Below, piece after piece: positions 1 to 48,005 of a DNA stretch of 48,005 nt. Positions within the stretch are counted from its first letter, which is position 1; the number at the start of each line of letters is the position of its first letter. The notes beneath the pieces were generated by a model. That model saw nothing but the letters and a program-made list of their open reading frames with translations, searched no databases and was not told where the DNA came from. This stretch comes from Clostridia bacterium (GTDB taxonomy: Bacteria > Bacillota > Clostridia > Oscillospirales > CAG-272). The DNA lies in NCBI GenBank assembly GCA_017467165.1, contig JAFTST010000016.1:1-48005 (forward strand). The letters are read 5' to 3'. A program made the position numbers and the translations under genes.

Positions 1-2
1 AC

Positions 3-539
3 TCCAACACCGGTGGACAGGCTTCCAAGGCGTCTAACATCGGTCAGGTTGCTCAGTTCGCGGCAGCAGGTAAGGCAATTGGCAAGAAGAACCTTGCGGA
101 GATCGCTATGTCCTACGGCTACGTATACGTAGCTCAGGTTGCTGTGGGCGCTGATATGAACCAGACTCTCAAGGCAATGGCAGAGGCAGAGGCTTATCCC
201 GGACCCTCCATCATCATCGGCTACGCTCCCTGTGAGATGCACTCCATTAAGGGCGGTATGGCTAACTGCCAGGCAGAGATGAAGAAGGCTGTTGAGGCTG
301 GCTACTGGCAGATGTTCAGATTCAATCCTGCTCTTAAGGCAGAGGGCAAGAATCCCTTCACACTTGACAGCAAGGAGCCTACCGCTTCCTATCAGGATTT
401 CATAAGCGGTGAGGCCAGATACACCAGACTCGCTCAGGCATTCCCTGAGAGAGCTAAGGAGCTGTTCGCTAAGGCGGAGGAAACCGCCAAGGCGAAGTAT
501 GAGCGCCTGAAGAAGCTTGTAGATTTCTACAACAATTAA
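3..539 (+). CDS. nifJ: Pyruvate:ferredoxin oxidoreductase, C-terminal fragment
   Basis: This is the last 178 codons of a reading frame that enters from outside the window. The opening residues SNTGGQASKAS and then MSYGYVYVAQVAVGA are the thiamine-diphosphate-domain signature of pyruvate:ferredoxin (flavodoxin) oxidoreductase. The enzyme oxidatively decarboxylates pyruvate to acetyl-CoA and CO2 and passes electrons to ferredoxin, a core step of anaerobic fermentation in the cytoplasm. The segment holds the end of the TPP-binding domain and the C-terminal tail (PCEMHSIKGG, then FTLDSKEP). The TPP and Fe-S motifs further upstream lie outside the window. A strong terminator follows the stop codon, so this is the end of its transcript. 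Confidence 0.95.
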   Translation, partial: SNTGGQASKASNIGQVAQFAAAGKAIGKKNLAEIAMSYGYVYVAQVAVGADMNQTLKAMAEAEAYPGPSIIIGYAPCEMHSIKGGMANCQAEMKKAVEAGYWQMFRFNPALKAEGKNPFTLDSKEPTASYQDFISGEARYTRLAQAFPERAKELFAKAEETAKAKYERLKKLVDFYNN

Positions 540-557
540 TCCAAGGATTAACTATCG

Positions 558-588
558 GCACTCCCTCGGTAACGGGGGAGTGCTTTTT
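558..588 (+). terminator. Intrinsic terminator after nifJ
   Basis: The arms GCACTCCC (558-565) and GGGAGTGC (576-583) are perfectly complementary and are followed directly by five T. Confidence 0.9.
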
Positions 589-686
589 CATAATTTTACT
601 TCCCGGTGCGAAAAAGCGCCGAGCGGGGGGTTAACCATACGAAAGCACCGACGTGCTTGATATATTTTTGGAGGAAAAACTTAATT

Positions 687-1748
687 ATGGCATTTGGATT
701 TATTTTCAGCGTTATCTTTGTAGCCGTGCTGCTCGTTGGAGCGTACGTTATATTCAAAAACTACAAGAAAAGAAACAGTAGAATGAAGGCTGTCGGCGTG
801 GCTGTCGCTATCGTTGCTCTCCTCGGACTTGCTGTCATTCCCGGAAGCTTTCACACCGTACAGGCGGGTGAGATTGCGGTAGTCAAGCACCTTGGCGAAG
901 CGAAGACGGTACGCACCGCGGGCACATATTTTGATTTCTGGCTGACCGAGGAATACGAAATCTACGACGCGAAGGTGCAGAACCTCGAGGTTAACACTCA
1001 GGCGTATTCCAAGGATGCTCAGACGATGACAATAGCGATGACCGTTCAGTATAAGATAGATGACTCGAAGGCTATCACCATAGCTAATCAGTACGGCTCT
1101 ATTGACCTTCTGGCGAACAGAATCGAAAGCATCGCCACCGAGAAAACCAAGGCAACCCTCTCGTCCTATTCGGCTATGGAAATTATCGAAACGCGCTCCA
1201 CCATCTCCCCGAAGGTCGAGCAGATAATCAAGGACGCGGTCAACGAGGAGTACTGCGTTGACATAGTCGCCGTCGTTCTTACAAATATTGATTTTTCCGC
1301 GGCGTTTGAAAAGACGGTTGAGGACAAGATGATAGCAGAGCAGGAAAAGCTGAAGGCTGAGTACGAAAAGCAGACCGCTATCGTCAATGCTGAAAAGGAG
1401 CTCGAGGTAGCTAAGCTCAACGCGCAGGCTAAAATTGAGTCCGCGAAGGCAGACGCAGAGTCCCAGATACAGGTAGCGACCGCAGAGGCTAAGGCTATCA
1501 AGCTGAAGTCTATTGAGGTTGCGCGCTCACTCGGCTTCAAGATTATCGAGAATGAGATTGTCGAGGACGGAGTTGTCACAGGAGTTGAGTATGAGATAAG
1601 CTTTGAGGGAAAGAGCGCTGAGGAAATTCAGCTTATAACAGAGTACCTCAAGTATATGGAGTATCTCTCCAAGTGGGACGGAAAGCTTCCCTCGGTTATG
1701 ACAGGGGATGGCGCGTCGATAATGCTTCCCGTTGACCCCAACGCATAA
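687..1748 (+). CDS. SPFH/band-7 domain membrane protein
   Basis: The 353-residue protein has two N-terminal hydrophobic segments (about residues 1-22 and 35-53), then a band-7/prohibitin-type domain starting at FHTVQAGEIAVVKHLG. A long Glu/Lys/Ala-rich coiled coil follows (about residues 210-275), then a short C-terminal region ending VMTGDGASIMLPVDPNA. SPFH proteins oligomerise on the cytoplasmic membrane and act as scaffolds or protease modulators; the specific role here is unknown. An upstream in-frame GTG at 606 would add 27 non-conserved residues. I prefer ATG 687 because GGAGG lies 12 nt before it and the hydrophobic segment then begins at residue 2. It is monocistronic, with terminators on both sides. 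Confidence 0.85.
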   Translation: MAFGFIFSVIFVAVLLVGAYVIFKNYKKRNSRMKAVGVAVAIVALLGLAVIPGSFHTVQAGEIAVVKHLGEAKTVRTAGTYFDFWLTEEYEIYDAKVQNLEVNTQAYSKDAQTMTIAMTVQYKIDDSKAITIANQYGSIDLLANRIESIATEKTKATLSSYSAMEIIETRSTISPKVEQIIKDAVNEEYCVDIVAVVLTNIDFSAAFEKTVEDKMIAEQEKLKAEYEKQTAIVNAEKELEVAKLNAQAKIESAKADAESQIQVATAEAKAIKLKSIEVARSLGFKIIENEIVEDGVVTGVEYEISFEGKSAEEIQLITEYLKYMEYLSKWDGKLPSVMTGDGASIMLPVDPNA

Positions 1749-1763
1749 TTTATTATAAATAAG

Positions 1764-1815
1764 CTCCGCCTGCGCAGTACGCTAAAAAGGCAGAAATGCA
1801 GGCGGAGTTTTTTTC
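1764..1815 (+). terminator. Intrinsic terminator after the SPFH gene
   Basis: CTCCGCCTGC (1764-1773) pairs with GCAGGCGGAG (1798-1807), a 10-bp perfect stem, followed by eight T. Confidence 0.92.
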
Positions 1816-1844
1816 GTTTTTTTTGATTTTTTTAGAAAAATGCC

Positions 1845-1873
1845 TTGACAAAATATGTCAGCGGGAGTATAAT
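1845..1873 (+). promoter_or_regulatory. Consensus promoter of the feo operon
   Basis: TTGACA (1845-1850), a 17-nt spacer and TATAAT (1868-1873) match the full sigma-A consensus. A palindromic operator begins 8 nt downstream of the -10 box, over the expected transcription start. Confidence 0.9.
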
Positions 1874-1881
1874 GGATAGCG

Positions 1882-1897
1882 GTTAGCAGAGGCTAAC
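1882..1897. promoter_or_regulatory. Inverted-repeat operator at the feoA start site (probable iron repressor site)
   Basis: GTTAGC-AGAG-GCTAAC is a perfect 6-bp inverted repeat with a 4-nt centre, overlapping the predicted +1 of the feo promoter. The TTAG/CTAA half-sites resemble DtxR/IdeR boxes, although the half-site spacing differs from the classical 19-bp IdeR box. A second copy lies before feoB. A DtxR-like repressor with iron-type ligands is encoded about 2.6 kb away. Binding is inferred. Confidence 0.75.
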
Positions 1898-1919
1898 TGA
1901 GAAAAATGCGAGGTAAGCT

Positions 1920-2135
1920 ATGACACTTTTTGACGTAGAAGAGGGAAGAAAATACACCATCGTAGCCGTTGATACGAAGGATGATGAGCTTGAAGCGTTT
2001 TTGTTTTCGCTTGGATGCTACGACGGCGAGCCGATAACGGTTATCAGACGTCTGAGATCGGGCTGTATCGTGTCGATAAAGGATGCAAGATATAGCATAG
2101 ATACAGCACTTGCGAGGGCAATTACGGTTAAGTAG
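1920..2135 (+). CDS. feoA: FeoA, ferrous iron transport accessory protein
   Basis: This 71-residue protein is a single SH3-like FeoA domain of typical family length. The fold signature is visible as VDTKDDELEAFLFSLGCYDGEPITVIRR. FeoA is a small cytoplasmic partner of FeoB and is needed for full Fe2+ uptake in several bacteria. It is the first gene of feoA-feoB-small Cys-rich protein, driven by the consensus promoter at 1845-1873, with a palindromic operator over the start of transcription. Iron-dependent repression is therefore expected (inference). A GAGGTAA ribosome binding site lies just upstream. Confidence 0.93.
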   Translation: MTLFDVEEGRKYTIVAVDTKDDELEAFLFSLGCYDGEPITVIRRLRSGCIVSIKDARYSIDTALARAITVK

Positions 2136-2161
2136 CTTCCGTATTTATTTTTTTGGACTGT

Positions 2162-2179
2162 GGTTAGCATAGGCTAACC
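2162..2179. promoter_or_regulatory. Second inverted-repeat operator between feoA and feoB
   Basis: GGTTAGC-ATAG-GCTAACC is a perfect 7-bp inverted repeat with the same half-sites and 4-nt centre as the site at 1882-1897. No clear -35/-10 pair accompanies it and no T-tract follows, so an operator or roadblock is more likely than a terminator (inference). Confidence 0.7.
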
Positions 2180-2200
2180 CTTGAAAGAGAGGTTATCTAG

Positions 2201-4216
2201 ATGAGAATTGCATTGGCGGGAAATCCCAACAGTGGAAAAACGACGATGTATAACGCCCTGACAGGCTCCAGCGAGCGCGTTGGAAACTGGGCGGGAGTTA
2301 CGGTAGAAAAAAAGGAGCATCCGATTAAGCGCAGCCTGTGCGGCGGACGCGAGGATATTATTGCCGTTGATTTGCCGGGCGCGTATTCTATGTCGCCCTT
2401 CACCTCCGAGGAGAGCATCACGAGCGATTATATCAAGAACGAGCGCCCGGACGTTATTATTAATATTGTAGATTCGACAAACCTATCAAGGAGCCTGTTT
2501 TTAACAACGCAGCTGCTGGAGCTTGGCGTGCCCGTGGTTATAGCGCTGAACAAAACCGACGTCAACCGAAAAAAGGAAAATAAGATTGACCTTTCCGCTC
2601 TTTCGAAGGCTCTCCTCTGTCCTGTGGTGGAAACCGTGTCCACCGTGTCGGAGGGGCTCAGCGAGCTTGTTGAGGTTGCGATAGGGCTCGTCGGCAGAGT
2701 ACAGCAGGCGCCCTACGTTGAGGGTGGATTTGACCGCTCTGACAGAGACTCCTGCGAGGCGGCAGACAGACGCAGATACGAGTTTGTTAACGGTATAGTT
2801 GCAAGGGTAGAGCGCAGACGCGTGCGCTCGGCTGACAGAAGCTATCAGGATAAGATTGATGAGATTCTGACTAACAGATGGCTCGGTATTCCTATTTTCG
2901 CTGTGGTTATGCTCGGAGTATTCTGGATATCGCAGTCGGGACCTGCGGTATGGATTGCAGATTGGCTCTCCGGACTTCTCGGAATGGGTCAGGAGGCTGT
3001 CGCGGGGCTTCTCACCAATGGCGGCGAGCTGCCTATGAATATCTGGGGCTTGATACTCGTTGACGGAATTATCGGCGGATTTATTGCCATAGTTGGCTTC
3101 TTGCCGCTGGTTATGATAATGTATTTCCTCATCGCGCTTCTTGAGGACTGCGGATATATGGCGAGAGCCACCGTCGTTCTTGACCCGATTTTCAAAAGAG
3201 TGGGTCTTTCCGGCAGGTCGGTTATCCCCTTTATAGTTGGCACGGGGTGCGCCGTTCCCGGCGTTATGGCGTGTCGCACCATTCGTGACGAGCGCGAGCG
3301 CAGAGCTACGGCAATGCTTGCTCCCTTTATGCCCTGCGGAGCGAAGCTTCCGGTTATTTCATTGTTCGCGGGCGCCTTCTTCGCGGGATCTGCCTGGGTC
3401 GGCGCATCTATGTACTTTATCGGTATCGTGGTTATTTTCCTCTCCGCGTTGCTTATTAACGCTCTGACAGGCCACAAGGCGAGGAAATCCTTCTTTATTA
3501 TAGAGCTCCCCGAGTATAAGCTCCCGAGCTTGAAGAAGGCTTTCGTTTCGATGTGTCAGCGCGGCTGGTCCTACATAGTCAAGGCGGGTACTATTATTCT
3601 CGTCTGCAACTTCGTTGTACATCTTATGCAGAACTTCGACTGGAGCTTCAACGTTATAGGCGAGGATATGGCTCATACCTCCATACTTGCCACGGTTGCG
3701 ACTCCCTTCGCCTATATTGTCGCGCCAATCGTCGGCGTGGTTGCCTGGCAGCTTGCGGCGGCGGCGGTCACGGGATTTATCGCCAAGGAGAACGTTGTCG
3801 GCACGCTCGCGGTATGCTTCGGCATATCAAATCTTATTAACCTTGACAGCCTTGAGGTTATCGACGGCGCGCAGAGCCTTGTTGCGGCTACCTTTGGAAT
3901 TACTCCCGTCGCGGCGCTAGCCTTTCTGATGTTCAATCTTTTCTCCCCTCCCTGCTTCGCGGCAATCGGCGCTATGAGCGCGGAAATGAAGAGCAGAAAA
4001 TGGCTCTTCTCGGGAATCGGCTTACAGCTTTTCGTCGGTTATACCCTCGGCTTTCTCGTGCACTTCTTCGGCACTCTTGTAACAGGCGGTGACCTCGGTC
4101 CTGCTTGGCATTCGGTACTCGGCTGGTCGGTAGTATTGGCAGTTTCACTCGCCCTTACAATCGTCATTCTGAAAAACAGAAGAGTGGCGAAGGCTAAAGA
4201 GAAAATAACTGTATAA
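2201..4216 (+). CDS. feoB: FeoB, ferrous iron transporter with GTPase domain
   Basis: The 671-residue inner-membrane protein carries an N-terminal G domain with GNPNSGKT (residues 7-14), DLPG (57-60) and NKTD (117-120). A helical spacer follows, then a long polytopic membrane domain with the gating-region signatures GYMARATVVLDPIF and GCAVPGVMACRTI. FeoB takes up Fe2+ with GTP hydrolysis. Length is normal for a clostridial FeoB. It lies 65 nt after feoA with an operator in the gap, and the small Cys-rich partner follows 11 nt after its stop codon. Confidence 0.97.
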   Translation: MRIALAGNPNSGKTTMYNALTGSSERVGNWAGVTVEKKEHPIKRSLCGGREDIIAVDLPGAYSMSPFTSEESITSDYIKNERPDVIINIVDSTNLSRSLFLTTQLLELGVPVVIALNKTDVNRKKENKIDLSALSKALLCPVVETVSTVSEGLSELVEVAIGLVGRVQQAPYVEGGFDRSDRDSCEAADRRRYEFVNGIVARVERRRVRSADRSYQDKIDEILTNRWLGIPIFAVVMLGVFWISQSGPAVWIADWLSGLLGMGQEAVAGLLTNGGELPMNIWGLILVDGIIGGFIAIVGFLPLVMIMYFLIALLEDCGYMARATVVLDPIFKRVGLSGRSVIPFIVGTGCAVPGVMACRTIRDERERRATAMLAPFMPCGAKLPVISLFAGAFFAGSAWVGASMYFIGIVVIFLSALLINALTGHKARKSFFIIELPEYKLPSLKKAFVSMCQRGWSYIVKAGTIILVCNFVVHLMQNFDWSFNVIGEDMAHTSILATVATPFAYIVAPIVGVVAWQLAAAAVTGFIAKENVVGTLAVCFGISNLINLDSLEVIDGAQSLVAATFGITPVAALAFLMFNLFSPPCFAAIGAMSAEMKSRKWLFSGIGLQLFVGYTLGFLVHFFGTLVTGGDLGPAWHSVLGWSVVLAVSLALTIVILKNRRVAKAKEKITV

Positions 4217-4227
4217 CGGAGAGAAAT

Positions 4228-4386
4228 ATGTTGCGCTATATTATTCCTGCTGTGGCTGTCCTAATTATCGTTGGCGGCGCGATTATGTACATATTGAGAG
4301 CGAAGAAAAAGGGAAAAAAGTGTATAGGCTGTCCATACAGCTGCTCCTGCGATAAAAGTGCCTGCAGCCAAAAAAATGAAAACTAA
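4228..4386 (+). CDS. FeoB-associated Cys-rich membrane protein
   Basis: A 52-residue reading frame begins with ATG behind a GGAGAG ribosome binding site. It has one N-terminal transmembrane helix (residues 4-23), a basic stretch (RAKKKGKK) and a short tail with five cysteines (CIGCPYSCSC, then a further Cys). This is the architecture of the FeoB-associated Cys-rich membrane protein family usually found right after feoB. Its role is unproven; the cysteines may handle iron or stabilise FeoB (inference). It is the last gene before the bidirectional terminator. Confidence 0.88.
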   Translation: MLRYIIPAVAVLIIVGGAIMYILRAKKKGKKCIGCPYSCSCDKSACSQKNEN

Positions 4387-4411
4387 GCCCATATTCTGCG
4401 GGCTAAAAGGA

Positions 4412-4452
4412 AAATCACCCCGTCTTGCCTATGTAGCAGAGCGGGGTGATTT
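4412..4452. terminator. Bidirectional terminator between feo and the DtxR-like gene
   Basis: AAATCACCCCG (4412-4422) pairs perfectly with CGGGGTGATTT (4442-4452), with A-rich and T-rich flanks. It can end the rightward feo transcript and the leftward ppa-regulator transcript. A smaller hairpin, AGCCC/GGGCT (4386-4404), precedes it on the feo side. Confidence 0.82.
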
Positions 4453-4464
4453 ATATTAGTGAGG

Positions 4465-4827
4465 TTACCTCGACAAAAATTTCTTCAGAGCATCAAATGA
4501 CTCGTCTGATATATGGTGCTCTATCTTGCAGGCGTCAGCCGTGGCAACCTCCTCGGTCACGCCAAGGCTGATAAGAAAATCTGTGAGTATCTTATGCCTG
4601 TCGTACATTTTGTCAGCGACGTAGCGGCCCTCGTCGGTCAGAGTAATATACCCGTCCTCGTCGACGGATATGTATCCGCCTCCCTTGAGAAGCCCCAGAG
4701 CCCTGCTGACGCTCGGCTTGGAAAAGCCCATATATTCGCACACGTCTATGGCTCTGACGTTTTTGTTTTCCTGTGTGAGAATCAGTATCGTTTCAAGATA
4801 CATCTCTCCTGATTCTTGTAGCTGCAT
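4465..4827 (-). CDS. DtxR/MntR-family metal-dependent repressor, iron-type ligands
   Basis: The 120-residue protein has an N-terminal winged helix-turn-helix (VRAIDVCEYMGFSKPSVSRAL) and the DtxR dimerisation domain (residues ~70-120), but no C-terminal SH3 domain. The primary metal-site residues match DtxR more than MntR: Met9 in EMYLETI sits where DtxR has Met10 and Bacillus MntR has Asp8. Cys100, Glu103 and His104 in CKIEHH match DtxR Cys102, Glu105 and His106. This predicts Fe2+ sensing. The gene lies next to feoAB, whose two palindromes are its likely targets (inference). It follows ppa on the same strand with a 62-nt gap and no obvious promoter of its own. Confidence 0.85.
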   Translation of the reverse strand: MQLQESGEMYLETILILTQENKNVRAIDVCEYMGFSKPSVSRALGLLKGGGYISVDEDGYITLTDEGRYVADKMYDRHKILTDFLISLGVTEEVATADACKIEHHISDESFDALKKFLSR

Positions 4828-4889
4828 CGTTCAGTCCTTATCCTTGGGGCGTGTCAATTTTATGCCCCTGTGTTATTTCAAAATGTAAA

Positions 4890-5429
4890 TCAACCTTGAC
4901 GGGTGAATATCCTCGTGTAGTTCTTTATCGCCCCGTCGATTATCCTTATGGCATCAGCTCTCGGGCGCACCTCGTCAACCGCGGTTTCCTTGTTCTCGAG
5001 ATTTTTATACACGGAGAAGAAATGGCACATCTCGTCAAAAAGATGCTTCGGAAGCTCGTCTATGCTTTCATATTTGTTATAATTCGGATCATTGAAGGGG
5101 ATAGCTATTATCTTCTCGTCGTAGTGGCCGTTGTCAATCATCGTTATAACGCCAATGGGGTAAGCCCTGACAAGAGTCATAGGCTCAATAGCCTCCGCGC
5201 ATATCAGTAGCACATCAAGCGGGTCGCCGTCGTCCGCGAAGGTGCGGGGGATAAAGCCGTAGTTGGCGGGATAGTGCGTTGACGTGTATAATATGCGGTC
5301 GAGTATGATAAGACCCGTTTCCTTGTCGAGCTCGTATTTCTTTCTGCTGCCCTTGGTTATCTCGATAACGCAGATAAAGTCCTCGGGCATTATTCTGTCG
5401 GGTGATATATCGTGCCAGATGTTAGACAT
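4890..5429 (-). CDS. ppa: Inorganic pyrophosphatase, family I
   Basis: The 179-residue soluble enzyme shows the family I signature DDGDPLDVL, with the metal-binding aspartates, and THYPANYGFIPRT upstream of it. It hydrolyses pyrophosphate to two phosphates in the cytoplasm and so pulls biosynthetic reactions forward. Length is typical. It has its own promoter at 5470-5498 (TTGACT-17-TATAAT). The DtxR-like regulator gene follows on the same strand and may be co-transcribed. Confidence 0.95.
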   Translation of the reverse strand: MSNIWHDISPDRIMPEDFICVIEITKGSRKKYELDKETGLIILDRILYTSTHYPANYGFIPRTFADDGDPLDVLLICAEAIEPMTLVRAYPIGVITMIDNGHYDEKIIAIPFNDPNYNKYESIDELPKHLFDEMCHFFSVYKNLENKETAVDEVRPRADAIRIIDGAIKNYTRIFTRQG

Positions 5430-5469
5430 TTTTTACCTGCCTTTCTTTTTTTAAAATACTCTTTATCTT

Positions 5470-5498
5470 ATTATATATCAAACGTCACCTTAAGTCAA
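5470..5498 (-). promoter_or_regulatory. Promoter of ppa
   Basis: Reading leftward: TTGACT (5498-5493), a 17-nt spacer and TATAAT (5475-5470), about 40 nt before the ppa start. Confidence 0.82.
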
Positions 5499-5529
5499 GG
5501 ATAAATTACCGCGCTCCAAACCTGTGCGG

Positions 5530-5561
5530 AAAAGAAAAATGGGCACATATTAAATGTGCCC
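5530..5561 (-). terminator. Terminator of the small membrane protein gene
   Basis: GGGCACAT (5541-5548) pairs with ATGTGCCC (5554-5561). On the minus strand the stem is followed by a T-rich run, complementary to 5530-5540. Confidence 0.85.
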
Positions 5562-5599
5562 AATAATGAGGTTTTTATTTCAGTAGAGCCGAGTTCGGA

Positions 5600-5848
5600 T
5601 CAGTCAGCAAGAACGGTTATCTTGTTGTGCATAATCTCGGTAACGAGGTCAACAATCCAGAAAATACCGTTTCCGATACCTGTAACGAGCGCAACGATAC
5701 CTACAACGAGGGTAACGGTGTTCTTGGTCTCAAAAAACTTCAGTATTCTGTAGATTCCGCCGATAACTCCGCCGAGAATAATCTGAATAAGAACCTTTGC
5801 AACCTGAGGAAGCGCCTCATACTGAGCGGTTATAGAAGAGGATGCCAT
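5600..5848 (-). CDS. Small membrane protein of unknown function
   Basis: I do not recognise this 82-residue protein. It has a polar N-terminus (ASSSITAQYEALPQ), a hydrophobic segment (about residues 17-32), a basic loop (YRILKFFETKN) and a second hydrophobic segment ending GIGNGIFWIVDLVTE. That second part loosely resembles the last helix of TM2-domain proteins (weak resemblance). I chose this start because AAGGAGT lies 9 nt before it; a start further upstream would fall close to the promoter. It stands alone with its own consensus-like promoter (5901-5929) and terminator (5530-5561), which suggests a real and possibly well-expressed gene. Confidence 0.7.
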   Translation of the reverse strand: MASSSITAQYEALPQVAKVLIQIILGGVIGGIYRILKFFETKNTVTLVVGIVALVTGIGNGIFWIVDLVTEIMHNKITVLAD

Positions 5849-5900
5849 AAGTATACTCCTTTTGTATTCAGCTACCTGTCGGTAGTCTGTTGATAATCTT

Positions 5901-5929
5901 ATTATATCACACGGGTGGAAAATGTGCAA
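5901..5929 (-). promoter_or_regulatory. Promoter of the small membrane protein gene
   Basis: Reading leftward: TTGCAC (5929-5924), a 17-nt spacer and TATAAT (5906-5901). Confidence 0.78.
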
Positions 5930-6026
5930 TATATAATTATAAATATACTACGAAAAAATTTCCCGCCTCGTGTTAAATATATGTGCCACAGAATAAAATA
6001 ATACGTATACCGCCTGTTATTTGGTG

Positions 6027-6055
6027 TTGCAAATTCTCTGGGAAAATGCTAAAAT
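6027..6055 (+). promoter_or_regulatory. Promoter of the DivPAP2-greA-kinase operon
   Basis: TTGCAA (6027-6032), a 17-nt spacer and TAAAAT (6050-6055), 34 nt before the ATG at 6090. Confidence 0.7.
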
Positions 6056-6089
6056 AGATAAAAGGGATAGAAAAGGCTTAGGAGAGTGT

Positions 6090-6584
6090 ATGGAAGCATT
6101 GCTTGATTTTTTATCAAATGCGGTTATCTGGGTGCCCATTGTCGCCTGGATGGCGGCGCAGCTTTCGAAGATGATAATAAATATTATAGTCGAGAGAAAA
6201 TTCGTTTTCGAGCGTCTTTTCGGCGACGGAGGCATGCCCAGCGGTCACTCTGCTACGGTCTCCGCTCTGATGGCGATTGTTGGCTGGGGATACGGCTTTT
6301 CAACTCCGCTATTTGCTATAAGCTTGATTTTGGCGGTTATAGTGGTGCACGATGCTACGGGAGTCAGACGCGAGGCGGGAAAGCACGCCACCTCTATAAA
6401 AATGATAGTAGATAGCCTTAACGGCCTTATTTTGGAAAAGGACGAGAGAATAAGAACAGAAAAGCTCAAGGAGCTCGTAGGACACACGCCGCTGCAGGCG
6501 TTTTTCGGGGTTTTGCTTGGTATTGCCGTTGTTATAATATACGCCTTGATTTTTAAGGTAGGGTATCTTGGATTAATTAAGTAG
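6090..6584 (+). CDS. Divergent PAP2 family (YuiD-like) membrane protein
   Basis: The 164-residue membrane protein has the family motif GGMPSGHSATVSAL and then VVHDATGVRREAGKHA, which correspond to the histidine-containing active-site regions of PAP2-type phosphatases. There are about four hydrophobic segments, one near the C-terminus (VLLGIAVVIIYALIFKV). The family is related to undecaprenyl-pyrophosphate and lipid phosphatases, but the substrate is not established. I chose ATG 6090 because GGAGAG precedes it by 3 nt and the longer in-frame extension overlaps the promoter. greA starts 10 nt after its stop codon. Confidence 0.85.
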   Translation: MEALLDFLSNAVIWVPIVAWMAAQLSKMIINIIVERKFVFERLFGDGGMPSGHSATVSALMAIVGWGYGFSTPLFAISLILAVIVVHDATGVRREAGKHATSIKMIVDSLNGLILEKDERIRTEKLKELVGHTPLQAFFGVLLGIAVVIIYALIFKVGYLGLIK

Positions 6585-6594
6585 GAGAAATTGA

Positions 6595-7098
6595 ATGTAC
6601 GACGAGCTTACAGAGGTTGATATACGAAAGATGGAGGAGGAAATCCGTTACAGACGTGAGGTCCTCGCGCCGAAGCTCGGCGCGGAGCTGAAGCGCACCA
6701 GAGAATACGGTGACCTTTCGGAAAACGCGGAGTATAAGGAGGCGAAGCGCGAAAAGAGGAAAAACGAGTCGCGCATCCGCTATCTTGAAAATATGATACG
6801 CACCGCCAGGGTTATTGAGGTCAGAGAGGACGCGGAGTCTGTGACGCTCTTTGACCGAGTGCTTATTCTGAATGAGAAAAACAATCAGGAAAAGGAAATA
6901 CAGATAGTCACCACCCTAAGACAAAACGCCCTTCTTGGCTACATAAGCAAGGAGTCCCCTCTGGGCGCGGCTCTTATGGGGCATAGAGCTGGCGACAGGG
7001 TGCTCGTTGAGGTGAATGCCAATATGAGCTACTACGTTAAAATACTTCGCATCACCAAGTGCGAGGACAACGACGAGCTACCGATTTCGGGATATTAA
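6595..7098 (+). CDS. greA: Transcription elongation factor GreA/GreB family
   Basis: The 167-residue protein has the N-terminal antiparallel coiled coil with the tip motif GDLSENAEYKEA, whose acidic residues (Asp40, Glu43) help RNA polymerase cleave backtracked transcripts. The C-terminal FKBP-like domain follows (SPLGAALMGHRAGDRVLVEV). Length is near the usual 155-165. It sits between the DivPAP2 gene and the kinase gene with gaps of about 10 nt, so the three are probably co-transcribed from 6027-6055. Confidence 0.92.
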   Translation: MYDELTEVDIRKMEEEIRYRREVLAPKLGAELKRTREYGDLSENAEYKEAKREKRKNESRIRYLENMIRTARVIEVREDAESVTLFDRVLILNEKNNQEKEIQIVTTLRQNALLGYISKESPLGAALMGHRAGDRVLVEVNANMSYYVKILRITKCEDNDELPISGY

Positions 7099-7107
7099 GG
7101 AGGATTT

Positions 7108-8043
7108 ATGGCTGATCTTGATTTATACAGGCTTAACGATATGGTCTGTGACGACCCGCTTGGCACGGTACAGGGAGCAGAGGATGAATACCACACCCGT
7201 GTCGCGAATATAGCCGACTACGTTGTCGAGCGCGGTAATGTCAGGGTGCTTCTTATAGCAGGCCCGTCAGGCTCCGGAAAGACCACCAGCGCCAATCTTA
7301 TCAAGGACGCTATATGCGCGCGCGGCAAGAGGACCATAGTCGTATCTCTCGACGATTTCTACCGCGATTCCGATGACCCCGATTACCCGAGGCTCGAGGG
7401 GGGAGAAAGGGATTACGAGTGTCCCGAGTCGCTCCACCTTGACGAGATTGCCTCAACGCTCGGAGCGATATCGAGAGGCGAGAGCTTTGATTTGCCGAAG
7501 TATGACTTCAAGGTGGGCGGACGCGTCAGCACGTCTCACTATGAGCCTATGCCCGACGGCTGTGTTATTATCGAGGGACTTCACGCCCTCAATCCCAAGG
7601 TATCCGCACAGTTAAGCAGAGAAAACACCGTCAAGATATTTATAAGCGTGTCGACCAATATAGTCGAGTGTGGCGAGCGTATCCTCTCGGGAAGAAAGCT
7701 CAGATTTCTTCGCCGAATGGTAAGAGATAATCTATATCGCGGAGCGACAGCAGAGCGCACTCTTGAGATGTGGCACGACGTGCTCGCGGCAGAGGACGTC
7801 TATCTCTATCCCTACAAGAAGGACGCCGACCTCGCCTTTGATACCTTCCACGAGTTTGAGCCCGGTGTTATGAGAAAGCACGCCCTGCGCCTTCTTACCG
7901 ACGAGGTAGTGGCCTCTGACCCCTACGCAGATATAGTGCGCGATGCTATAATCAAGATTGCGGTGGTTGACGAAAGAATAATTCCCGAGGACTCTCTTAT
8001 CAAGGAGTTTATCCCCGGCGGAAAATACGAGGATATATACTAA
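7108..8043 (+). CDS. Uridine kinase-like nucleoside kinase
   Basis: The 311-residue cytoplasmic protein has a P-loop GPSGSGKTT (residues 52-60), a lid/substrate region SLDDFYRDSDDPDYP, and the phosphoribulokinase/uridine kinase features FDLPKYDFKVG and VIIEGLHALNP. This matches the long clostridial uridine-kinase-like class (often fused to a threonyl-tRNA-synthetase-like TGS region), here without the extra domain. It likely phosphorylates uridine/cytidine or a related substrate; specificity is inferred only. It has a strong AAGGAGG site and ends at a terminator at 8086-8128. Confidence 0.85.
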   Translation: MADLDLYRLNDMVCDDPLGTVQGAEDEYHTRVANIADYVVERGNVRVLLIAGPSGSGKTTSANLIKDAICARGKRTIVVSLDDFYRDSDDPDYPRLEGGERDYECPESLHLDEIASTLGAISRGESFDLPKYDFKVGGRVSTSHYEPMPDGCVIIEGLHALNPKVSAQLSRENTVKIFISVSTNIVECGERILSGRKLRFLRRMVRDNLYRGATAERTLEMWHDVLAAEDVYLYPYKKDADLAFDTFHEFEPGVMRKHALRLLTDEVVASDPYADIVRDAIIKIAVVDERIIPEDSLIKEFIPGGKYEDIY

Positions 8044-8085
8044 AGGATTGGTATATAAGAAAACGGAGAATAAAGATATAATTTC

Positions 8086-8128
8086 ACACGGGGGTGGAGA
8101 AGATTACGAACCTGCCCCGTGTATTTTT
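8086..8128 (+). terminator. Terminator after the kinase gene
   Basis: ACACGGGG (8086-8093) pairs with CCCCGTGT (8115-8122), followed by ATTTTT. Confidence 0.75.
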
Positions 8129-8213
8129 GTATATATGTAAGCATTAGTTGGCATAACAATACCCGCGCTTCCACACCTCGCCCTCGCCCTGAAAATAAAA
8201 ACGCGCTCGCCTA

Positions 8214-8242
8214 TTGACAAAAGGGTGGATGTGTGCTAGAAT
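8214..8242 (+). promoter_or_regulatory. Promoter of the leader peptide and ABC exporter transcript
   Basis: TTGACA (8214-8219), a 17-nt spacer and TAGAAT (8237-8242). The start codon of the leader peptide lies about 30 nt past the expected transcription start. Confidence 0.88.
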
Positions 8243-8280
8243 AACGAATGAAATAAAACTAAAGAAAGGAGGAGAATACA

Positions 8281-8352
8281 ATGACGAACAGAAATTACAG
8301 CTTGAACCTTATAAGAAACAACGTACTCACCTCCGAGGATAATGCTCACTAG
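8281..8352 (+). CDS. Leader peptide upstream of ABC exporter
   Basis: A 23-codon reading frame starts with ATG, 8 nt behind a near-perfect AAAGGAGG (8265-8272), and ends with TAG. The peptide begins MTNRNYSLNLIRNN and ends SEDNAH. It lies in the first part of the exporter transcript, between a consensus promoter and two terminator hairpins, an arrangement like the bmrB leader before the bmrCD multidrug exporter of Bacillus subtilis. Codons 18-20 contain CCGAGG (8333-8338), exactly complementary to CCTCGG (8397-8402) in the first terminator. Ribosome position could therefore decide which hairpin forms (inference). The much better ribosome binding site than that of the exporter gene itself supports translation of the peptide. 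Confidence 0.75.
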   Translation: MTNRNYSLNLIRNNVLTSEDNAH

Positions 8353-8415
8353 TCGGGTTATTCTATAATCCGATTTTCCCCGGTGCGTTCTGTACGCCTC
8401 GGGTGTTTTTGTTTT
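8353..8415 (+). terminator. Attenuator hairpin and first leader terminator
   Basis: Immediately after the leader stop codon, TCGGGTTAT (8353-8361) pairs with ATAATCCGA (8365-8373) and is followed by four T. Next, CCCGG-T-GCGT (8379-8388) pairs with ACGC-C-TCGGG (8394-8403), with one mismatch and one wobble, followed by TGTTTTTGTTTTT. The 3' arm of the second hairpin contains CCTCGG, which can instead pair with CCGAGG inside the leader reading frame. The two pairings are mutually exclusive. Confidence 0.78.
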
Positions 8416-8419
8416 TATT

Positions 8420-8447
8420 GCGCCCGTGGCTTGACACGGGCGCTTTT
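8420..8447 (+). terminator. Second leader terminator before the ABC exporter
   Basis: GCGCCCGTG (8420-8428) pairs perfectly with CACGGGCGC (8435-8443), followed by TTTT. It lies 45 nt before the first exporter gene, so transcripts must pass it to express the exporter. I see no obvious upstream competitor for this hairpin. Confidence 0.8.
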
Positions 8448-8491
8448 CTATCCTCGGGCAATCAACCTCTGGGTTAAAGACTAAACGAAAG

Positions 8492-10231
8492 ATGAAAAAG
8501 ATATTTGAATTATTAAAGCCTTATCGAAAAAAGCTCGTAGCAGTTGCTCTTATTGACGGTGTGGGAATGATAACCGCCCTGCTTATGCCATTCGTTATGA
8601 GCGAAATCGTCGAGGATGGCATCTCGGGACAAAACGTTACTCTCGTGTGGAAATACGCCGCTGTTATGGTGGCGCTGGCAATCGTTTCGGTTGTAGCAAG
8701 CGTCATATCTGCCAAGCTCAATACGACTATATCCGCGAGCTATTCTTCAGACTTATGCCAGCTTACCTTTGAGAAAATCAACGCGCTTTCCTATTCTGAC
8801 TACACCAAAATCGGACCGTCAGGACTCTTAACCCGAGCGACCGACGATATATGGAACGTCGAGGGAGCTATCACGAGTCTTCCGTACACCCTCTTTTCCG
8901 TTCCCGTTATGTTCATCGGCTCGCTTGTGCTGACCTTCCTTGCCGACCCGATACTCGCCGCAGTATTCCTGCTCTCGATTCCACCTATTCTTATATTGGT
9001 GCTCGTGCTTATGCGTCCCTTGTACGATATGTGGGATAAGTCGGATAAGTACGTGGACCTGCAGAACAAGATAGTCAGAGAAAGGCTGTCGGGGCTTCGC
9101 GTTGTCAGAGCCTTCAATAACGAGAAAAGAGAGCACGGAAGGGCGAAATTCGCCACCGAGGAGATGGCGAAATATATGATACGCGCCAACACCCGCGGAG
9201 GTATGGTAGACCCCTTCGCTATGCTGCTTCTGAATCTCGCCACCGTAGCTGTCGTGTACGTTGGCGGACTTCGCGCCGCGGGAGGCGCGGGAATAGGCTC
9301 GGGCGGAGTTATCGCCGTGCTTCAATATATTGGAATAATAACCAACGCGATAATCAGCATTTCCTGGACGCTTGCCTGGTTACCGAAGGTGAGGGTGTCT
9401 ATGAGACGCCTTGACCAGATACACTCTGCCAAAAAAGAGGAGATACTGGTCGAGGGCGAGGAAAAAATCCCCGACGGATATGAAATTGAGATAAAAAATC
9501 TCTCCTTTGCCTATCCCGACTCGACCAAGACTGTGATTAACAACCTTTCGCTCACCATCAAGGAGGGTGAGAGCGTCGCCCTGATAGGCGGAACGGGAAG
9601 TGGAAAGAGCACGCTCATTAAGCTCTTGTGCGGACTGTTTGAGAAAACCGAGGGGGATATAGTTATCGGTGGAGCATCCTATTCTGAGATGAGAAAGGCG
9701 ACTCTTCGCTCGCATTTCTCGGTTGCTCTGCAGAAGGCGGAAATATTCGAGGGAACCGTCCGCGACAACGTCAGAATGGGCAAGCCCGACGCTACGGACG
9801 AGGAGATATACGAGGTCCTTCGACTGTCGAAAATGTCAGACTTCGTAGACTCTCACCCCGAGGGTCTTGACTATATTCTCGTAGGCGGAGGACAGAACGT
9901 CAGCGGCGGACAGCGCCAGAGAATCAATATGGCGAGGACAGTTATCAAGAACGCGGACATATATATTTTTGACGACAGCTTTTCCGCGCTCGACTTCCTT
10001 ACCGAGAGCGAAATTAAGGAAAACTATTCCTCGCTCCTTGCAGGAAAAAGCAGGATAGTTGCCACGCAGCGCATCAGCACCGCGATGAGTGCTGACCGCA
10101 TATACGTTATGGACGGGGGCAGTATAATCGGTATGGGCACACACAGCGAGCTGCTCCATAGCTGCCCGATATACCGCGAGATTGCCGACTCCCAGCTTGG
10201 CGGCAGAAGGGAGTGCAGAAATGAAAAATAA
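8492..10231 (+). CDS. ABC exporter half-transporter with degenerate ATPase site (BmrC/TM287-like)
   Basis: The 579-residue protein has an N-terminal six-helix exporter domain (residues ~12-305) and a C-terminal ATPase domain. The Walker A is GGTGSGKST (366-374) and the signature is VSGGQRQR (from 470). The Walker B is IYIFDDSFSALD, with Asp495 where the catalytic Glu normally sits, and the switch position is Gln526 (ATQRIST) in place of His. These substitutions mark the inactive-site partner of heterodimeric type IV exporters such as TM287/288 and BmrCD. The partner gene overlaps its end by 11 nt. Substrate is unknown; such pumps usually export drugs or peptides. Its own ribosome binding site is weak, and the leader region controls entry. 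Confidence 0.93.
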   Translation: MKKIFELLKPYRKKLVAVALIDGVGMITALLMPFVMSEIVEDGISGQNVTLVWKYAAVMVALAIVSVVASVISAKLNTTISASYSSDLCQLTFEKINALSYSDYTKIGPSGLLTRATDDIWNVEGAITSLPYTLFSVPVMFIGSLVLTFLADPILAAVFLLSIPPILILVLVLMRPLYDMWDKSDKYVDLQNKIVRERLSGLRVVRAFNNEKREHGRAKFATEEMAKYMIRANTRGGMVDPFAMLLLNLATVAVVYVGGLRAAGGAGIGSGGVIAVLQYIGIITNAIISISWTLAWLPKVRVSMRRLDQIHSAKKEEILVEGEEKIPDGYEIEIKNLSFAYPDSTKTVINNLSLTIKEGESVALIGGTGSGKSTLIKLLCGLFEKTEGDIVIGGASYSEMRKATLRSHFSVALQKAEIFEGTVRDNVRMGKPDATDEEIYEVLRLSKMSDFVDSHPEGLDYILVGGGQNVSGGQRQRINMARTVIKNADIYIFDDSFSALDFLTESEIKENYSSLLAGKSRIVATQRISTAMSADRIYVMDGGSIIGMGTHSELLHSCPIYREIADSQLGGRRECRNEK

Positions 10232-11996
10232 GTCAAAAAACAGAGGAATGAGCTCGGCCAGAGTTGTTCTCAGAATAATGAAGGACTCCTTTGGCATACT
10301 TCATTGGCTTCTGCTCGCGACGGTGCTCAGCATTGCCTCCGCCTATCTTGCTATGACAGCACCCGAAATACTCGGCAGTCTGACAAATCAGATATACGAC
10401 CTGATAGACTCGGGTATCACGATAGATATCGCGCTCTTGGGAAGGCGCGCCCTTATTCTTGCCGTGGTGTATATACTGTCAGCGGCTCTGGGAGCTCTTA
10501 CCAGGCTCGTTATGAATTACTCGGTAAGCAGCTTTTTCACCTGTAAGATAAGGGTGAGGATGAGCGAAAAAATAGCGAGCATTCCGATAAAGACGGTTGA
10601 CAGCACGCCAAACGGTGAGATAATCTCCCGAATGACCAACGACGTTTCGATAATGGGCGGCTCCATACACGATATTTTCGGCGTTATTATTAACGGACTT
10701 ATACAGCTGATTATGATTTCGGTTATCATATTCTCAGAGGAGCCCGTTATGGCGCTGGCGGTTATGGTCTTCGTTCCGCTTTCGCTCCTGCTTTCAGCAA
10801 TTCTCGCATCGAAAAGCGAAAAGCATTTTGACAAGTCACGCGCCCTTGCAGGAAAAATGTACAGCATCTGCGAGGAAAATCTCGCCTGCTTTGACGCGGT
10901 TAAGGCGTTCTCTATTGAGGACTCGCAGAACAAGAAATACAGAGCGGTAACCAAAAACTACGCCACCTCTGCCGCTCGGGGATATTTTGCCTCGGGACTT
11001 GTCAGCCCTGTGGTTGGATTTGTCAATAACCTCTCATACGTTGCGATATGTGTCATAGGAGCCATTCTCGTCATCAACGGACGGGTCAACGTTGGCGCCC
11101 TTGTAGCCTTTATAATGTACACCAAGCTCTTTTCCGCGCCCCTTGAGTCAATAGCTAACGGAATGTCAATGATACAGTCCACGATAGCCTCTGCCAGAAG
11201 AGTATACGAATATCTTGACGGCGAGGAGATGGTTGAGCCCGACTCCGAGGAGAATAGAGAGGTCTTGGGCGAAGTCGAATTTGTTGACGTGTGCTTTTCC
11301 TACACAGAGGACAAGCCGCTGATTGAAAACCTGAATCTGCACGTGAGCCCTGGCGAAAAGGTGGCGATAGTAGGCCCAACAGGCGGCGGAAAGACAACGA
11401 TAGTTAACATTTTAATGCGTTTTTATGACCCAATCTCAGGAAAGGTGCTCGTCGACGGAAGGGATATTTGTACGATGAACCGCACCGACGTGAGAAAAAT
11501 GTTCGGCATGGTTCTGCAGGACACGATGCTCTTTTCGGGTAGTGTGTATGACAACATAGCCTACGGAAAGCAGGATGCTACTCGGGACGAGGTGATATCC
11601 GCGGCAAGAAAAGCGCATATTGACAGCTTTATCGATTCTCTGCCAAACGGTTACGAAACCGAGATTAACGAGGACAGCACCAATATCAGCGCGGGACAGA
11701 AGCAGCTTTTGACAATAGCCAGAGCATATCTTTCGGATAGACCCATTCTTATTCTCGACGAGGCTACGAGCAACGTTGATACCAGAACGGAGCTTTTGAT
11801 TCAGGAAACGATGGATGAGCTTATGCGAGGTCGCACAGCCTTCGTCATAGCGCACCGTCTATCCACTATTGAGAACGCGGACGTTATCCTCGTTGTTGAC
11901 AACGGCAGGATAGTAGAGCAGGGAAGCCACGCCGAGCTTCTTAGTCAAAACGGACTCTACTCAAGGATTTACAACAGCCAGTATCCTAAGGGGTAG
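10221..11996 (+). CDS. ABC exporter half-transporter with canonical ATPase site (BmrD/TM288-like)
   Basis: The 591-residue protein has six membrane helices, then an ATPase domain with Walker A GPTGGGKTT (385-393), Walker B ILILDEATS (Glu514 catalytic) and switch His545 (AHRLST). The signature motif is NISAGQ instead of LSGGQ. This is the expected complement to the degenerate partner: the composite site made by the partner's Asp/Gln and this NISAGQ would be the non-hydrolytic one. I chose ATG 10221 because AAGGGAG lies 8 nt before it; longer in-frame starts run deeper into the first gene. It overlaps the upstream stop codon by 11 nt, which suggests translational coupling. Confidence 0.93.
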   Translation: MKNKSKNRGMSSARVVLRIMKDSFGILHWLLLATVLSIASAYLAMTAPEILGSLTNQIYDLIDSGITIDIALLGRRALILAVVYILSAALGALTRLVMNYSVSSFFTCKIRVRMSEKIASIPIKTVDSTPNGEIISRMTNDVSIMGGSIHDIFGVIINGLIQLIMISVIIFSEEPVMALAVMVFVPLSLLLSAILASKSEKHFDKSRALAGKMYSICEENLACFDAVKAFSIEDSQNKKYRAVTKNYATSAARGYFASGLVSPVVGFVNNLSYVAICVIGAILVINGRVNVGALVAFIMYTKLFSAPLESIANGMSMIQSTIASARRVYEYLDGEEMVEPDSEENREVLGEVEFVDVCFSYTEDKPLIENLNLHVSPGEKVAIVGPTGGGKTTIVNILMRFYDPISGKVLVDGRDICTMNRTDVRKMFGMVLQDTMLFSGSVYDNIAYGKQDATRDEVISAARKAHIDSFIDSLPNGYETEINEDSTNISAGQKQLLTIARAYLSDRPILILDEATSNVDTRTELLIQETMDELMRGRTAFVIAHRLSTIENADVILVVDNGRIVEQGSHAELLSQNGLYSRIYNSQYPKG

Positions 11997-12052
11997 TTGA
12001 TGCGACGCTTTAAATAATATCTCAAGGCATTTCACACCGAGATTTAAGAATG

Positions 12053-12077
12053 AAAAAGGACACCCACTAGGGTGTCC
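12053..12077 (-). terminator. Terminator of the second cloverleaf-like unit
   Basis: GGACACCC (12058-12065) pairs perfectly with GGGTGTCC (12070-12077). On the minus strand the stem is followed by TTTTT (complement of 12053-12057). Confidence 0.8.
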
Positions 12078-12078
12078 T

Positions 12079-12208
12079 GGCTCTCTGCGGAATTTCGTCT
12101 GTGACGAATATACGCACACTTGTCGCTTACGAGCGAGCTCGACACGCCTGCGTGGCGTATGCGAACCGCGCTCCGTCTCAGGACGAAGGCGGACGACCGC
12201 GCAGAGCC
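12079..12208 (-). other. Cloverleaf-like non-coding unit B downstream of tRNA-Glu
   Basis: Coordinates span the closing stem. Pairings: GGCTCT (12079-12084) with AGAGCC (12203-12208); GCGG (12087-12090) with CCGC (12166-12169), flanked by AATT and CGAA as in the T-arm of the neighbouring tRNA-Glu; CGTC-TCAG-GACG (12174-12185); GCGG-ACGA-CCGC (12189-12200). Inside the T-arm-like loop is a ~70-nt insert with TTCGTC-TGT-GACGAA (12094-12108) and ATACGC/GCGTAT (12110-12115/12155-12160). No reading frame is plausible. The layout matches unit A although much of the sequence differs. It may be an RNA gene, a decayed tRNA-derived repeat or a mobile-element remnant. Confidence 0.5.
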
Positions 12209-12215
12209 GCGAACG

Positions 12216-12244
12216 AAAAAAGCACCACCCAAAAACGGGTGGTG
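12216..12244 (-). terminator. Terminator of the first cloverleaf-like unit
   Basis: CACCACCC (12223-12230) pairs with GGGTGGTG (12237-12244). On the minus strand it is followed by C and six T. The hairpin sequence is the same as that of the terminator after tRNA-Glu at 12408-12442. Confidence 0.8.
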
Positions 12245-12401
12245 GCTCTCCGCGGAATTAGCCCGTGGGAGCTATAATTTGAGTCGATTAGCCAAGATGT
12301 AGGCTTTCTTGTGTTGTCTTGCGTGGCAAGACGACGGGCTATTTTTCGAACCGCGCGCCATCTTTTTTCGAAAAGCTGGCAGCGGATTCCGCGGTAGAGT
12401 C
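12244..12401 (-). other. Cloverleaf-like non-coding unit A downstream of tRNA-Glu
   Basis: Closing stem: GGCTCT (12244-12249) with AGAGTC (12396-12401), one imperfect pair, extendable by CCGCGG/CCGCGG (12250-12255/12389-12394). T-arm-like stem: GCGG-AAT (12252-12258) with CGAA-CCGC (12347-12354). Hairpins: GCCA-T-CTTTT-TTCG-AAAAG-C-TGGC (12357-12380) and GCGG-ATT-CCGC (12382-12392). The ~90-nt insert in the T-loop position holds TAGCCCGT/ACGGGCTA (12259-12266/12334-12341) and GTCTTGC-GTG-GCAAGAC (12316-12332). Read on the minus strand, the 3' end is GAGAGCC followed by A-CCA, as in a tRNA acceptor end. The unit lacks a 7-nt anticodon loop, so it is not a functional tRNA. Function unknown. Confidence 0.5.
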
Positions 12402-12407
12402 GAAACG

Positions 12408-12442
12408 AAAAAGCACCACCCAAAAACGGGTGGTGCTTTTTT
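12408..12442. terminator. Terminator after the tRNA-Met-tRNA-Glu pair
   Basis: AAGCACCACCC (12411-12421) pairs with GGGTGGTGCTT (12428-12438), with A-runs and T-runs on both sides, so it works in both directions. It lies directly downstream of tRNA-Glu on the minus strand. Confidence 0.88.
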
Positions 12443-12445
12443 CGT

Positions 12446-12520
12446 TGGTGACTCGTAGCGGAATCGAACCGCTGTTACAGCCGTGAAAGGGCCGTGTCTT
12501 AACCGCTTGACCAACGAGCC
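12446..12520 (-). tRNA. tRNA-Glu (anticodon UUC)
   Basis: On the minus strand the 75-nt gene starts GGCTCGTTGGTCAAGCGG and ends ACGAGTCACCA. The acceptor arms GGCTCGT/ACGAGTC pair with one wobble. The anticodon loop CTTTCAC carries TTC, the T-arm is GCGG-TTCGATT-CCGC, and CCA is encoded. The sequence closely follows the Firmicutes tRNA-Glu pattern. It is co-transcribed behind tRNA-Met. Confidence 0.96.
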
Positions 12521-12525
12521 GTAAG

Positions 12526-12602
12526 TGGTAGCGGATGTCGGATTTGAACCAACGACCTGCCGGGTATGAACCGGACGCTCTAGCCAACTGAGCTAATCCG
12601 CC
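12526..12602 (-). tRNA. tRNA-Met (anticodon CAU), elongator type
   Basis: On the minus strand the 77-nt gene starts GGCGGATTAGCTCAGTTGG and ends ATCCGCTACCA. The anticodon loop is TTCATAC and CCA is encoded. The first base pair is G-T/U, not the unpaired C of initiator tRNA. Overall sequence resembles Bacillus elongator tRNA-Met. A CAU tRNA could also be the lysidine-modified tRNA-Ile2, but the body matches tRNA-Met better. It lies 5 nt upstream of tRNA-Glu. Confidence 0.92.
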
Positions 12603-12630
12603 GTGTTGCGCTCACTTTTCTCGCTCGAAC

Positions 12631-12659
12631 ATTATACCACAAGAAAATATAATTGTCAA
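12631..12659 (-). promoter_or_regulatory. Promoter of the tRNA-Met-tRNA-Glu transcript
   Basis: Reading leftward: TTGACA (12659-12654), a 17-nt spacer and TATAAT (12636-12631), a full consensus. It starts about 30 nt upstream of the mature tRNA-Met 5' end. If terminators leak, the same promoter could also transcribe the two cloverleaf-like units. Confidence 0.92.
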
Positions 12660-12814
12660 TAGGTTTTTATAATATTTTTTATAATGGGAAAAACGGCGAA
12701 TTATGAGCAGATTTCGCGCCGTGAGGGAGGGGGGCGTTGCGTCTTATTTTTAAATTTACGGTGGTATTTTGACATTTATTTTTTGAAGAAAACCGTGGCG
12801 CCTTGACACTTTTC

Positions 12815-12843
12815 TTGACAAAGCGAGAGCCGTGTTGTATAAT
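12815..12843 (+). promoter_or_regulatory. Promoter of the Lit-like gene
   Basis: TTGACA (12815-12820), a 17-nt spacer and TATAAT (12838-12843), full consensus. The rest of 12660-12814 is AT-rich and shows nothing else I can support. Confidence 0.9.
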
Positions 12844-12903
12844 CGCAGTATAGGGAGCGTACCGACTCCGATTCTATCAATAAGCATATAAGGGCAGGAA
12901 AAA

Positions 12904-13575
12904 ATGAAAGAATCAATGAAAAACAAGCTTTTGACCTCTGTATTCGCTCTGGCTCTCATAGTTATGACGATAACCTTTTCGATAGGTCTGCCGATATACG
13001 TCAGATCCTTCTACTACGCTCATATAAATGCGCTCGATATGCCCGAGGAAACGGGCTATGACTACGACACAATCAAGGAGGCGTATGACGAGGTGCTGGA
13101 TTATCTGACTGTTCCTGGCAATGAATTTGGCACGGGCGAGCTCCGCCACAGCGAAGAGGGCGCGAGTCACTTCGCGGACTGTAAGGTGCTTTTCGACCTC
13201 AACCTCTTTGGATATATAGTATCCTCTGTGCTTGTGGTTGCTCTTGTCATTCTCTCAAAGAGGGGAGTGTTCAGCTTCACACGCGCAGGAGGGCTTGGCG
13301 TTAGCTTCTGGTCAGGCATCTCTGCTCTTTCGGCATTCGCTCTGGTCGGCGGACTCGCTGCTCTTGACTTTGATAGGGCGTTCGTTATTTTCCACAGCAT
13401 ATTCTTTCCCGGCAAGGACAACTGGATGTTTAATCCTTTCACCGACCAGATTATACAGGTGATGCCGGAGGATTTTTTCATGAACTGCGCGATACTCATA
13501 GTCAGCTCTATAATCGTTCTCTGCCTTACCTATATCATAGTAGGAATTGCAAGAAGAGATAGGACGGGAAAGTGA
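12904..13575 (+). CDS. DUF1461/TIGR01906 membrane protein, Lit-like lipoprotein transacylase
   Basis: The 223-residue protein has four hydrophobic segments (about 10-30, 100-118, 132-155, 193-215). Between the first two is an extracytoplasmic region ending in SHFADCKVLFD; between the last two is FHSIFFPGKDNWMFNPFTDQIIQVMPEDFF. Both motifs are hallmarks of the DUF1461/TIGR01906 family, which includes Lit. Lit moves an acyl chain within lipoproteins to make the lyso-form N-terminus. His89 and His164 sit where the essential histidine pair of characterised Lit proteins is expected (recalled, not aligned). The gene has its own consensus promoter and ends at a strong terminator, so it is monocistronic. 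Confidence 0.75.
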   Translation: MKESMKNKLLTSVFALALIVMTITFSIGLPIYVRSFYYAHINALDMPEETGYDYDTIKEAYDEVLDYLTVPGNEFGTGELRHSEEGASHFADCKVLFDLNLFGYIVSSVLVVALVILSKRGVFSFTRAGGLGVSFWSGISALSAFALVGGLAALDFDRAFVIFHSIFFPGKDNWMFNPFTDQIIQVMPEDFFMNCAILIVSSIIVLCLTYIIVGIARRDRTGK

Positions 13576-13597
13576 GCGGACAGTTTAAAATACCAAA

Positions 13598-13624
13598 GAA
13601 AGCGGCACCCAGTGTGCCGCTTTC
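13598..13624. terminator. Bidirectional terminator between convergent genes
   Basis: GAAAGCGGCAC (13598-13608) pairs perfectly with GTGCCGCTTTC (13614-13624) around a 5-nt loop. It serves the rightward Lit-like gene and the leftward flavoprotein gene. Confidence 0.88.
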
Positions 13625-13633
13625 TCCTTTTGA

Positions 13634-14284
13634 TTAAGCTTTTTTAATAAAATTGGTATATACCTTCTTTTCCTTTTCGGGTGTGCCGTATTTCTCAGCG
13701 CCGAGCTTGATTGACTTGATAAGAAACGCCATATTTCTTCCTAGCATACGCATAGTGTGCATTCCCTCGAGGTCGCGCTCTGCATCCTCTGCATCGGAGC
13801 CGTGCACCTGATTCCAATAGTATGATGATGCTATTGGCATACCGCTGATGGTGAAGTACTTGTTAAGCACGTCAAAGCTCGCGGTACAGCCGCCTCTGCG
13901 AGCAACCACGACCGACGCGCCAACCTTCATAGATTTGTCAAATCGAGAGCTGTAGAAAAGCCTGTCGCACAGAGAAAGAAAGCTACCGTTTGGCGAGGCA
14001 TAATATACCGGAGAGGCGAGCACGATACCGTCTGCCGCTCTCAGCTTTTCAGCCAATTCATTAACTACATCGTCTATAACGCATCTGCCGAGCTTAGAGC
14101 AGGCGAAGCAGCCTCTGCAACCGGGAATATCAAGACCCGCGATGCTGACAACCTCAACCTCCATTCCACTCTCCGAAAGCGAGCCGCGAAGCTCCTCCAG
14201 AGCTCTCATAGTAGTTCCGTTTCTGTGTGGGCTTCCCGAAATAACAAGAACCCTTCCATATTTTGTACACTCGTTTTCAGTCAT
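13634..14284 (-). CDS. Iron-sulfur flavoprotein / NADPH-dependent FMN reductase family
   Basis: The 216-residue protein has a flavodoxin-like fold with the FMN phosphate loop SGSPHRNGTT (residues 17-26) and SPVYYASPNG further on. A compact cysteine motif C56-x2-C59-x2-C62-x5-C68 (CRGCFACSKLGRC) matches the spacing of iron-sulfur flavoproteins (Isf), which carry FMN plus a [4Fe-4S] cluster and reduce O2/peroxide or other acceptors in anaerobes. The physiological acceptor is unknown. A GGAGG lies 5 nt before the ATG, and the promoter is at 14311-14339. Confidence 0.85.
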   Translation of the reverse strand: MTENECTKYGRVLVISGSPHRNGTTMRALEELRGSLSESGMEVEVVSIAGLDIPGCRGCFACSKLGRCVIDDVVNELAEKLRAADGIVLASPVYYASPNGSFLSLCDRLFYSSRFDKSMKVGASVVVARRGGCTASFDVLNKYFTISGMPIASSYYWNQVHGSDAEDAERDLEGMHTMRMLGRNMAFLIKSIKLGAEKYGTPEKEKKVYTNFIKKA

Positions 14285-14310
14285 ATCTGCCTCCGCTTCG
14301 TTTTTATTTC

Positions 14311-14339
14311 ATTATATATCCACTATGAGAAAAATGCAA
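14311..14339 (-). promoter_or_regulatory. Promoter of the iron-sulfur flavoprotein gene
   Basis: Reading leftward: TTGCAT (14339-14334), a 17-nt spacer and TATAAT (14316-14311). It is divergent from the promoter at 14532-14560. Between the two I see no gene or repeat. Confidence 0.82.
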
Positions 14340-14531
14340 CATCTTTTTGGTGGGCGTTGAAGATATATAGAATAGAGTGCCGAATGAAAACCGCACCCCG
14401 TGTGAAGTTATGTTGTGAATTGTGGCGAAAAATGTAAATTTAAGTATACTTATTTTCGGGACTGTTTTTTTCTTTGACAAAATCGGGCTTCTCTCTCGCG
14501 CACGAATTTTTACAAATTTATCCGCGCGCCC

Positions 14532-14560
14532 TTGATTAAACATTTAAACTATGGTATAAT
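14532..14560 (+). promoter_or_regulatory. Promoter of the MutS-like-pantothenate kinase genes
   Basis: TTGATT (14532-14537), a 17-nt spacer and TATAAT (14555-14560), about 50 nt before ATG 14615. Confidence 0.8.
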
Positions 14561-14614
14561 CTATTTGGAAAAGTATGCGCGCTGAGGCGCGTGAGTAATA
14601 TTTTGAGGAAGTAT

Positions 14615-16222
14615 ATGGAAAAACTTAATTTCAGTCTGCTCTATCCGAGCGAGCAGTCACAGCTTTATCACGAGAACCCATCCAACAGACCCGATATATC
14701 GGGCGCTGTGTGCGACGAGCTTGGGCTTACGGAGATTTTCGGGCTTCGCTCATCAGCGGTTGAGGATTTTTTCACGTCTGATAAAGAGGTTATTGAATAC
14801 AGGCAGAGGACGCTGAGGGATCTTTTGGAGCTTCCTGAGCTTCTAGAAACTCTGGCGAAAATTCATCCTATCCTCGACGATATCAAGGAGCTCAGACGCC
14901 TTGACAGCGACGGTGTCGGGTCTGCTGATTCATATCTATACAGCATAACCGAGATTGAGCTGTACGTGTCCTGCCTTGAGACGATGCGCTCAGGCTTCGC
15001 GGAGGTTAAGGACAGGATAAGGGGAGATGCTTTTATTCGTCTTTCTGAATTCGTTACCGAGCTTACCGAGTCGGAATACTATGTCGAGCTCAACAAAAGC
15101 CTCTCGCAGCTCAGCGAGCGTGTGCACGAGGTCAAGAGCATAACCGTCGGAGTCAACCTTGACGCCCAGCTTCGCCCCGAATCCGCGGGAGTTATTTCTA
15201 TCAACTCAGAGCGCTTCAAATCAGGCAAGGTGCTTGACAAAATTCTGAGGCTCTCCTTTAAGAACGATGCCTTCACCACCATATCCGAGCTCGCACCGTT
15301 CTGCAAGGGGCAGAGCGAAAACAAGAAGGAGGCGCTTATCGGAGCCTTCAATTCTGCTATCGAAGAGGTCTTTCGCTCCTCTGTGCGCGGCTGGCGGGGT
15401 ATAGTTGCCGACTACGTTATTGAAAACACCGATTTTCTTCTCAGACTGCTTCCCGAGATTGAATTTGTGACAAGGAGTGCTGAGCTTATTTCCGCTCTTT
15501 CAAAAAGAGAGGGTTGCGAGCTCGTATATCCCACGGTAGCTCCCATGGAGGAAAAGGCGTTTTCCGCTACCGCTCTCTATAATCCGAGGGTTGCGCTTGC
15601 CATTGACGACGAGATAGTGACCAACGATTTCTCATTTGACGACAGAGCCCGCATATACGTGCTTTCGGGACCCAACAGGGGCGGAAAATCTGTTATTACC
15701 GTTGCCGTCGGAGCGGCGCAGGCTATGTGTCAGCTCGGATTGCCCGTGCCTGCGGTGGAGGCTCGCATCTCGCCTGTGTCGGGAATATTCACTCATTTTC
15801 CCGAGGGAGCTGACGATACCATCGACAAGGGCAGGCTTGGTGAGGAGTGCGCGAGACTGAGAGAAATATTTGATGCGACCGACTCTGATTCTATGGTGCT
15901 TCTTGACGAATCTCTCTCGTCGACAGGCGCGTACGAGGCATCATACATAGCCTCCGAGATACTGACCGCGCTCGCTGTTATAGGCTGTCGCGGCATATTC
16001 TCGACCCACCTGCACGAGCTCGCCGCAGCTGTGCCCGAAATTAACACGCGTTCTCTTGAGCGCGGGGGAGTGTGCGTTGATACGCTCGTCGCGGGAATTG
16101 AGGAGGGCAAGCGCTCCTTCAGAATACACAGGGCGAAGCCCGACGGAAAGTCCTACGCCAGAGATATAGCTGAAAAATACGGACTATCCCTTGACACCCT
16201 TATCGGAGGTGAAAACGAATGA
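14615..16222 (+). CDS. Short MutS-family ATPase without mismatch-recognition domain
   Basis: The 535-residue protein has a helical lever-like region (residues ~40-330) and the MutS ATPase domain: Walker A GPNRGGKS (352-359), Walker B MVLLDESLSSTG (Asp431/Glu432) and STHLHEL. It lacks the N-terminal mismatch-binding domain of MutS and the Smr nuclease domain of MutS2, so canonical mismatch repair is unlikely. It belongs with the short MutS-like proteins of Clostridia whose role is unknown. I chose ATG 14615 because GAGGAAG precedes it by 5 nt, whereas GTG 14591 has no clear site. It overlaps the next gene by 4 nt (ATGA). Confidence 0.85.
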   Translation: MEKLNFSLLYPSEQSQLYHENPSNRPDISGAVCDELGLTEIFGLRSSAVEDFFTSDKEVIEYRQRTLRDLLELPELLETLAKIHPILDDIKELRRLDSDGVGSADSYLYSITEIELYVSCLETMRSGFAEVKDRIRGDAFIRLSEFVTELTESEYYVELNKSLSQLSERVHEVKSITVGVNLDAQLRPESAGVISINSERFKSGKVLDKILRLSFKNDAFTTISELAPFCKGQSENKKEALIGAFNSAIEEVFRSSVRGWRGIVADYVIENTDFLLRLLPEIEFVTRSAELISALSKREGCELVYPTVAPMEEKAFSATALYNPRVALAIDDEIVTNDFSFDDRARIYVLSGPNRGGKSVITVAVGAAQAMCQLGLPVPAVEARISPVSGIFTHFPEGADDTIDKGRLGEECARLREIFDATDSDSMVLLDESLSSTGAYEASYIASEILTALAVIGCRGIFSTHLHELAAAVPEINTRSLERGGVCVDTLVAGIEEGKRSFRIHRAKPDGKSYARDIAEKYGLSLDTLIGGENE

Positions 16223-17064
16223 GCATAGTAATCGGAATTGATATAGGCGGAAGCACCACGAAAATAGTGGGATTTCGCGAGCTGGATGGCAGACGCGAAA
16301 TGATACCGCCGCAGTTTATAACAGCCACAGACCCCGTTACCGCGACCTACGGCGCCTTCGGTAAATTCACCGACGAGAACGGCATCAATATCGAAAGTAT
16401 TGATAAAATTTATATGACGGGCGTTGGCGCATCCTTCATTAAACGAAACCTGTACGGCATAGAATGTATCAGAGTGCCGGAATTCAACTGTATCGGCAGC
16501 GGCGGACTCTATCTGTCGGGGCTTGAGCATACGCTCGTTGTCAGTATGGGAACGGGTACGGCTCTTGTCAATGCTGAAAGAGCGGGGAAAATGGAATACC
16601 TCGGCGGCACGGGAGTCGGCGGCGGAACGCTCGTCGGACTGTCAAAGCTCCTTATCGGAGCTGAGAGTGTTGACCACATCGCGGAGCTCGCAGAGGGCGG
16701 AAGCCTTGCCAATATCGACCTGAGAATCGCTGATATGATGGCTTCGGATGCGATAAGCGAGCTGTCGCGAGAGATGACCGCGTCAAACTTCGGAAACGTC
16801 TCGGAGCTTGCCGAAAAGGGTGACGTATCGCTCGGAATAATGAACCTTGTGTTCGAAACGGTTGCTATGGTAGCCGTCTTCGCGGCGAGGGGCTGTGGGG
16901 TGGAGAAAATTATTTTGACGGGAAATCTCACACGCATCCCCTATTGTAAGGAAAAATTCGATGAAATCAACGGTATGGGATACGGCGTTGAATTCATAAT
17001 TCCGGAGCATTCGCAGTATTCCACCGTTATAGGCTGTGCCCTTGGCGGCAGTCTTAATAAGTAA
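16219..17064 (+). CDS. coaW: Type II pantothenate kinase
   Basis: The 281-residue ASKHA-fold kinase has the phosphate-1 loop GIDIGGSTTKIV (residues 6-17), SMGTGTALVN and the type II-specific GGTGVGGGTLVGLSKLL. The same pattern is seen in Staphylococcus aureus CoaW. It phosphorylates pantothenate, the first step of coenzyme A synthesis, and type II enzymes are not strongly feedback-inhibited by CoA. It overlaps the MutS-like gene by ATGA and is translationally coupled to it, with no known functional link. About 60 nt of gap separates it from the CBS gene. Confidence 0.88.
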   Translation: MSIVIGIDIGGSTTKIVGFRELDGRREMIPPQFITATDPVTATYGAFGKFTDENGINIESIDKIYMTGVGASFIKRNLYGIECIRVPEFNCIGSGGLYLSGLEHTLVVSMGTGTALVNAERAGKMEYLGGTGVGGGTLVGLSKLLIGAESVDHIAELAEGGSLANIDLRIADMMASDAISELSREMTASNFGNVSELAEKGDVSLGIMNLVFETVAMVAVFAARGCGVEKIILTGNLTRIPYCKEKFDEINGMGYGVEFIIPEHSQYSTVIGCALGGSLNK

Positions 17065-17124
17065 AGTATTATTTTCATTTCAAGGATAGCAAGACACTCC
17101 CAAAAAACATATGAGAGGTAACCT

Positions 17125-17553
17125 ATGAATATCCTTCGCTTCATGATTCCAAAGAGCCTGTCGGTGCACATATCGAGCGATAGCACAGTCAGACAGGCGG
17201 TTGAGAAAATGCGCTACCACAGATATGCGGCTCTCCCCGTGCTTGACTCAGAGGGGAGATACGTTGGAACGGTGAGAAACGACGAGATTCTCGATTTGTT
17301 ATTCGACGGCAAGCTTGCCAAAAGGGGCGCTGAGAAAATTTCGGTGCTTGAAGTGCTTGACGAGGACAGCTCAAGACCGCTTCTTCATAGCGCGAGCTTC
17401 GAGGAGCTGTTCGAGAGAGTCAGGGAGCACAACTTCGTACCCGTGGTGGATGACAGAGGATGCTTTATCGGCATTATCCTTCGCCGCGAGGTGATGAATT
17501 TCCTGTGGAGTAAATATAAGAAGAACAATAATAATACGACCACTGTGGGTTGA
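17125..17553 (+). CDS. Two-CBS-domain protein
   Basis: The 142-residue soluble protein consists of two CBS motifs: residues ~7-55 (MIPKSLSVHISSDSTVRQAVEKM, then RYAALPVLDSEGRYVGTV) and ~70-130 (ASFEELFERV, then FVPVVDDRGCFIGIILRREV). CBS pairs bind adenosyl ligands such as AMP, ATP or SAM and usually regulate a partner. No partner domain is fused. An Asn-rich tail (KKNNNNTTT) ends the protein. It lies 24 nt before the tail-anchored protein gene and may be co-transcribed with it. The ligand is unknown. Confidence 0.85.
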   Translation: MNILRFMIPKSLSVHISSDSTVRQAVEKMRYHRYAALPVLDSEGRYVGTVRNDEILDLLFDGKLAKRGAEKISVLEVLDEDSSRPLLHSASFEELFERVREHNFVPVVDDRGCFIGIILRREVMNFLWSKYKKNNNNTTTVG

Positions 17554-17577
17554 TAACCTGCAAGAAAGGTGTACACG

Positions 17578-20115
17578 ATGGACGATGAGAAGATTGTTAC
17601 AGGCGAGCCTGAAACCATAGCAGAAGAAATTGTACCCGAAGCCCAGGCGCCAGAAAGCGATGTCCCGGCAGAAGCTGCAACTGATGGAAAGCACGATACC
17701 CCTGCCGAAGAAAATATCTCAGATAAGCTGAGAAGGGCGGGCGAGATAATATCGAGAGCCAGCGTCGAGGCTGAGCATCAGAGAAGGAAAAGGGAAAAAG
17801 AGGCTCCCGGTGCTGAATTTGATGAAGAAAAACAAAGAGAGGCTGAGAAGGCTCGCATTGAAAAAGAGCTCTCCATGATAGAGAGCGCCGCTGAGCAGCG
17901 CCGCGCGGCTATGGAATATGCCGAGGGCTACAGAGCAAGGCTCAGAGAGGAAAGAGAAAACAACCCGGCGGCAAGAAAGCGTGAGGAGCAAAGACAGAGA
18001 CAAATCAGCGAGCAGAACGACGCGCGCGCCAAAGAAATCGCCGATAGCATAGAGCGCGAGCGCGAGGAGGCGGAGGAGCGCAGCCGCAGAAGAGACAGCG
18101 TTTTGTCCAGAGCGGTCGGCGCTGTTGAGTCCGCTAATGAAAGCGTCATTGCCAGAGAGGCGAGGATACAGGAAAGCTGTGCCGCCGACGTTGCCGAGCC
18201 CGCAACCGAGCCTGACATTGTTCCCGATGTGCAGCCCGAGCCCGTGGCAGAGGATATAGACTATACTATAAATATCGAGAGCAACGCTTCTGAGCGCGAC
18301 CTTCTGGTTATGGACGGCGTTACCGTCGCAAGCATTCCCACAGGTGCCCACGCTATTCCGACGGTGCCCGTACCAGAGCAGGCTCCCAAGGAGCAGATAC
18401 CCGAGCCCGAGGTGTTCTACGATTATAGCGAGGACGAGCCCCTCAGCACCGTCAAGCCAAAAGTGACAGGAGGCGTCAGCTGGGAAAACCAGCCGATAAG
18501 ACAAAGGAAAAACGCCGACAAGCAGACAGAGACGTCCGTCACAGAGTCGGATTATTTCACCGATGACGCTTCTGCCGAGTACGGCGAGGTTGGAAAAACC
18601 GCTGAACGCACGGATAGAGCCTACGGGGAATATTCCTCTATGGTGGGCGGAGTTGACGCGCCCGTCGGTGACTTTGATTTCGATGCCGCTACGAGAAAAA
18701 CGCCCCAAAGAGACAGGCTTGACGAGGAAAGGGAGCTTCTGCTCCACGCAGAGAGCGCGCCAAGGGTCGAGTTTGAAGTCAGAGAAAAGGACGGAGAGCT
18801 TGACATAACTCCGAAATATCCCGATCCTACGGGAGAACAGCTTTCCGCAAGGGAGATAAAGAGAAGAGAAAGAGAGGCTAAGGAAAACGAGGAAAAGGCT
18901 CTTCTCGAATTTGAAAGGCTTTCAAGAGTAACTGCGGAAAAGAAGGAAAAGAACTCCGGAAAAAAGGTCGAGAGCAGAGATGAGCGTGCTCTGCGAGAGT
19001 ATGAGAGCCGTATGGATGAGCGCGCCGAGGAGCAGAGGCGCAAGAGTGAGCTCGAGGCGGCGGCGCAGGCGAAAAAGCAGGCTAAGGCGGATGCTCAGCA
19101 GCAGGCACAGATAGAGGCTCAGCTCGAGGCAGAAAGGGAGGCTAAGAAGGCTGAGGAAACAGAAAAGCCCACTCCCGTGTCGAGCAAAACGCAGTCAAAG
19201 CCTGCTCAAAAGCCGAAGAGCACCTACGATAAATCCGCTCTTGTAGCAACGAAGAAGCGGCAGATAAAGAACGATATTCTTTTCATAGAGCACAGGGTAT
19301 ATGACGAAATCCGTTCTATGCAGCTTGATGCTAAGAAAAATGAGTTCAGCTTCGTTTCTCGTGTTGATTCGCAGAGCGCTAAGAAGGAAAAGCAGAAGAT
19401 TGACAGAAGCCTGCTTGACGCCAAGGAGCGCTTGAAGCTCGCGAAGAAATACGAGACCAAGGATAACGACAGATACTACGAGCTCGTTGTTGCCGATATA
19501 TCCAAGGTGAAAATATCACGCCGCTCCGACAGAGACGAGGTCAGAAAATATCGCGAGCAGCTCGTGGAGCTTCTTCGCCGCCGTGACAAGCTCAATATTG
19601 AGCTTATAGGTCTGTACGGTATTTCCACCGACGGAAAGAATAAGAGCAAGAACGCGCAGGGCAGGTTCAACGCCGAGCTCAACGGACGCCGCGCCGCATA
19701 CAAAAAGCAGATTCCGAAAATGAAGCGCCTCGATAAATATCGCGTAGGCTTCGATGACAAGAAGAAGCTTTGTACCCTGATGGACGAGCGCACCGAGATG
19801 ATGGCAAGGCTCGCCTGCATTAACTACATTTTCAAGAAGGAAAAGCCGAAAAAGGACGCCAAGCGCGAGCTCTCCCGCGAGAGAAAGAAAATCAAGCGCG
19901 GACTCGCTGTCAACGAGCGGGACTACAATAGACTTGAGGACAGAATACTGAGGCGCGCGTCCAGAAATAACAGCTCGAAGAAAGCTATGATAATTGGCTG
20001 GGTAGTGATTCTGTTGCTAGTTGCGGCAGGTGTCGGCGTATACTTGTGCTGGGATTTGATATGGCCACACATACAAGGCTTTATTCAGTCCATCAAGGAC
20101 TCCATGAGCAAGTAA
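17578..20115 (+). CDS. Large charged coiled-coil protein with a C-terminal membrane anchor
   Basis: I do not recognise this 845-residue protein. It starts with an acidic, Pro-rich region (to about residue 35). Very Glu/Arg/Lys-rich helical stretches follow (~50-200 and ~410-560), with a low-complexity acidic/Pro linker between them. A basic helical domain covers ~560-795, and a single transmembrane helix near the C-terminus (~803-829, MIIGWVVILLLVAAGVGVY) is followed by a short tail. There is no signal peptide, so the bulk should be cytoplasmic and tail-anchored. ATG 17578 is preferred; a GTG three codons earlier is the only alternative nearby. A 75-residue charged protein follows 18 nt downstream. 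A scaffold or envelope-linked role is possible but unproven. Confidence 0.8.
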   Translation: MDDEKIVTGEPETIAEEIVPEAQAPESDVPAEAATDGKHDTPAEENISDKLRRAGEIISRASVEAEHQRRKREKEAPGAEFDEEKQREAEKARIEKELSMIESAAEQRRAAMEYAEGYRARLREERENNPAARKREEQRQRQISEQNDARAKEIADSIEREREEAEERSRRRDSVLSRAVGAVESANESVIAREARIQESCAADVAEPATEPDIVPDVQPEPVAEDIDYTINIESNASERDLLVMDGVTVASIPTGAHAIPTVPVPEQAPKEQIPEPEVFYDYSEDEPLSTVKPKVTGGVSWENQPIRQRKNADKQTETSVTESDYFTDDASAEYGEVGKTAERTDRAYGEYSSMVGGVDAPVGDFDFDAATRKTPQRDRLDEERELLLHAESAPRVEFEVREKDGELDITPKYPDPTGEQLSAREIKRREREAKENEEKALLEFERLSRVTAEKKEKNSGKKVESRDERALREYESRMDERAEEQRRKSELEAAAQAKKQAKADAQQQAQIEAQLEAEREAKKAEETEKPTPVSSKTQSKPAQKPKSTYDKSALVATKKRQIKNDILFIEHRVYDEIRSMQLDAKKNEFSFVSRVDSQSAKKEKQKIDRSLLDAKERLKLAKKYETKDNDRYYELVVADISKVKISRRSDRDEVRKYREQLVELLRRRDKLNIELIGLYGISTDGKNKSKNAQGRFNAELNGRRAAYKKQIPKMKRLDKYRVGFDDKKKLCTLMDERTEMMARLACINYIFKKEKPKKDAKRELSRERKKIKRGLAVNERDYNRLEDRILRRASRNNSSKKAMIIGWVVILLLVAAGVGVYLCWDLIWPHIQGFIQSIKDSMSK

Positions 20116-20133
20116 CGGTGGCAGGGAGGTATT

Positions 20134-20361
20134 ATGGCATTATTTGATAAAAGCAAGTCCCTCGATAACAAGGAGCTTTCCGAGTTGACCGAGGAGCAGA
20201 GAAGACAGAAAATAGAGGCAGTCGAGCTCGAGAGAGAGGACGTGGTATTTCAGCTTGAGGAGCTGATGCAGAAGCTCTCCAAGGCCACTAAGCGCCGCCA
20301 TCTCAGGAAGAGAAAATATAAGCTCGGACAGTCGCCAAACGACTTCAGCTCTAACAGTTAA
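20134..20361 (+). CDS. Small charged coiled-coil protein, unknown function
   Basis: The 75-residue protein is hydrophilic and helical. An acidic half (LTEEQRRQKIEAVELEREDV) is followed by a very basic stretch (KATKRRHLRKRKYKLG) and a polar tail. I know no family for it. It has a good GGGAGG ribosome binding site and lies 18 nt after the tail-anchored protein gene with similar composition, so the two are probably translated from one message and may work together (inference). Confidence 0.65.
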   Translation: MALFDKSKSLDNKELSELTEEQRRQKIEAVELEREDVVFQLEELMQKLSKATKRRHLRKRKYKLGQSPNDFSSNS

Positions 20362-20402
20362 GATGAAAAATCAAAATATTTTAATAAATTTTCTATAAAT
20401 AC

Positions 20403-20430
20403 TTGATTTTTCAGAAATATCTGTTATAAT
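20403..20430 (+). promoter_or_regulatory. Promoter of the rimP-nusA-infB operon
   Basis: TTGATT (20403-20408), a 16-nt spacer and TATAAT (20425-20430). Confidence 0.75.
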
Positions 20431-20454
20431 AGGTACTGTGAATAATGAGAAAAG

Positions 20455-20484
20455 GAGAGTGACCCGACGGGCCACTCTCTGTTT
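20455..20484 (+). terminator. Leader hairpin (possible NusA-dependent attenuator) of the nusA operon
   Basis: GAGAGTG (20455-20461) pairs with CACTCTC (20473-20479), with an inner CCC-GAC-GGG, followed by TGTTTT. It lies between the operon promoter and the rimP start codon. In Bacillus subtilis the corresponding operon has been reported to be autoregulated by NusA-dependent termination in its leader, so this hairpin is a candidate for the same control (inference). Confidence 0.65.
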
Positions 20485-20516
20485 TATGTAAAGCTTTATG
20501 CGGAAAGGGAGAGGCT

Positions 20517-20978
20517 ATGAAGAAAAATGTAAGGGATACGGTCAGAGAGGCTATTGAGCCTACGGTAACCGAGCTTGGCTACAGGATATGGGACGTCACC
20601 TACTCCAAGATAGGAGCTGACTACCATCTTGAAATCACCATTGACAAGGACGGCGGCATCAATATTGACGACTGCGAGCGCGTTCACCGCGCCATAGACC
20701 CCATTCTTGATGAGTGCGACCCCATTGAGGGCTTCTATTATCTTGAGGTTTCTTCCCCCGGAATAGAGAGGGAGCTCAGAACCGAGGAGCACATTCTTTC
20801 CTCGCTTGGTGTTGCGGTTGAGGCGAGGCTCTTCGTCGCGAGGGACGGAAGCAAGAGCGTTGTCGGCGAGCTTGTCGGCTACAGCGACGGCGTCGTCACT
20901 ATAAAGGACGCCGACAGAGAGATCTCGATACCGAAGAACGAGATATCCAAGCTGTCCACTGTATATACAGAGGACTGA
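20517..20978 (+). CDS. rimP: Ribosome maturation factor RimP
   Basis: The 153-residue protein shows the RimP signatures YRIWDVTYSKIGADYHLEITID and SSPGIERELRTEEHI. RimP helps assemble the 30S ribosomal subunit. Length is typical. It is the first gene of the conserved rimP-nusA-ylxR-ylxQ-infB operon, and GGGAGAGG precedes its ATG. The 86-nt gap to nusA contains ATAACC/GGTTAT (21018-21023/21045-21050), which can form a hairpin just before the nusA start. Confidence 0.95.
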   Translation: MKKNVRDTVREAIEPTVTELGYRIWDVTYSKIGADYHLEITIDKDGGINIDDCERVHRAIDPILDECDPIEGFYYLEVSSPGIERELRTEEHILSSLGVAVEARLFVARDGSKSVVGELVGYSDGVVTIKDADREISIPKNEISKLSTVYTED

Positions 20979-21064
20979 AAACACTTAATTTGTTAATAAA
21001 AAATAATATAGAAAGGAATAACCGAGTGAGCGTGTGCGTCGCGAGGTTATGGTAAGATGGAAAA

Positions 21065-22096
21065 ATGAACGCGGAGCTTTTCACAGCCCTTGACCTTCTG
21101 GAGAAGGAAAGCGGCATATCAAAGGAGTATATGCTTGGCAAGATTGAGGAGGCGCTCGCCAATGCATGCAAGAAGGAAGTAGGCCCCACAGCTCTTATCA
21201 GGGTGCATCTTGACCCGGTTAAGTGCGATATGAAGGTTTATCAGCAGCGCAGGGTTGTTCCCGACGGAGAGGTTGTAGATCCCATCTGCGAGATTTCTCT
21301 GTCCGACGCGAAGGCGCTCAGCCGTCGAAACAAGCTCGGCGGTATGGTTGAAACCGAGCTAAAAACCAAGAATTTCCGCCGTTTCTCAGCTCAGACGGGT
21401 AGCCAGATGATAATTCAGGCAATCCGTACCGCAGAGCGCGAGAAGCAGACCAAGGAATATGAGGATAAGCGCGAGGAGATTATTACCGCTGTCGTTGACA
21501 AGGTCGATATGATAAGCGGCAACCTCATTCTCGATACCGGCACAGGCTACGCCACTCTTCTCAAGTCGGAGCAGATTCCCGGCGAGGTCCACGACGTGGG
21601 CGACAGAATCAAGGTGTTCATCTCCGAGGTCAAGACGGGAGAGACCCGCGGCCCCATCGTCACTCTTTCGAGAACGCACCCCAACTTCGTCAAGAGACTT
21701 TTCGAGCTTGAGATTCCCGAGATACAGGACGGCACCATTCTTGTCAAGGGCGTTGCACGCGAGGCAGGAAGCAGAACCAAGATAGCGGTATGGTCCACCG
21801 ACGAGAACGTTGATCCCGTAGGCTCCTGTATCGGTAGGAACGGTATGAGAATCAACGCTATTCTCGACGAGCTCTCAGGCGAGAGAATAGATATTATCAG
21901 ATACAGCGAAAGCATTGAGGAGTACGTAGCGGAGGCTCTCTCTCCTGCAAGGGTTATCTCGGTCGTTATGGACGGCGAGCGCTCCTGCAGAGTTACCGTT
22001 GCTCCCGATCAGCTCTCCCTTGCCATCGGTAAGGAGGGACAGAACGCCAAGCTTGTCGCAAGGCTCACCGGCTGTAAGATAGATATAAAGGCATAA
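21065..22096 (+). CDS. nusA: Transcription termination/antitermination factor NusA
   Basis: The 343-residue protein has the N-terminal RNA-polymerase-binding domain (MNAELFTALDLLEKESGISKE), an S1 domain (~130-200) and two KH domains with the signatures VDPVGSCIGRNGMRIN and LAIGKEGQNAKLVARLTG. It lacks the C-terminal acidic repeats of proteobacterial NusA, as is usual in Firmicutes. It modulates pausing, termination and antitermination. Its stop codon overlaps the ylxR start codon (TAATG). Confidence 0.97.
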   Translation: MNAELFTALDLLEKESGISKEYMLGKIEEALANACKKEVGPTALIRVHLDPVKCDMKVYQQRRVVPDGEVVDPICEISLSDAKALSRRNKLGGMVETELKTKNFRRFSAQTGSQMIIQAIRTAEREKQTKEYEDKREEIITAVVDKVDMISGNLILDTGTGYATLLKSEQIPGEVHDVGDRIKVFISEVKTGETRGPIVTLSRTHPNFVKRLFELEIPEIQDGTILVKGVAREAGSRTKIAVWSTDENVDPVGSCIGRNGMRINAILDELSGERIDIIRYSESIEEYVAEALSPARVISVVMDGERSCRVTVAPDQLSLAIGKEGQNAKLVARLTGCKIDIKA

Positions 22097-22389
22097 TGGC
22101 AGAGAAACAACAGAACAATGCCGTACGCAAGCTCCCCGTTCGTCGATGCTCGGGCTGCGGAGAGCATTTTCCGAAGAATCAGCTTATCCGCGTGTTGAGG
22201 ACTCCGGAAGGAGAAATAGTCCTTGACCTGACGGGAAAGCGGTCGGGACGCGGCGCATATCTTTGCAAGAATGCGCGCTGCTTCAAAAAGGCGAGAAAGT
22301 CAAAGAGAATTGACGCCTCCCTTGAGGTTACAGTTCCCGAGGAAGTGTACGACAGAATGGAAGAAGAAATATCCCGTGCTGAGCAATAA
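22096..22389 (+). CDS. ylxR: YlxR/RnpM family RNA-binding protein
   Basis: The 97-residue protein has the YlxR fold signatures RRCSGCGEHFPKNQLIRVLR and KRSGRGAYLC. Members bind RNA; the Bacillus protein has been linked to RNase P regulation and is also called RnpM. The start codon shares a base with the nusA stop. The C-terminal end overlaps the start of ylxQ by 14 nt, which is consistent with translational coupling in this operon. Confidence 0.9.
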   Translation: MAEKQQNNAVRKLPVRRCSGCGEHFPKNQLIRVLRTPEGEIVLDLTGKRSGRGAYLCKNARCFKKARKSKRIDASLEVTVPEEVYDRMEEEISRAEQ

Positions 22390-22702
22390 TGATACACGGG
22401 TGCGCGGTATGCTTGGCCTTGCTATGAGAGCAGGCAGGGTGATTATAGGCACCGAGCAGGCTTGCATCGCCTTAAAAAAGAAGGGGAAGGTTAAGCTTGT
22501 TCTTCTGGCGTCTGACGCATCTGCGAATACGAAAAAGAAAATGACTGTGAAATGCGAGTTTTACAGTGTCAGTCTTATAGAATTGACTATTGGCTCCGCT
22601 GAGCTGGGCAGCCTGCTTGGAAAAAGCTACGGCCCGATGACGCTTGCATTGACCGACGAGGGCTTTGCCCGCGAGATAGCGAAGGCGTGCGCTGAAATTT
22701 AA
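22376..22702 (+). CDS. ylxQ: YlxQ, L7Ae-family RNA-binding protein
   Basis: The protein of about 108 residues has the L7Ae/L30e core [20 protein letters not shown] and [18 protein letters not shown], a kink-turn RNA-binding fold. The longest possible frame starts far inside ylxR and adds non-conserved sequence. I chose GTG 22376, which gives the usual length and a small overlap with ylxR; GTG 22406 is an alternative. The position between ylxR and infB is the conserved Firmicutes order. Confidence 0.85.
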
Positions 22703-22742
22703 CGAAAGGAAGTTTCTTTGTCAGAAAGAAACGGTGAAGTAT

Positions 22743-25622
22743 ATGGCAAAAACTTTAAAGATAGCAGATCTTTCCAAGGACTTCGGATTGAAGACGAAGG
22801 ACGTTGTTGAGATCTTCCGCGCGATGGGAATTGAGAAAAACTCGGGCGGCAGCGTATCCGACACCGAGTTTGAGTGCTTCGTTGAGAGAGTAACCTCTGC
22901 TCATCAGATTAAAAATATCGACGCGTATCTGGATGGCGAGGTTTCAATCACCGCGCCCAAGCCTGAGAAAAAGCCCACTCCCGCTAAGGCAGAGGCTCCG
23001 AAGGCTGATGAGCCCAAGCCCGAGCCCAAAAAGGAGAGCGCTCCCCAGACGGAAAAGAGAGATAACCGCGCTCCCCAGGGTCAGCAGAGAGATAACCGTG
23101 CACCTCAGGGACAGCAGAGAGATAATCGCGCTCCCCAGGGTCAGCAGAGGGATAACCGTGCACCTCAGGGCCAGCAGAGGGACAACCGCGCGCCTCAGGG
23201 CCAGCAGAGAGATAACCGTGACAGACAAGGCGGAAGGGATAACAGAGGCTATCAGGGTCAGAACAAATATTCTGCCGCTCCGACCTCAGATCCATTTGCT
23301 AAGCGCCGCGAGAATATGAATAGAAACGCCGAGGGCGGTTACAGAAAGCCTGACGGTCAGACAAGACCTCAGCCCCAGAAGCCCACAGCGCCTCAGACTC
23401 AAAGACCCGCTCCTGAGGCTCAGAGCGCGGCGAATACTGCAAGACCTGCTCAGCAGGCTGCTCTTGAAAAGAAGCAGAAGCAGCAGAATGCGGCTCGTCA
23501 GCAGACCGCAGCCACTCCCGCGCCCAGAAAGGAAGAAAAGAAGCAGGCGCAGAAGCAGCAGCTTCGTACCATTACCCCCAGCGTTGACAGAAGCAACGTC
23601 AAGGGAGGAGTCAATATTGGAGCGGATGCTCCCGCGGCGCACACTCCCGGAAAGCGCGTTGTAGACCTTCGCACCTCCGACGTTGACCTTTCCAAGTATG
23701 ACGATCGCTACAACGATAAGTATTCGGGCATAGCGAGAGGCACGGACAACAGCTCCTCCAAGACCAAGCTGAAGAAGCAGGACAACAGAGGACAGAATCA
23801 GAAGGGCGCTAAGGATAAGGAAAGAGCCGCTCAGGAGAAGATGAAGAGGCTCGAGGCAGAGCGCGCCAGAGCGAAGCAGCTCGAGGTCACCGTACCCGAC
23901 GAGATTACCGTATCCGAGTTCGCTACGAGAATCAAGAAGAGCTCGGGCGAGGTTATCAAGAAGCTTATGATGATGGGCGAGATGAAGGGTATGAACGACG
24001 TCATCGATTATGCAACCGCAGAGCTCATAGCCGACGAGTTCGGAGTCAAGGTTACAAAAGAGGTAGTAGTTACCATCGAGGAGAAGCTCTTTACCGAGGC
24101 GGAGGATAAGGAGGAGGATCTCGTTGAGAGAGCTCCCGTCGTCTGCGTTATGGGACACGTTGACCACGGTAAGACCTCCATACTCGACGCTATCCGTCAC
24201 ACCAACGTCACAAGAGGCGAGGCGGGCGGAATTACTCAGGCGATAGGCGCATATACGGTTAAGATCAACGGCAAGGATATAACCTTCCTTGATACCCCCG
24301 GTCACGAGGCGTTCACCGCGATGCGTATGCGCGGCGCGCAGTCTACCGATATAGCTATTCTCGTTGTGGCTGCGGATGACGGCGTTATGCCCCAGACGGT
24401 TGAGGCTATAAATCACGCTAAGGCGGCAGGAATTGATATTATCGTTGCTATCAACAAGATGGATAAGCCTACGGCAAATCCCGACAACGTTCTCAATCAG
24501 CTCACCCAGTACGAGCTTGTTCCCGAGGCGTGGGGCGGAGACGTTATTACCGTTCCCGTGTCTGCGCACACCAAGATGGGTATCGAGGATCTTCTCGAGA
24601 GCGTTCTGCTCGTAGCGGAGGTCAAGGAGCTCAGGGCTAACCCCACCAAGAGAGCCAAGGGTATCGTTATCGAGTCCAAGCTCGACAAGGGTCGCGGCCC
24701 CGTTGCTACCATTCTCGTGCAGAACGGTACTCTTCATCAGGGCGACTACGTCATCGTAGGAACCTCGACGGGTAGAGTCAGAGCGATGGTTGACGACAAG
24801 GGCAAGACCGTTAAGTCTGCAGGACCCTCTATTCCCGTAGAAATCATAGGTCTTGACGACGTTCCTCAGGCGGGCGACGAGCTTAACGCTGTTGAGGACG
24901 AGAAGATGGCGAGAAGCCTCGCGGATCAGCGCCGCGAGAAGCAGCGTCAGGAGATACTCGCGGCTAACTCCCGCGTCAACCTTGACGAGCTGTTCTCCCG
25001 TATATCCGAGGGCGTTCAGACTCTCAACATTATTGTCAAGGCAGACGTTGCGGGTTCCGCAGAGGCTGTGAAGGCATCGCTTCTCAAGCTCTCCAACGAC
25101 GAGGTTAAGGTCAACGTCATTCATTCCGCGGTTGGCGGAATCACCGAGAGCGACGTTATGCTTGCATCGGCATCCGATGCTATTATAGTAGGCTTCAACG
25201 TGCGCCCCGATAAGAACGCGCTTGACTCCGCAGAGCGAAACGGCGTAGATATCCGTACTCACCGCATAATCTATGAGATTATCGACGAGGTTGCTGCAGC
25301 TATGAAGGGTATGCTCGCTCCCGAGTACAAGGAGGTTATCCTCGGACACGCCGAGGTGCGCCAGACCATCAAGGTACCGGGTGTTGGTATTATCGCAGGC
25401 TGTTACGTTCAGGACGGAAAGATTACAAGAAACGCTTCTATCCGTATCATCCGCGACGGTATCGTTATCTTCGAGGATAAGATTGCTTCTCTTAAGAGAT
25501 TCAAGGATGACGTCAAGGAGGTCAACTCGGGCTACGAGTGCGGCGTTGGCATAGAGAAGTTCAACGATATCCGCGAGGGCGATAGCCTTGAGGCGTTCAT
25601 TATGGAAGAGGTTGCCAGATAA
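22743..25622 (+). CDS. infB: Translation initiation factor IF-2
   Basis: The 959-residue GTPase delivers initiator tRNA to the ribosome. An IF2_N module is at residues ~1-50 ([20 protein letters not shown]). A long low-complexity linker follows, with five exact decapeptide repeats (106-155). A second IF2_N module lies at ~385-440, and the G domain has GHVDHGKT (471-478), DTPGHEAF and NKMD. C-terminal domains II-IV end in the fMet-tRNA-binding module ([18 protein letters not shown]). The long Gln/Arg/Pro-rich N-terminal linker makes it larger than many homologues. ATG 22743 is preferred over the GTG three codons upstream. Confidence 0.97.
23058..23207 (+). repeat. Five tandem 30-bp repeats in infB encoding [10 protein letters not shown]
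   Basis: Five exact in-frame copies of the decapeptide [10 protein letters not shown] occupy 23058-23207, followed by degenerate [17 protein letters not shown]. The DNA copies differ at synonymous positions (for example CGC GCT CCC CAG GGT against CGT GCA CCT CAG GGA), so the repeat has been maintained at the protein level. It lies in the flexible linker of IF-2. Confidence 0.95.
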
Positions 25623-25660
25623 CTAGTGCTGTCGCATTTAGGGATAACCGAACGAAAAAA

Positions 25661-25700
25661 GAGCGGAGATGTTTTTAGGCATCTTCGCTCTGAATTTTTT
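25661..25700 (+). terminator. Terminator of the nusA-infB operon
   Basis: GAGCGGAGATG (25661-25671) pairs with CATCTTCGCTC (25680-25690), one wobble, followed by TGAATTTTTT. Confidence 0.88.
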
Positions 25701-25796
25701 ATAGCTTTGTTGATTATTAAGGTTGAAATTCTACGAATTTCTTCCTTTTTATTTTGTTTTATCGTTCTATCGCCGTTTCCTCGCTCGACCTACATC

Positions 25797-25906
25797 AAGT
25801 TGCGTAGCAACTTTAACGCCTATCGCGTGCTCCTCTGCGAGTAAAACTCCTGTGGAGTTTCACACTTCGTGTTAGGTTGCGACTCCGTCGCAACACTCGC
25901 GGAGCA
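25797..25906. other. Hairpin-packed non-coding element with a compact cloverleaf
   Basis: The gap 25623-25994 holds the infB terminator and this element. Perfect hairpins: AAGTTGC-GTA-GCAACTT (25797-25813), AAACTCC-TGT-GGAGTTT (25844-25860), ACAC-TTC-GTGT (25862-25872) and GTTGCGAC-TCC-GTCGCAAC (25876-25894). The last three are enclosed by TGCTCC-TCT-GCGAG (25828-25841) pairing with CTCGC-GGAGCA (25896-25906). That makes a 79-nt four-way junction with almost no unpaired bases. No convincing reading frame, promoter or T-tract accompanies it. It could be a structured RNA, a non-autonomous mobile element or a recombination site. Confidence 0.6.
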
Positions 25907-25994
25907 ATCTTTGACGGCTCGCTCGTTCTTGATTATCAGCCGACGATTTCTCCCCTAAATCCGTTCGCACTGTTGGTTTTGATGTGGGTTTAAG

Positions 25995-26945
25995 TTATTT
26001 TTTGCCTTCAATATTTCTTATATAGTGGAAAATATACTGCTGAGCGACGCCTGCGAATCTTCCGAGGGAGAGCGGGTCAAGCTCGCCGCCGAAATACACG
26101 TCGATAGCCCTCTTCATCCAGACGTCAACAGGAAACGCCTCGAGATTTCCAAAACCGAAAAGTGCCACGCAGGAGGCGACCTTGTCACCGACGCCCGAGA
26201 TTTTCTTTAAGCACTCGACGGTGTGGGTATAGCTTCTCGCGGCGGCTATCATATCGAGATTTACTTCGCCCGAGAGCACCGACTCGGCGGCTGAAAGAAT
26301 GTATTTGTATCTGAATCCCGGCTTCGAGGGCAGAAGTCCCTCGGGTCTGTCCACGATTTGCTTCGCTGTGGGGAAGGTGTAGCATCTTCCGCAGCTTCTG
26401 CATTTTTCTTCGCACGGGGTGCCGTCAATCAGGGATAGCGGGCAATTCTCCGCCGCTTTGGTATGTAAATAAAGGTTTACTCCATACTCGGCACATATCT
26501 CTCGCACTATCTTTCTGATTCTCGGGATGTTATTGTTCTGCGAGATTATGAAGGAGATAAGAGTCTCCCAGGGGTCCTGCTTCAGTATGGCTATACCCGA
26601 GGCGTGCTCTGCCGCCTCTCTTAACCACTCCGAGTCGGTATTCCTGAGAATATCCTGCTTTATCATATCAAGGTCGGTATCAAGCGAAAAATATCCCCTT
26701 GCCACGCCCTCAAACTCTTCGTCGGTTATGTCAAGGAAAATGAGCTCTCCAGCCCTTCTCTGTCCGACGTGTATGAGTGTGTCACCTACGACGGTGCGAT
26801 ATTCATCGGGAAATATTCCTCCCTCTACTCTCTCATAGCGAAAGCACTGACCGCACTCCATCGTGTCCCCAAGAGAGTATGGGCCGAGCCCGTCTACAAC
26901 GAGGGCGAGCCTGTTATCTATCTGTTGCCATTTTTTCTCAAACAT
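25995..26945 (-). CDS. 8-oxoguanine DNA glycosylase (OGG1-like) with a cysteine cluster
   Basis: The 316-residue protein has an OGG-type N-terminal domain (SLGDTMECGQCFRYERVEGG) and the helix-hairpin-helix-GPD core. Lys255 (SGVGDKVASC) and Asp274 (FPVDVWMKR) are in the catalytic positions. It should excise oxidised purines such as 8-oxoguanine and nick the abasic site. Unusually, an insert in the glycosylase domain carries C178-x3-C182-x2-C185-x2-C188 (CEEKCRSCGRC), a possible zinc or Fe-S site. The gene is transcribed leftward on its own, divergent from the DUF6062-like gene. Confidence 0.88.
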   Translation of the reverse strand: MFEKKWQQIDNRLALVVDGLGPYSLGDTMECGQCFRYERVEGGIFPDEYRTVVGDTLIHVGQRRAGELIFLDITDEEFEGVARGYFSLDTDLDMIKQDILRNTDSEWLREAAEHASGIAILKQDPWETLISFIISQNNNIPRIRKIVREICAEYGVNLYLHTKAAENCPLSLIDGTPCEEKCRSCGRCYTFPTAKQIVDRPEGLLPSKPGFRYKYILSAAESVLSGEVNLDMIAAARSYTHTVECLKKISGVGDKVASCVALFGFGNLEAFPVDVWMKRAIDVYFGGELDPLSLGRFAGVAQQYIFHYIRNIEGKK

Positions 26946-26958
26946 TTCAATTTACCCC

Positions 26959-26987
26959 TTGAAAATTCAACCTGCGTGTTGTATAAT
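26959..26987 (+). promoter_or_regulatory. Promoter of the DUF6062-like/YhaN-like genes
   Basis: TTGAAA (26959-26964), a 17-nt spacer and TATAAT (26982-26987), 94 nt before the TTG start at 27081. Confidence 0.82.
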
Positions 26988-27080
26988 AATTATGTATAAA
27001 TTTTTTATTTTATTTTAGCACATTTTATTTATAATTGCAAGTACCCTGTTTTGGTTTATTTTTTTGACAAGGAGGCTCCT

Positions 27081-27797
27081 TTGGAACAGATATATATGAT
27101 TCCTGTCAGCGAGGCTTTCGAAGCCTGCGCAGGGAAGGTTGAGTGTGGCTGTCCGATATGCTCGCTGTATAAGAAGCTGCAGGCGGACGAGCTTGATATC
27201 ATACTCGGCGCATCTATGATGGAGCCGGATATCCGCATCAAGACGAATGAGATGGGCTTTTGTCCGACTCATTACAATATGATGCTTGGCAGGCGGCGCA
27301 TGCTGGGTATGGGTCTTATGATGGAAAGCCATCTGTCAGAGGTGAGAAAAATGCTGGACGGGCCCGTAGTCCTCGGTGATAAGAGAGCGGCGGCGCTTCG
27401 CGCGCTGGGCAAGCTCGAGGGAGATTGCTACGTCTGCGGCAGGATAAACAGAAATTTGTCTGCTATGATATCCACCACGGTGTATCTTTGGCAGTGCGAT
27501 TATAACGGATTCAGAAAGCGCTTTTCCGAGCAGACCTGGTTTTGTATGCCTCACTACTGCGCGATGCTCGAATACGCGTCAAAAAAGCTACCGAAAAAGA
27601 CCTACCGAGAGTTCTACGACAGCGCCTACGCCGTGCAGGATAAGTACCTTAAGACGCTTTCGGAGGACGTGAGCTGGTTCTGCAAGAAGTTTGACTATCG
27701 CTACGATGAGGAGCCCTGGTACAATTCCAAGGACTCTGTCAAAAGGGCAATCCGCTTTCTTGGCGGATGCTTCGGCGAGGACGAGAGCGTCAAGTAA
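27081..27797 (+). CDS. Cys-rich DUF6062-like protein
   Basis: The roughly 238-residue soluble protein has two pairs of cysteine motifs in matching order: CGCPIC and later GFCPTHYNMM in the N-terminal half, then DCYVCGRI and WFCMPHY in the second half. This two-fold C-x2-C ... F-C-x2-H-Y pattern fits the uncharacterised clostridial DUF6062 family (my recollection) and suggests two zinc-binding modules. The start is TTG 27081, because AAGGAGG (27069-27075) lies 5 nt before it; the first ATG (27096) is too far from it. It is 28 nt upstream of the YhaN-like ATPase and probably shares its transcript. Confidence 0.7.
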   Translation: MEQIYMIPVSEAFEACAGKVECGCPICSLYKKLQADELDIILGASMMEPDIRIKTNEMGFCPTHYNMMLGRRRMLGMGLMMESHLSEVRKMLDGPVVLGDKRAAALRALGKLEGDCYVCGRINRNLSAMISTTVYLWQCDYNGFRKRFSEQTWFCMPHYCAMLEYASKKLPKKTYREFYDSAYAVQDKYLKTLSEDVSWFCKKFDYRYDEEPWYNSKDSVKRAIRFLGGCFGEDESVK

Positions 27798-27825
27798 GGC
27801 AAGTATATTTTGAAGGAGACGGGAT

Positions 27826-30159
27826 ATGATTATTGAGAAGATTGACATAAGGAGCTTCGGTCTTATTACCGATATGACCCTCGAGTTTTCAGATAGCGTC
27901 AACGTTATCGAGGGCGAAAACGAGGCGGGAAAAACCACCATTGCCGCATTTATCAAGTATATGCTCTTCGGCTTTGACGGGGCGGAGCTTGAGGGAGTGC
28001 TCAGCGAGAGAAAAAAGAGAATTAATTGGAAGACAGGCGTAGCGCAGGGCTCTATGGTCGTACGCGTCAAGGGAAAGAGATATCTTGTTTCCCGCTCCAC
28101 CGTGCCCACCGAGTCCTCGGGCTCAAGACCCACCTACAAGGAGGACTCCTCCATCATAGATATGGAAACGGGAGCTACTGCCTTTGGTAAGCAGCCCGCA
28201 GGAGAGGTGTTCTTCGGAGTATCCCGCGAGTTGTTTGAAAACACGGCGTTCGTCGGACAGGTGGGTGACTCTGCCATCAGCGAGGAAAGTGTCCGTGAGT
28301 CGATAGAGAATATCCTTTTCTCCGCCAGCGAGAGAATGAACAATCAGAGAGCTATCTCCCGCATCGGCGACAAGATGGAGGGGCTCATTCACAGGGGCGG
28401 CCACGGCGGCGCAATATATGACCTCGTTATGAAGCAGAATGACCTGAAGGACAGGCTCAAAAGGTCCAACGAGGACAACAAGCAGATTCTCGCCAAGGAA
28501 GCAGAGCTTCACCGCATCAAGAGCGAGAAAAAGGAAGCAGAGAACCTTCTGGAGAAGCTCTATGACCTTGACAGCTGCTACAAGAACGTTATGCTTATAC
28601 ATACCTTCGAGCGTCTTCACGAGTTGGAGGAGGAGTGCGCCGAGAAGGTCGAGGCGTACAACAGCTTCATAGCTGAGAATACGCACAACGGATACTGCCC
28701 CACAGACAGCTACCCGCACGAGCTCGCGAGCGCCCGTCGCAGGGTTAACGACACCTACCACGCGCTCAGAGACAGGGAGGACGAGTATTCCAAAGAGAGA
28801 AATGCTATCGGCATCACTCACGAGATAGAGGGTGCTATTGAGATATCCGACAACCACGGCGGTGAGGAAGAGGTGCTTAAGAGCGCCGCAGGACATCGCA
28901 GAGGCTTTATCAGGAACATCTCGCTTGCATCGCTGCTCGCTCTTGTCACCGTCGCGGGCATCGTCGCTATGGTAGCGGCTACGGGAGTGCTTGCGGGCGT
29001 TGCCTTCAAGATACTCTTCGGCGTTATTTCCGCAGCGGCGGCGGTGGGAGGCGTGCTTCTTCTGTTTGGCGGTCTTGCCGAGAACAAGGCGCTTTCTGCT
29101 CTTGCAAGAGAGTTCGGCGTCGAGAGCTATGCCGACCTCAAGGGAAAGGTCTCGGTTATAGCGGAGGCAAGAGAAAAGAGAGATGCTATGGCGCTCTCCA
29201 CCGAGCGCGCGCGTCAGGCTGTTCTTGAGGCTCGCGAGGATTATGACGAGGCTAAGGCAGAGCTCACCCGACTTATCGTCAGATGGGGCGAGGAGCCTCC
29301 GAGCTCGGACCTCAACGAGTTCCTTGACAGGCTTGAGGGAAGGGCTATCGCCTTCATAGAGAGAAAGCACATTCTGCTCGAGGAAAAGAACACTATTGAG
29401 CTCACCGTCAGAGAAATAAGAAACACCCTCTCGGATAAGAATGAGATAGATATAAGAGCGCAGGTCTCTCCCATTAAGAGAAAGGCGCTCGCCGCTATAA
29501 ATCACGATGAGATAATCACGGGCATCGCCACCTCCAAGGCGAAGATTGTAGAGCAGGACAAGCTTGCCTTTGCAGTGGAAAACGAGCTCTCCGCGCTGAA
29601 GGCGAGAGCAGGCGACCCCGGTGAGCTGTACGTCAAGATAGCAGGACTCGAGGCGCGCATCAACGAGCTTAAGACCAGGCACAAGGCGTATTTTATCGCC
29701 TCCAAATCCATAGAGACCGCTTCGGACAATCTTCGCGCGGAGATTTCACCAAGGCTTGGCGAATACGCGACCGAGCTTATGGGAATTATGACCGACAGAA
29801 GGTACACGAGCTTTGATATATCAAACGGTCTGAAGGTCAGCTACACCACCGAGGACGGTGAGAAGAGAAGCGTCGACTTCCTCTCGGGAGGAACGAGAGA
29901 CCTCGCCTACATCGCGGTAAGACTCGCGCTCATAGATATGCTCTATACCGAGAAGCCTCCTATCTGCTTTGACGAGAGCTTCGCGCATCAGGACAACAAC
30001 CGCGCTCGCGCTATGATGAAGGCTCTTGGGCATCTCTCGGACGAGGGACATCAGAGCTTTATCTTCACCTGCAGAGCGAGAGAGGCGGCTCTGGCGAAGG
30101 AGCTTGTCAAGGGCTCTGAGGTGTTCACACTCTCCTCGGGCACGTCGGATATCGCTTGA
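27826..30159 (+). CDS. SbcC/YhaN-like SMC-type ATPase with a membrane hairpin in the coiled coil
   Basis: The 777-residue protein has Walker A GENEAGKTT (residues 30-38) near the N-terminus. Long coiled coils are interrupted by two adjacent hydrophobic helices (~365-420, SLASLLALVTVAGIVAMVAA and the segment after it). The C-terminal half has the ABC signature LSGGTRDLAY and Walker B PPICFDESFAHQD. This architecture is that of YhaN-like AAA proteins, related to SbcC/Rad50. YhaN usually has a YhaO (SbcD-like nuclease) partner gene beside it. None is present here; the neighbour is the Cys-rich DUF6062-like protein. It is likely membrane-tethered and involved in DNA processing or repair (inference). 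Confidence 0.85.
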   Translation: MIIEKIDIRSFGLITDMTLEFSDSVNVIEGENEAGKTTIAAFIKYMLFGFDGAELEGVLSERKKRINWKTGVAQGSMVVRVKGKRYLVSRSTVPTESSGSRPTYKEDSSIIDMETGATAFGKQPAGEVFFGVSRELFENTAFVGQVGDSAISEESVRESIENILFSASERMNNQRAISRIGDKMEGLIHRGGHGGAIYDLVMKQNDLKDRLKRSNEDNKQILAKEAELHRIKSEKKEAENLLEKLYDLDSCYKNVMLIHTFERLHELEEECAEKVEAYNSFIAENTHNGYCPTDSYPHELASARRRVNDTYHALRDREDEYSKERNAIGITHEIEGAIEISDNHGGEEEVLKSAAGHRRGFIRNISLASLLALVTVAGIVAMVAATGVLAGVAFKILFGVISAAAAVGGVLLLFGGLAENKALSALAREFGVESYADLKGKVSVIAEAREKRDAMALSTERARQAVLEAREDYDEAKAELTRLIVRWGEEPPSSDLNEFLDRLEGRAIAFIERKHILLEEKNTIELTVREIRNTLSDKNEIDIRAQVSPIKRKALAAINHDEIITGIATSKAKIVEQDKLAFAVENELSALKARAGDPGELYVKIAGLEARINELKTRHKAYFIASKSIETASDNLRAEISPRLGEYATELMGIMTDRRYTSFDISNGLKVSYTTEDGEKRSVDFLSGGTRDLAYIAVRLALIDMLYTEKPPICFDESFAHQDNNRARAMMKALGHLSDEGHQSFIFTCRAREAALAKELVKGSEVFTLSSGTSDIA

Positions 30160-30193
30160 TTTTTCGCCCGCATCAACATAGAAGGGAAACAGT

Positions 30194-31126
30194 ATGAGTA
30201 AGAAGATATTGGTTATCGGCAGCGCCAATATGGACCTGTCGATGAATATGTATAAGCTGCCCGAGGCAGGACAGACTCTCATTGACGACGGCGGAGTTGC
30301 CTATCTTCCGGGCGGCAAGGGAGCTAATGCTGCAATAGCCTTTTCGCGTCTTGGCGCGGAATGCGTATTTTCTGCCAAGCTCGGCGCTGATCTGCACGGT
30401 CAGAGGCTGTATCAGTATTATAAGGAGCAGGGACTTAACACCGCGTACGTTAAGGTGGATAAGGAAAACCCCACGGGAATAGCGGTAGTGCTCAAGGAGA
30501 GCGACGGAAACAACCGTATCATAGTATATCCCGGAGCGAATGCGCACCTGTCAGCAGATAACATAGCTGAGGCGTTGGATTGCAACCCCGATGCGGTTTA
30601 TCTGGGCTTTGAGGTACCCTTTGCCGTGGCGGTTAACGCCGCCAGGATGGCATCTGCGCGGGGTATCCCCGTGTTTATCGACGCCGCCCCGGCTGACAAG
30701 GAGCACGCGCTCGAAAATCTTCCGTACGTCGAGATATTCTCGCCGAATGAAACCGAGACTAAGGAATATACGGGAATTTTACCGCAGGGCGCGGATTCCT
30801 CGCTTCGCGCGGCTCTTTCGCTGTACAAGCGCGTCAAGTGCAGATATCTCGTTATCAAGCAGGGAGAGCGCGGCGCCTTCGTCTACGACGGAAGGCATTA
30901 CAGATTCGTGCCCGCTATGCGAGCAGGAAATACGCTTGACACTACCGCGGCAGGCGATGCCTTCACCGCGGCAATGACGCTTCGCTACCTGGAGTGCGGA
31001 GATATTATTACTGCTGTGAAATACGGAGTTGCCGCAGGCGCTATCGCGGTCACCCGCAGGGGCGCGTCCTCGTCTATTCCTACTGCAGCCGAGGTAGAGG
31101 CTCTTCTCGCGGGAGGAAACGTTTAA
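30194..31126 (+). CDS. rbsK: Ribokinase (PfkB family)
   Basis: The 310-residue cytoplasmic kinase carries the PfkB family signatures GGKGANAAIAFSRLGA (near residue 40) and DTTAAGDAFTAAM, with the catalytic Asp in TAAGD. The start VIGSANMDLSMNMYKLPEAGQT is typical of ribokinases. It phosphorylates D-ribose to ribose 5-phosphate. No ribose transporter accompanies it, so the substrate could also be another pentose or nucleoside. The second signature reads DTTAAGD where DTTGAGD is common. It begins 34 nt after the YhaN-like gene. Confidence 0.88.
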   Translation: MSKKILVIGSANMDLSMNMYKLPEAGQTLIDDGGVAYLPGGKGANAAIAFSRLGAECVFSAKLGADLHGQRLYQYYKEQGLNTAYVKVDKENPTGIAVVLKESDGNNRIIVYPGANAHLSADNIAEALDCNPDAVYLGFEVPFAVAVNAARMASARGIPVFIDAAPADKEHALENLPYVEIFSPNETETKEYTGILPQGADSSLRAALSLYKRVKCRYLVIKQGERGAFVYDGRHYRFVPAMRAGNTLDTTAAGDAFTAAMTLRYLECGDIITAVKYGVAAGAIAVTRRGASSSIPTAAEVEALLAGGNV

Positions 31127-31161
31127 TTATCAGGGACAGTATCTCACACGAGGCACAGAAA

Positions 31162-32100
31162 ATGCAGAATTACAACTATCAGGAAATTACCTATCCGTCA
31201 TCGGACGGCAGAAGCACCGTCCACGGATATATTTATACACCGAAAAACGCGACTGCCAAGGGTATAGTTCAGCTCTCGCACGGAATGATAGACCACGTCG
31301 GAAGATATAAGGCGCTTGCCGATTATCTATGCTCGGTGGGTTATATCTTCGCGGGTAACGATCATCTCGGACACGGAAGAACAGCCCCCACAGCAGAGGA
31401 CCTCGGCTTTTTCGCCGACAGGGACGGCTACAAGCTGGTTATAGAGGATCTGTACGGAATGAATCGCCGTCTGCGCGATATGTTTCCCGCCTTGCCGCTT
31501 GTTCTGCTCGGACACAGTATGGGCTCGTTTCTCGCGCGCCTGTATATAGAGGAGCATCCTCACAGCGCGCAGGGTGTCATTATCCACGGCACCTCTGGTC
31601 CCAATCCGCTTCTGCCCATGGGCAGAGCCGTGGCGGCTCTCGTGCGCCTTCTCAGAGGACCGAGGCATAGGTCGCGCCTTATCAAATCGCTTGCATTTGG
31701 CTCTTATAACAAGCGTTTTCCGAAGGAGGAGGGCGACGACGCCTGGCTCACGCGCGATATAGACAGAGTCAGCGACAGAGCGACCGATCCTTATACATCG
31801 TATATTTTCACCGCCGCAGCGTATCAGGACCTTTTCAAAATGATAACCTATTCCAACAGCAAGAGGTGGTTTTCGGCATATCCCTATGCGGCGCATACCC
31901 TTGTTATCAGCGGAGATATGGACCCCGTAGGAAATTACGGCAAGGGCCCTGCCTACGTCTTCCGTCACCTTGCGCTCGCAGGGCGCGATAACATCAGCCT
32001 GAAGCTGTTCGAGGGCGCTCGCCACGAGCTGTTTAACGAAACCAACAGCGACGAGGTGTTCGAATATCTTAAAGATTGGCTCGACGGTGTATTGAAATGA
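31162..32100 (+). CDS. Alpha/beta hydrolase, monoacylglycerol-lipase-like
   Basis: The 312-residue serine hydrolase has the oxyanion region QLSHGMIDHVGRY, nucleophile elbow GHSMGSF, acidic residue in SGDMDPVG and catalytic His in GARHELFNE. The pattern matches the serine aminopeptidase S33/monoacylglycerol lipase (lysophospholipase) group. There is no signal peptide, so it is probably cytoplasmic. ATG 31162 was chosen; longer frames start inside rbsK and add unrelated residues. Its TGA overlaps the miaA ATG (ATGA). Confidence 0.85.
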   Translation: MQNYNYQEITYPSSDGRSTVHGYIYTPKNATAKGIVQLSHGMIDHVGRYKALADYLCSVGYIFAGNDHLGHGRTAPTAEDLGFFADRDGYKLVIEDLYGMNRRLRDMFPALPLVLLGHSMGSFLARLYIEEHPHSAQGVIIHGTSGPNPLLPMGRAVAALVRLLRGPRHRSRLIKSLAFGSYNKRFPKEEGDDAWLTRDIDRVSDRATDPYTSYIFTAAAYQDLFKMITYSNSKRWFSAYPYAAHTLVISGDMDPVGNYGKGPAYVFRHLALAGRDNISLKLFEGARHELFNETNSDEVFEYLKDWLDGVLK

Positions 32101-33065
32101 GGGCGCTTGCAATAACAGGCCCCACCGCCTCGGGTAAGACTGCGCTCTCGCTTGCGGTAGCTCGTGCGCTCAACTGCGAAATCATTTCCTGCGATTCTAT
32201 GCAGATATACAAGGGAATGGATATCGGTACAGCCAAGGCGACCGCAGAGGAGCAGAGCGCAGTCAAGCACCATCTTATCGACCTGATATATCCCGGCGAG
32301 AGCTACAGCGCCGAGAATTACAGAGATGACGCTATAAGAGCGGCGAGGGATATCACCTCACGCGGAAAAACACCGCTTTTCGTGGGCGGAACGGGACTGT
32401 ATATAGACACCGTTATTCGAGGTGGCGCGCCAATATCTCCTCCATCTGACAGAGCAGTCAGGGACAGATTGATGAGAGAGGGAGAAACCGAGGAAGGAAG
32501 GGACAGACTCTATGACAGGCTCTGTCTTGTAGATCCCGAAGCGGCTGAGAAAACACATAGAAACAACCTCAGGCGAGTCGTACGTGCGCTCGAGATATAC
32601 GAGCTGACGGGTATGACGAAAACTCATTTTGATATCCTGTCCCGCGAGGTATCGCCCGATATAAGGGTGGGAATGATAACTCTTGATTTCCATAACCGCG
32701 ACCTGCTGTACAGCAGGGTTGACGCTCGGGTTGACGCTATGATAAGCGAGGGACTTGTCGACGAGGTGAGAGAGCTGTATGAAAAAGGAGCTCTTTCCCA
32801 AGACACCACCGCGGCTCAGGCTATAGGCTATAAGGAGCTTTTAGCATATATCCTCGGCGAGTGTACTCTTGATGAGGCGGCTGATGAAATAAAGCTTGCC
32901 TCGCGCAGATATGCCAAGCGACAGCTTACCTGGTTCAGACACGAGAATGACGCCGTCCGCATTTTCGTCGACACAGAGGACGGAAAAATCAAATCCATAG
33001 AGCAGCTATCGGTTGAGACTGTAGAGGTAATGAAAAATTTAATCATTAGCTTAGGAGAAAAATGA
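32097..33065 (+). CDS. miaA: tRNA dimethylallyltransferase MiaA
   Basis: The 322-residue enzyme transfers a dimethylallyl group to A37 of tRNAs reading UNN codons. It shows the P-loop GPTASGKT (residues 8-15), the conserved DSMQIYKGMDIGTAK, then HHLIDLIYPGESYSA and FVGGTGLYIDTVI. Length is typical. Start and stop overlap both neighbours by ATGA, so the hydrolase, miaA and the galactokinase-like gene are translationally coupled. Confidence 0.95.
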   Translation: MRALAITGPTASGKTALSLAVARALNCEIISCDSMQIYKGMDIGTAKATAEEQSAVKHHLIDLIYPGESYSAENYRDDAIRAARDITSRGKTPLFVGGTGLYIDTVIRGGAPISPPSDRAVRDRLMREGETEEGRDRLYDRLCLVDPEAAEKTHRNNLRRVVRALEIYELTGMTKTHFDILSREVSPDIRVGMITLDFHNRDLLYSRVDARVDAMISEGLVDEVRELYEKGALSQDTTAAQAIGYKELLAYILGECTLDEAADEIKLASRRYAKRQLTWFRHENDAVRIFVDTEDGKIKSIEQLSVETVEVMKNLIISLGEK

Positions 33066-34354
33066 AACCAATAGTAATTAAATCGATGATTTTGGGCGGA
33101 GCGATGAGGGATTATTCATACCTGTATCCCGATGCCGATAGGGCGGGACATAGAATTCTTCGCCTGATAGATAAATTCACCTCTCTTTTTGGCAATGGTA
33201 GGGATATATACGTCTTTTCCGTACCCGGAAGGAGCGAGATTTTGGGTAACCATACCGACCACAACCGCGGTTGTGTGCTGGCGGGGGCGATAGACCGCGA
33301 CGTTCTTGCCGTGGCGGCGAGAAACGATGAGGGACAGGTCAGATTTCACTCGGAGGGTTATGCGCCCGACAGGGTGGTTATTTCTGAGACGCGCAGCCCC
33401 GACCGCTTTGAAAAATATACCTCGTCCGCGCTTATAGCAGGAGTCGTGCGGGGATTTGAGTCGCTTGGATATGCCGTCGGCGGATACGACTGCTGCGCGG
33501 AATCCGAGGTGCTGAAGGGAAGCGGCATTTCCTCCTCAGCCGCCTATGAGGTTATGGTAGGAAATATCTTGAATCATCTATATAACGACGGCGCGATAGA
33601 TAACAAGGAGCTGGCGAAAATCGCGCAGTACGCCGAGAATAAGTATTTTGGCAAGCCCTCGGGGCTTATGGATCAGATGGCGTGCGCGGTTGGCGGCTTC
33701 GTCTATATAGATTTTGAAAATTACGACTTGCCCGTGGTCGAGCCCATCGGATTTTCCCTGAAGGATAAGGGGTATTCGCTGTGTATAGTTAACACGGGTG
33801 GCAGTCATGCAGACCTGAACGATGACTATGCGTCTATTCCCGTGGAAATGCGGGAGGTGGCGGTGTCGCTTGGCAGAGAGGTGCTCTCAACCGTTACGGA
33901 AGAGGAGCTTTCAGAAAAAATACCAACCCTTCGCAGGGCGGTAGGTGACAGGGCAATCCTCAGGGCTATACACTTTATTAGAGAGAACGAGAGAGTCAGG
34001 GAGGCGAAGGCAGTCCTTGAAAGTAAGGATGCGCCTGTCGAGAGCTTATTTGATATAATTAACCGCTCGGGACGCTCCTCGTTCGAGTATCTTCAGAACG
34101 TGTATACCGTCTCAAGCGTCAAGGAGCAGGGGCTTTCCTTAGCGCTTGCTCTGACCGAGGGCTTTCTTCAGAAAGAGGGGCTTGCTGGCAGAAGCGCTAT
34201 GAGAGTGCACGGCGGAGGATTTGCAGGCACGATACAGGTATTTCTTCCGACATCTGCGCTTGATAAGTATATTGCATATATCGATACCGTTTTTGGAGAG
34301 GGCTCTGCAATGCCCCTCAATATTCGCCCCGTGGGCGCCTGCCGTCTTTTCTGA
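33062..34354 (+). CDS. Galactokinase-like GHMP sugar kinase
   Basis: The 430-residue protein has the galactokinase motif in altered form, PGRSEILGNHTDHNRG (residues 55-70), the GHMP ATP loop KGSGISSSAAYEV, MDQMACAVGG and the C-terminal HGGGFAGTIQVF. In galactokinases the first motif reads GEHTDYN, and that Glu contacts the sugar; here it is Asn63. The protein therefore belongs to the galactokinase-like group of Clostridia and may act on galactose or a related sugar. No other Leloir pathway gene is nearby. It overlaps miaA by ATGA, and recA begins 37 nt after its stop codon. Confidence 0.8.
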   Translation: MKPIVIKSMILGGAMRDYSYLYPDADRAGHRILRLIDKFTSLFGNGRDIYVFSVPGRSEILGNHTDHNRGCVLAGAIDRDVLAVAARNDEGQVRFHSEGYAPDRVVISETRSPDRFEKYTSSALIAGVVRGFESLGYAVGGYDCCAESEVLKGSGISSSAAYEVMVGNILNHLYNDGAIDNKELAKIAQYAENKYFGKPSGLMDQMACAVGGFVYIDFENYDLPVVEPIGFSLKDKGYSLCIVNTGGSHADLNDDYASIPVEMREVAVSLGREVLSTVTEEELSEKIPTLRRAVGDRAILRAIHFIRENERVREAKAVLESKDAPVESLFDIINRSGRSSFEYLQNVYTVSSVKEQGLSLALALTEGFLQKEGLAGRSAMRVHGGGFAGTIQVFLPTSALDKYIAYIDTVFGEGSAMPLNIRPVGACRLF

Positions 34355-34391
34355 CGGCGCTGAAATTGATTAAAATCTAAAGGAGATATAT

Positions 34392-35489
34392 ATGGCAGCG
34401 AAAAAAACAACCACCACACAAGCACCCGAAAAGGTAGCGGGAGCAGATAAGAAGGCGGCAGTAGAAAGCGTTATTTCGAGAATTGAGCGTGAGTGCGGAA
34501 AGGGCTCTATCATGCGCCTTGGCGAGAGCAGCGCGCTTAACGTGTCTGCTGTTTCGACAGGCTCGCTTTCTCTTGATTTCGCCCTTGGAGTAGGCGGAAT
34601 TCCTCGCGGAAGAATTACCGAGATTTTTGGCCCGGAGTCATCGGGTAAGACTACTATTGCTCTGCACGTTATAGCAGAGGTTCAGAAGCAGGGCGGAGAG
34701 GCTGCGTTCATAGACGCAGAGCATGCGCTCGACCCCGTGTATGCCAAGAAGCTTGGCGTTGATATCAACAACCTTCTCGTTTCGCAGCCCGACTGCGGAG
34801 AGCAGGCGCTCGAAATTGCAGAAACGCTCGTTAACTCCGGCGCTATCGATATCATAGTTATCGACTCTGTTGCCGCTCTCGTACCCCGTCAGGAGATAGA
34901 GGGCGATATGGGAGCCTCTCACGTCGGAGCGCAGGCAAGACTTATGTCGCAGGCTATGAGAAAGCTTGCGGGCTCAATCTCGAAGTCGAGCTGTATCGTT
35001 ATTTTCACCAACCAGCTTCGTGAGAAGGTTGGCGTTATGTACGGCAACCCCGAGGTTACCACAGGCGGTAAGGCTCTGAAGTACTACGCATCCGTTCGCA
35101 TAGACGTGCGCAGAGTGGAGTCGCTCAAGAACGGTAGCGAGGTCTACGGCGCTCACACCAAGTGCAAGATTGTCAAGAACAAGGTTGCTCCTCCCTTCAA
35201 GACTGCCGAGTTCGATATCCTCTACGGCACGGGTATTTCCAAATCCTCCGAGATTATCGATATGGCTATTCAGCTTGGAATTATCGAGAAGAGCGGCGCG
35301 TGGTTCTACTACGAGGGCGACAGACTTGGACAGGGCAAGGAAAACGTCAGAAGGTTTATCGAGAGCGATAATGAATTTATGGATAAGCTCGAGGTCAAAA
35401 TTCGCGAGCGCGTCAGCAAGATGGGTACTGACAACGCGGAGGCAGTCGAGGACGACTTTGAGATAGACGATTTCGACGAGAACGATTAA
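34392..35489 (+). CDS. recA: Recombinase RecA
   Basis: The 365-residue protein has the Walker [10 protein letters not shown], the L1/L2 regions and [25 protein letters not shown], all classical RecA sequences, and an acidic C-terminal tail ([12 protein letters not shown]). It drives strand exchange and LexA self-cleavage. AAGGAGA precedes the ATG. I see no LexA-type palindrome directly upstream, and the short gap to the galactokinase-like gene suggests readthrough from upstream. recX follows beyond a terminator-like hairpin. Confidence 0.98.
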
Positions 35490-35497
35490 TAGGATAG

Positions 35498-35545
35498 AAC
35501 AGGCGCACCCGTGTTACATAATTCTGTGGCGCGCCTTGTTTTTTT
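35498..35545 (+). terminator. Terminator-like hairpin between recA and recX
   Basis: AGGCGC (35501-35506) pairs with GCGCCT (35531-35536), extended by AAC/GTT, followed by a run of seven T. recX starts 14 nt later, so readthrough past this hairpin would set the recA:recX ratio (inference). Confidence 0.65.
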
Positions 35546-35558
35546 AAGGAATTGGCTT

Positions 35559-36125
35559 ATGTACACTGTTAAAACGATAAAGGCAGAGGGGAGCGTTTTT
35601 CTTATCACTCTTTCTGACGGCAGGCGGATATACGCCACACAGGGCGCGGCTGTGTCGATAGGGCTTGACGAGGGCTTCACTCTCGACGAGGAGATGCTCG
35701 CGGTGCTCTTGGCTGACGATGAAAAGCATAGGTGCTTGAAAAAGGCGCTCTCGCTTTTAGGCTACTCGGATAAGAGCAGACGGGATTTGTATATCAGGCT
35801 TTCAAGGCTTGGCTATTCTCGTGATGCTGTGGAGTATGCCCTTGACTGCTGTGAGGATATGGGATACCTGGATGAAAACAGGCAGATAGAGAGGGCGTGT
35901 CTGCGCGAGGCTAACGTCAATCTCAGAGGTCCGAGGATGATAATGGGAAAGCTTATCTCCAAGGGATATGAAAGAGCGAAGGTCGAGAGAGCTCTTCTTC
36001 GGCTTGTCGATGAAGGAGAGATAGATTTTTCCGAAAACCTCGAGCGACTGTGCGAGAAAAAGGGCGTTACCGACGAGGAGGAAAGAAAAGCTCTCGCTTA
36101 CAAGAGCGGATATACAATTTATTAA
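35559..36125 (+). CDS. recX: RecX, regulator of RecA
   Basis: The 188-residue protein carries the three-helix RecX repeats: ALSLLGYSDKSRRDLYIRLSRLGYSRDAVEYAL, YLDENRQIERACLREANVN and LISKGYERAKVERAL. RecX binds RecA filaments and limits their activity. ATG 35559 follows an AAGGA site; the longer frame overlaps the recA terminator hairpin. The channel gene starts 14 nt after its stop codon, so the two are likely co-transcribed. Confidence 0.9.
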   Translation: MYTVKTIKAEGSVFLITLSDGRRIYATQGAAVSIGLDEGFTLDEEMLAVLLADDEKHRCLKKALSLLGYSDKSRRDLYIRLSRLGYSRDAVEYALDCCEDMGYLDENRQIERACLREANVNLRGPRMIMGKLISKGYERAKVERALLRLVDEGEIDFSENLERLCEKKGVTDEEERKALAYKSGYTIY

Positions 36126-36139
36126 ATTTGTGAGGTGTT

Positions 36140-38188
36140 ATGTTTTCTAAAATCAGAGAGTTTATAAGTATTCAGCTGTCAAGAAAGCCAAGAAGCGTCG
36201 TGCTTTGTGCTATTCTTTTGTTAAACGTTGTATTTATAGCGGCTTCCAGCGTAGCAATATCTCTTCTTTCGGTCAGCGGAACGGAGGATATGAATTTCTG
36301 GAGCGCCGCATATTATACGATTATGATGGTGCTTGACGCAGGAAACGTTGCCACAGTGGTCGGCGAGGTCGGAAGAGCAGGTCTTGCACTTATCATAGTC
36401 TGCCTTATGATAGTCATAATAGGTATGGTGCTCTTCACGGGCGCAGTTATCGGTTACCTGACTAACTACATATCAGTATTTATTGAAAATGCGAATCTTG
36501 GCAATCACAAGCTTCATATATCGAATCACTACGTTATCATTAACTGGAACTCGCGCGCCAGTGAGATAGTCAACGACCTTCTTTATTGCAATGCAAGAAA
36601 GAAAATAGTGATACTCGTTCCGGATAACAAGGAAGCGATTGAGCGCGAAATATACGAGCGTCTATCCGAAACCATAGCGCAGGAGAGAGCTGAAGGCGTG
36701 CGACTGAAGAACAAGCTCGTGATTATAGTGAGAGAGGGTGACAGCTTCTCCACGAAGCATCTGCAGGATATATCCATAGAGCGCGCCTCTACGATAATCA
36801 TTCTTGGCAGTGACGTAGGCGCGTCGACCTGCAAGTACGAGCTTGTGAGCAAATTGGAAAGCAAGGAGCACGGAAATCCGCAGGTTGTCAAGACTCTGGT
36901 ACAGGTTTCCGAGCTGACGGGCGCGGAGAGCTCCAATGAAAACCAGAATATAGTCGTAGAGGTCGAGGATGCCTGGACGCTGAATCTCGTTGAGAAGATT
37001 ATTGAAAACAAAGAGGTGAGGGGAAAGTGCAGGATAGTTCCTGTCGCGGTCAACAAAATACTCGGAAGGCTTCTGGCGCAGTTTTCGCTAATGCCTGAGC
37101 TGAATCTCGTGTACCGTGACCTGTTTTCAAATAAAGGCGCTACCTTCTACGCTGTGCCCTGTGAAAAAACGGACGAGGATGAGTGGGTGAAGAATTTCTT
37201 CAGGTGTCACCTCAGCGCGATACCCTTAACCACTATGAACGAGGAGGAAGGAAGCTTCGCGTTTCTTTCCGCAGGGGAAATCGGCGATTGCTACCGCACG
37301 GATGAGGTAACGGTCAGCGGAATCGAGCCCTCTATCAACAGAGATTATTGGCTGGAGAGAAAGAACGTTATCATTCTCGGACACAACAGCAACATCCGTG
37401 ATATTATGGATGGCTTTGACAGCTTCAGACAGGAGTGGAACAGGGGCGACGAGGAGATAATGAACATACTCGTTATCGACAATAAGGCGAACCTGGAAAA
37501 AATGGATTATTACAGAGCTTATCCGTACGTCTTGAAAACGGTCGAGGCAGAGGTGTATGAGAAGGATAAGATATGCAGAACCATCGATGCATTCGTTGAC
37601 GAGAACGAAACGGACACCTCCGTGCTTATTCTGTCGGATGATATGGTCCCTGGAGCTGAGGTTGACTCGGGAGCGCTTGCCAACCTTATCTACGTGCGCG
37701 ACGTTATTAATAATAAAAAGAAGGAAAATCCCGAGTTTGACGAGGGAAAGATAGATATAGTAGTAGAAATAATAAATCCCAAGCATTTTGACGTGATAAA
37801 GAGCTACAGCGTTAATAACGTTGTCATAAGTAACAGGTACATAAGCAAAATGGTAGCTCAGCTTGGTGAGAAGGATGCGCTCTACGATTTCTATCAGGAT
37901 ATACTCAGCTATGATTCGGAGGGGAAGCGAGAAAGCAAGGAGATATATATTAAAAAGGCTTACCGCTACTTTGACTCCATTCCCGAAAGGTGCACGGTAG
38001 CAGAGCTTATCCGCGGAGTGTACGATGCAACCTCGGATCATCAGCTCCCCGCTGAGCAGCGCACCAATACCGTTATTTTGGGTTACGTTACCAAAAAGGG
38101 TGAGATAACCTTGTTCTCGGGCGACCAGAGCAAAAATGTCATTGAGCTTGAAGAAACCGACAAGCTGATAATGTTCGCCAACCATTAA
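36140..38188 (+). CDS. CASTOR/POLLUX-type ion channel with RCK-like domains
   Basis: The 682-residue protein has an N-terminal transmembrane helix (~18-45), a pore loop and filter region LDAGNVATVV (filter around Asp66-Asn69), and a second helix (~80-110). Long cytoplasmic nucleotide-binding RCK/TrkA-N-like domains follow (NHYVIINWNSRASEIV, then ERKNVIILGHNSNIRDIM). The DAGN filter and overall layout match plant CASTOR/POLLUX/SYM8 nuclear channels and their bacterial relatives, not classical GYG potassium channels. The ion could be Ca2+ or K+; the sequence does not decide. It lies 14 nt downstream of recX and ends at a strong terminator. Confidence 0.85.
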   Translation: MFSKIREFISIQLSRKPRSVVLCAILLLNVVFIAASSVAISLLSVSGTEDMNFWSAAYYTIMMVLDAGNVATVVGEVGRAGLALIIVCLMIVIIGMVLFTGAVIGYLTNYISVFIENANLGNHKLHISNHYVIINWNSRASEIVNDLLYCNARKKIVILVPDNKEAIEREIYERLSETIAQERAEGVRLKNKLVIIVREGDSFSTKHLQDISIERASTIIILGSDVGASTCKYELVSKLESKEHGNPQVVKTLVQVSELTGAESSNENQNIVVEVEDAWTLNLVEKIIENKEVRGKCRIVPVAVNKILGRLLAQFSLMPELNLVYRDLFSNKGATFYAVPCEKTDEDEWVKNFFRCHLSAIPLTTMNEEEGSFAFLSAGEIGDCYRTDEVTVSGIEPSINRDYWLERKNVIILGHNSNIRDIMDGFDSFRQEWNRGDEEIMNILVIDNKANLEKMDYYRAYPYVLKTVEAEVYEKDKICRTIDAFVDENETDTSVLILSDDMVPGAEVDSGALANLIYVRDVINNKKKENPEFDEGKIDIVVEIINPKHFDVIKSYSVNNVVISNRYISKMVAQLGEKDALYDFYQDILSYDSEGKRESKEIYIKKAYRYFDSIPERCTVAELIRGVYDATSDHQLPAEQRTNTVILGYVTKKGEITLFSGDQSKNVIELEETDKLIMFANH

Positions 38189-38191
38189 TTT

Positions 38192-38232
38192 AAAAGACCA
38201 TCCGCAGCCTTTGGGCAGGGATGGTCTTTTTT
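38192..38232. terminator. Bidirectional terminator between channel and glutamine synthetase genes
   Basis: AAAAGACCATCC (38192-38203) pairs perfectly with GGATGGTCTTTT (38219-38230), followed by more T. Confidence 0.9.
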
Positions 38233-38247
38233 GGCTTTTGTTAATGA

Positions 38248-40344
38248 TTAAATCTTGAAGGTTATATCTCCATAGGTTGGCACGGGCCAATACTCGCGCG
38301 CTGTGAGTGTTTCCATCTCGTCGACAAGTCCCCTCAGTGCGTCCATTCTCGGAATAACGGTGTTCTTGTAGTAGAAGGATGCGTCCTCGTCAGACTTTTT
38401 CATAGCAGCATTGACAAGCCTTGAAAGCTCGTTATGCGCGGCGTATGTCTTATCAAGCAGAGAGCTTAAGCGCTCGGCAAGGTCAGCCTCACATAAGCCC
38501 TGCGCGCCGGGGAGCGCTCGCCTTCTTGCATCAAGGCTCTCGCATAGCTTGCAGATATACTTGCTGACGGCGGGGATAAAATCGCGCATCGTCATCTCGA
38601 GCATCGTCCTTGCCTCTATGTTCTTCGTCTTTCTGTAATTTTCGAAGAAAATCTCACGACGCGAGTGGATTTCGGTCTCGCTCATAACGCCAAATCGCTC
38701 GAGGAGGCTGACGTTTTTCTCATCGGTGAATCTTTCGTAGGCGTCAGGAGATGCCTTGAGGTTGGAGAGACCTCTTTCCTTCGCCTCCCTTTCCCATTCG
38801 GGAGAGTAGGAGTTGCCAGAGAAGAGTATTCTCCTGTGCGCTCTGAAAGTGCTCGAGAGAAGCGCGTCGATAGCGCCGTCGAGGTCTTCTGCGCTCTCAA
38901 GCCTGTCCGAAAAATCCTTAAGGCTACCTGCGACCGCGGTGTTGATAACGGTGTTGGCCAGAGCGATATTCTGCGACGCGCCAACCATTCTGAACTCAAA
39001 CTTGTTGCCTGTGAAGGCGAAGGGGGAGGTGCGGTTGCGGTCGGTGGTATCCTGTCTTATCGAGGGCATTGAGGAAACGCCAAGGGACATATATTTTTTC
39101 TTTCTGCTCTCGATAGACGAGCCCTCGATAATCGAGTCAACGATAGAGCCGAGGTCGTCGCCAAGATATACTGATATTATAGATGGGGGTGCTTCTCCGC
39201 CACCAAGACGGCAGTCGTTGCCCGCGGTGGCGCAGGATATGCGAAGCAGGTCCTGATACTCGTCTACAGCCTTGATAACCGCGGCGAGGAAGAGGAGAAA
39301 CTTCTTGTTTTCTCCGGGAGTCTTTCCAGGCTTCAAGAGATTTTCGCCAAGATCGGTGGTGAGTGACCAGTTGTTATGCTTTCCCGAGCCGTTCACTCCC
39401 GCGAAGGGCTTCTCAGAAAGTATGCACGCCATACCGTATTTAGGTGCCAGCTTTTTCATACACTCCATAGTCAACAGGTTGTTGTCCGTGGCTATATTGG
39501 CGGTGCAGAATATAGGCGCGAGCTCGTGCTGTGAGGGCGCCGCCTCGTTGTGCTTGGTCTTCGCGCTGATACCAAGCCGCCACAGCTCTATATCAAGCTC
39601 GTGCATGAAGGCGGAAACCCTCGTGGGAAGACTGCCGAAGTAGTGGTCGTCCATTTCCTGACCCTTTACCGCAGGCGCGCCAAACAGCGTTCTTCCGCAG
39701 TAGAAAAGGTCGCGCCTCGCCTTGAAATCCTTTTCGTCGATAAGGAAATATTCCTGCTCTGCGCCAACGGTGGGAATAATTCTGGAGGTAGAGCTGTCGC
39801 CGAGTATACCGAGAAGGCGCACAGCCTCGCGGCTTATAGCCGCCATAGAGCGAAGAAGGGGCGTCTTGCTGTCGAGAGCCTCGCCCGTGTAGGAGCAGAA
39901 CGCCGTGGGTATGTACAGCGAGCCGTCGCGGATAAATGCGTAGGAGGCAGGGTCCCAGGCGGTATAGCCTCTAGCCTCAAAGGTCGCGCGCAGTCCGCCT
40001 GAGGGGAAGGAGGAGGCATCGGGCTCGCCCTTGATAAGCTCCTTGCCCGAAAATTCCATTATAGCCTTTCCGTGTCCTACGGGTGACAGAAAGGCGTCGT
40101 GCTTTTCCGCGGTAATTCCCGTCAGCGGCTGAAACCAGTGAGTATAGTGAGTAGCGCCGTGCTCGATAGCCCAGTCCTTCATAGCGCCCGCTACGACGTC
40201 CGCGATGCCTCTGTCAAGCTCCTTGCCGTTGGCAATGGTGTCAAGCAGAGAGCGGTATACCTCCTTGGGCAGTCGCTCGCGCATCACGTCCTCGCTGAAA
40301 ACCTGCGAGGCAAAGACGTCTGACATTCTCTCCGACCTTTCCAT
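38248..40344 (-). CDS. glnN: Glutamine synthetase type III
   Basis: The 698-residue enzyme has the long GSIII architecture: [12 protein letters not shown] near the N-terminus, [11 protein letters not shown] with active-site glutamates, [14 protein letters not shown], and [11 protein letters not shown] for ammonia/glutamate chemistry. It makes glutamine from glutamate and ammonium with ATP. Type III enzymes are common in Bacteroidota, Clostridia and cyanobacteria, and lack the adenylylation system of type I. AAGGGGG lies just before the ATG. It is monocistronic with its own promoter (40382-40410); no nitrogen-regulator gene is adjacent. Confidence 0.95.
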
Positions 40345-40381
40345 TCGTCCCCCTTAACTGAGAAAAAGATTTAATACATTA

Positions 40382-40410
40382 ATTATATAGGAAGAAAAGG
40401 TGGATGTCAA
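40382..40410 (-). promoter_or_regulatory. Promoter of glutamine synthetase III
   Basis: Reading leftward: TTGACA (40410-40405), a 17-nt spacer and TATAAT (40387-40382). Confidence 0.9.
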
Positions 40411-40432
40411 GTTATTTTTAGAGTACGTTCTA

Positions 40433-40461
40433 TTGACTTTTCGGATAGGTGGTGATATAAT
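40433..40461 (+). promoter_or_regulatory. Promoter of the DEDDh exonuclease gene
   Basis: TTGACT (40433-40438), a 17-nt spacer and TATAAT (40456-40461), divergent from the glutamine synthetase promoter. Confidence 0.85.
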
Positions 40462-40484
40462 CGTATAATGGTAGAGAATGTCAC

Positions 40485-40501
40485 CGAGGAGCCTCTCCTC
40501 G
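40485..40501 (+). promoter_or_regulatory. Hairpin in the 5' untranslated region of the exonuclease gene
   Basis: CGAGGAG-CCT-CTCCTCG is a perfect 7-bp hairpin about 18 nt downstream of the predicted transcription start and 28 nt before the ATG. It has no T-tract, so it is not a terminator. It may stabilise the message or bind a protein (inference). Confidence 0.5.
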
Positions 40502-40528
40502 AGAAGTATAGAAGGATAGATTTATAGA

Positions 40529-41515
40529 ATGTATTATATCACCCTTGACCTTGAGTGGAACCAGGCGTACGCTCAGAAGGCGCTCGCCGTACAGCGTCAG
40601 CTCTCCGCCAGACTTCGCGGCGAGGTTATTCAGATAGGCGCTGTGAAGCTTGATAAAAATATGAATATCTGCGGCTCCTATCAGGTTATAGTTAAGCCAA
40701 GATATTATAAGAAGCTGCACCGTCACGTGTCGGAGCTCACGGGCATCACTCAGGAGCAGATGGACGCGGGTGTGCCCCTGAAGGAGGCGGCAGAGAAATT
40801 TAAGAATTGGTGTGGCAAGGATTTCGCCTTTCTCACCTGGGGACCAGACGATATCCCTATGCTTAAGGAGAACTTCCACGTCAATTCCATTCAGTCAGAT
40901 TGGCTTGACGTTACCTACGATTTGCAGCAGATTTTCAACAGGCAGACGGACGGCGCCTCGAAGCAGCGCTCGCTCGAGTATGCTATGGAGTATTTTGAAA
41001 TACCTCAGACGCTCCCCGCGCACGACGCCCTGAACGATGCCTATTTCACAGCCCTCGTTGCCCAGAGGCTGAACGTGCCTGAGGGGGTGCGTACCTATAA
41101 CGATAACAAGGGAGAGTATCTTGAGTCCTCTGTTATCGGTGACGCGGACGCGGGCGACGACGGATACGTTACCATAGGTGAGATGCTGGAGGATGACGCG
41201 GTTAAAAAGCCGCTCTGCCCAATCTGCTCGCGACCTATGAGCCTCGCCAACAGACCCCTTCATTCCAAGGGGCAGAGATATACCTATCATTACCGCTGTC
41301 AGAAGGACGGCGATATGCTCCTTGTTCTGAAGCTGCATAGAAACTTCAATGAAACCTGGCGAGCTAAAAGAACTGTGGCGCACGCGACCGAGGAGCAGCT
41401 CGAGCAGTTCAAGCTCGGACTCGAGCGCTCGCAGGGAAGAAAAAAGGTCCGCAGGCGCAAGCCCGGCGGACATCGCCGCCAAGGATCGGATAACAAAGGC
41501 GGACCGAAGGAATAA
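40529..41515 (+). CDS. DEDDh 3'-5' exonuclease with C-terminal Cys motif
   Basis: The 328-residue protein has an N-terminal exonuclease domain with all five DEDDh residues: Asp7/Glu9 (TLDLEW), Asp107 (WGPDDIP), His165 and Asp170 (HDALNDAY). It resembles the ERI-1/KapD group acting on RNA or DNA 3' ends. The C-terminal region has CPIC (about residue 232) and a later YRC, a possible zinc site, followed by a very basic tail (QGRKKVRRRKPGGHRRQG) likely to bind nucleic acid. It is monocistronic with its own promoter; no partner gene indicates a substrate. Confidence 0.85.
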   Translation: MYYITLDLEWNQAYAQKALAVQRQLSARLRGEVIQIGAVKLDKNMNICGSYQVIVKPRYYKKLHRHVSELTGITQEQMDAGVPLKEAAEKFKNWCGKDFAFLTWGPDDIPMLKENFHVNSIQSDWLDVTYDLQQIFNRQTDGASKQRSLEYAMEYFEIPQTLPAHDALNDAYFTALVAQRLNVPEGVRTYNDNKGEYLESSVIGDADAGDDGYVTIGEMLEDDAVKKPLCPICSRPMSLANRPLHSKGQRYTYHYRCQKDGDMLLVLKLHRNFNETWRAKRTVAHATEEQLEQFKLGLERSQGRKKVRRRKPGGHRRQGSDNKGGPKE

Positions 41516-41531
41516 TTTTTGGGAAAATCTA

Positions 41532-41561
41532 TTGACAATTAGTTTTTGTGTATGATATAAT
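41532..41561 (+). promoter_or_regulatory. Promoter of the 53-residue peptide gene
   Basis: TTGACA (41532-41537), an 18-nt spacer and TATAAT (41556-41561), both boxes full consensus, 55 nt before the start codon. Confidence 0.88.
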
Positions 41562-41616
41562 TTAGATACAATCAATGGCTTTCTATTTCATACATACAAA
41601 CATACGGAGGTATTTT

Positions 41617-41778
41617 ATGAAATATGAAGTTCCTGTATGCGATATAATTGAACTCTGCGTCGAAGATGTTATTACTACAAGTATTCCGGTTACTTCCGGG
41701 GAACAGCCTCCCAAGGGCGATACTGTAGTTATGCCTGTTCAATCTGACAACGGCAACTCCGGAGCTGCGTCCAATTAA
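41617..41778 (+). CDS. Stand-alone small peptide with an EDVITTS motif
   Basis: A 53-residue peptide starts at ATG 41617, 8 nt behind CGGAGG. It begins MKYEVPVCDIIELCVEDVIT, continues TSIPVTSGEQPPKGD, and ends in a Ser/Asn/Gly-rich tail. There are two cysteines and no transmembrane or classical signal segment. I have seen similar short peptides with a charged-Tyr start and a DVITTS-like centre in gut Clostridia, but I know no function for them. It has its own consensus promoter and a strong terminator, so it forms a complete single-gene unit. It could be a secreted or processed signal, a bacteriocin-like precursor or a small regulator; the sequence does not decide. Confidence 0.75.
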   Translation: MKYEVPVCDIIELCVEDVITTSIPVTSGEQPPKGDTVVMPVQSDNGNSGAASN

Positions 41779-41787
41779 TGCGCATTT

Positions 41788-41820
41788 AGAGAGTGGGTAC
41801 CCAACCCACTCTCTTTTTTT
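41788..41820 (+). terminator. Terminator of the small peptide gene
   Basis: AGAGAGTGGGT (41788-41798) pairs perfectly with ACCCACTCTCT (41804-41814), followed by a T run. Confidence 0.92.
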
Positions 41821-41835
41821 ATTATAATTGTCCTC

Positions 41836-42645
41836 TTAGCTGTTTTTTCTCTTGTACCTTGAATAAATAACAAGCGCGGTGATAAGCAGGGCACAGACGG
41901 CAGAAACTATACATACCGCTGTCCAATTAACCGCTGAAAGACCGACAAAGCCAAACTCTCCCGAGGGAAGCTGAAGATGCTTGAAGATAAGAACGCTGTC
42001 AACAACCACACAGGCAGCAAGCACGAGTCCCGCGAGCAGCATAGACAGCTCGGATGCGCCGTCGCGACCCTCGGATTTGACACGGGTGGGTATTGTTTTT
42101 CCAAAATCAATAGCAGAGCCGATATACAAGGCAAGAGCCGCTGTAATTATCGTTTCGGGTATCATATAGGTGGCGTTGTAGCTCACGGAGTAGCCGAGCG
42201 CCGCCGCGTCGGGAATGGGTAGCCCCGCCCAGACGGTCGCTCCGGAAATAACGTGACAGACGTATCTTATGATATTTCCAAGCGTCACGCCTGCCAGAAG
42301 CGAAACGCCTCTGTTCTTGAAAGCGTTCTTGAATATTCCGCCAAGACCGAATGCGATATAGGCGAAGATGTAGTCGAATAAGGCAAGCGCTATAATAGAT
42401 TGCCAGCCTGTGACGTAGGAAAAGTTTTCAAGTCCCAAGAGCAGCTGCAGCACAGATGCGACAAGGGCGCAGGACATACCGTAGCCCAAGCCGTGACGGT
42501 AGGCGATAATTGCTATGGGTAGCATCGCGCCGAGAGTAACCGAGCCGCCATAAGGCATATCAATAAGCTTAATGACGCTCAGGGTGGTGGCGAGAGCTAT
42601 CATAACGGCGCACTCAACCATCATAAGAACCTTTTTGTTTCTCAT
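41836..42645 (-). CDS. thiT: Thiamine transporter ThiT (ECF S-component) with C-terminal extension
   Basis: The protein has 269 residues. The first ~185 carry the ThiT six-helix fold with thiamine-contacting residues in the expected places: His131 and Trp139 (CHVISGATVWAG), and Tyr/Asn in SVSYNATYMIPE. It captures thiamine and pairs with the shared EcfAA'T energising module encoded elsewhere. It is longer than most ThiT proteins (about 180-200): residues ~195-265 add a charged linker and two more predicted membrane helices. The gene is preceded by a TPP riboswitch, which confirms the vitamin B1 assignment. Confidence 0.92.
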   Translation of the reverse strand: MRNKKVLMMVECAVMIALATTLSVIKLIDMPYGGSVTLGAMLPIAIIAYRHGLGYGMSCALVASVLQLLLGLENFSYVTGWQSIIALALFDYIFAYIAFGLGGIFKNAFKNRGVSLLAGVTLGNIIRYVCHVISGATVWAGLPIPDAAALGYSVSYNATYMIPETIITAALALYIGSAIDFGKTIPTRVKSEGRDGASELSMLLAGLVLAACVVVDSVLIFKHLQLPSGEFGFVGLSAVNWTAVCIVSAVCALLITALVIYSRYKRKNS

Positions 42646-42711
42646 AGAAACCTCCTTAAATCTGCCGAGAGGCTACACGGGTATGCCCGTTGGTTCGTTA
42701 CAGCCGTCGGC

Positions 42712-42754
42712 GAAAAAATAAAATACCGCACAGGACATAGCGTCAGTGCGGCAT
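42712..42754 (-). terminator. Riboswitch-controlled terminator before thiT
   Basis: On the minus strand, GCCGCAC pairs with GTGCGGT (CCGCAC 42726-42731 with GTGCGG 42746-42751 in plus coordinates), followed by ATTTTATTTTTT. It lies between the TPP aptamer and the thiT start codon and is the likely expression platform. Confidence 0.78.
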
Positions 42755-42773
42755 GATTTAAGGCAAATCACTA

Positions 42774-42854
42774 AAATCTTCCTACGACGGCATTATCCGT
42801 ATCAGGTTAAAGGGTTCAGCTATCGCTATCTCAGCCTTTCGGCACCCCTGATTC
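42774..42854 (-). ncRNA. TPP riboswitch (THI element) upstream of thiT
   Basis: Read leftward, the element contains all the landmark THI-box segments in order: GGGGTGCC, CTGAGAT, ACCCTTTAACCTGAT, GGATAATGCC and CGTAGGAAG. The ends pair through AATC/GATT. It binds thiamine pyrophosphate. With the terminator at 42712-42754, this should switch off thiT when TPP is plentiful. Confidence 0.97.
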
Positions 42855-42876
42855 TATATTCTGTTCGGTTAACTGA

Positions 42877-42905
42877 ATTATACCACTCCCGTGGCTAAAA
42901 GTCAA
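42877..42905 (-). promoter_or_regulatory. Promoter of the TPP riboswitch-thiT transcript
   Basis: Reading leftward: TTGACT (42905-42900), a 17-nt spacer and TATAAT (42882-42877), just upstream of the aptamer. Confidence 0.87.
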
Positions 42906-42944
42906 GAGTATTTTTTAGTGACGGTCGGGGATTATTCCGCGTCC

Positions 42945-44216
42945 TTATTCCTTCCTCGGTGAAAGGTCGAGCATTTCGTCGAGCGCGCGCATAACGCCGA
43001 GCTTGCCGTAGTCGTAGGATAGGCCGCCCTGCATATATGCGGTATAGGGCTCGCAGAGAGGACCGTCGCAGGAGAGCTCGTTGGTTGCTCCGGTCACGAA
43101 GGTGCCCGCCGCCATAATTTCGGGGTGGGGGTAGCCCGGCATATCACCCGGCTCGGGTATAGCGTATGCCTCGACGGGCGAGCCCATCTGTATGCCTCGG
43201 CAGAATTTTATCAGCTTTTCGGGGGAATGCAGGTCTATGGTCTGCACGATGTCCGTGCGCTTTTCGTCATATCTGGGACTGACGTCGCTGTATCCCGCCA
43301 GCTCCAGGAGCCTTGCGGCGAATGCCATTGATTTGAGGGTTGCCGCCGTTGTTGTCGGCGCCATGAAAAAGCCCTTGAAGAAGGAGGCGAGCTGATTGAA
43401 ATTGGCTCCGAGGTCCTTTCCTACGCAGGGGGCTGTCAGTCTCTCAGCGATATCCTCGATAACCGTCTTTTTTCCAACGCAGTAGCCGCCGCTGACGGCG
43501 AAGCCTGCGCCGAGATTTTTCATCATTGAGCCGACGAAAACGTCAGCTCCAACGTCGGTGGGCTCTCTGTCCTCGGTGAATTCACCGTAGCAGTTGTCAA
43601 CCATAACGACAGTGTTGGGAGAGGCTGCCTTGACTACCGAGATAGCCTCGGCTATCTGGTCAATATAGAGGCTTTTTCTCTGAGAATAGCCTCTGCTGCG
43701 CTGAATCGCCGCGACCTTTATATCACCCCTTGATACTCTTTCTCTGATAGCGTCAAGGTTGAACTCGTTTCCTATAAGGTCAATTTTCTCATACTTAACG
43801 CCGTATTTTAAAAGCGAGTTGCGGCTCTCTCCCGCAGTGCCGATAACACTCTGCAGGGTGTCGTAGGGCTCACCCGTTATGTAGAGCAGGGTATCCCCGG
43901 GCTTTAACAGACCCCCGAGAGTAACCGCAAGAGCGTGCGTGCCCGACATAAGCTGCGGGCGCACCAGAGCATCCTCCGCTCCGAAAACCCTGGCGTATAC
44001 TGCCTCGAGCTTATCTCTGCCCGCGTCATAGTAGCCGTAGCCTGTTATTTCGAGAAAATCCGTGGTCGAAACACGGCACTCCTGAAAGGCTGTCAGCACC
44101 TTCGCCGAGCAGATAAGCGCGTTCTCGTCTATTTTTCTGAACACCTCGGCGCAGTCAGCCTCCGCCTGCCTTGCAAGATTTGCCGTATAATCGCTAACGT
44201 TATATCCGTAGTACAT
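42945..44216 (-). CDS. PLP-dependent C-S lyase-like protein (COG4100, aluminium-resistance/methionine gamma-lyase family)
   Basis: The 423-residue fold type I PLP enzyme has RPQLMSGTHALAVTLGGLL (cofactor phosphate region), Asp207 in MVDNCYGEF and the likely Schiff-base Lys233 in GSMMKNLGAG. The pattern matches the COG4100 family, annotated as methionine gamma-lyase or aluminium-resistance protein and found in Bacillus as YnbB. The physiological substrate is uncertain; it probably cleaves a C-S bond of a sulfur amino acid. It begins 2 nt after the HAD phosphatase gene on the same strand, so the two are co-transcribed. Confidence 0.88.
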   Translation of the reverse strand: MYYGYNVSDYTANLARQAEADCAEVFRKIDENALICSAKVLTAFQECRVSTTDFLEITGYGYYDAGRDKLEAVYARVFGAEDALVRPQLMSGTHALAVTLGGLLKPGDTLLYITGEPYDTLQSVIGTAGESRNSLLKYGVKYEKIDLIGNEFNLDAIRERVSRGDIKVAAIQRSRGYSQRKSLYIDQIAEAISVVKAASPNTVVMVDNCYGEFTEDREPTDVGADVFVGSMMKNLGAGFAVSGGYCVGKKTVIEDIAERLTAPCVGKDLGANFNQLASFFKGFFMAPTTTAATLKSMAFAARLLELAGYSDVSPRYDEKRTDIVQTIDLHSPEKLIKFCRGIQMGSPVEAYAIPEPGDMPGYPHPEIMAAGTFVTGATNELSCDGPLCEPYTAYMQGGLSYDYGKLGVMRALDEMLDLSPRKE

Positions 44217-44218
44217 TT

Positions 44219-44902
44219 TTATATTCCTTCCAACAGCTTCGGTAATTCGCCGAGGCTTTTTATTTCATAATCCGGCAGGGTATCTGCCGATATTGTTATT
44301 CCTCTTGGGTTGTATAGGCAGGTTTTTATACCCGCGTCAATTCCGCCTCTGATATCCGAGGTCAGACTGTCGCCGACGATGACGGTTTCATATCTCTCGC
44401 CGCCGATTTCTTCGAATATGCGGTCGAAAAACTCCCTTGCGGGCTTGTGATATCCGACCCTTTCGGAGATATATATGCCGTCAAGATATTTTCCGATACC
44501 CGAGAGCTCAATTCTTCTGTCCTGAACAGCGGCGGTGCCGTTTGATGTGGCATAGAGTCGGTATTTTCCCTGCAATGCCTCGAGCAGCTCCTCGGCTCCG
44601 TCAAGGTAGCATACCTCCTCGGCAAGCCTTTTTTCGTAGTAGCTCTGCATCAGGTGAGAATTTGCTCCTACCGAAAGCTCAAGAAGAAGCATTTCGAAGC
44701 GCTTATACAACACCTCGTCGCGACTCCACTCGCCTCTCTCCATTTTCTGCCAGCAGGAAATATTTATCTCGGAGTATCTTTTCACAGTATTTTCGGTTGG
44801 CTCAATGTTGAATTGTCTCAGAGTGTCGCATATAGCTACGTGCTCGGATGCCTTAAAGTCAAACAGAGTGTCATCAAGGTCGAGAAAAACGGTTTTTATC
44901 AT
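44219..44902 (-). CDS. HAD-family phosphatase, YjjG-like noncanonical pyrimidine nucleotidase
   Basis: The 227-residue protein starts MIKTVFLDLDDTLFDF, with nucleophile Asp8 and acid/base Asp10. Later HAD motifs are ATSNGTAAVQ (motif II), the Lys in ERVGYHKPAREFF (motif III) and VGDSLTSDIRGGIDAG (motif IV). The pattern fits the YjjG/YfnB group, which cleans noncanonical pyrimidine nucleotides from the pool. GGAGG lies 7 nt before this ATG, and the upstream ATG lacks a site. It is translationally close to the PLP enzyme downstream. Confidence 0.85.
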   Translation of the reverse strand: MIKTVFLDLDDTLFDFKASEHVAICDTLRQFNIEPTENTVKRYSEINISCWQKMERGEWSRDEVLYKRFEMLLLELSVGANSHLMQSYYEKRLAEEVCYLDGAEELLEALQGKYRLYATSNGTAAVQDRRIELSGIGKYLDGIYISERVGYHKPAREFFDRIFEEIGGERYETVIVGDSLTSDIRGGIDAGIKTCLYNPRGITISADTLPDYEIKSLGELPKLLEGI

Positions 44903-44997
44903 ACCATTCCTCCGGTAGGTCTTATCCGCCAATTTCTTCTAAACCATTATACATTAGAAGGAATGAAATTGCAACCGATTTTCAGAAAAAGAGGATT

Positions 44998-45032
44998 AAA
45001 AAAAGAAAGCTACCCATATTTCAGGGTAGCTT
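44998..45032 (-). terminator. Terminator of the YwaF-like gene pair
   Basis: AAGCTACCC (45007-45015) pairs perfectly with GGGTAGCTT (45024-45032). On the minus strand a T-rich run follows. Confidence 0.87.
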
Positions 45033-45041
45033 AAGAGAGGC

Positions 45042-45851
45042 TTATACCTCCGCGGTTTCCTTTTCTTCTTCATCGGCAGAAGAAGCCGCACGCTTCTTGT
45101 CGAGAATATTCATAACCAGATACCAGAGTCCGTATATGATAAGCACCATACCGAATACTGCAACGATGACGCACAGAGGCATCAGTATCTTCGGAACGAA
45201 GGGGAAGGTGCTTCCGGTCAGGAAGAACCAGTCAAAGTGGGGGTCGCCGTCGCCGTAGTTGTAGGCAACACCGTAGGTGAGGTTTCCTATCATTGCCCAT
45301 ACGGCAATCATACAGATACCAATGAGCGCCTTGTAGGAATTTTTGATTTCGGGCTTGACAATACCCGTAGCGATATTCAGATATCCCCAGCACAGAAGCG
45401 TTCCGTGGTAGATAAAGGTCTGGAGTACCTTGTAGCAGAAGGCGGAAAGGTCGCCAACTGCAGCTCCGGGATATACAAGGTACATCAGGGGAGCTACAAC
45501 TGCCAGAAAGGCAACGGGCTCGCGGAATCGCTCAAATTTCTTATTGAACTGCACGAAGGCTACCACAGGGCAGAGCACGGTGCAGATATGGAAGGGAAGC
45601 TTGTCCACGTCTATGGTGTCCATATAGAGCGGCATTATGAAGAAGTCGGCAGCGTACAGAGCGCACAGCGCCACAGAAAGCACGGAAAGCACCTTCATCT
45701 TCACCTCAGCGCTCTTTTTCGAGAGGAAAACGCCCGCGGTGATAATCGCGCCAACGATAAGGACGAGGTAGAAAATATGCCAGAAATTGAAAAGCGTTAT
45801 CTCACAGGGAGTGGCTCGCTTTTCAAAAAGCCACAGAAAGAAGTTTCTCAT
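45042..45851 (-). CDS. YwaF/TIGR02206-like polytopic membrane protein 1
   Basis: The 269-residue protein has about seven hydrophobic helices. The family features are LFNFWHIFYLVLI near the start, DKLPFHICTVLCPVVAFV in the middle, and HGTLLCWGYLNIATGIV, matching the uncharacterised YwaF (TIGR02206) family. The tail is charged (DKKRAASSADEEEKE). It lies 21 nt after a paralogue on the same strand, and a terminator follows. Function is unknown. The conserved polar residues inside helices suggest a transporter or membrane enzyme (inference). Confidence 0.78.
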   Translation of the reverse strand: MRNFFLWLFEKRATPCEITLFNFWHIFYLVLIVGAIITAGVFLSKKSAEVKMKVLSVLSVALCALYAADFFIMPLYMDTIDVDKLPFHICTVLCPVVAFVQFNKKFERFREPVAFLAVVAPLMYLVYPGAAVGDLSAFCYKVLQTFIYHGTLLCWGYLNIATGIVKPEIKNSYKALIGICMIAVWAMIGNLTYGVAYNYGDGDPHFDWFFLTGSTFPFVPKILMPLCVIVAVFGMVLIIYGLWYLVMNILDKKRAASSADEEEKETAEV

Positions 45852-45872
45852 TATATACCTCCAGAATCTTAA

Positions 45873-46703
45873 TTAGTCTATATCCGTGCAGGCTTCTTCA
45901 ACAGTCGGGGTATCCTTTGGCTTGATTATATCGTCGCCGAGAATACTTGATAAGGAAAAGATATCGACCCACCTTTTTTTCAGAACCAGCTTTTCATATA
46001 CCGTGGCAAGAATAATAGCCACACTCACTCCCGCGATACCCATAACGACGGTGGTCAGCCAGGGCATAGACGCGAAGGGGGGCTCAAGCAGGTACATTGA
46101 GTTGCACTCCTCGATGCCGTATTTCGCGAAAAGGGAATTCACTATGAATCCGTCGAGGAGGAAGAAAAGAAGACCGCATACCGTGCTGAGAACGTTTCTC
46201 ATTCTGATTCTGACGATACCCGCCGAGAGAAGCCAGATACAGCCGAGGAGCATAGTGGAATGGCTGAGCATTCCCTTGAGAATATCGTAGTCTGCGAGGG
46301 TGGGGTTGCTGTCGAAGTTAGCATTGAGGAAAATTCCGATGAAGCCGCACACGATACCGCCAAGGCAGGTGAACTCGGAGAGAATCCGATATACGACGCC
46401 TCCTCTGCGGCGCATCGCCGATACGACGACCAGCATCCACATAATAACGTTGCAGGGATAGATGGGTATCAGCATATTGTCCTCAATCTCGGCGACTCCA
46501 GAGTTCGAGAAAAAGTCCACCCACAGCGTGCTGATATGTATAAGCACGGTTATAACTGCGAGAAAACGGATTACCCTGTCGTGACCTGCGTCCGTTTTTA
46601 TATATTTCGTTCCAAGAAAAACCAATACACCTGACAGTCCAAAGGAGATAACCATATAGAGAATGTGCTGAAGATTAAACATATAGACCTCGAATATTGT
46701 CAT
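45873..46703 (-). CDS. YwaF/TIGR02206-like polytopic membrane protein 2
   Basis: This is a paralogue of the downstream gene, with about seven helices and matching landmarks: MFNLQHILYMVIS against LFNFWHIFYL, LIPIYPCNVIMWMLV against LPFHICTVLCPVV, and HSTMLLGCIWLLSAGIV against HGTLLCWGYLNIATGIV. The His of LPFH is not kept. The start is uncertain. A promoter -10 box at 46718-46723 overlaps the longest frame (ATG 46727), so ATG 46703 is used here. ATG 46682, with GAGG upstream, is also plausible. The C-terminal tail is acidic. Confidence 0.75.
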   Translation of the reverse strand: MTIFEVYMFNLQHILYMVISFGLSGVLVFLGTKYIKTDAGHDRVIRFLAVITVLIHISTLWVDFFSNSGVAEIEDNMLIPIYPCNVIMWMLVVVSAMRRRGGVVYRILSEFTCLGGIVCGFIGIFLNANFDSNPTLADYDILKGMLSHSTMLLGCIWLLSAGIVRIRMRNVLSTVCGLLFFLLDGFIVNSLFAKYGIEECNSMYLLEPPFASMPWLTTVVMGIAGVSVAIILATVYEKLVLKKRWVDIFSLSSILGDDIIKPKDTPTVEEACTDID

Positions 46704-46717
46704 TTTTTCTCGAAGGT

Positions 46718-46746
46718 ATTGTATCATACTGCTATGAAAAAGGCAA
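46718..46746 (-). promoter_or_regulatory. Promoter of the YwaF-like pair
   Basis: Reading leftward: TTGCCT (46746-46741), a 17-nt spacer and TACAAT (46723-46718), with an extended -10 TG. It sits inside the longest possible reading frame, which argues for a shorter protein. Confidence 0.65.
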
Positions 46747-46755
46747 TGCTTTTCG

Positions 46756-46785
46756 GGCTTAATAATTCTTAAATATAATTAAGCC
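46756..46785. repeat. Inverted repeat upstream of the YwaF-like pair
   Basis: GGCTTAAT (46756-46763) and ATTAAGCC (46778-46785) are a perfect 8-bp inverted repeat with a 14-nt AT-rich centre, just upstream of the -35 box. There is no T-tract. It could be an operator or a weak hairpin. Confidence 0.5.
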
Positions 46786-46819
46786 TCGCCCTGACACGCC
46801 TAAAATGCCCACAGGATGA

Positions 46820-46849
46820 GAAAAGGAGACGCCAAAGAAGCGTCTCCTT
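46820..46849 (-). terminator. Terminator of the ATP synthase operon
   Basis: AAGGAGACGC (46823-46832) pairs perfectly with GCGTCTCCTT (46840-46849). On the minus strand it continues TTCTC. It follows the atpC stop codon. Confidence 0.85.
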
Positions 46850-46856
46850 CTGAATA

Positions 46857-47255
46857 TTACATTTTCGCGACCTTGATTCTTGTCAGAGCTCGCTCCAGCC
46901 TTGCCCGAGCAAGCGTAGCGGACCTTTCGTCATGAGCCGCCTCGAGCTTTGCCTTGGCTTTATCTCTGGCTCTTTCCGCGCGGGCAACGTCTATATTTTC
47001 ACCAAACTCAAATGTGACAGCGGCGAGCTTGACTCCCTCGCGGTTAACCGTGAGAAAGCCGCCAGAGCAGGATGCGAATTTTGACACGCCTCCCACTATT
47101 ATTCTCGCTCTGCCTGTGCCTACGGACGCCATATAGTCCATATGTCCTGCCAGAATCTCGACGTCGCCGTCATCCGTGTGGACGAGCAGGCTCTCTGCGT
47201 TCCCTGAGAAAACAAGACCGTCGGGAGTTACTATTTCAAGCTTGAACTCTCTCAT
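46857..47255 (-). CDS. atpC: ATP synthase epsilon subunit
   Basis: The 132-residue protein has the beta-sandwich start FKLEIVTPDGLVFSGNAESLLVHTDDGDVEILAGHMDYMASV and a C-terminal helical hairpin (ARAERARDKAKAKLEA). It is part of the F1 central stalk and can inhibit ATP hydrolysis. It is the last gene of the operon, starting 1 nt after the atpD stop codon, with a terminator right after it. Confidence 0.95.
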   Translation of the reverse strand: MREFKLEIVTPDGLVFSGNAESLLVHTDDGDVEILAGHMDYMASVGTGRARIIVGGVSKFASCSGGFLTVNREGVKLAAVTFEFGENIDVARAERARDKAKAKLEAAHDERSATLARARLERALTRIKVAKM

Positions 47256-47256
47256 A

Positions 47257-48005
<749 letters not shown>

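Follow-up and report, generated by a model that had tools for sequence, protein, structure and literature searches.

What are the two structured units that stand in tandem behind a tRNA-Met/tRNA-Glu pair in a member of the Clostridia, and how did part of the tRNA come to be repeated in them? The window, by which we mean the whole stretch of DNA that was analysed (48,005 nt), is from Clostridia bacterium GCA_017467165.1 (contig JAFTST010000016.1) and carries the tRNA locus on its minus strand, with the following features.

12631..12659, minus: sigma-70-type promoter-like site (TTGACA-17-TATAAT) upstream of tRNA-Met, 12 of 12 consensus bases
12526..12602, minus: tRNA-Met(CAT), by ARAGORN and Rfam
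12446..12520, minus: tRNA-Glu(TTC), by ARAGORN and Rfam; source tRNA of the T-arm GCGGTTCGATTCCGC in both units
about 12408..12441, minus: terminator-like hairpin past tRNA-Glu, inverted repeat I2 of 14 nt, 100% complementary
12244..12401, minus: unit A, whole
12382..12401, minus: unit A left arm, degenerate reverse complement of the tRNA-Glu 3′ end, read from sequence, not significant in a strict test
12357..12380, minus: unit A hairpin H1 (GCCAGCTTTT CGAA AAAAGATGGC, with an internal G/A mismatch), from fold and sequence
12347..12354, minus: unit A T-arm 5′ half (GCGGTTCG), identical to tRNA-Glu
12259..12346, minus: unit A T-loop insert, 88 nt, with a single weak relative (L080)
12244..12258, minus: unit A T-arm 3′ half (ATTCCGC) and acceptor-like GGAGAGCC, read from sequence
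12223..12244, minus: terminator separating units A and B, by terminator scan
12079..12208, minus: unit B, whole
12189..12208, minus: unit B left arm (GGCTCTGCGCGGTCGTCCGC), from fold and sequence
12171..12188, minus: unit B hairpin H1 (CTTCGTC CTGA GACGGAG), from fold and sequence
12162..12169, minus: unit B T-arm 5′ half (GCGGTTCG), matching its own tRNA
12094..12161, minus: unit B T-loop insert, 68 nt, family R1, by alignment and covariance model
12160-12155/12115-12110, minus: unit B insert helix P1
12154-12152/12119-12117, minus: unit B insert helix P2
12141-12138/12133-12130, minus: unit B insert helix P3 (CUCG loop)
12108-12103/12099-12094, minus: unit B insert helix P4
12079..12093, minus: unit B T-arm 3′ half (ATTCCGC) and AGAGAGCC, read from sequence
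12057..12078, minus: terminator past unit B, by terminator scan

Elsewhere in the window there is a TPP riboswitch (RF00059, 74.3 bits) at 42762-42859 on the minus strand, and a perfect TTGACA-17-TATAAT promoter-like site at 12815-12843 on the plus strand, before a rightward ORF at 12904.

An earlier note on this DNA had described two tandem units after tRNA-Met and tRNA-Glu, and this layout was confirmed on the minus strand. The closing stem, the GCGG hairpin and the tetraloop hairpin (here H1) that it described are readable in the units, and none of 200 dinucleotide shuffles folds as well as either unit (z at −6.1 and −3.9). The T-arm identical to that of tRNA-Glu, with an insertion of 70-90 nt in its loop, is also found in both, as GCGGTTCG/ATTCCGC split at TTCG/A (GCGG-TTCG ... 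ATT-CCGC), with inserts of 88 nt in unit A and 68 nt in unit B. A terminator behind each unit was recovered by the scan (12244-12223 for A, 12078-12057 for B); inverted repeat I2 after tRNA-Glu runs into TTTTT, yet is absent from the list of that scan. The cloverleaf-like shape was not borne out, as unit A at minimum energy folds into a multi-branch junction that has two arms and a long outer stem, GGAAU pairing with AUUCC. ARAGORN and Rfam report tRNA-Met and tRNA-Glu as the only tRNAs of the window, and neither unit is called as a tRNA.

The suggestion that A and B are one RNA with conserved folding found no support either: their inserts differ, and what is common to them is the architecture and the T-arm rather than a demonstrated homology. 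The insert of unit A is a near-orphan: among the loci fetched it has one weak relative, L080 (first-round E 0.077), strong E-values having arisen from iteration, and a single family of units A and B is not supported. For unit B the picture is different. When a stretch of the window was searched as DNA against 60 genomes of the genus, the insert of unit B proved to recur behind different tRNAs. Of the 29 distinct copies from the first round, 25 form alignment A1, aligned by sequence alone and without structure; a truncated copy, a broken one and two near-duplicates were left out. A covariance model, R1, was built from this insert family.

In A1, 93.9% of cells are paired, and double-change cells number 64, versus 17.3 in shuffles and 7-14 when the alignment is slid. 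Two other measures are modest: 13 of 25 pairs are changed on both sides (9.1 in shuffles), and there are 29 further pair types versus 26.0, a value reached by 46 of 500 shuffles. In a larger alignment fitted to the model (A2, 137 distinct rows), double-change cells number 595 versus 162.5 and fall on 22 of the 25 pairs. RNAalifold and the named structure on A1 support P1, P2, P3 and P4, P3 being closed by a CUYG loop; an inner helix, P2b, is weaker, with 73% of its cells paired in A2. Covariation beyond the controls thus strongly supports a conserved structured insert in the family of unit B, the family on which it was measured. The covariance model and homologue search that the earlier note had proposed as a check therefore returned, for unit B, homologues with covariation. 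Its comparison with Rfam by cmscan gave no credible family for the insert (window at gathering thresholds, 12040-12450 at E up to 5, nine relatives at E up to 1). Its description of the units as tRNA-derived, structured and outside Rfam is upheld on all three points, and its interpretation as a whole is partly supported.

R1 is widespread within this genus of uncultured gut Clostridia. Matches are present in at least 56 of 69 genomes of the genus (E up to 0.0001; up to 62 scored candidates per genome) and in at least 12 of 295 sampled genomes of the order, from four families (E up to 0.001; up to 14 scored candidates per genome), while among the matches listed for a class sample of 390 genomes there was none outside the genome of the window (E up to 0.0001; up to 11 scored candidates per genome). 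This genome itself carries seven copies, after tRNA-Glu (one), tRNA-Met (two), tRNA-Cys (two) and tRNA-Tyr (two). From part of the places among the matches listed we collected 156 copies, 107 of which have a tRNA of the same strand within 900 nt upstream, representing 18 isoacceptors. The 49 copies without an upstream sense tRNA comprise eight that lie antisense at tRNA-Ser, nine at the ends of stretches, and 32 in neither context. Phages and plasmids gave no R1 match and viral contigs no exact match to the core pattern, for which reason a phage or plasmid origin was rejected.

The inserts do not cluster by genome. In A2 (140 of the 156 copies, with tRNA classes taken from copies that have an assigned tRNA), mean identity is 0.599 for the same genome and different tRNA, 0.583 for different genome and different tRNA, and 0.620 for different genome and same tRNA, so that a recent burst within genomes is not supported. 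Among 45 neighbour pairs at the same locus, 40% exceed 90% identity. This slight likeness within a genome or a tRNA, together with the strong likeness within tandem arrays, points to old, fast-changing copies that are homogenised locally. Two units at tRNA-Gln, L198 and L050, come from different families (G083, f24 and G039, f1) and agree in 87 of 91 columns, which speaks for transfer. In one genome (G035), the tRNA-Met locus is found on two contigs, L292 with three tandem units and L293 with two, which hints that the copy number has changed.

The arms around the insert belong to the neighbouring tRNA. In the 107 units with an upstream tRNA, the T-stem matches its own tRNA at 7.64 of 8 inner bases, whereas permuting the tRNAs gives 4.82, with a maximum of 5.41 in 2000 runs. 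Where an isoacceptor occurs with two or more T-stem forms, the unit carries the local form (75 comparisons drawn from 57 of 84 loci: 73 better, two ties, none worse). T-loop base 57 follows the tRNA in 105 of 107 units (A to A in 8/8, G to G in 97/99), and base 55 is copied less strictly, since 23 tRNAs with C have 12 units with C and 11 with T. The tetranucleotide at the foot of the insert is TTCG in 78 of the 107 units; of the eight units at tRNAs with TTCA, six have TTCA and two TGCA. Across the 107 units, the sequence right of the insert agrees with the tRNA at 0.97-0.98 in positions 61-63 and has dropped to 0.41 at position 69, as for a short copied tract. From position 69 on it stays at 0.27-0.42 (0.27-0.36 at positions 74-76), and because the CCA of unit A in addition lies inside the stem of the next terminator, we do not regard it as the tRNA acceptor end for which it had been taken.

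To the left, the arm is the reverse complement of tRNA positions 49-76, with an identity of 0.42-0.87 per position; compared with a single other tRNA picked at random, its own tRNA is the better fit in 72 of 76 cases, with one tie. It is because the relatives show this arm that we count it as a feature; the window's own arm falls short when tested strictly as a reverse-complement copy of the tRNA (score 19 for its own tRNA, 16 for the best other tRNA, shuffle maximum 22). Hairpin H1 lies between the left arm and the T-arm, and the 5′ strand of the T-arm pairs upstream in 61 of 75 folds of that part. With a foldback and a hairpin ahead of the insert, the unit is able to form a junction in which the target's own sequence makes up the outer stem. 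Under a strict test, foldback is positive at 8 of 18 tRNA ends in the genome of the window (G000) and at 6 of 26 in another genome (G050), and the window's Glu locus fails; in loci read by eye, it extends through the trailer into the terminator stem.

Eight copies of R1 present the mirror image of this arrangement, lying antisense on the 5′ side of tRNA-Ser. Here the same insert interrupts the reverse-complement D-arm (CCGCTTCG/ATA), and the foldback repeats the tRNA 5′ end in most of the copies that were read. These copies argue that the element is independent of a downstream place in the tRNA transcript.

How can these observations be brought together? An insert that occurs in homologous form at 18 isoacceptors and mirrored at tRNA-Ser must have travelled from locus to locus, and since the arms are those of the target, they would have been taken over at or after arrival; the facts behind both steps are hard to explain otherwise. 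We therefore give about even credence to the explanation that each unit is a copy of a small non-coding structured repeat at tRNA ends, which spreads non-autonomously and takes its target's arm. Here the R1 insert, composed of a P1-P2-P3 hairpin and the P4 hairpin, splits a copy of the adjacent tRNA's arm at TTCG/A and would spread between tRNA ends as a non-autonomous element. The arm might be taken up at insertion, if structured single-stranded DNA or copied RNA re-enters at TTCG/A and the polymerase switches template, or alternatively after insertion, by repair templated on the tRNA. Tandem units would then result from local duplication, and the position behind the terminator or outside the gene would leave the tRNA intact. 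The mover could be a replication or repair process of the host. The small share of G-U pairs (about 2% of cells) is what would be expected if DNA hairpins count.

A mover encoded in the same genome was sought among four enzyme families by comparing counts, most of the genomes being incomplete. R1 is found in 56 of 69 genomes of the genus; a Y1 transposase is found in 14 (13 of the 56 R1 carriers), a reverse transcriptase in 11, an IS110-type transposase (Transposase_20) in one and a large serine recombinase in 27, and the genome of the window, which is 73.5% complete, has none of the four. As these counts do not track R1, none of the four is supported as a same-genome mover. A version of the mobile-element reading that we consider possible, at somewhat below even confidence, is a mobile nucleic acid with borrowed ends, in which the core rebuilds its arms from the tRNA beside it, sometimes carries a small gene, and is moved by something outside the four families.

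The main rival to the mobile-element reading is that the units are RNAs in the manner of the RtT repeats of the Escherichia coli tyrT operon, which stand in tandem downstream of a tRNA and each repeat its 3′ end. Transcription starting at the tRNA promoter would read through and release small structured RNAs acting in trans or on tRNA processing, with the tRNA-matched arms forming an outer stem or pairing with the tRNA. RtT appears to be the nearest precedent, as tandem R1 copies likewise hold the 3′ end of the upstream tRNA (the T-stem and a few acceptor bases, positions 61-68), and RNA is released from the tRNA operon transcript according to PMC4986893. R1 units differ in their structured T-loop insert, arms matching 18 isoacceptors, reverse-complement arm and antisense copies, and the RtT covariance model was itself unmatched in the cmscan runs given above. 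The promoter-like site upstream, the CUYG loop on P3 and the terminators speak for the RNA: a terminator-like site follows 52 of 102 sense units on their own strand and seven on the other, and one lies between the tRNA and the first unit in 70 of 76 cases (30 on the other strand). Sense folds are also slightly better than antisense folds (mean −54.7 versus −53.1 kcal/mol; lower in 43 and higher in 31 of 75, p 0.007). While the terminators thus favour RNA as the working folded form, DNA is favoured by the antisense copies and by the scarcity of G-U pairs. None of the eight antisense copies at tRNA-Ser is followed by a terminator-like site, and a functional mimic need not follow the tRNA at base 57. 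G-U pairs are mildly above A-C (68 versus 45 without P2b, p 0.038), but 19 of the A-C come from the badly aligned column P1.6 and 26 of the G-U from the T-stem, where wobbles are partly inherited from the tRNA, so that wobble is a weak guide in deciding between RNA and DNA. All in all, we judge an RtT-like RNA to be unlikely, albeit an alternative that has to be taken seriously.

Mobile DNA of bacteria is well known to land at the ends of tRNA genes, and the units could be scars or junctions of such DNA, i.e., accreted attachment sites, perhaps borders of cassettes like the attC sites of integrons. At L059 and L196, the two loci where upstream ORFs were tested against Pfam, a large-serine-recombinase gene (Pfam Recombinase) has its 3′ end at the CCA/terminator of tRNA-Glu, with units behind it; the recombinase's attachment site seems to overlap the gene end, and mobile elements have thus integrated between the tRNA and the units. 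Fragments of tRNA 3′ ends are present in L046 and L053, and of 38 pairs of neighbouring copies on one strand, three have a gene-sized stretch between them with small ORFs, most of these on the strand of the units, as for exchangeable cassettes: L046 1235-2104 (869 bp; 74 aa), L196 935-1552 (617 bp; 108 aa) and L201 793-3552 (2759 bp; 157, 121, 230 and 105 aa). These stretches speak for the mobile-element reading as well. Yet the other 35 pairs are less than 400 bp apart, the recombinase is found in fewer genomes than R1 in the counts above, and phages and plasmids gave no match, nor did viral contigs to the exact core pattern. Nor would scars lead one to expect one homologous structured insert at 18 isoacceptors, split inside the T-loop. 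The same applies to the earlier note's alternative of a duplicated tRNA end left by integration: the copied tRNA end stands, the conserved structured insert and its spread over 18 isoacceptors do not fit. We consider scars improbable. More improbable still is a mutational by-product, in which palindromes grow into the tRNA by template switching at hairpins, with neither a function nor an element behind it. The foldback seen by eye and in the strict test at some tRNA ends is in its favour, and it may fit the foldback arm alone, but it gives no homologous insert at a fixed position with double changes at 22 of 25 pairs, and is already hard to hold for the insert.

Among known systems, REP elements, MITEs and attC sites each resemble R1 in one respect. 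REP/BIME palindromes are moved by RAYT (Y1) transposases, and mini-elements derived from IS200/IS605 are a related comparison; they share with R1 the short non-coding imperfect hairpins and the many copies, and a tetranucleotide at the foot is a further likeness, though in R1 it is mostly TTCG and follows the tRNA. However, the arms of R1 belong to the target tRNA, and a Y1 transposase was not found in 55 of 69 genomes. MITEs are likewise small, non-coding, repeat-bounded and non-autonomous, whereas the inverted arms of R1 are those of the target tRNA and no parent transposase was found among the families tested. Integron attC sites also combine variable sequence with a conserved imperfect palindrome of about 60-140 nt, and R1 copies do enclose small ORFs at three loci, but A1 shows no GTTRRRY/RYYYAAC ends by eye, R1 is bound to tRNA arms, and 35 of 38 neighbouring copies enclose no gene-sized stretch. 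By kind we place R1 among the small non-autonomous palindromic elements; there is a real chance, given arms copied from the target, that it forms a separate class. A literature search, covering mostly titles and listings, gave no description of a structured element with tRNA-matched arms. The supplements of PMC8040213 hold thousands of candidate structured RNAs, and the R1 insert could be among them, unnamed.

A near base-for-base match to the tRNA at 18 isoacceptors in many species calls for a mechanism that copies the target or for selection on the match of the arms, and we know of neither for such elements. With a covariance model and 156 aligned copies, both have become testable. Such arrays could also be the reason that several contigs of these assemblies stop just past tRNA genes.

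Other sequences are found at the same kind of site. An insert of another type (2a, GCCTCGTCGTCTCC...GGAGAC-CTCGCAAG-ACGAGGC) stands at the same point of the T-loop, chiefly at the ends of tRNA-Glu and also at one tRNA-Arg end. By eye, a recurring module (TTGCCGCTCGCGG ... CTGCTCGCTTGGCAAGATACCG ... CGGTATGCG) lies downstream of tRNA-Glu in L060, L062, L068, L075 and L079. At a tRNA-Asn locus in the genome of the window (L216), tandem units repeat 30 nt of the tRNA-Asn 3′ end in full with an unsplit T-loop, and the tRNA-Leu ends L224 and L226 are similar to it. Finally, arrays of short palindromes of the type TGATGTTCGCTTCGCGAATGATGT follow tRNA-Gln, tRNA-Trp and tRNA-Cys, in the genome of the window (L220, L223) as well as in G050 (L250).
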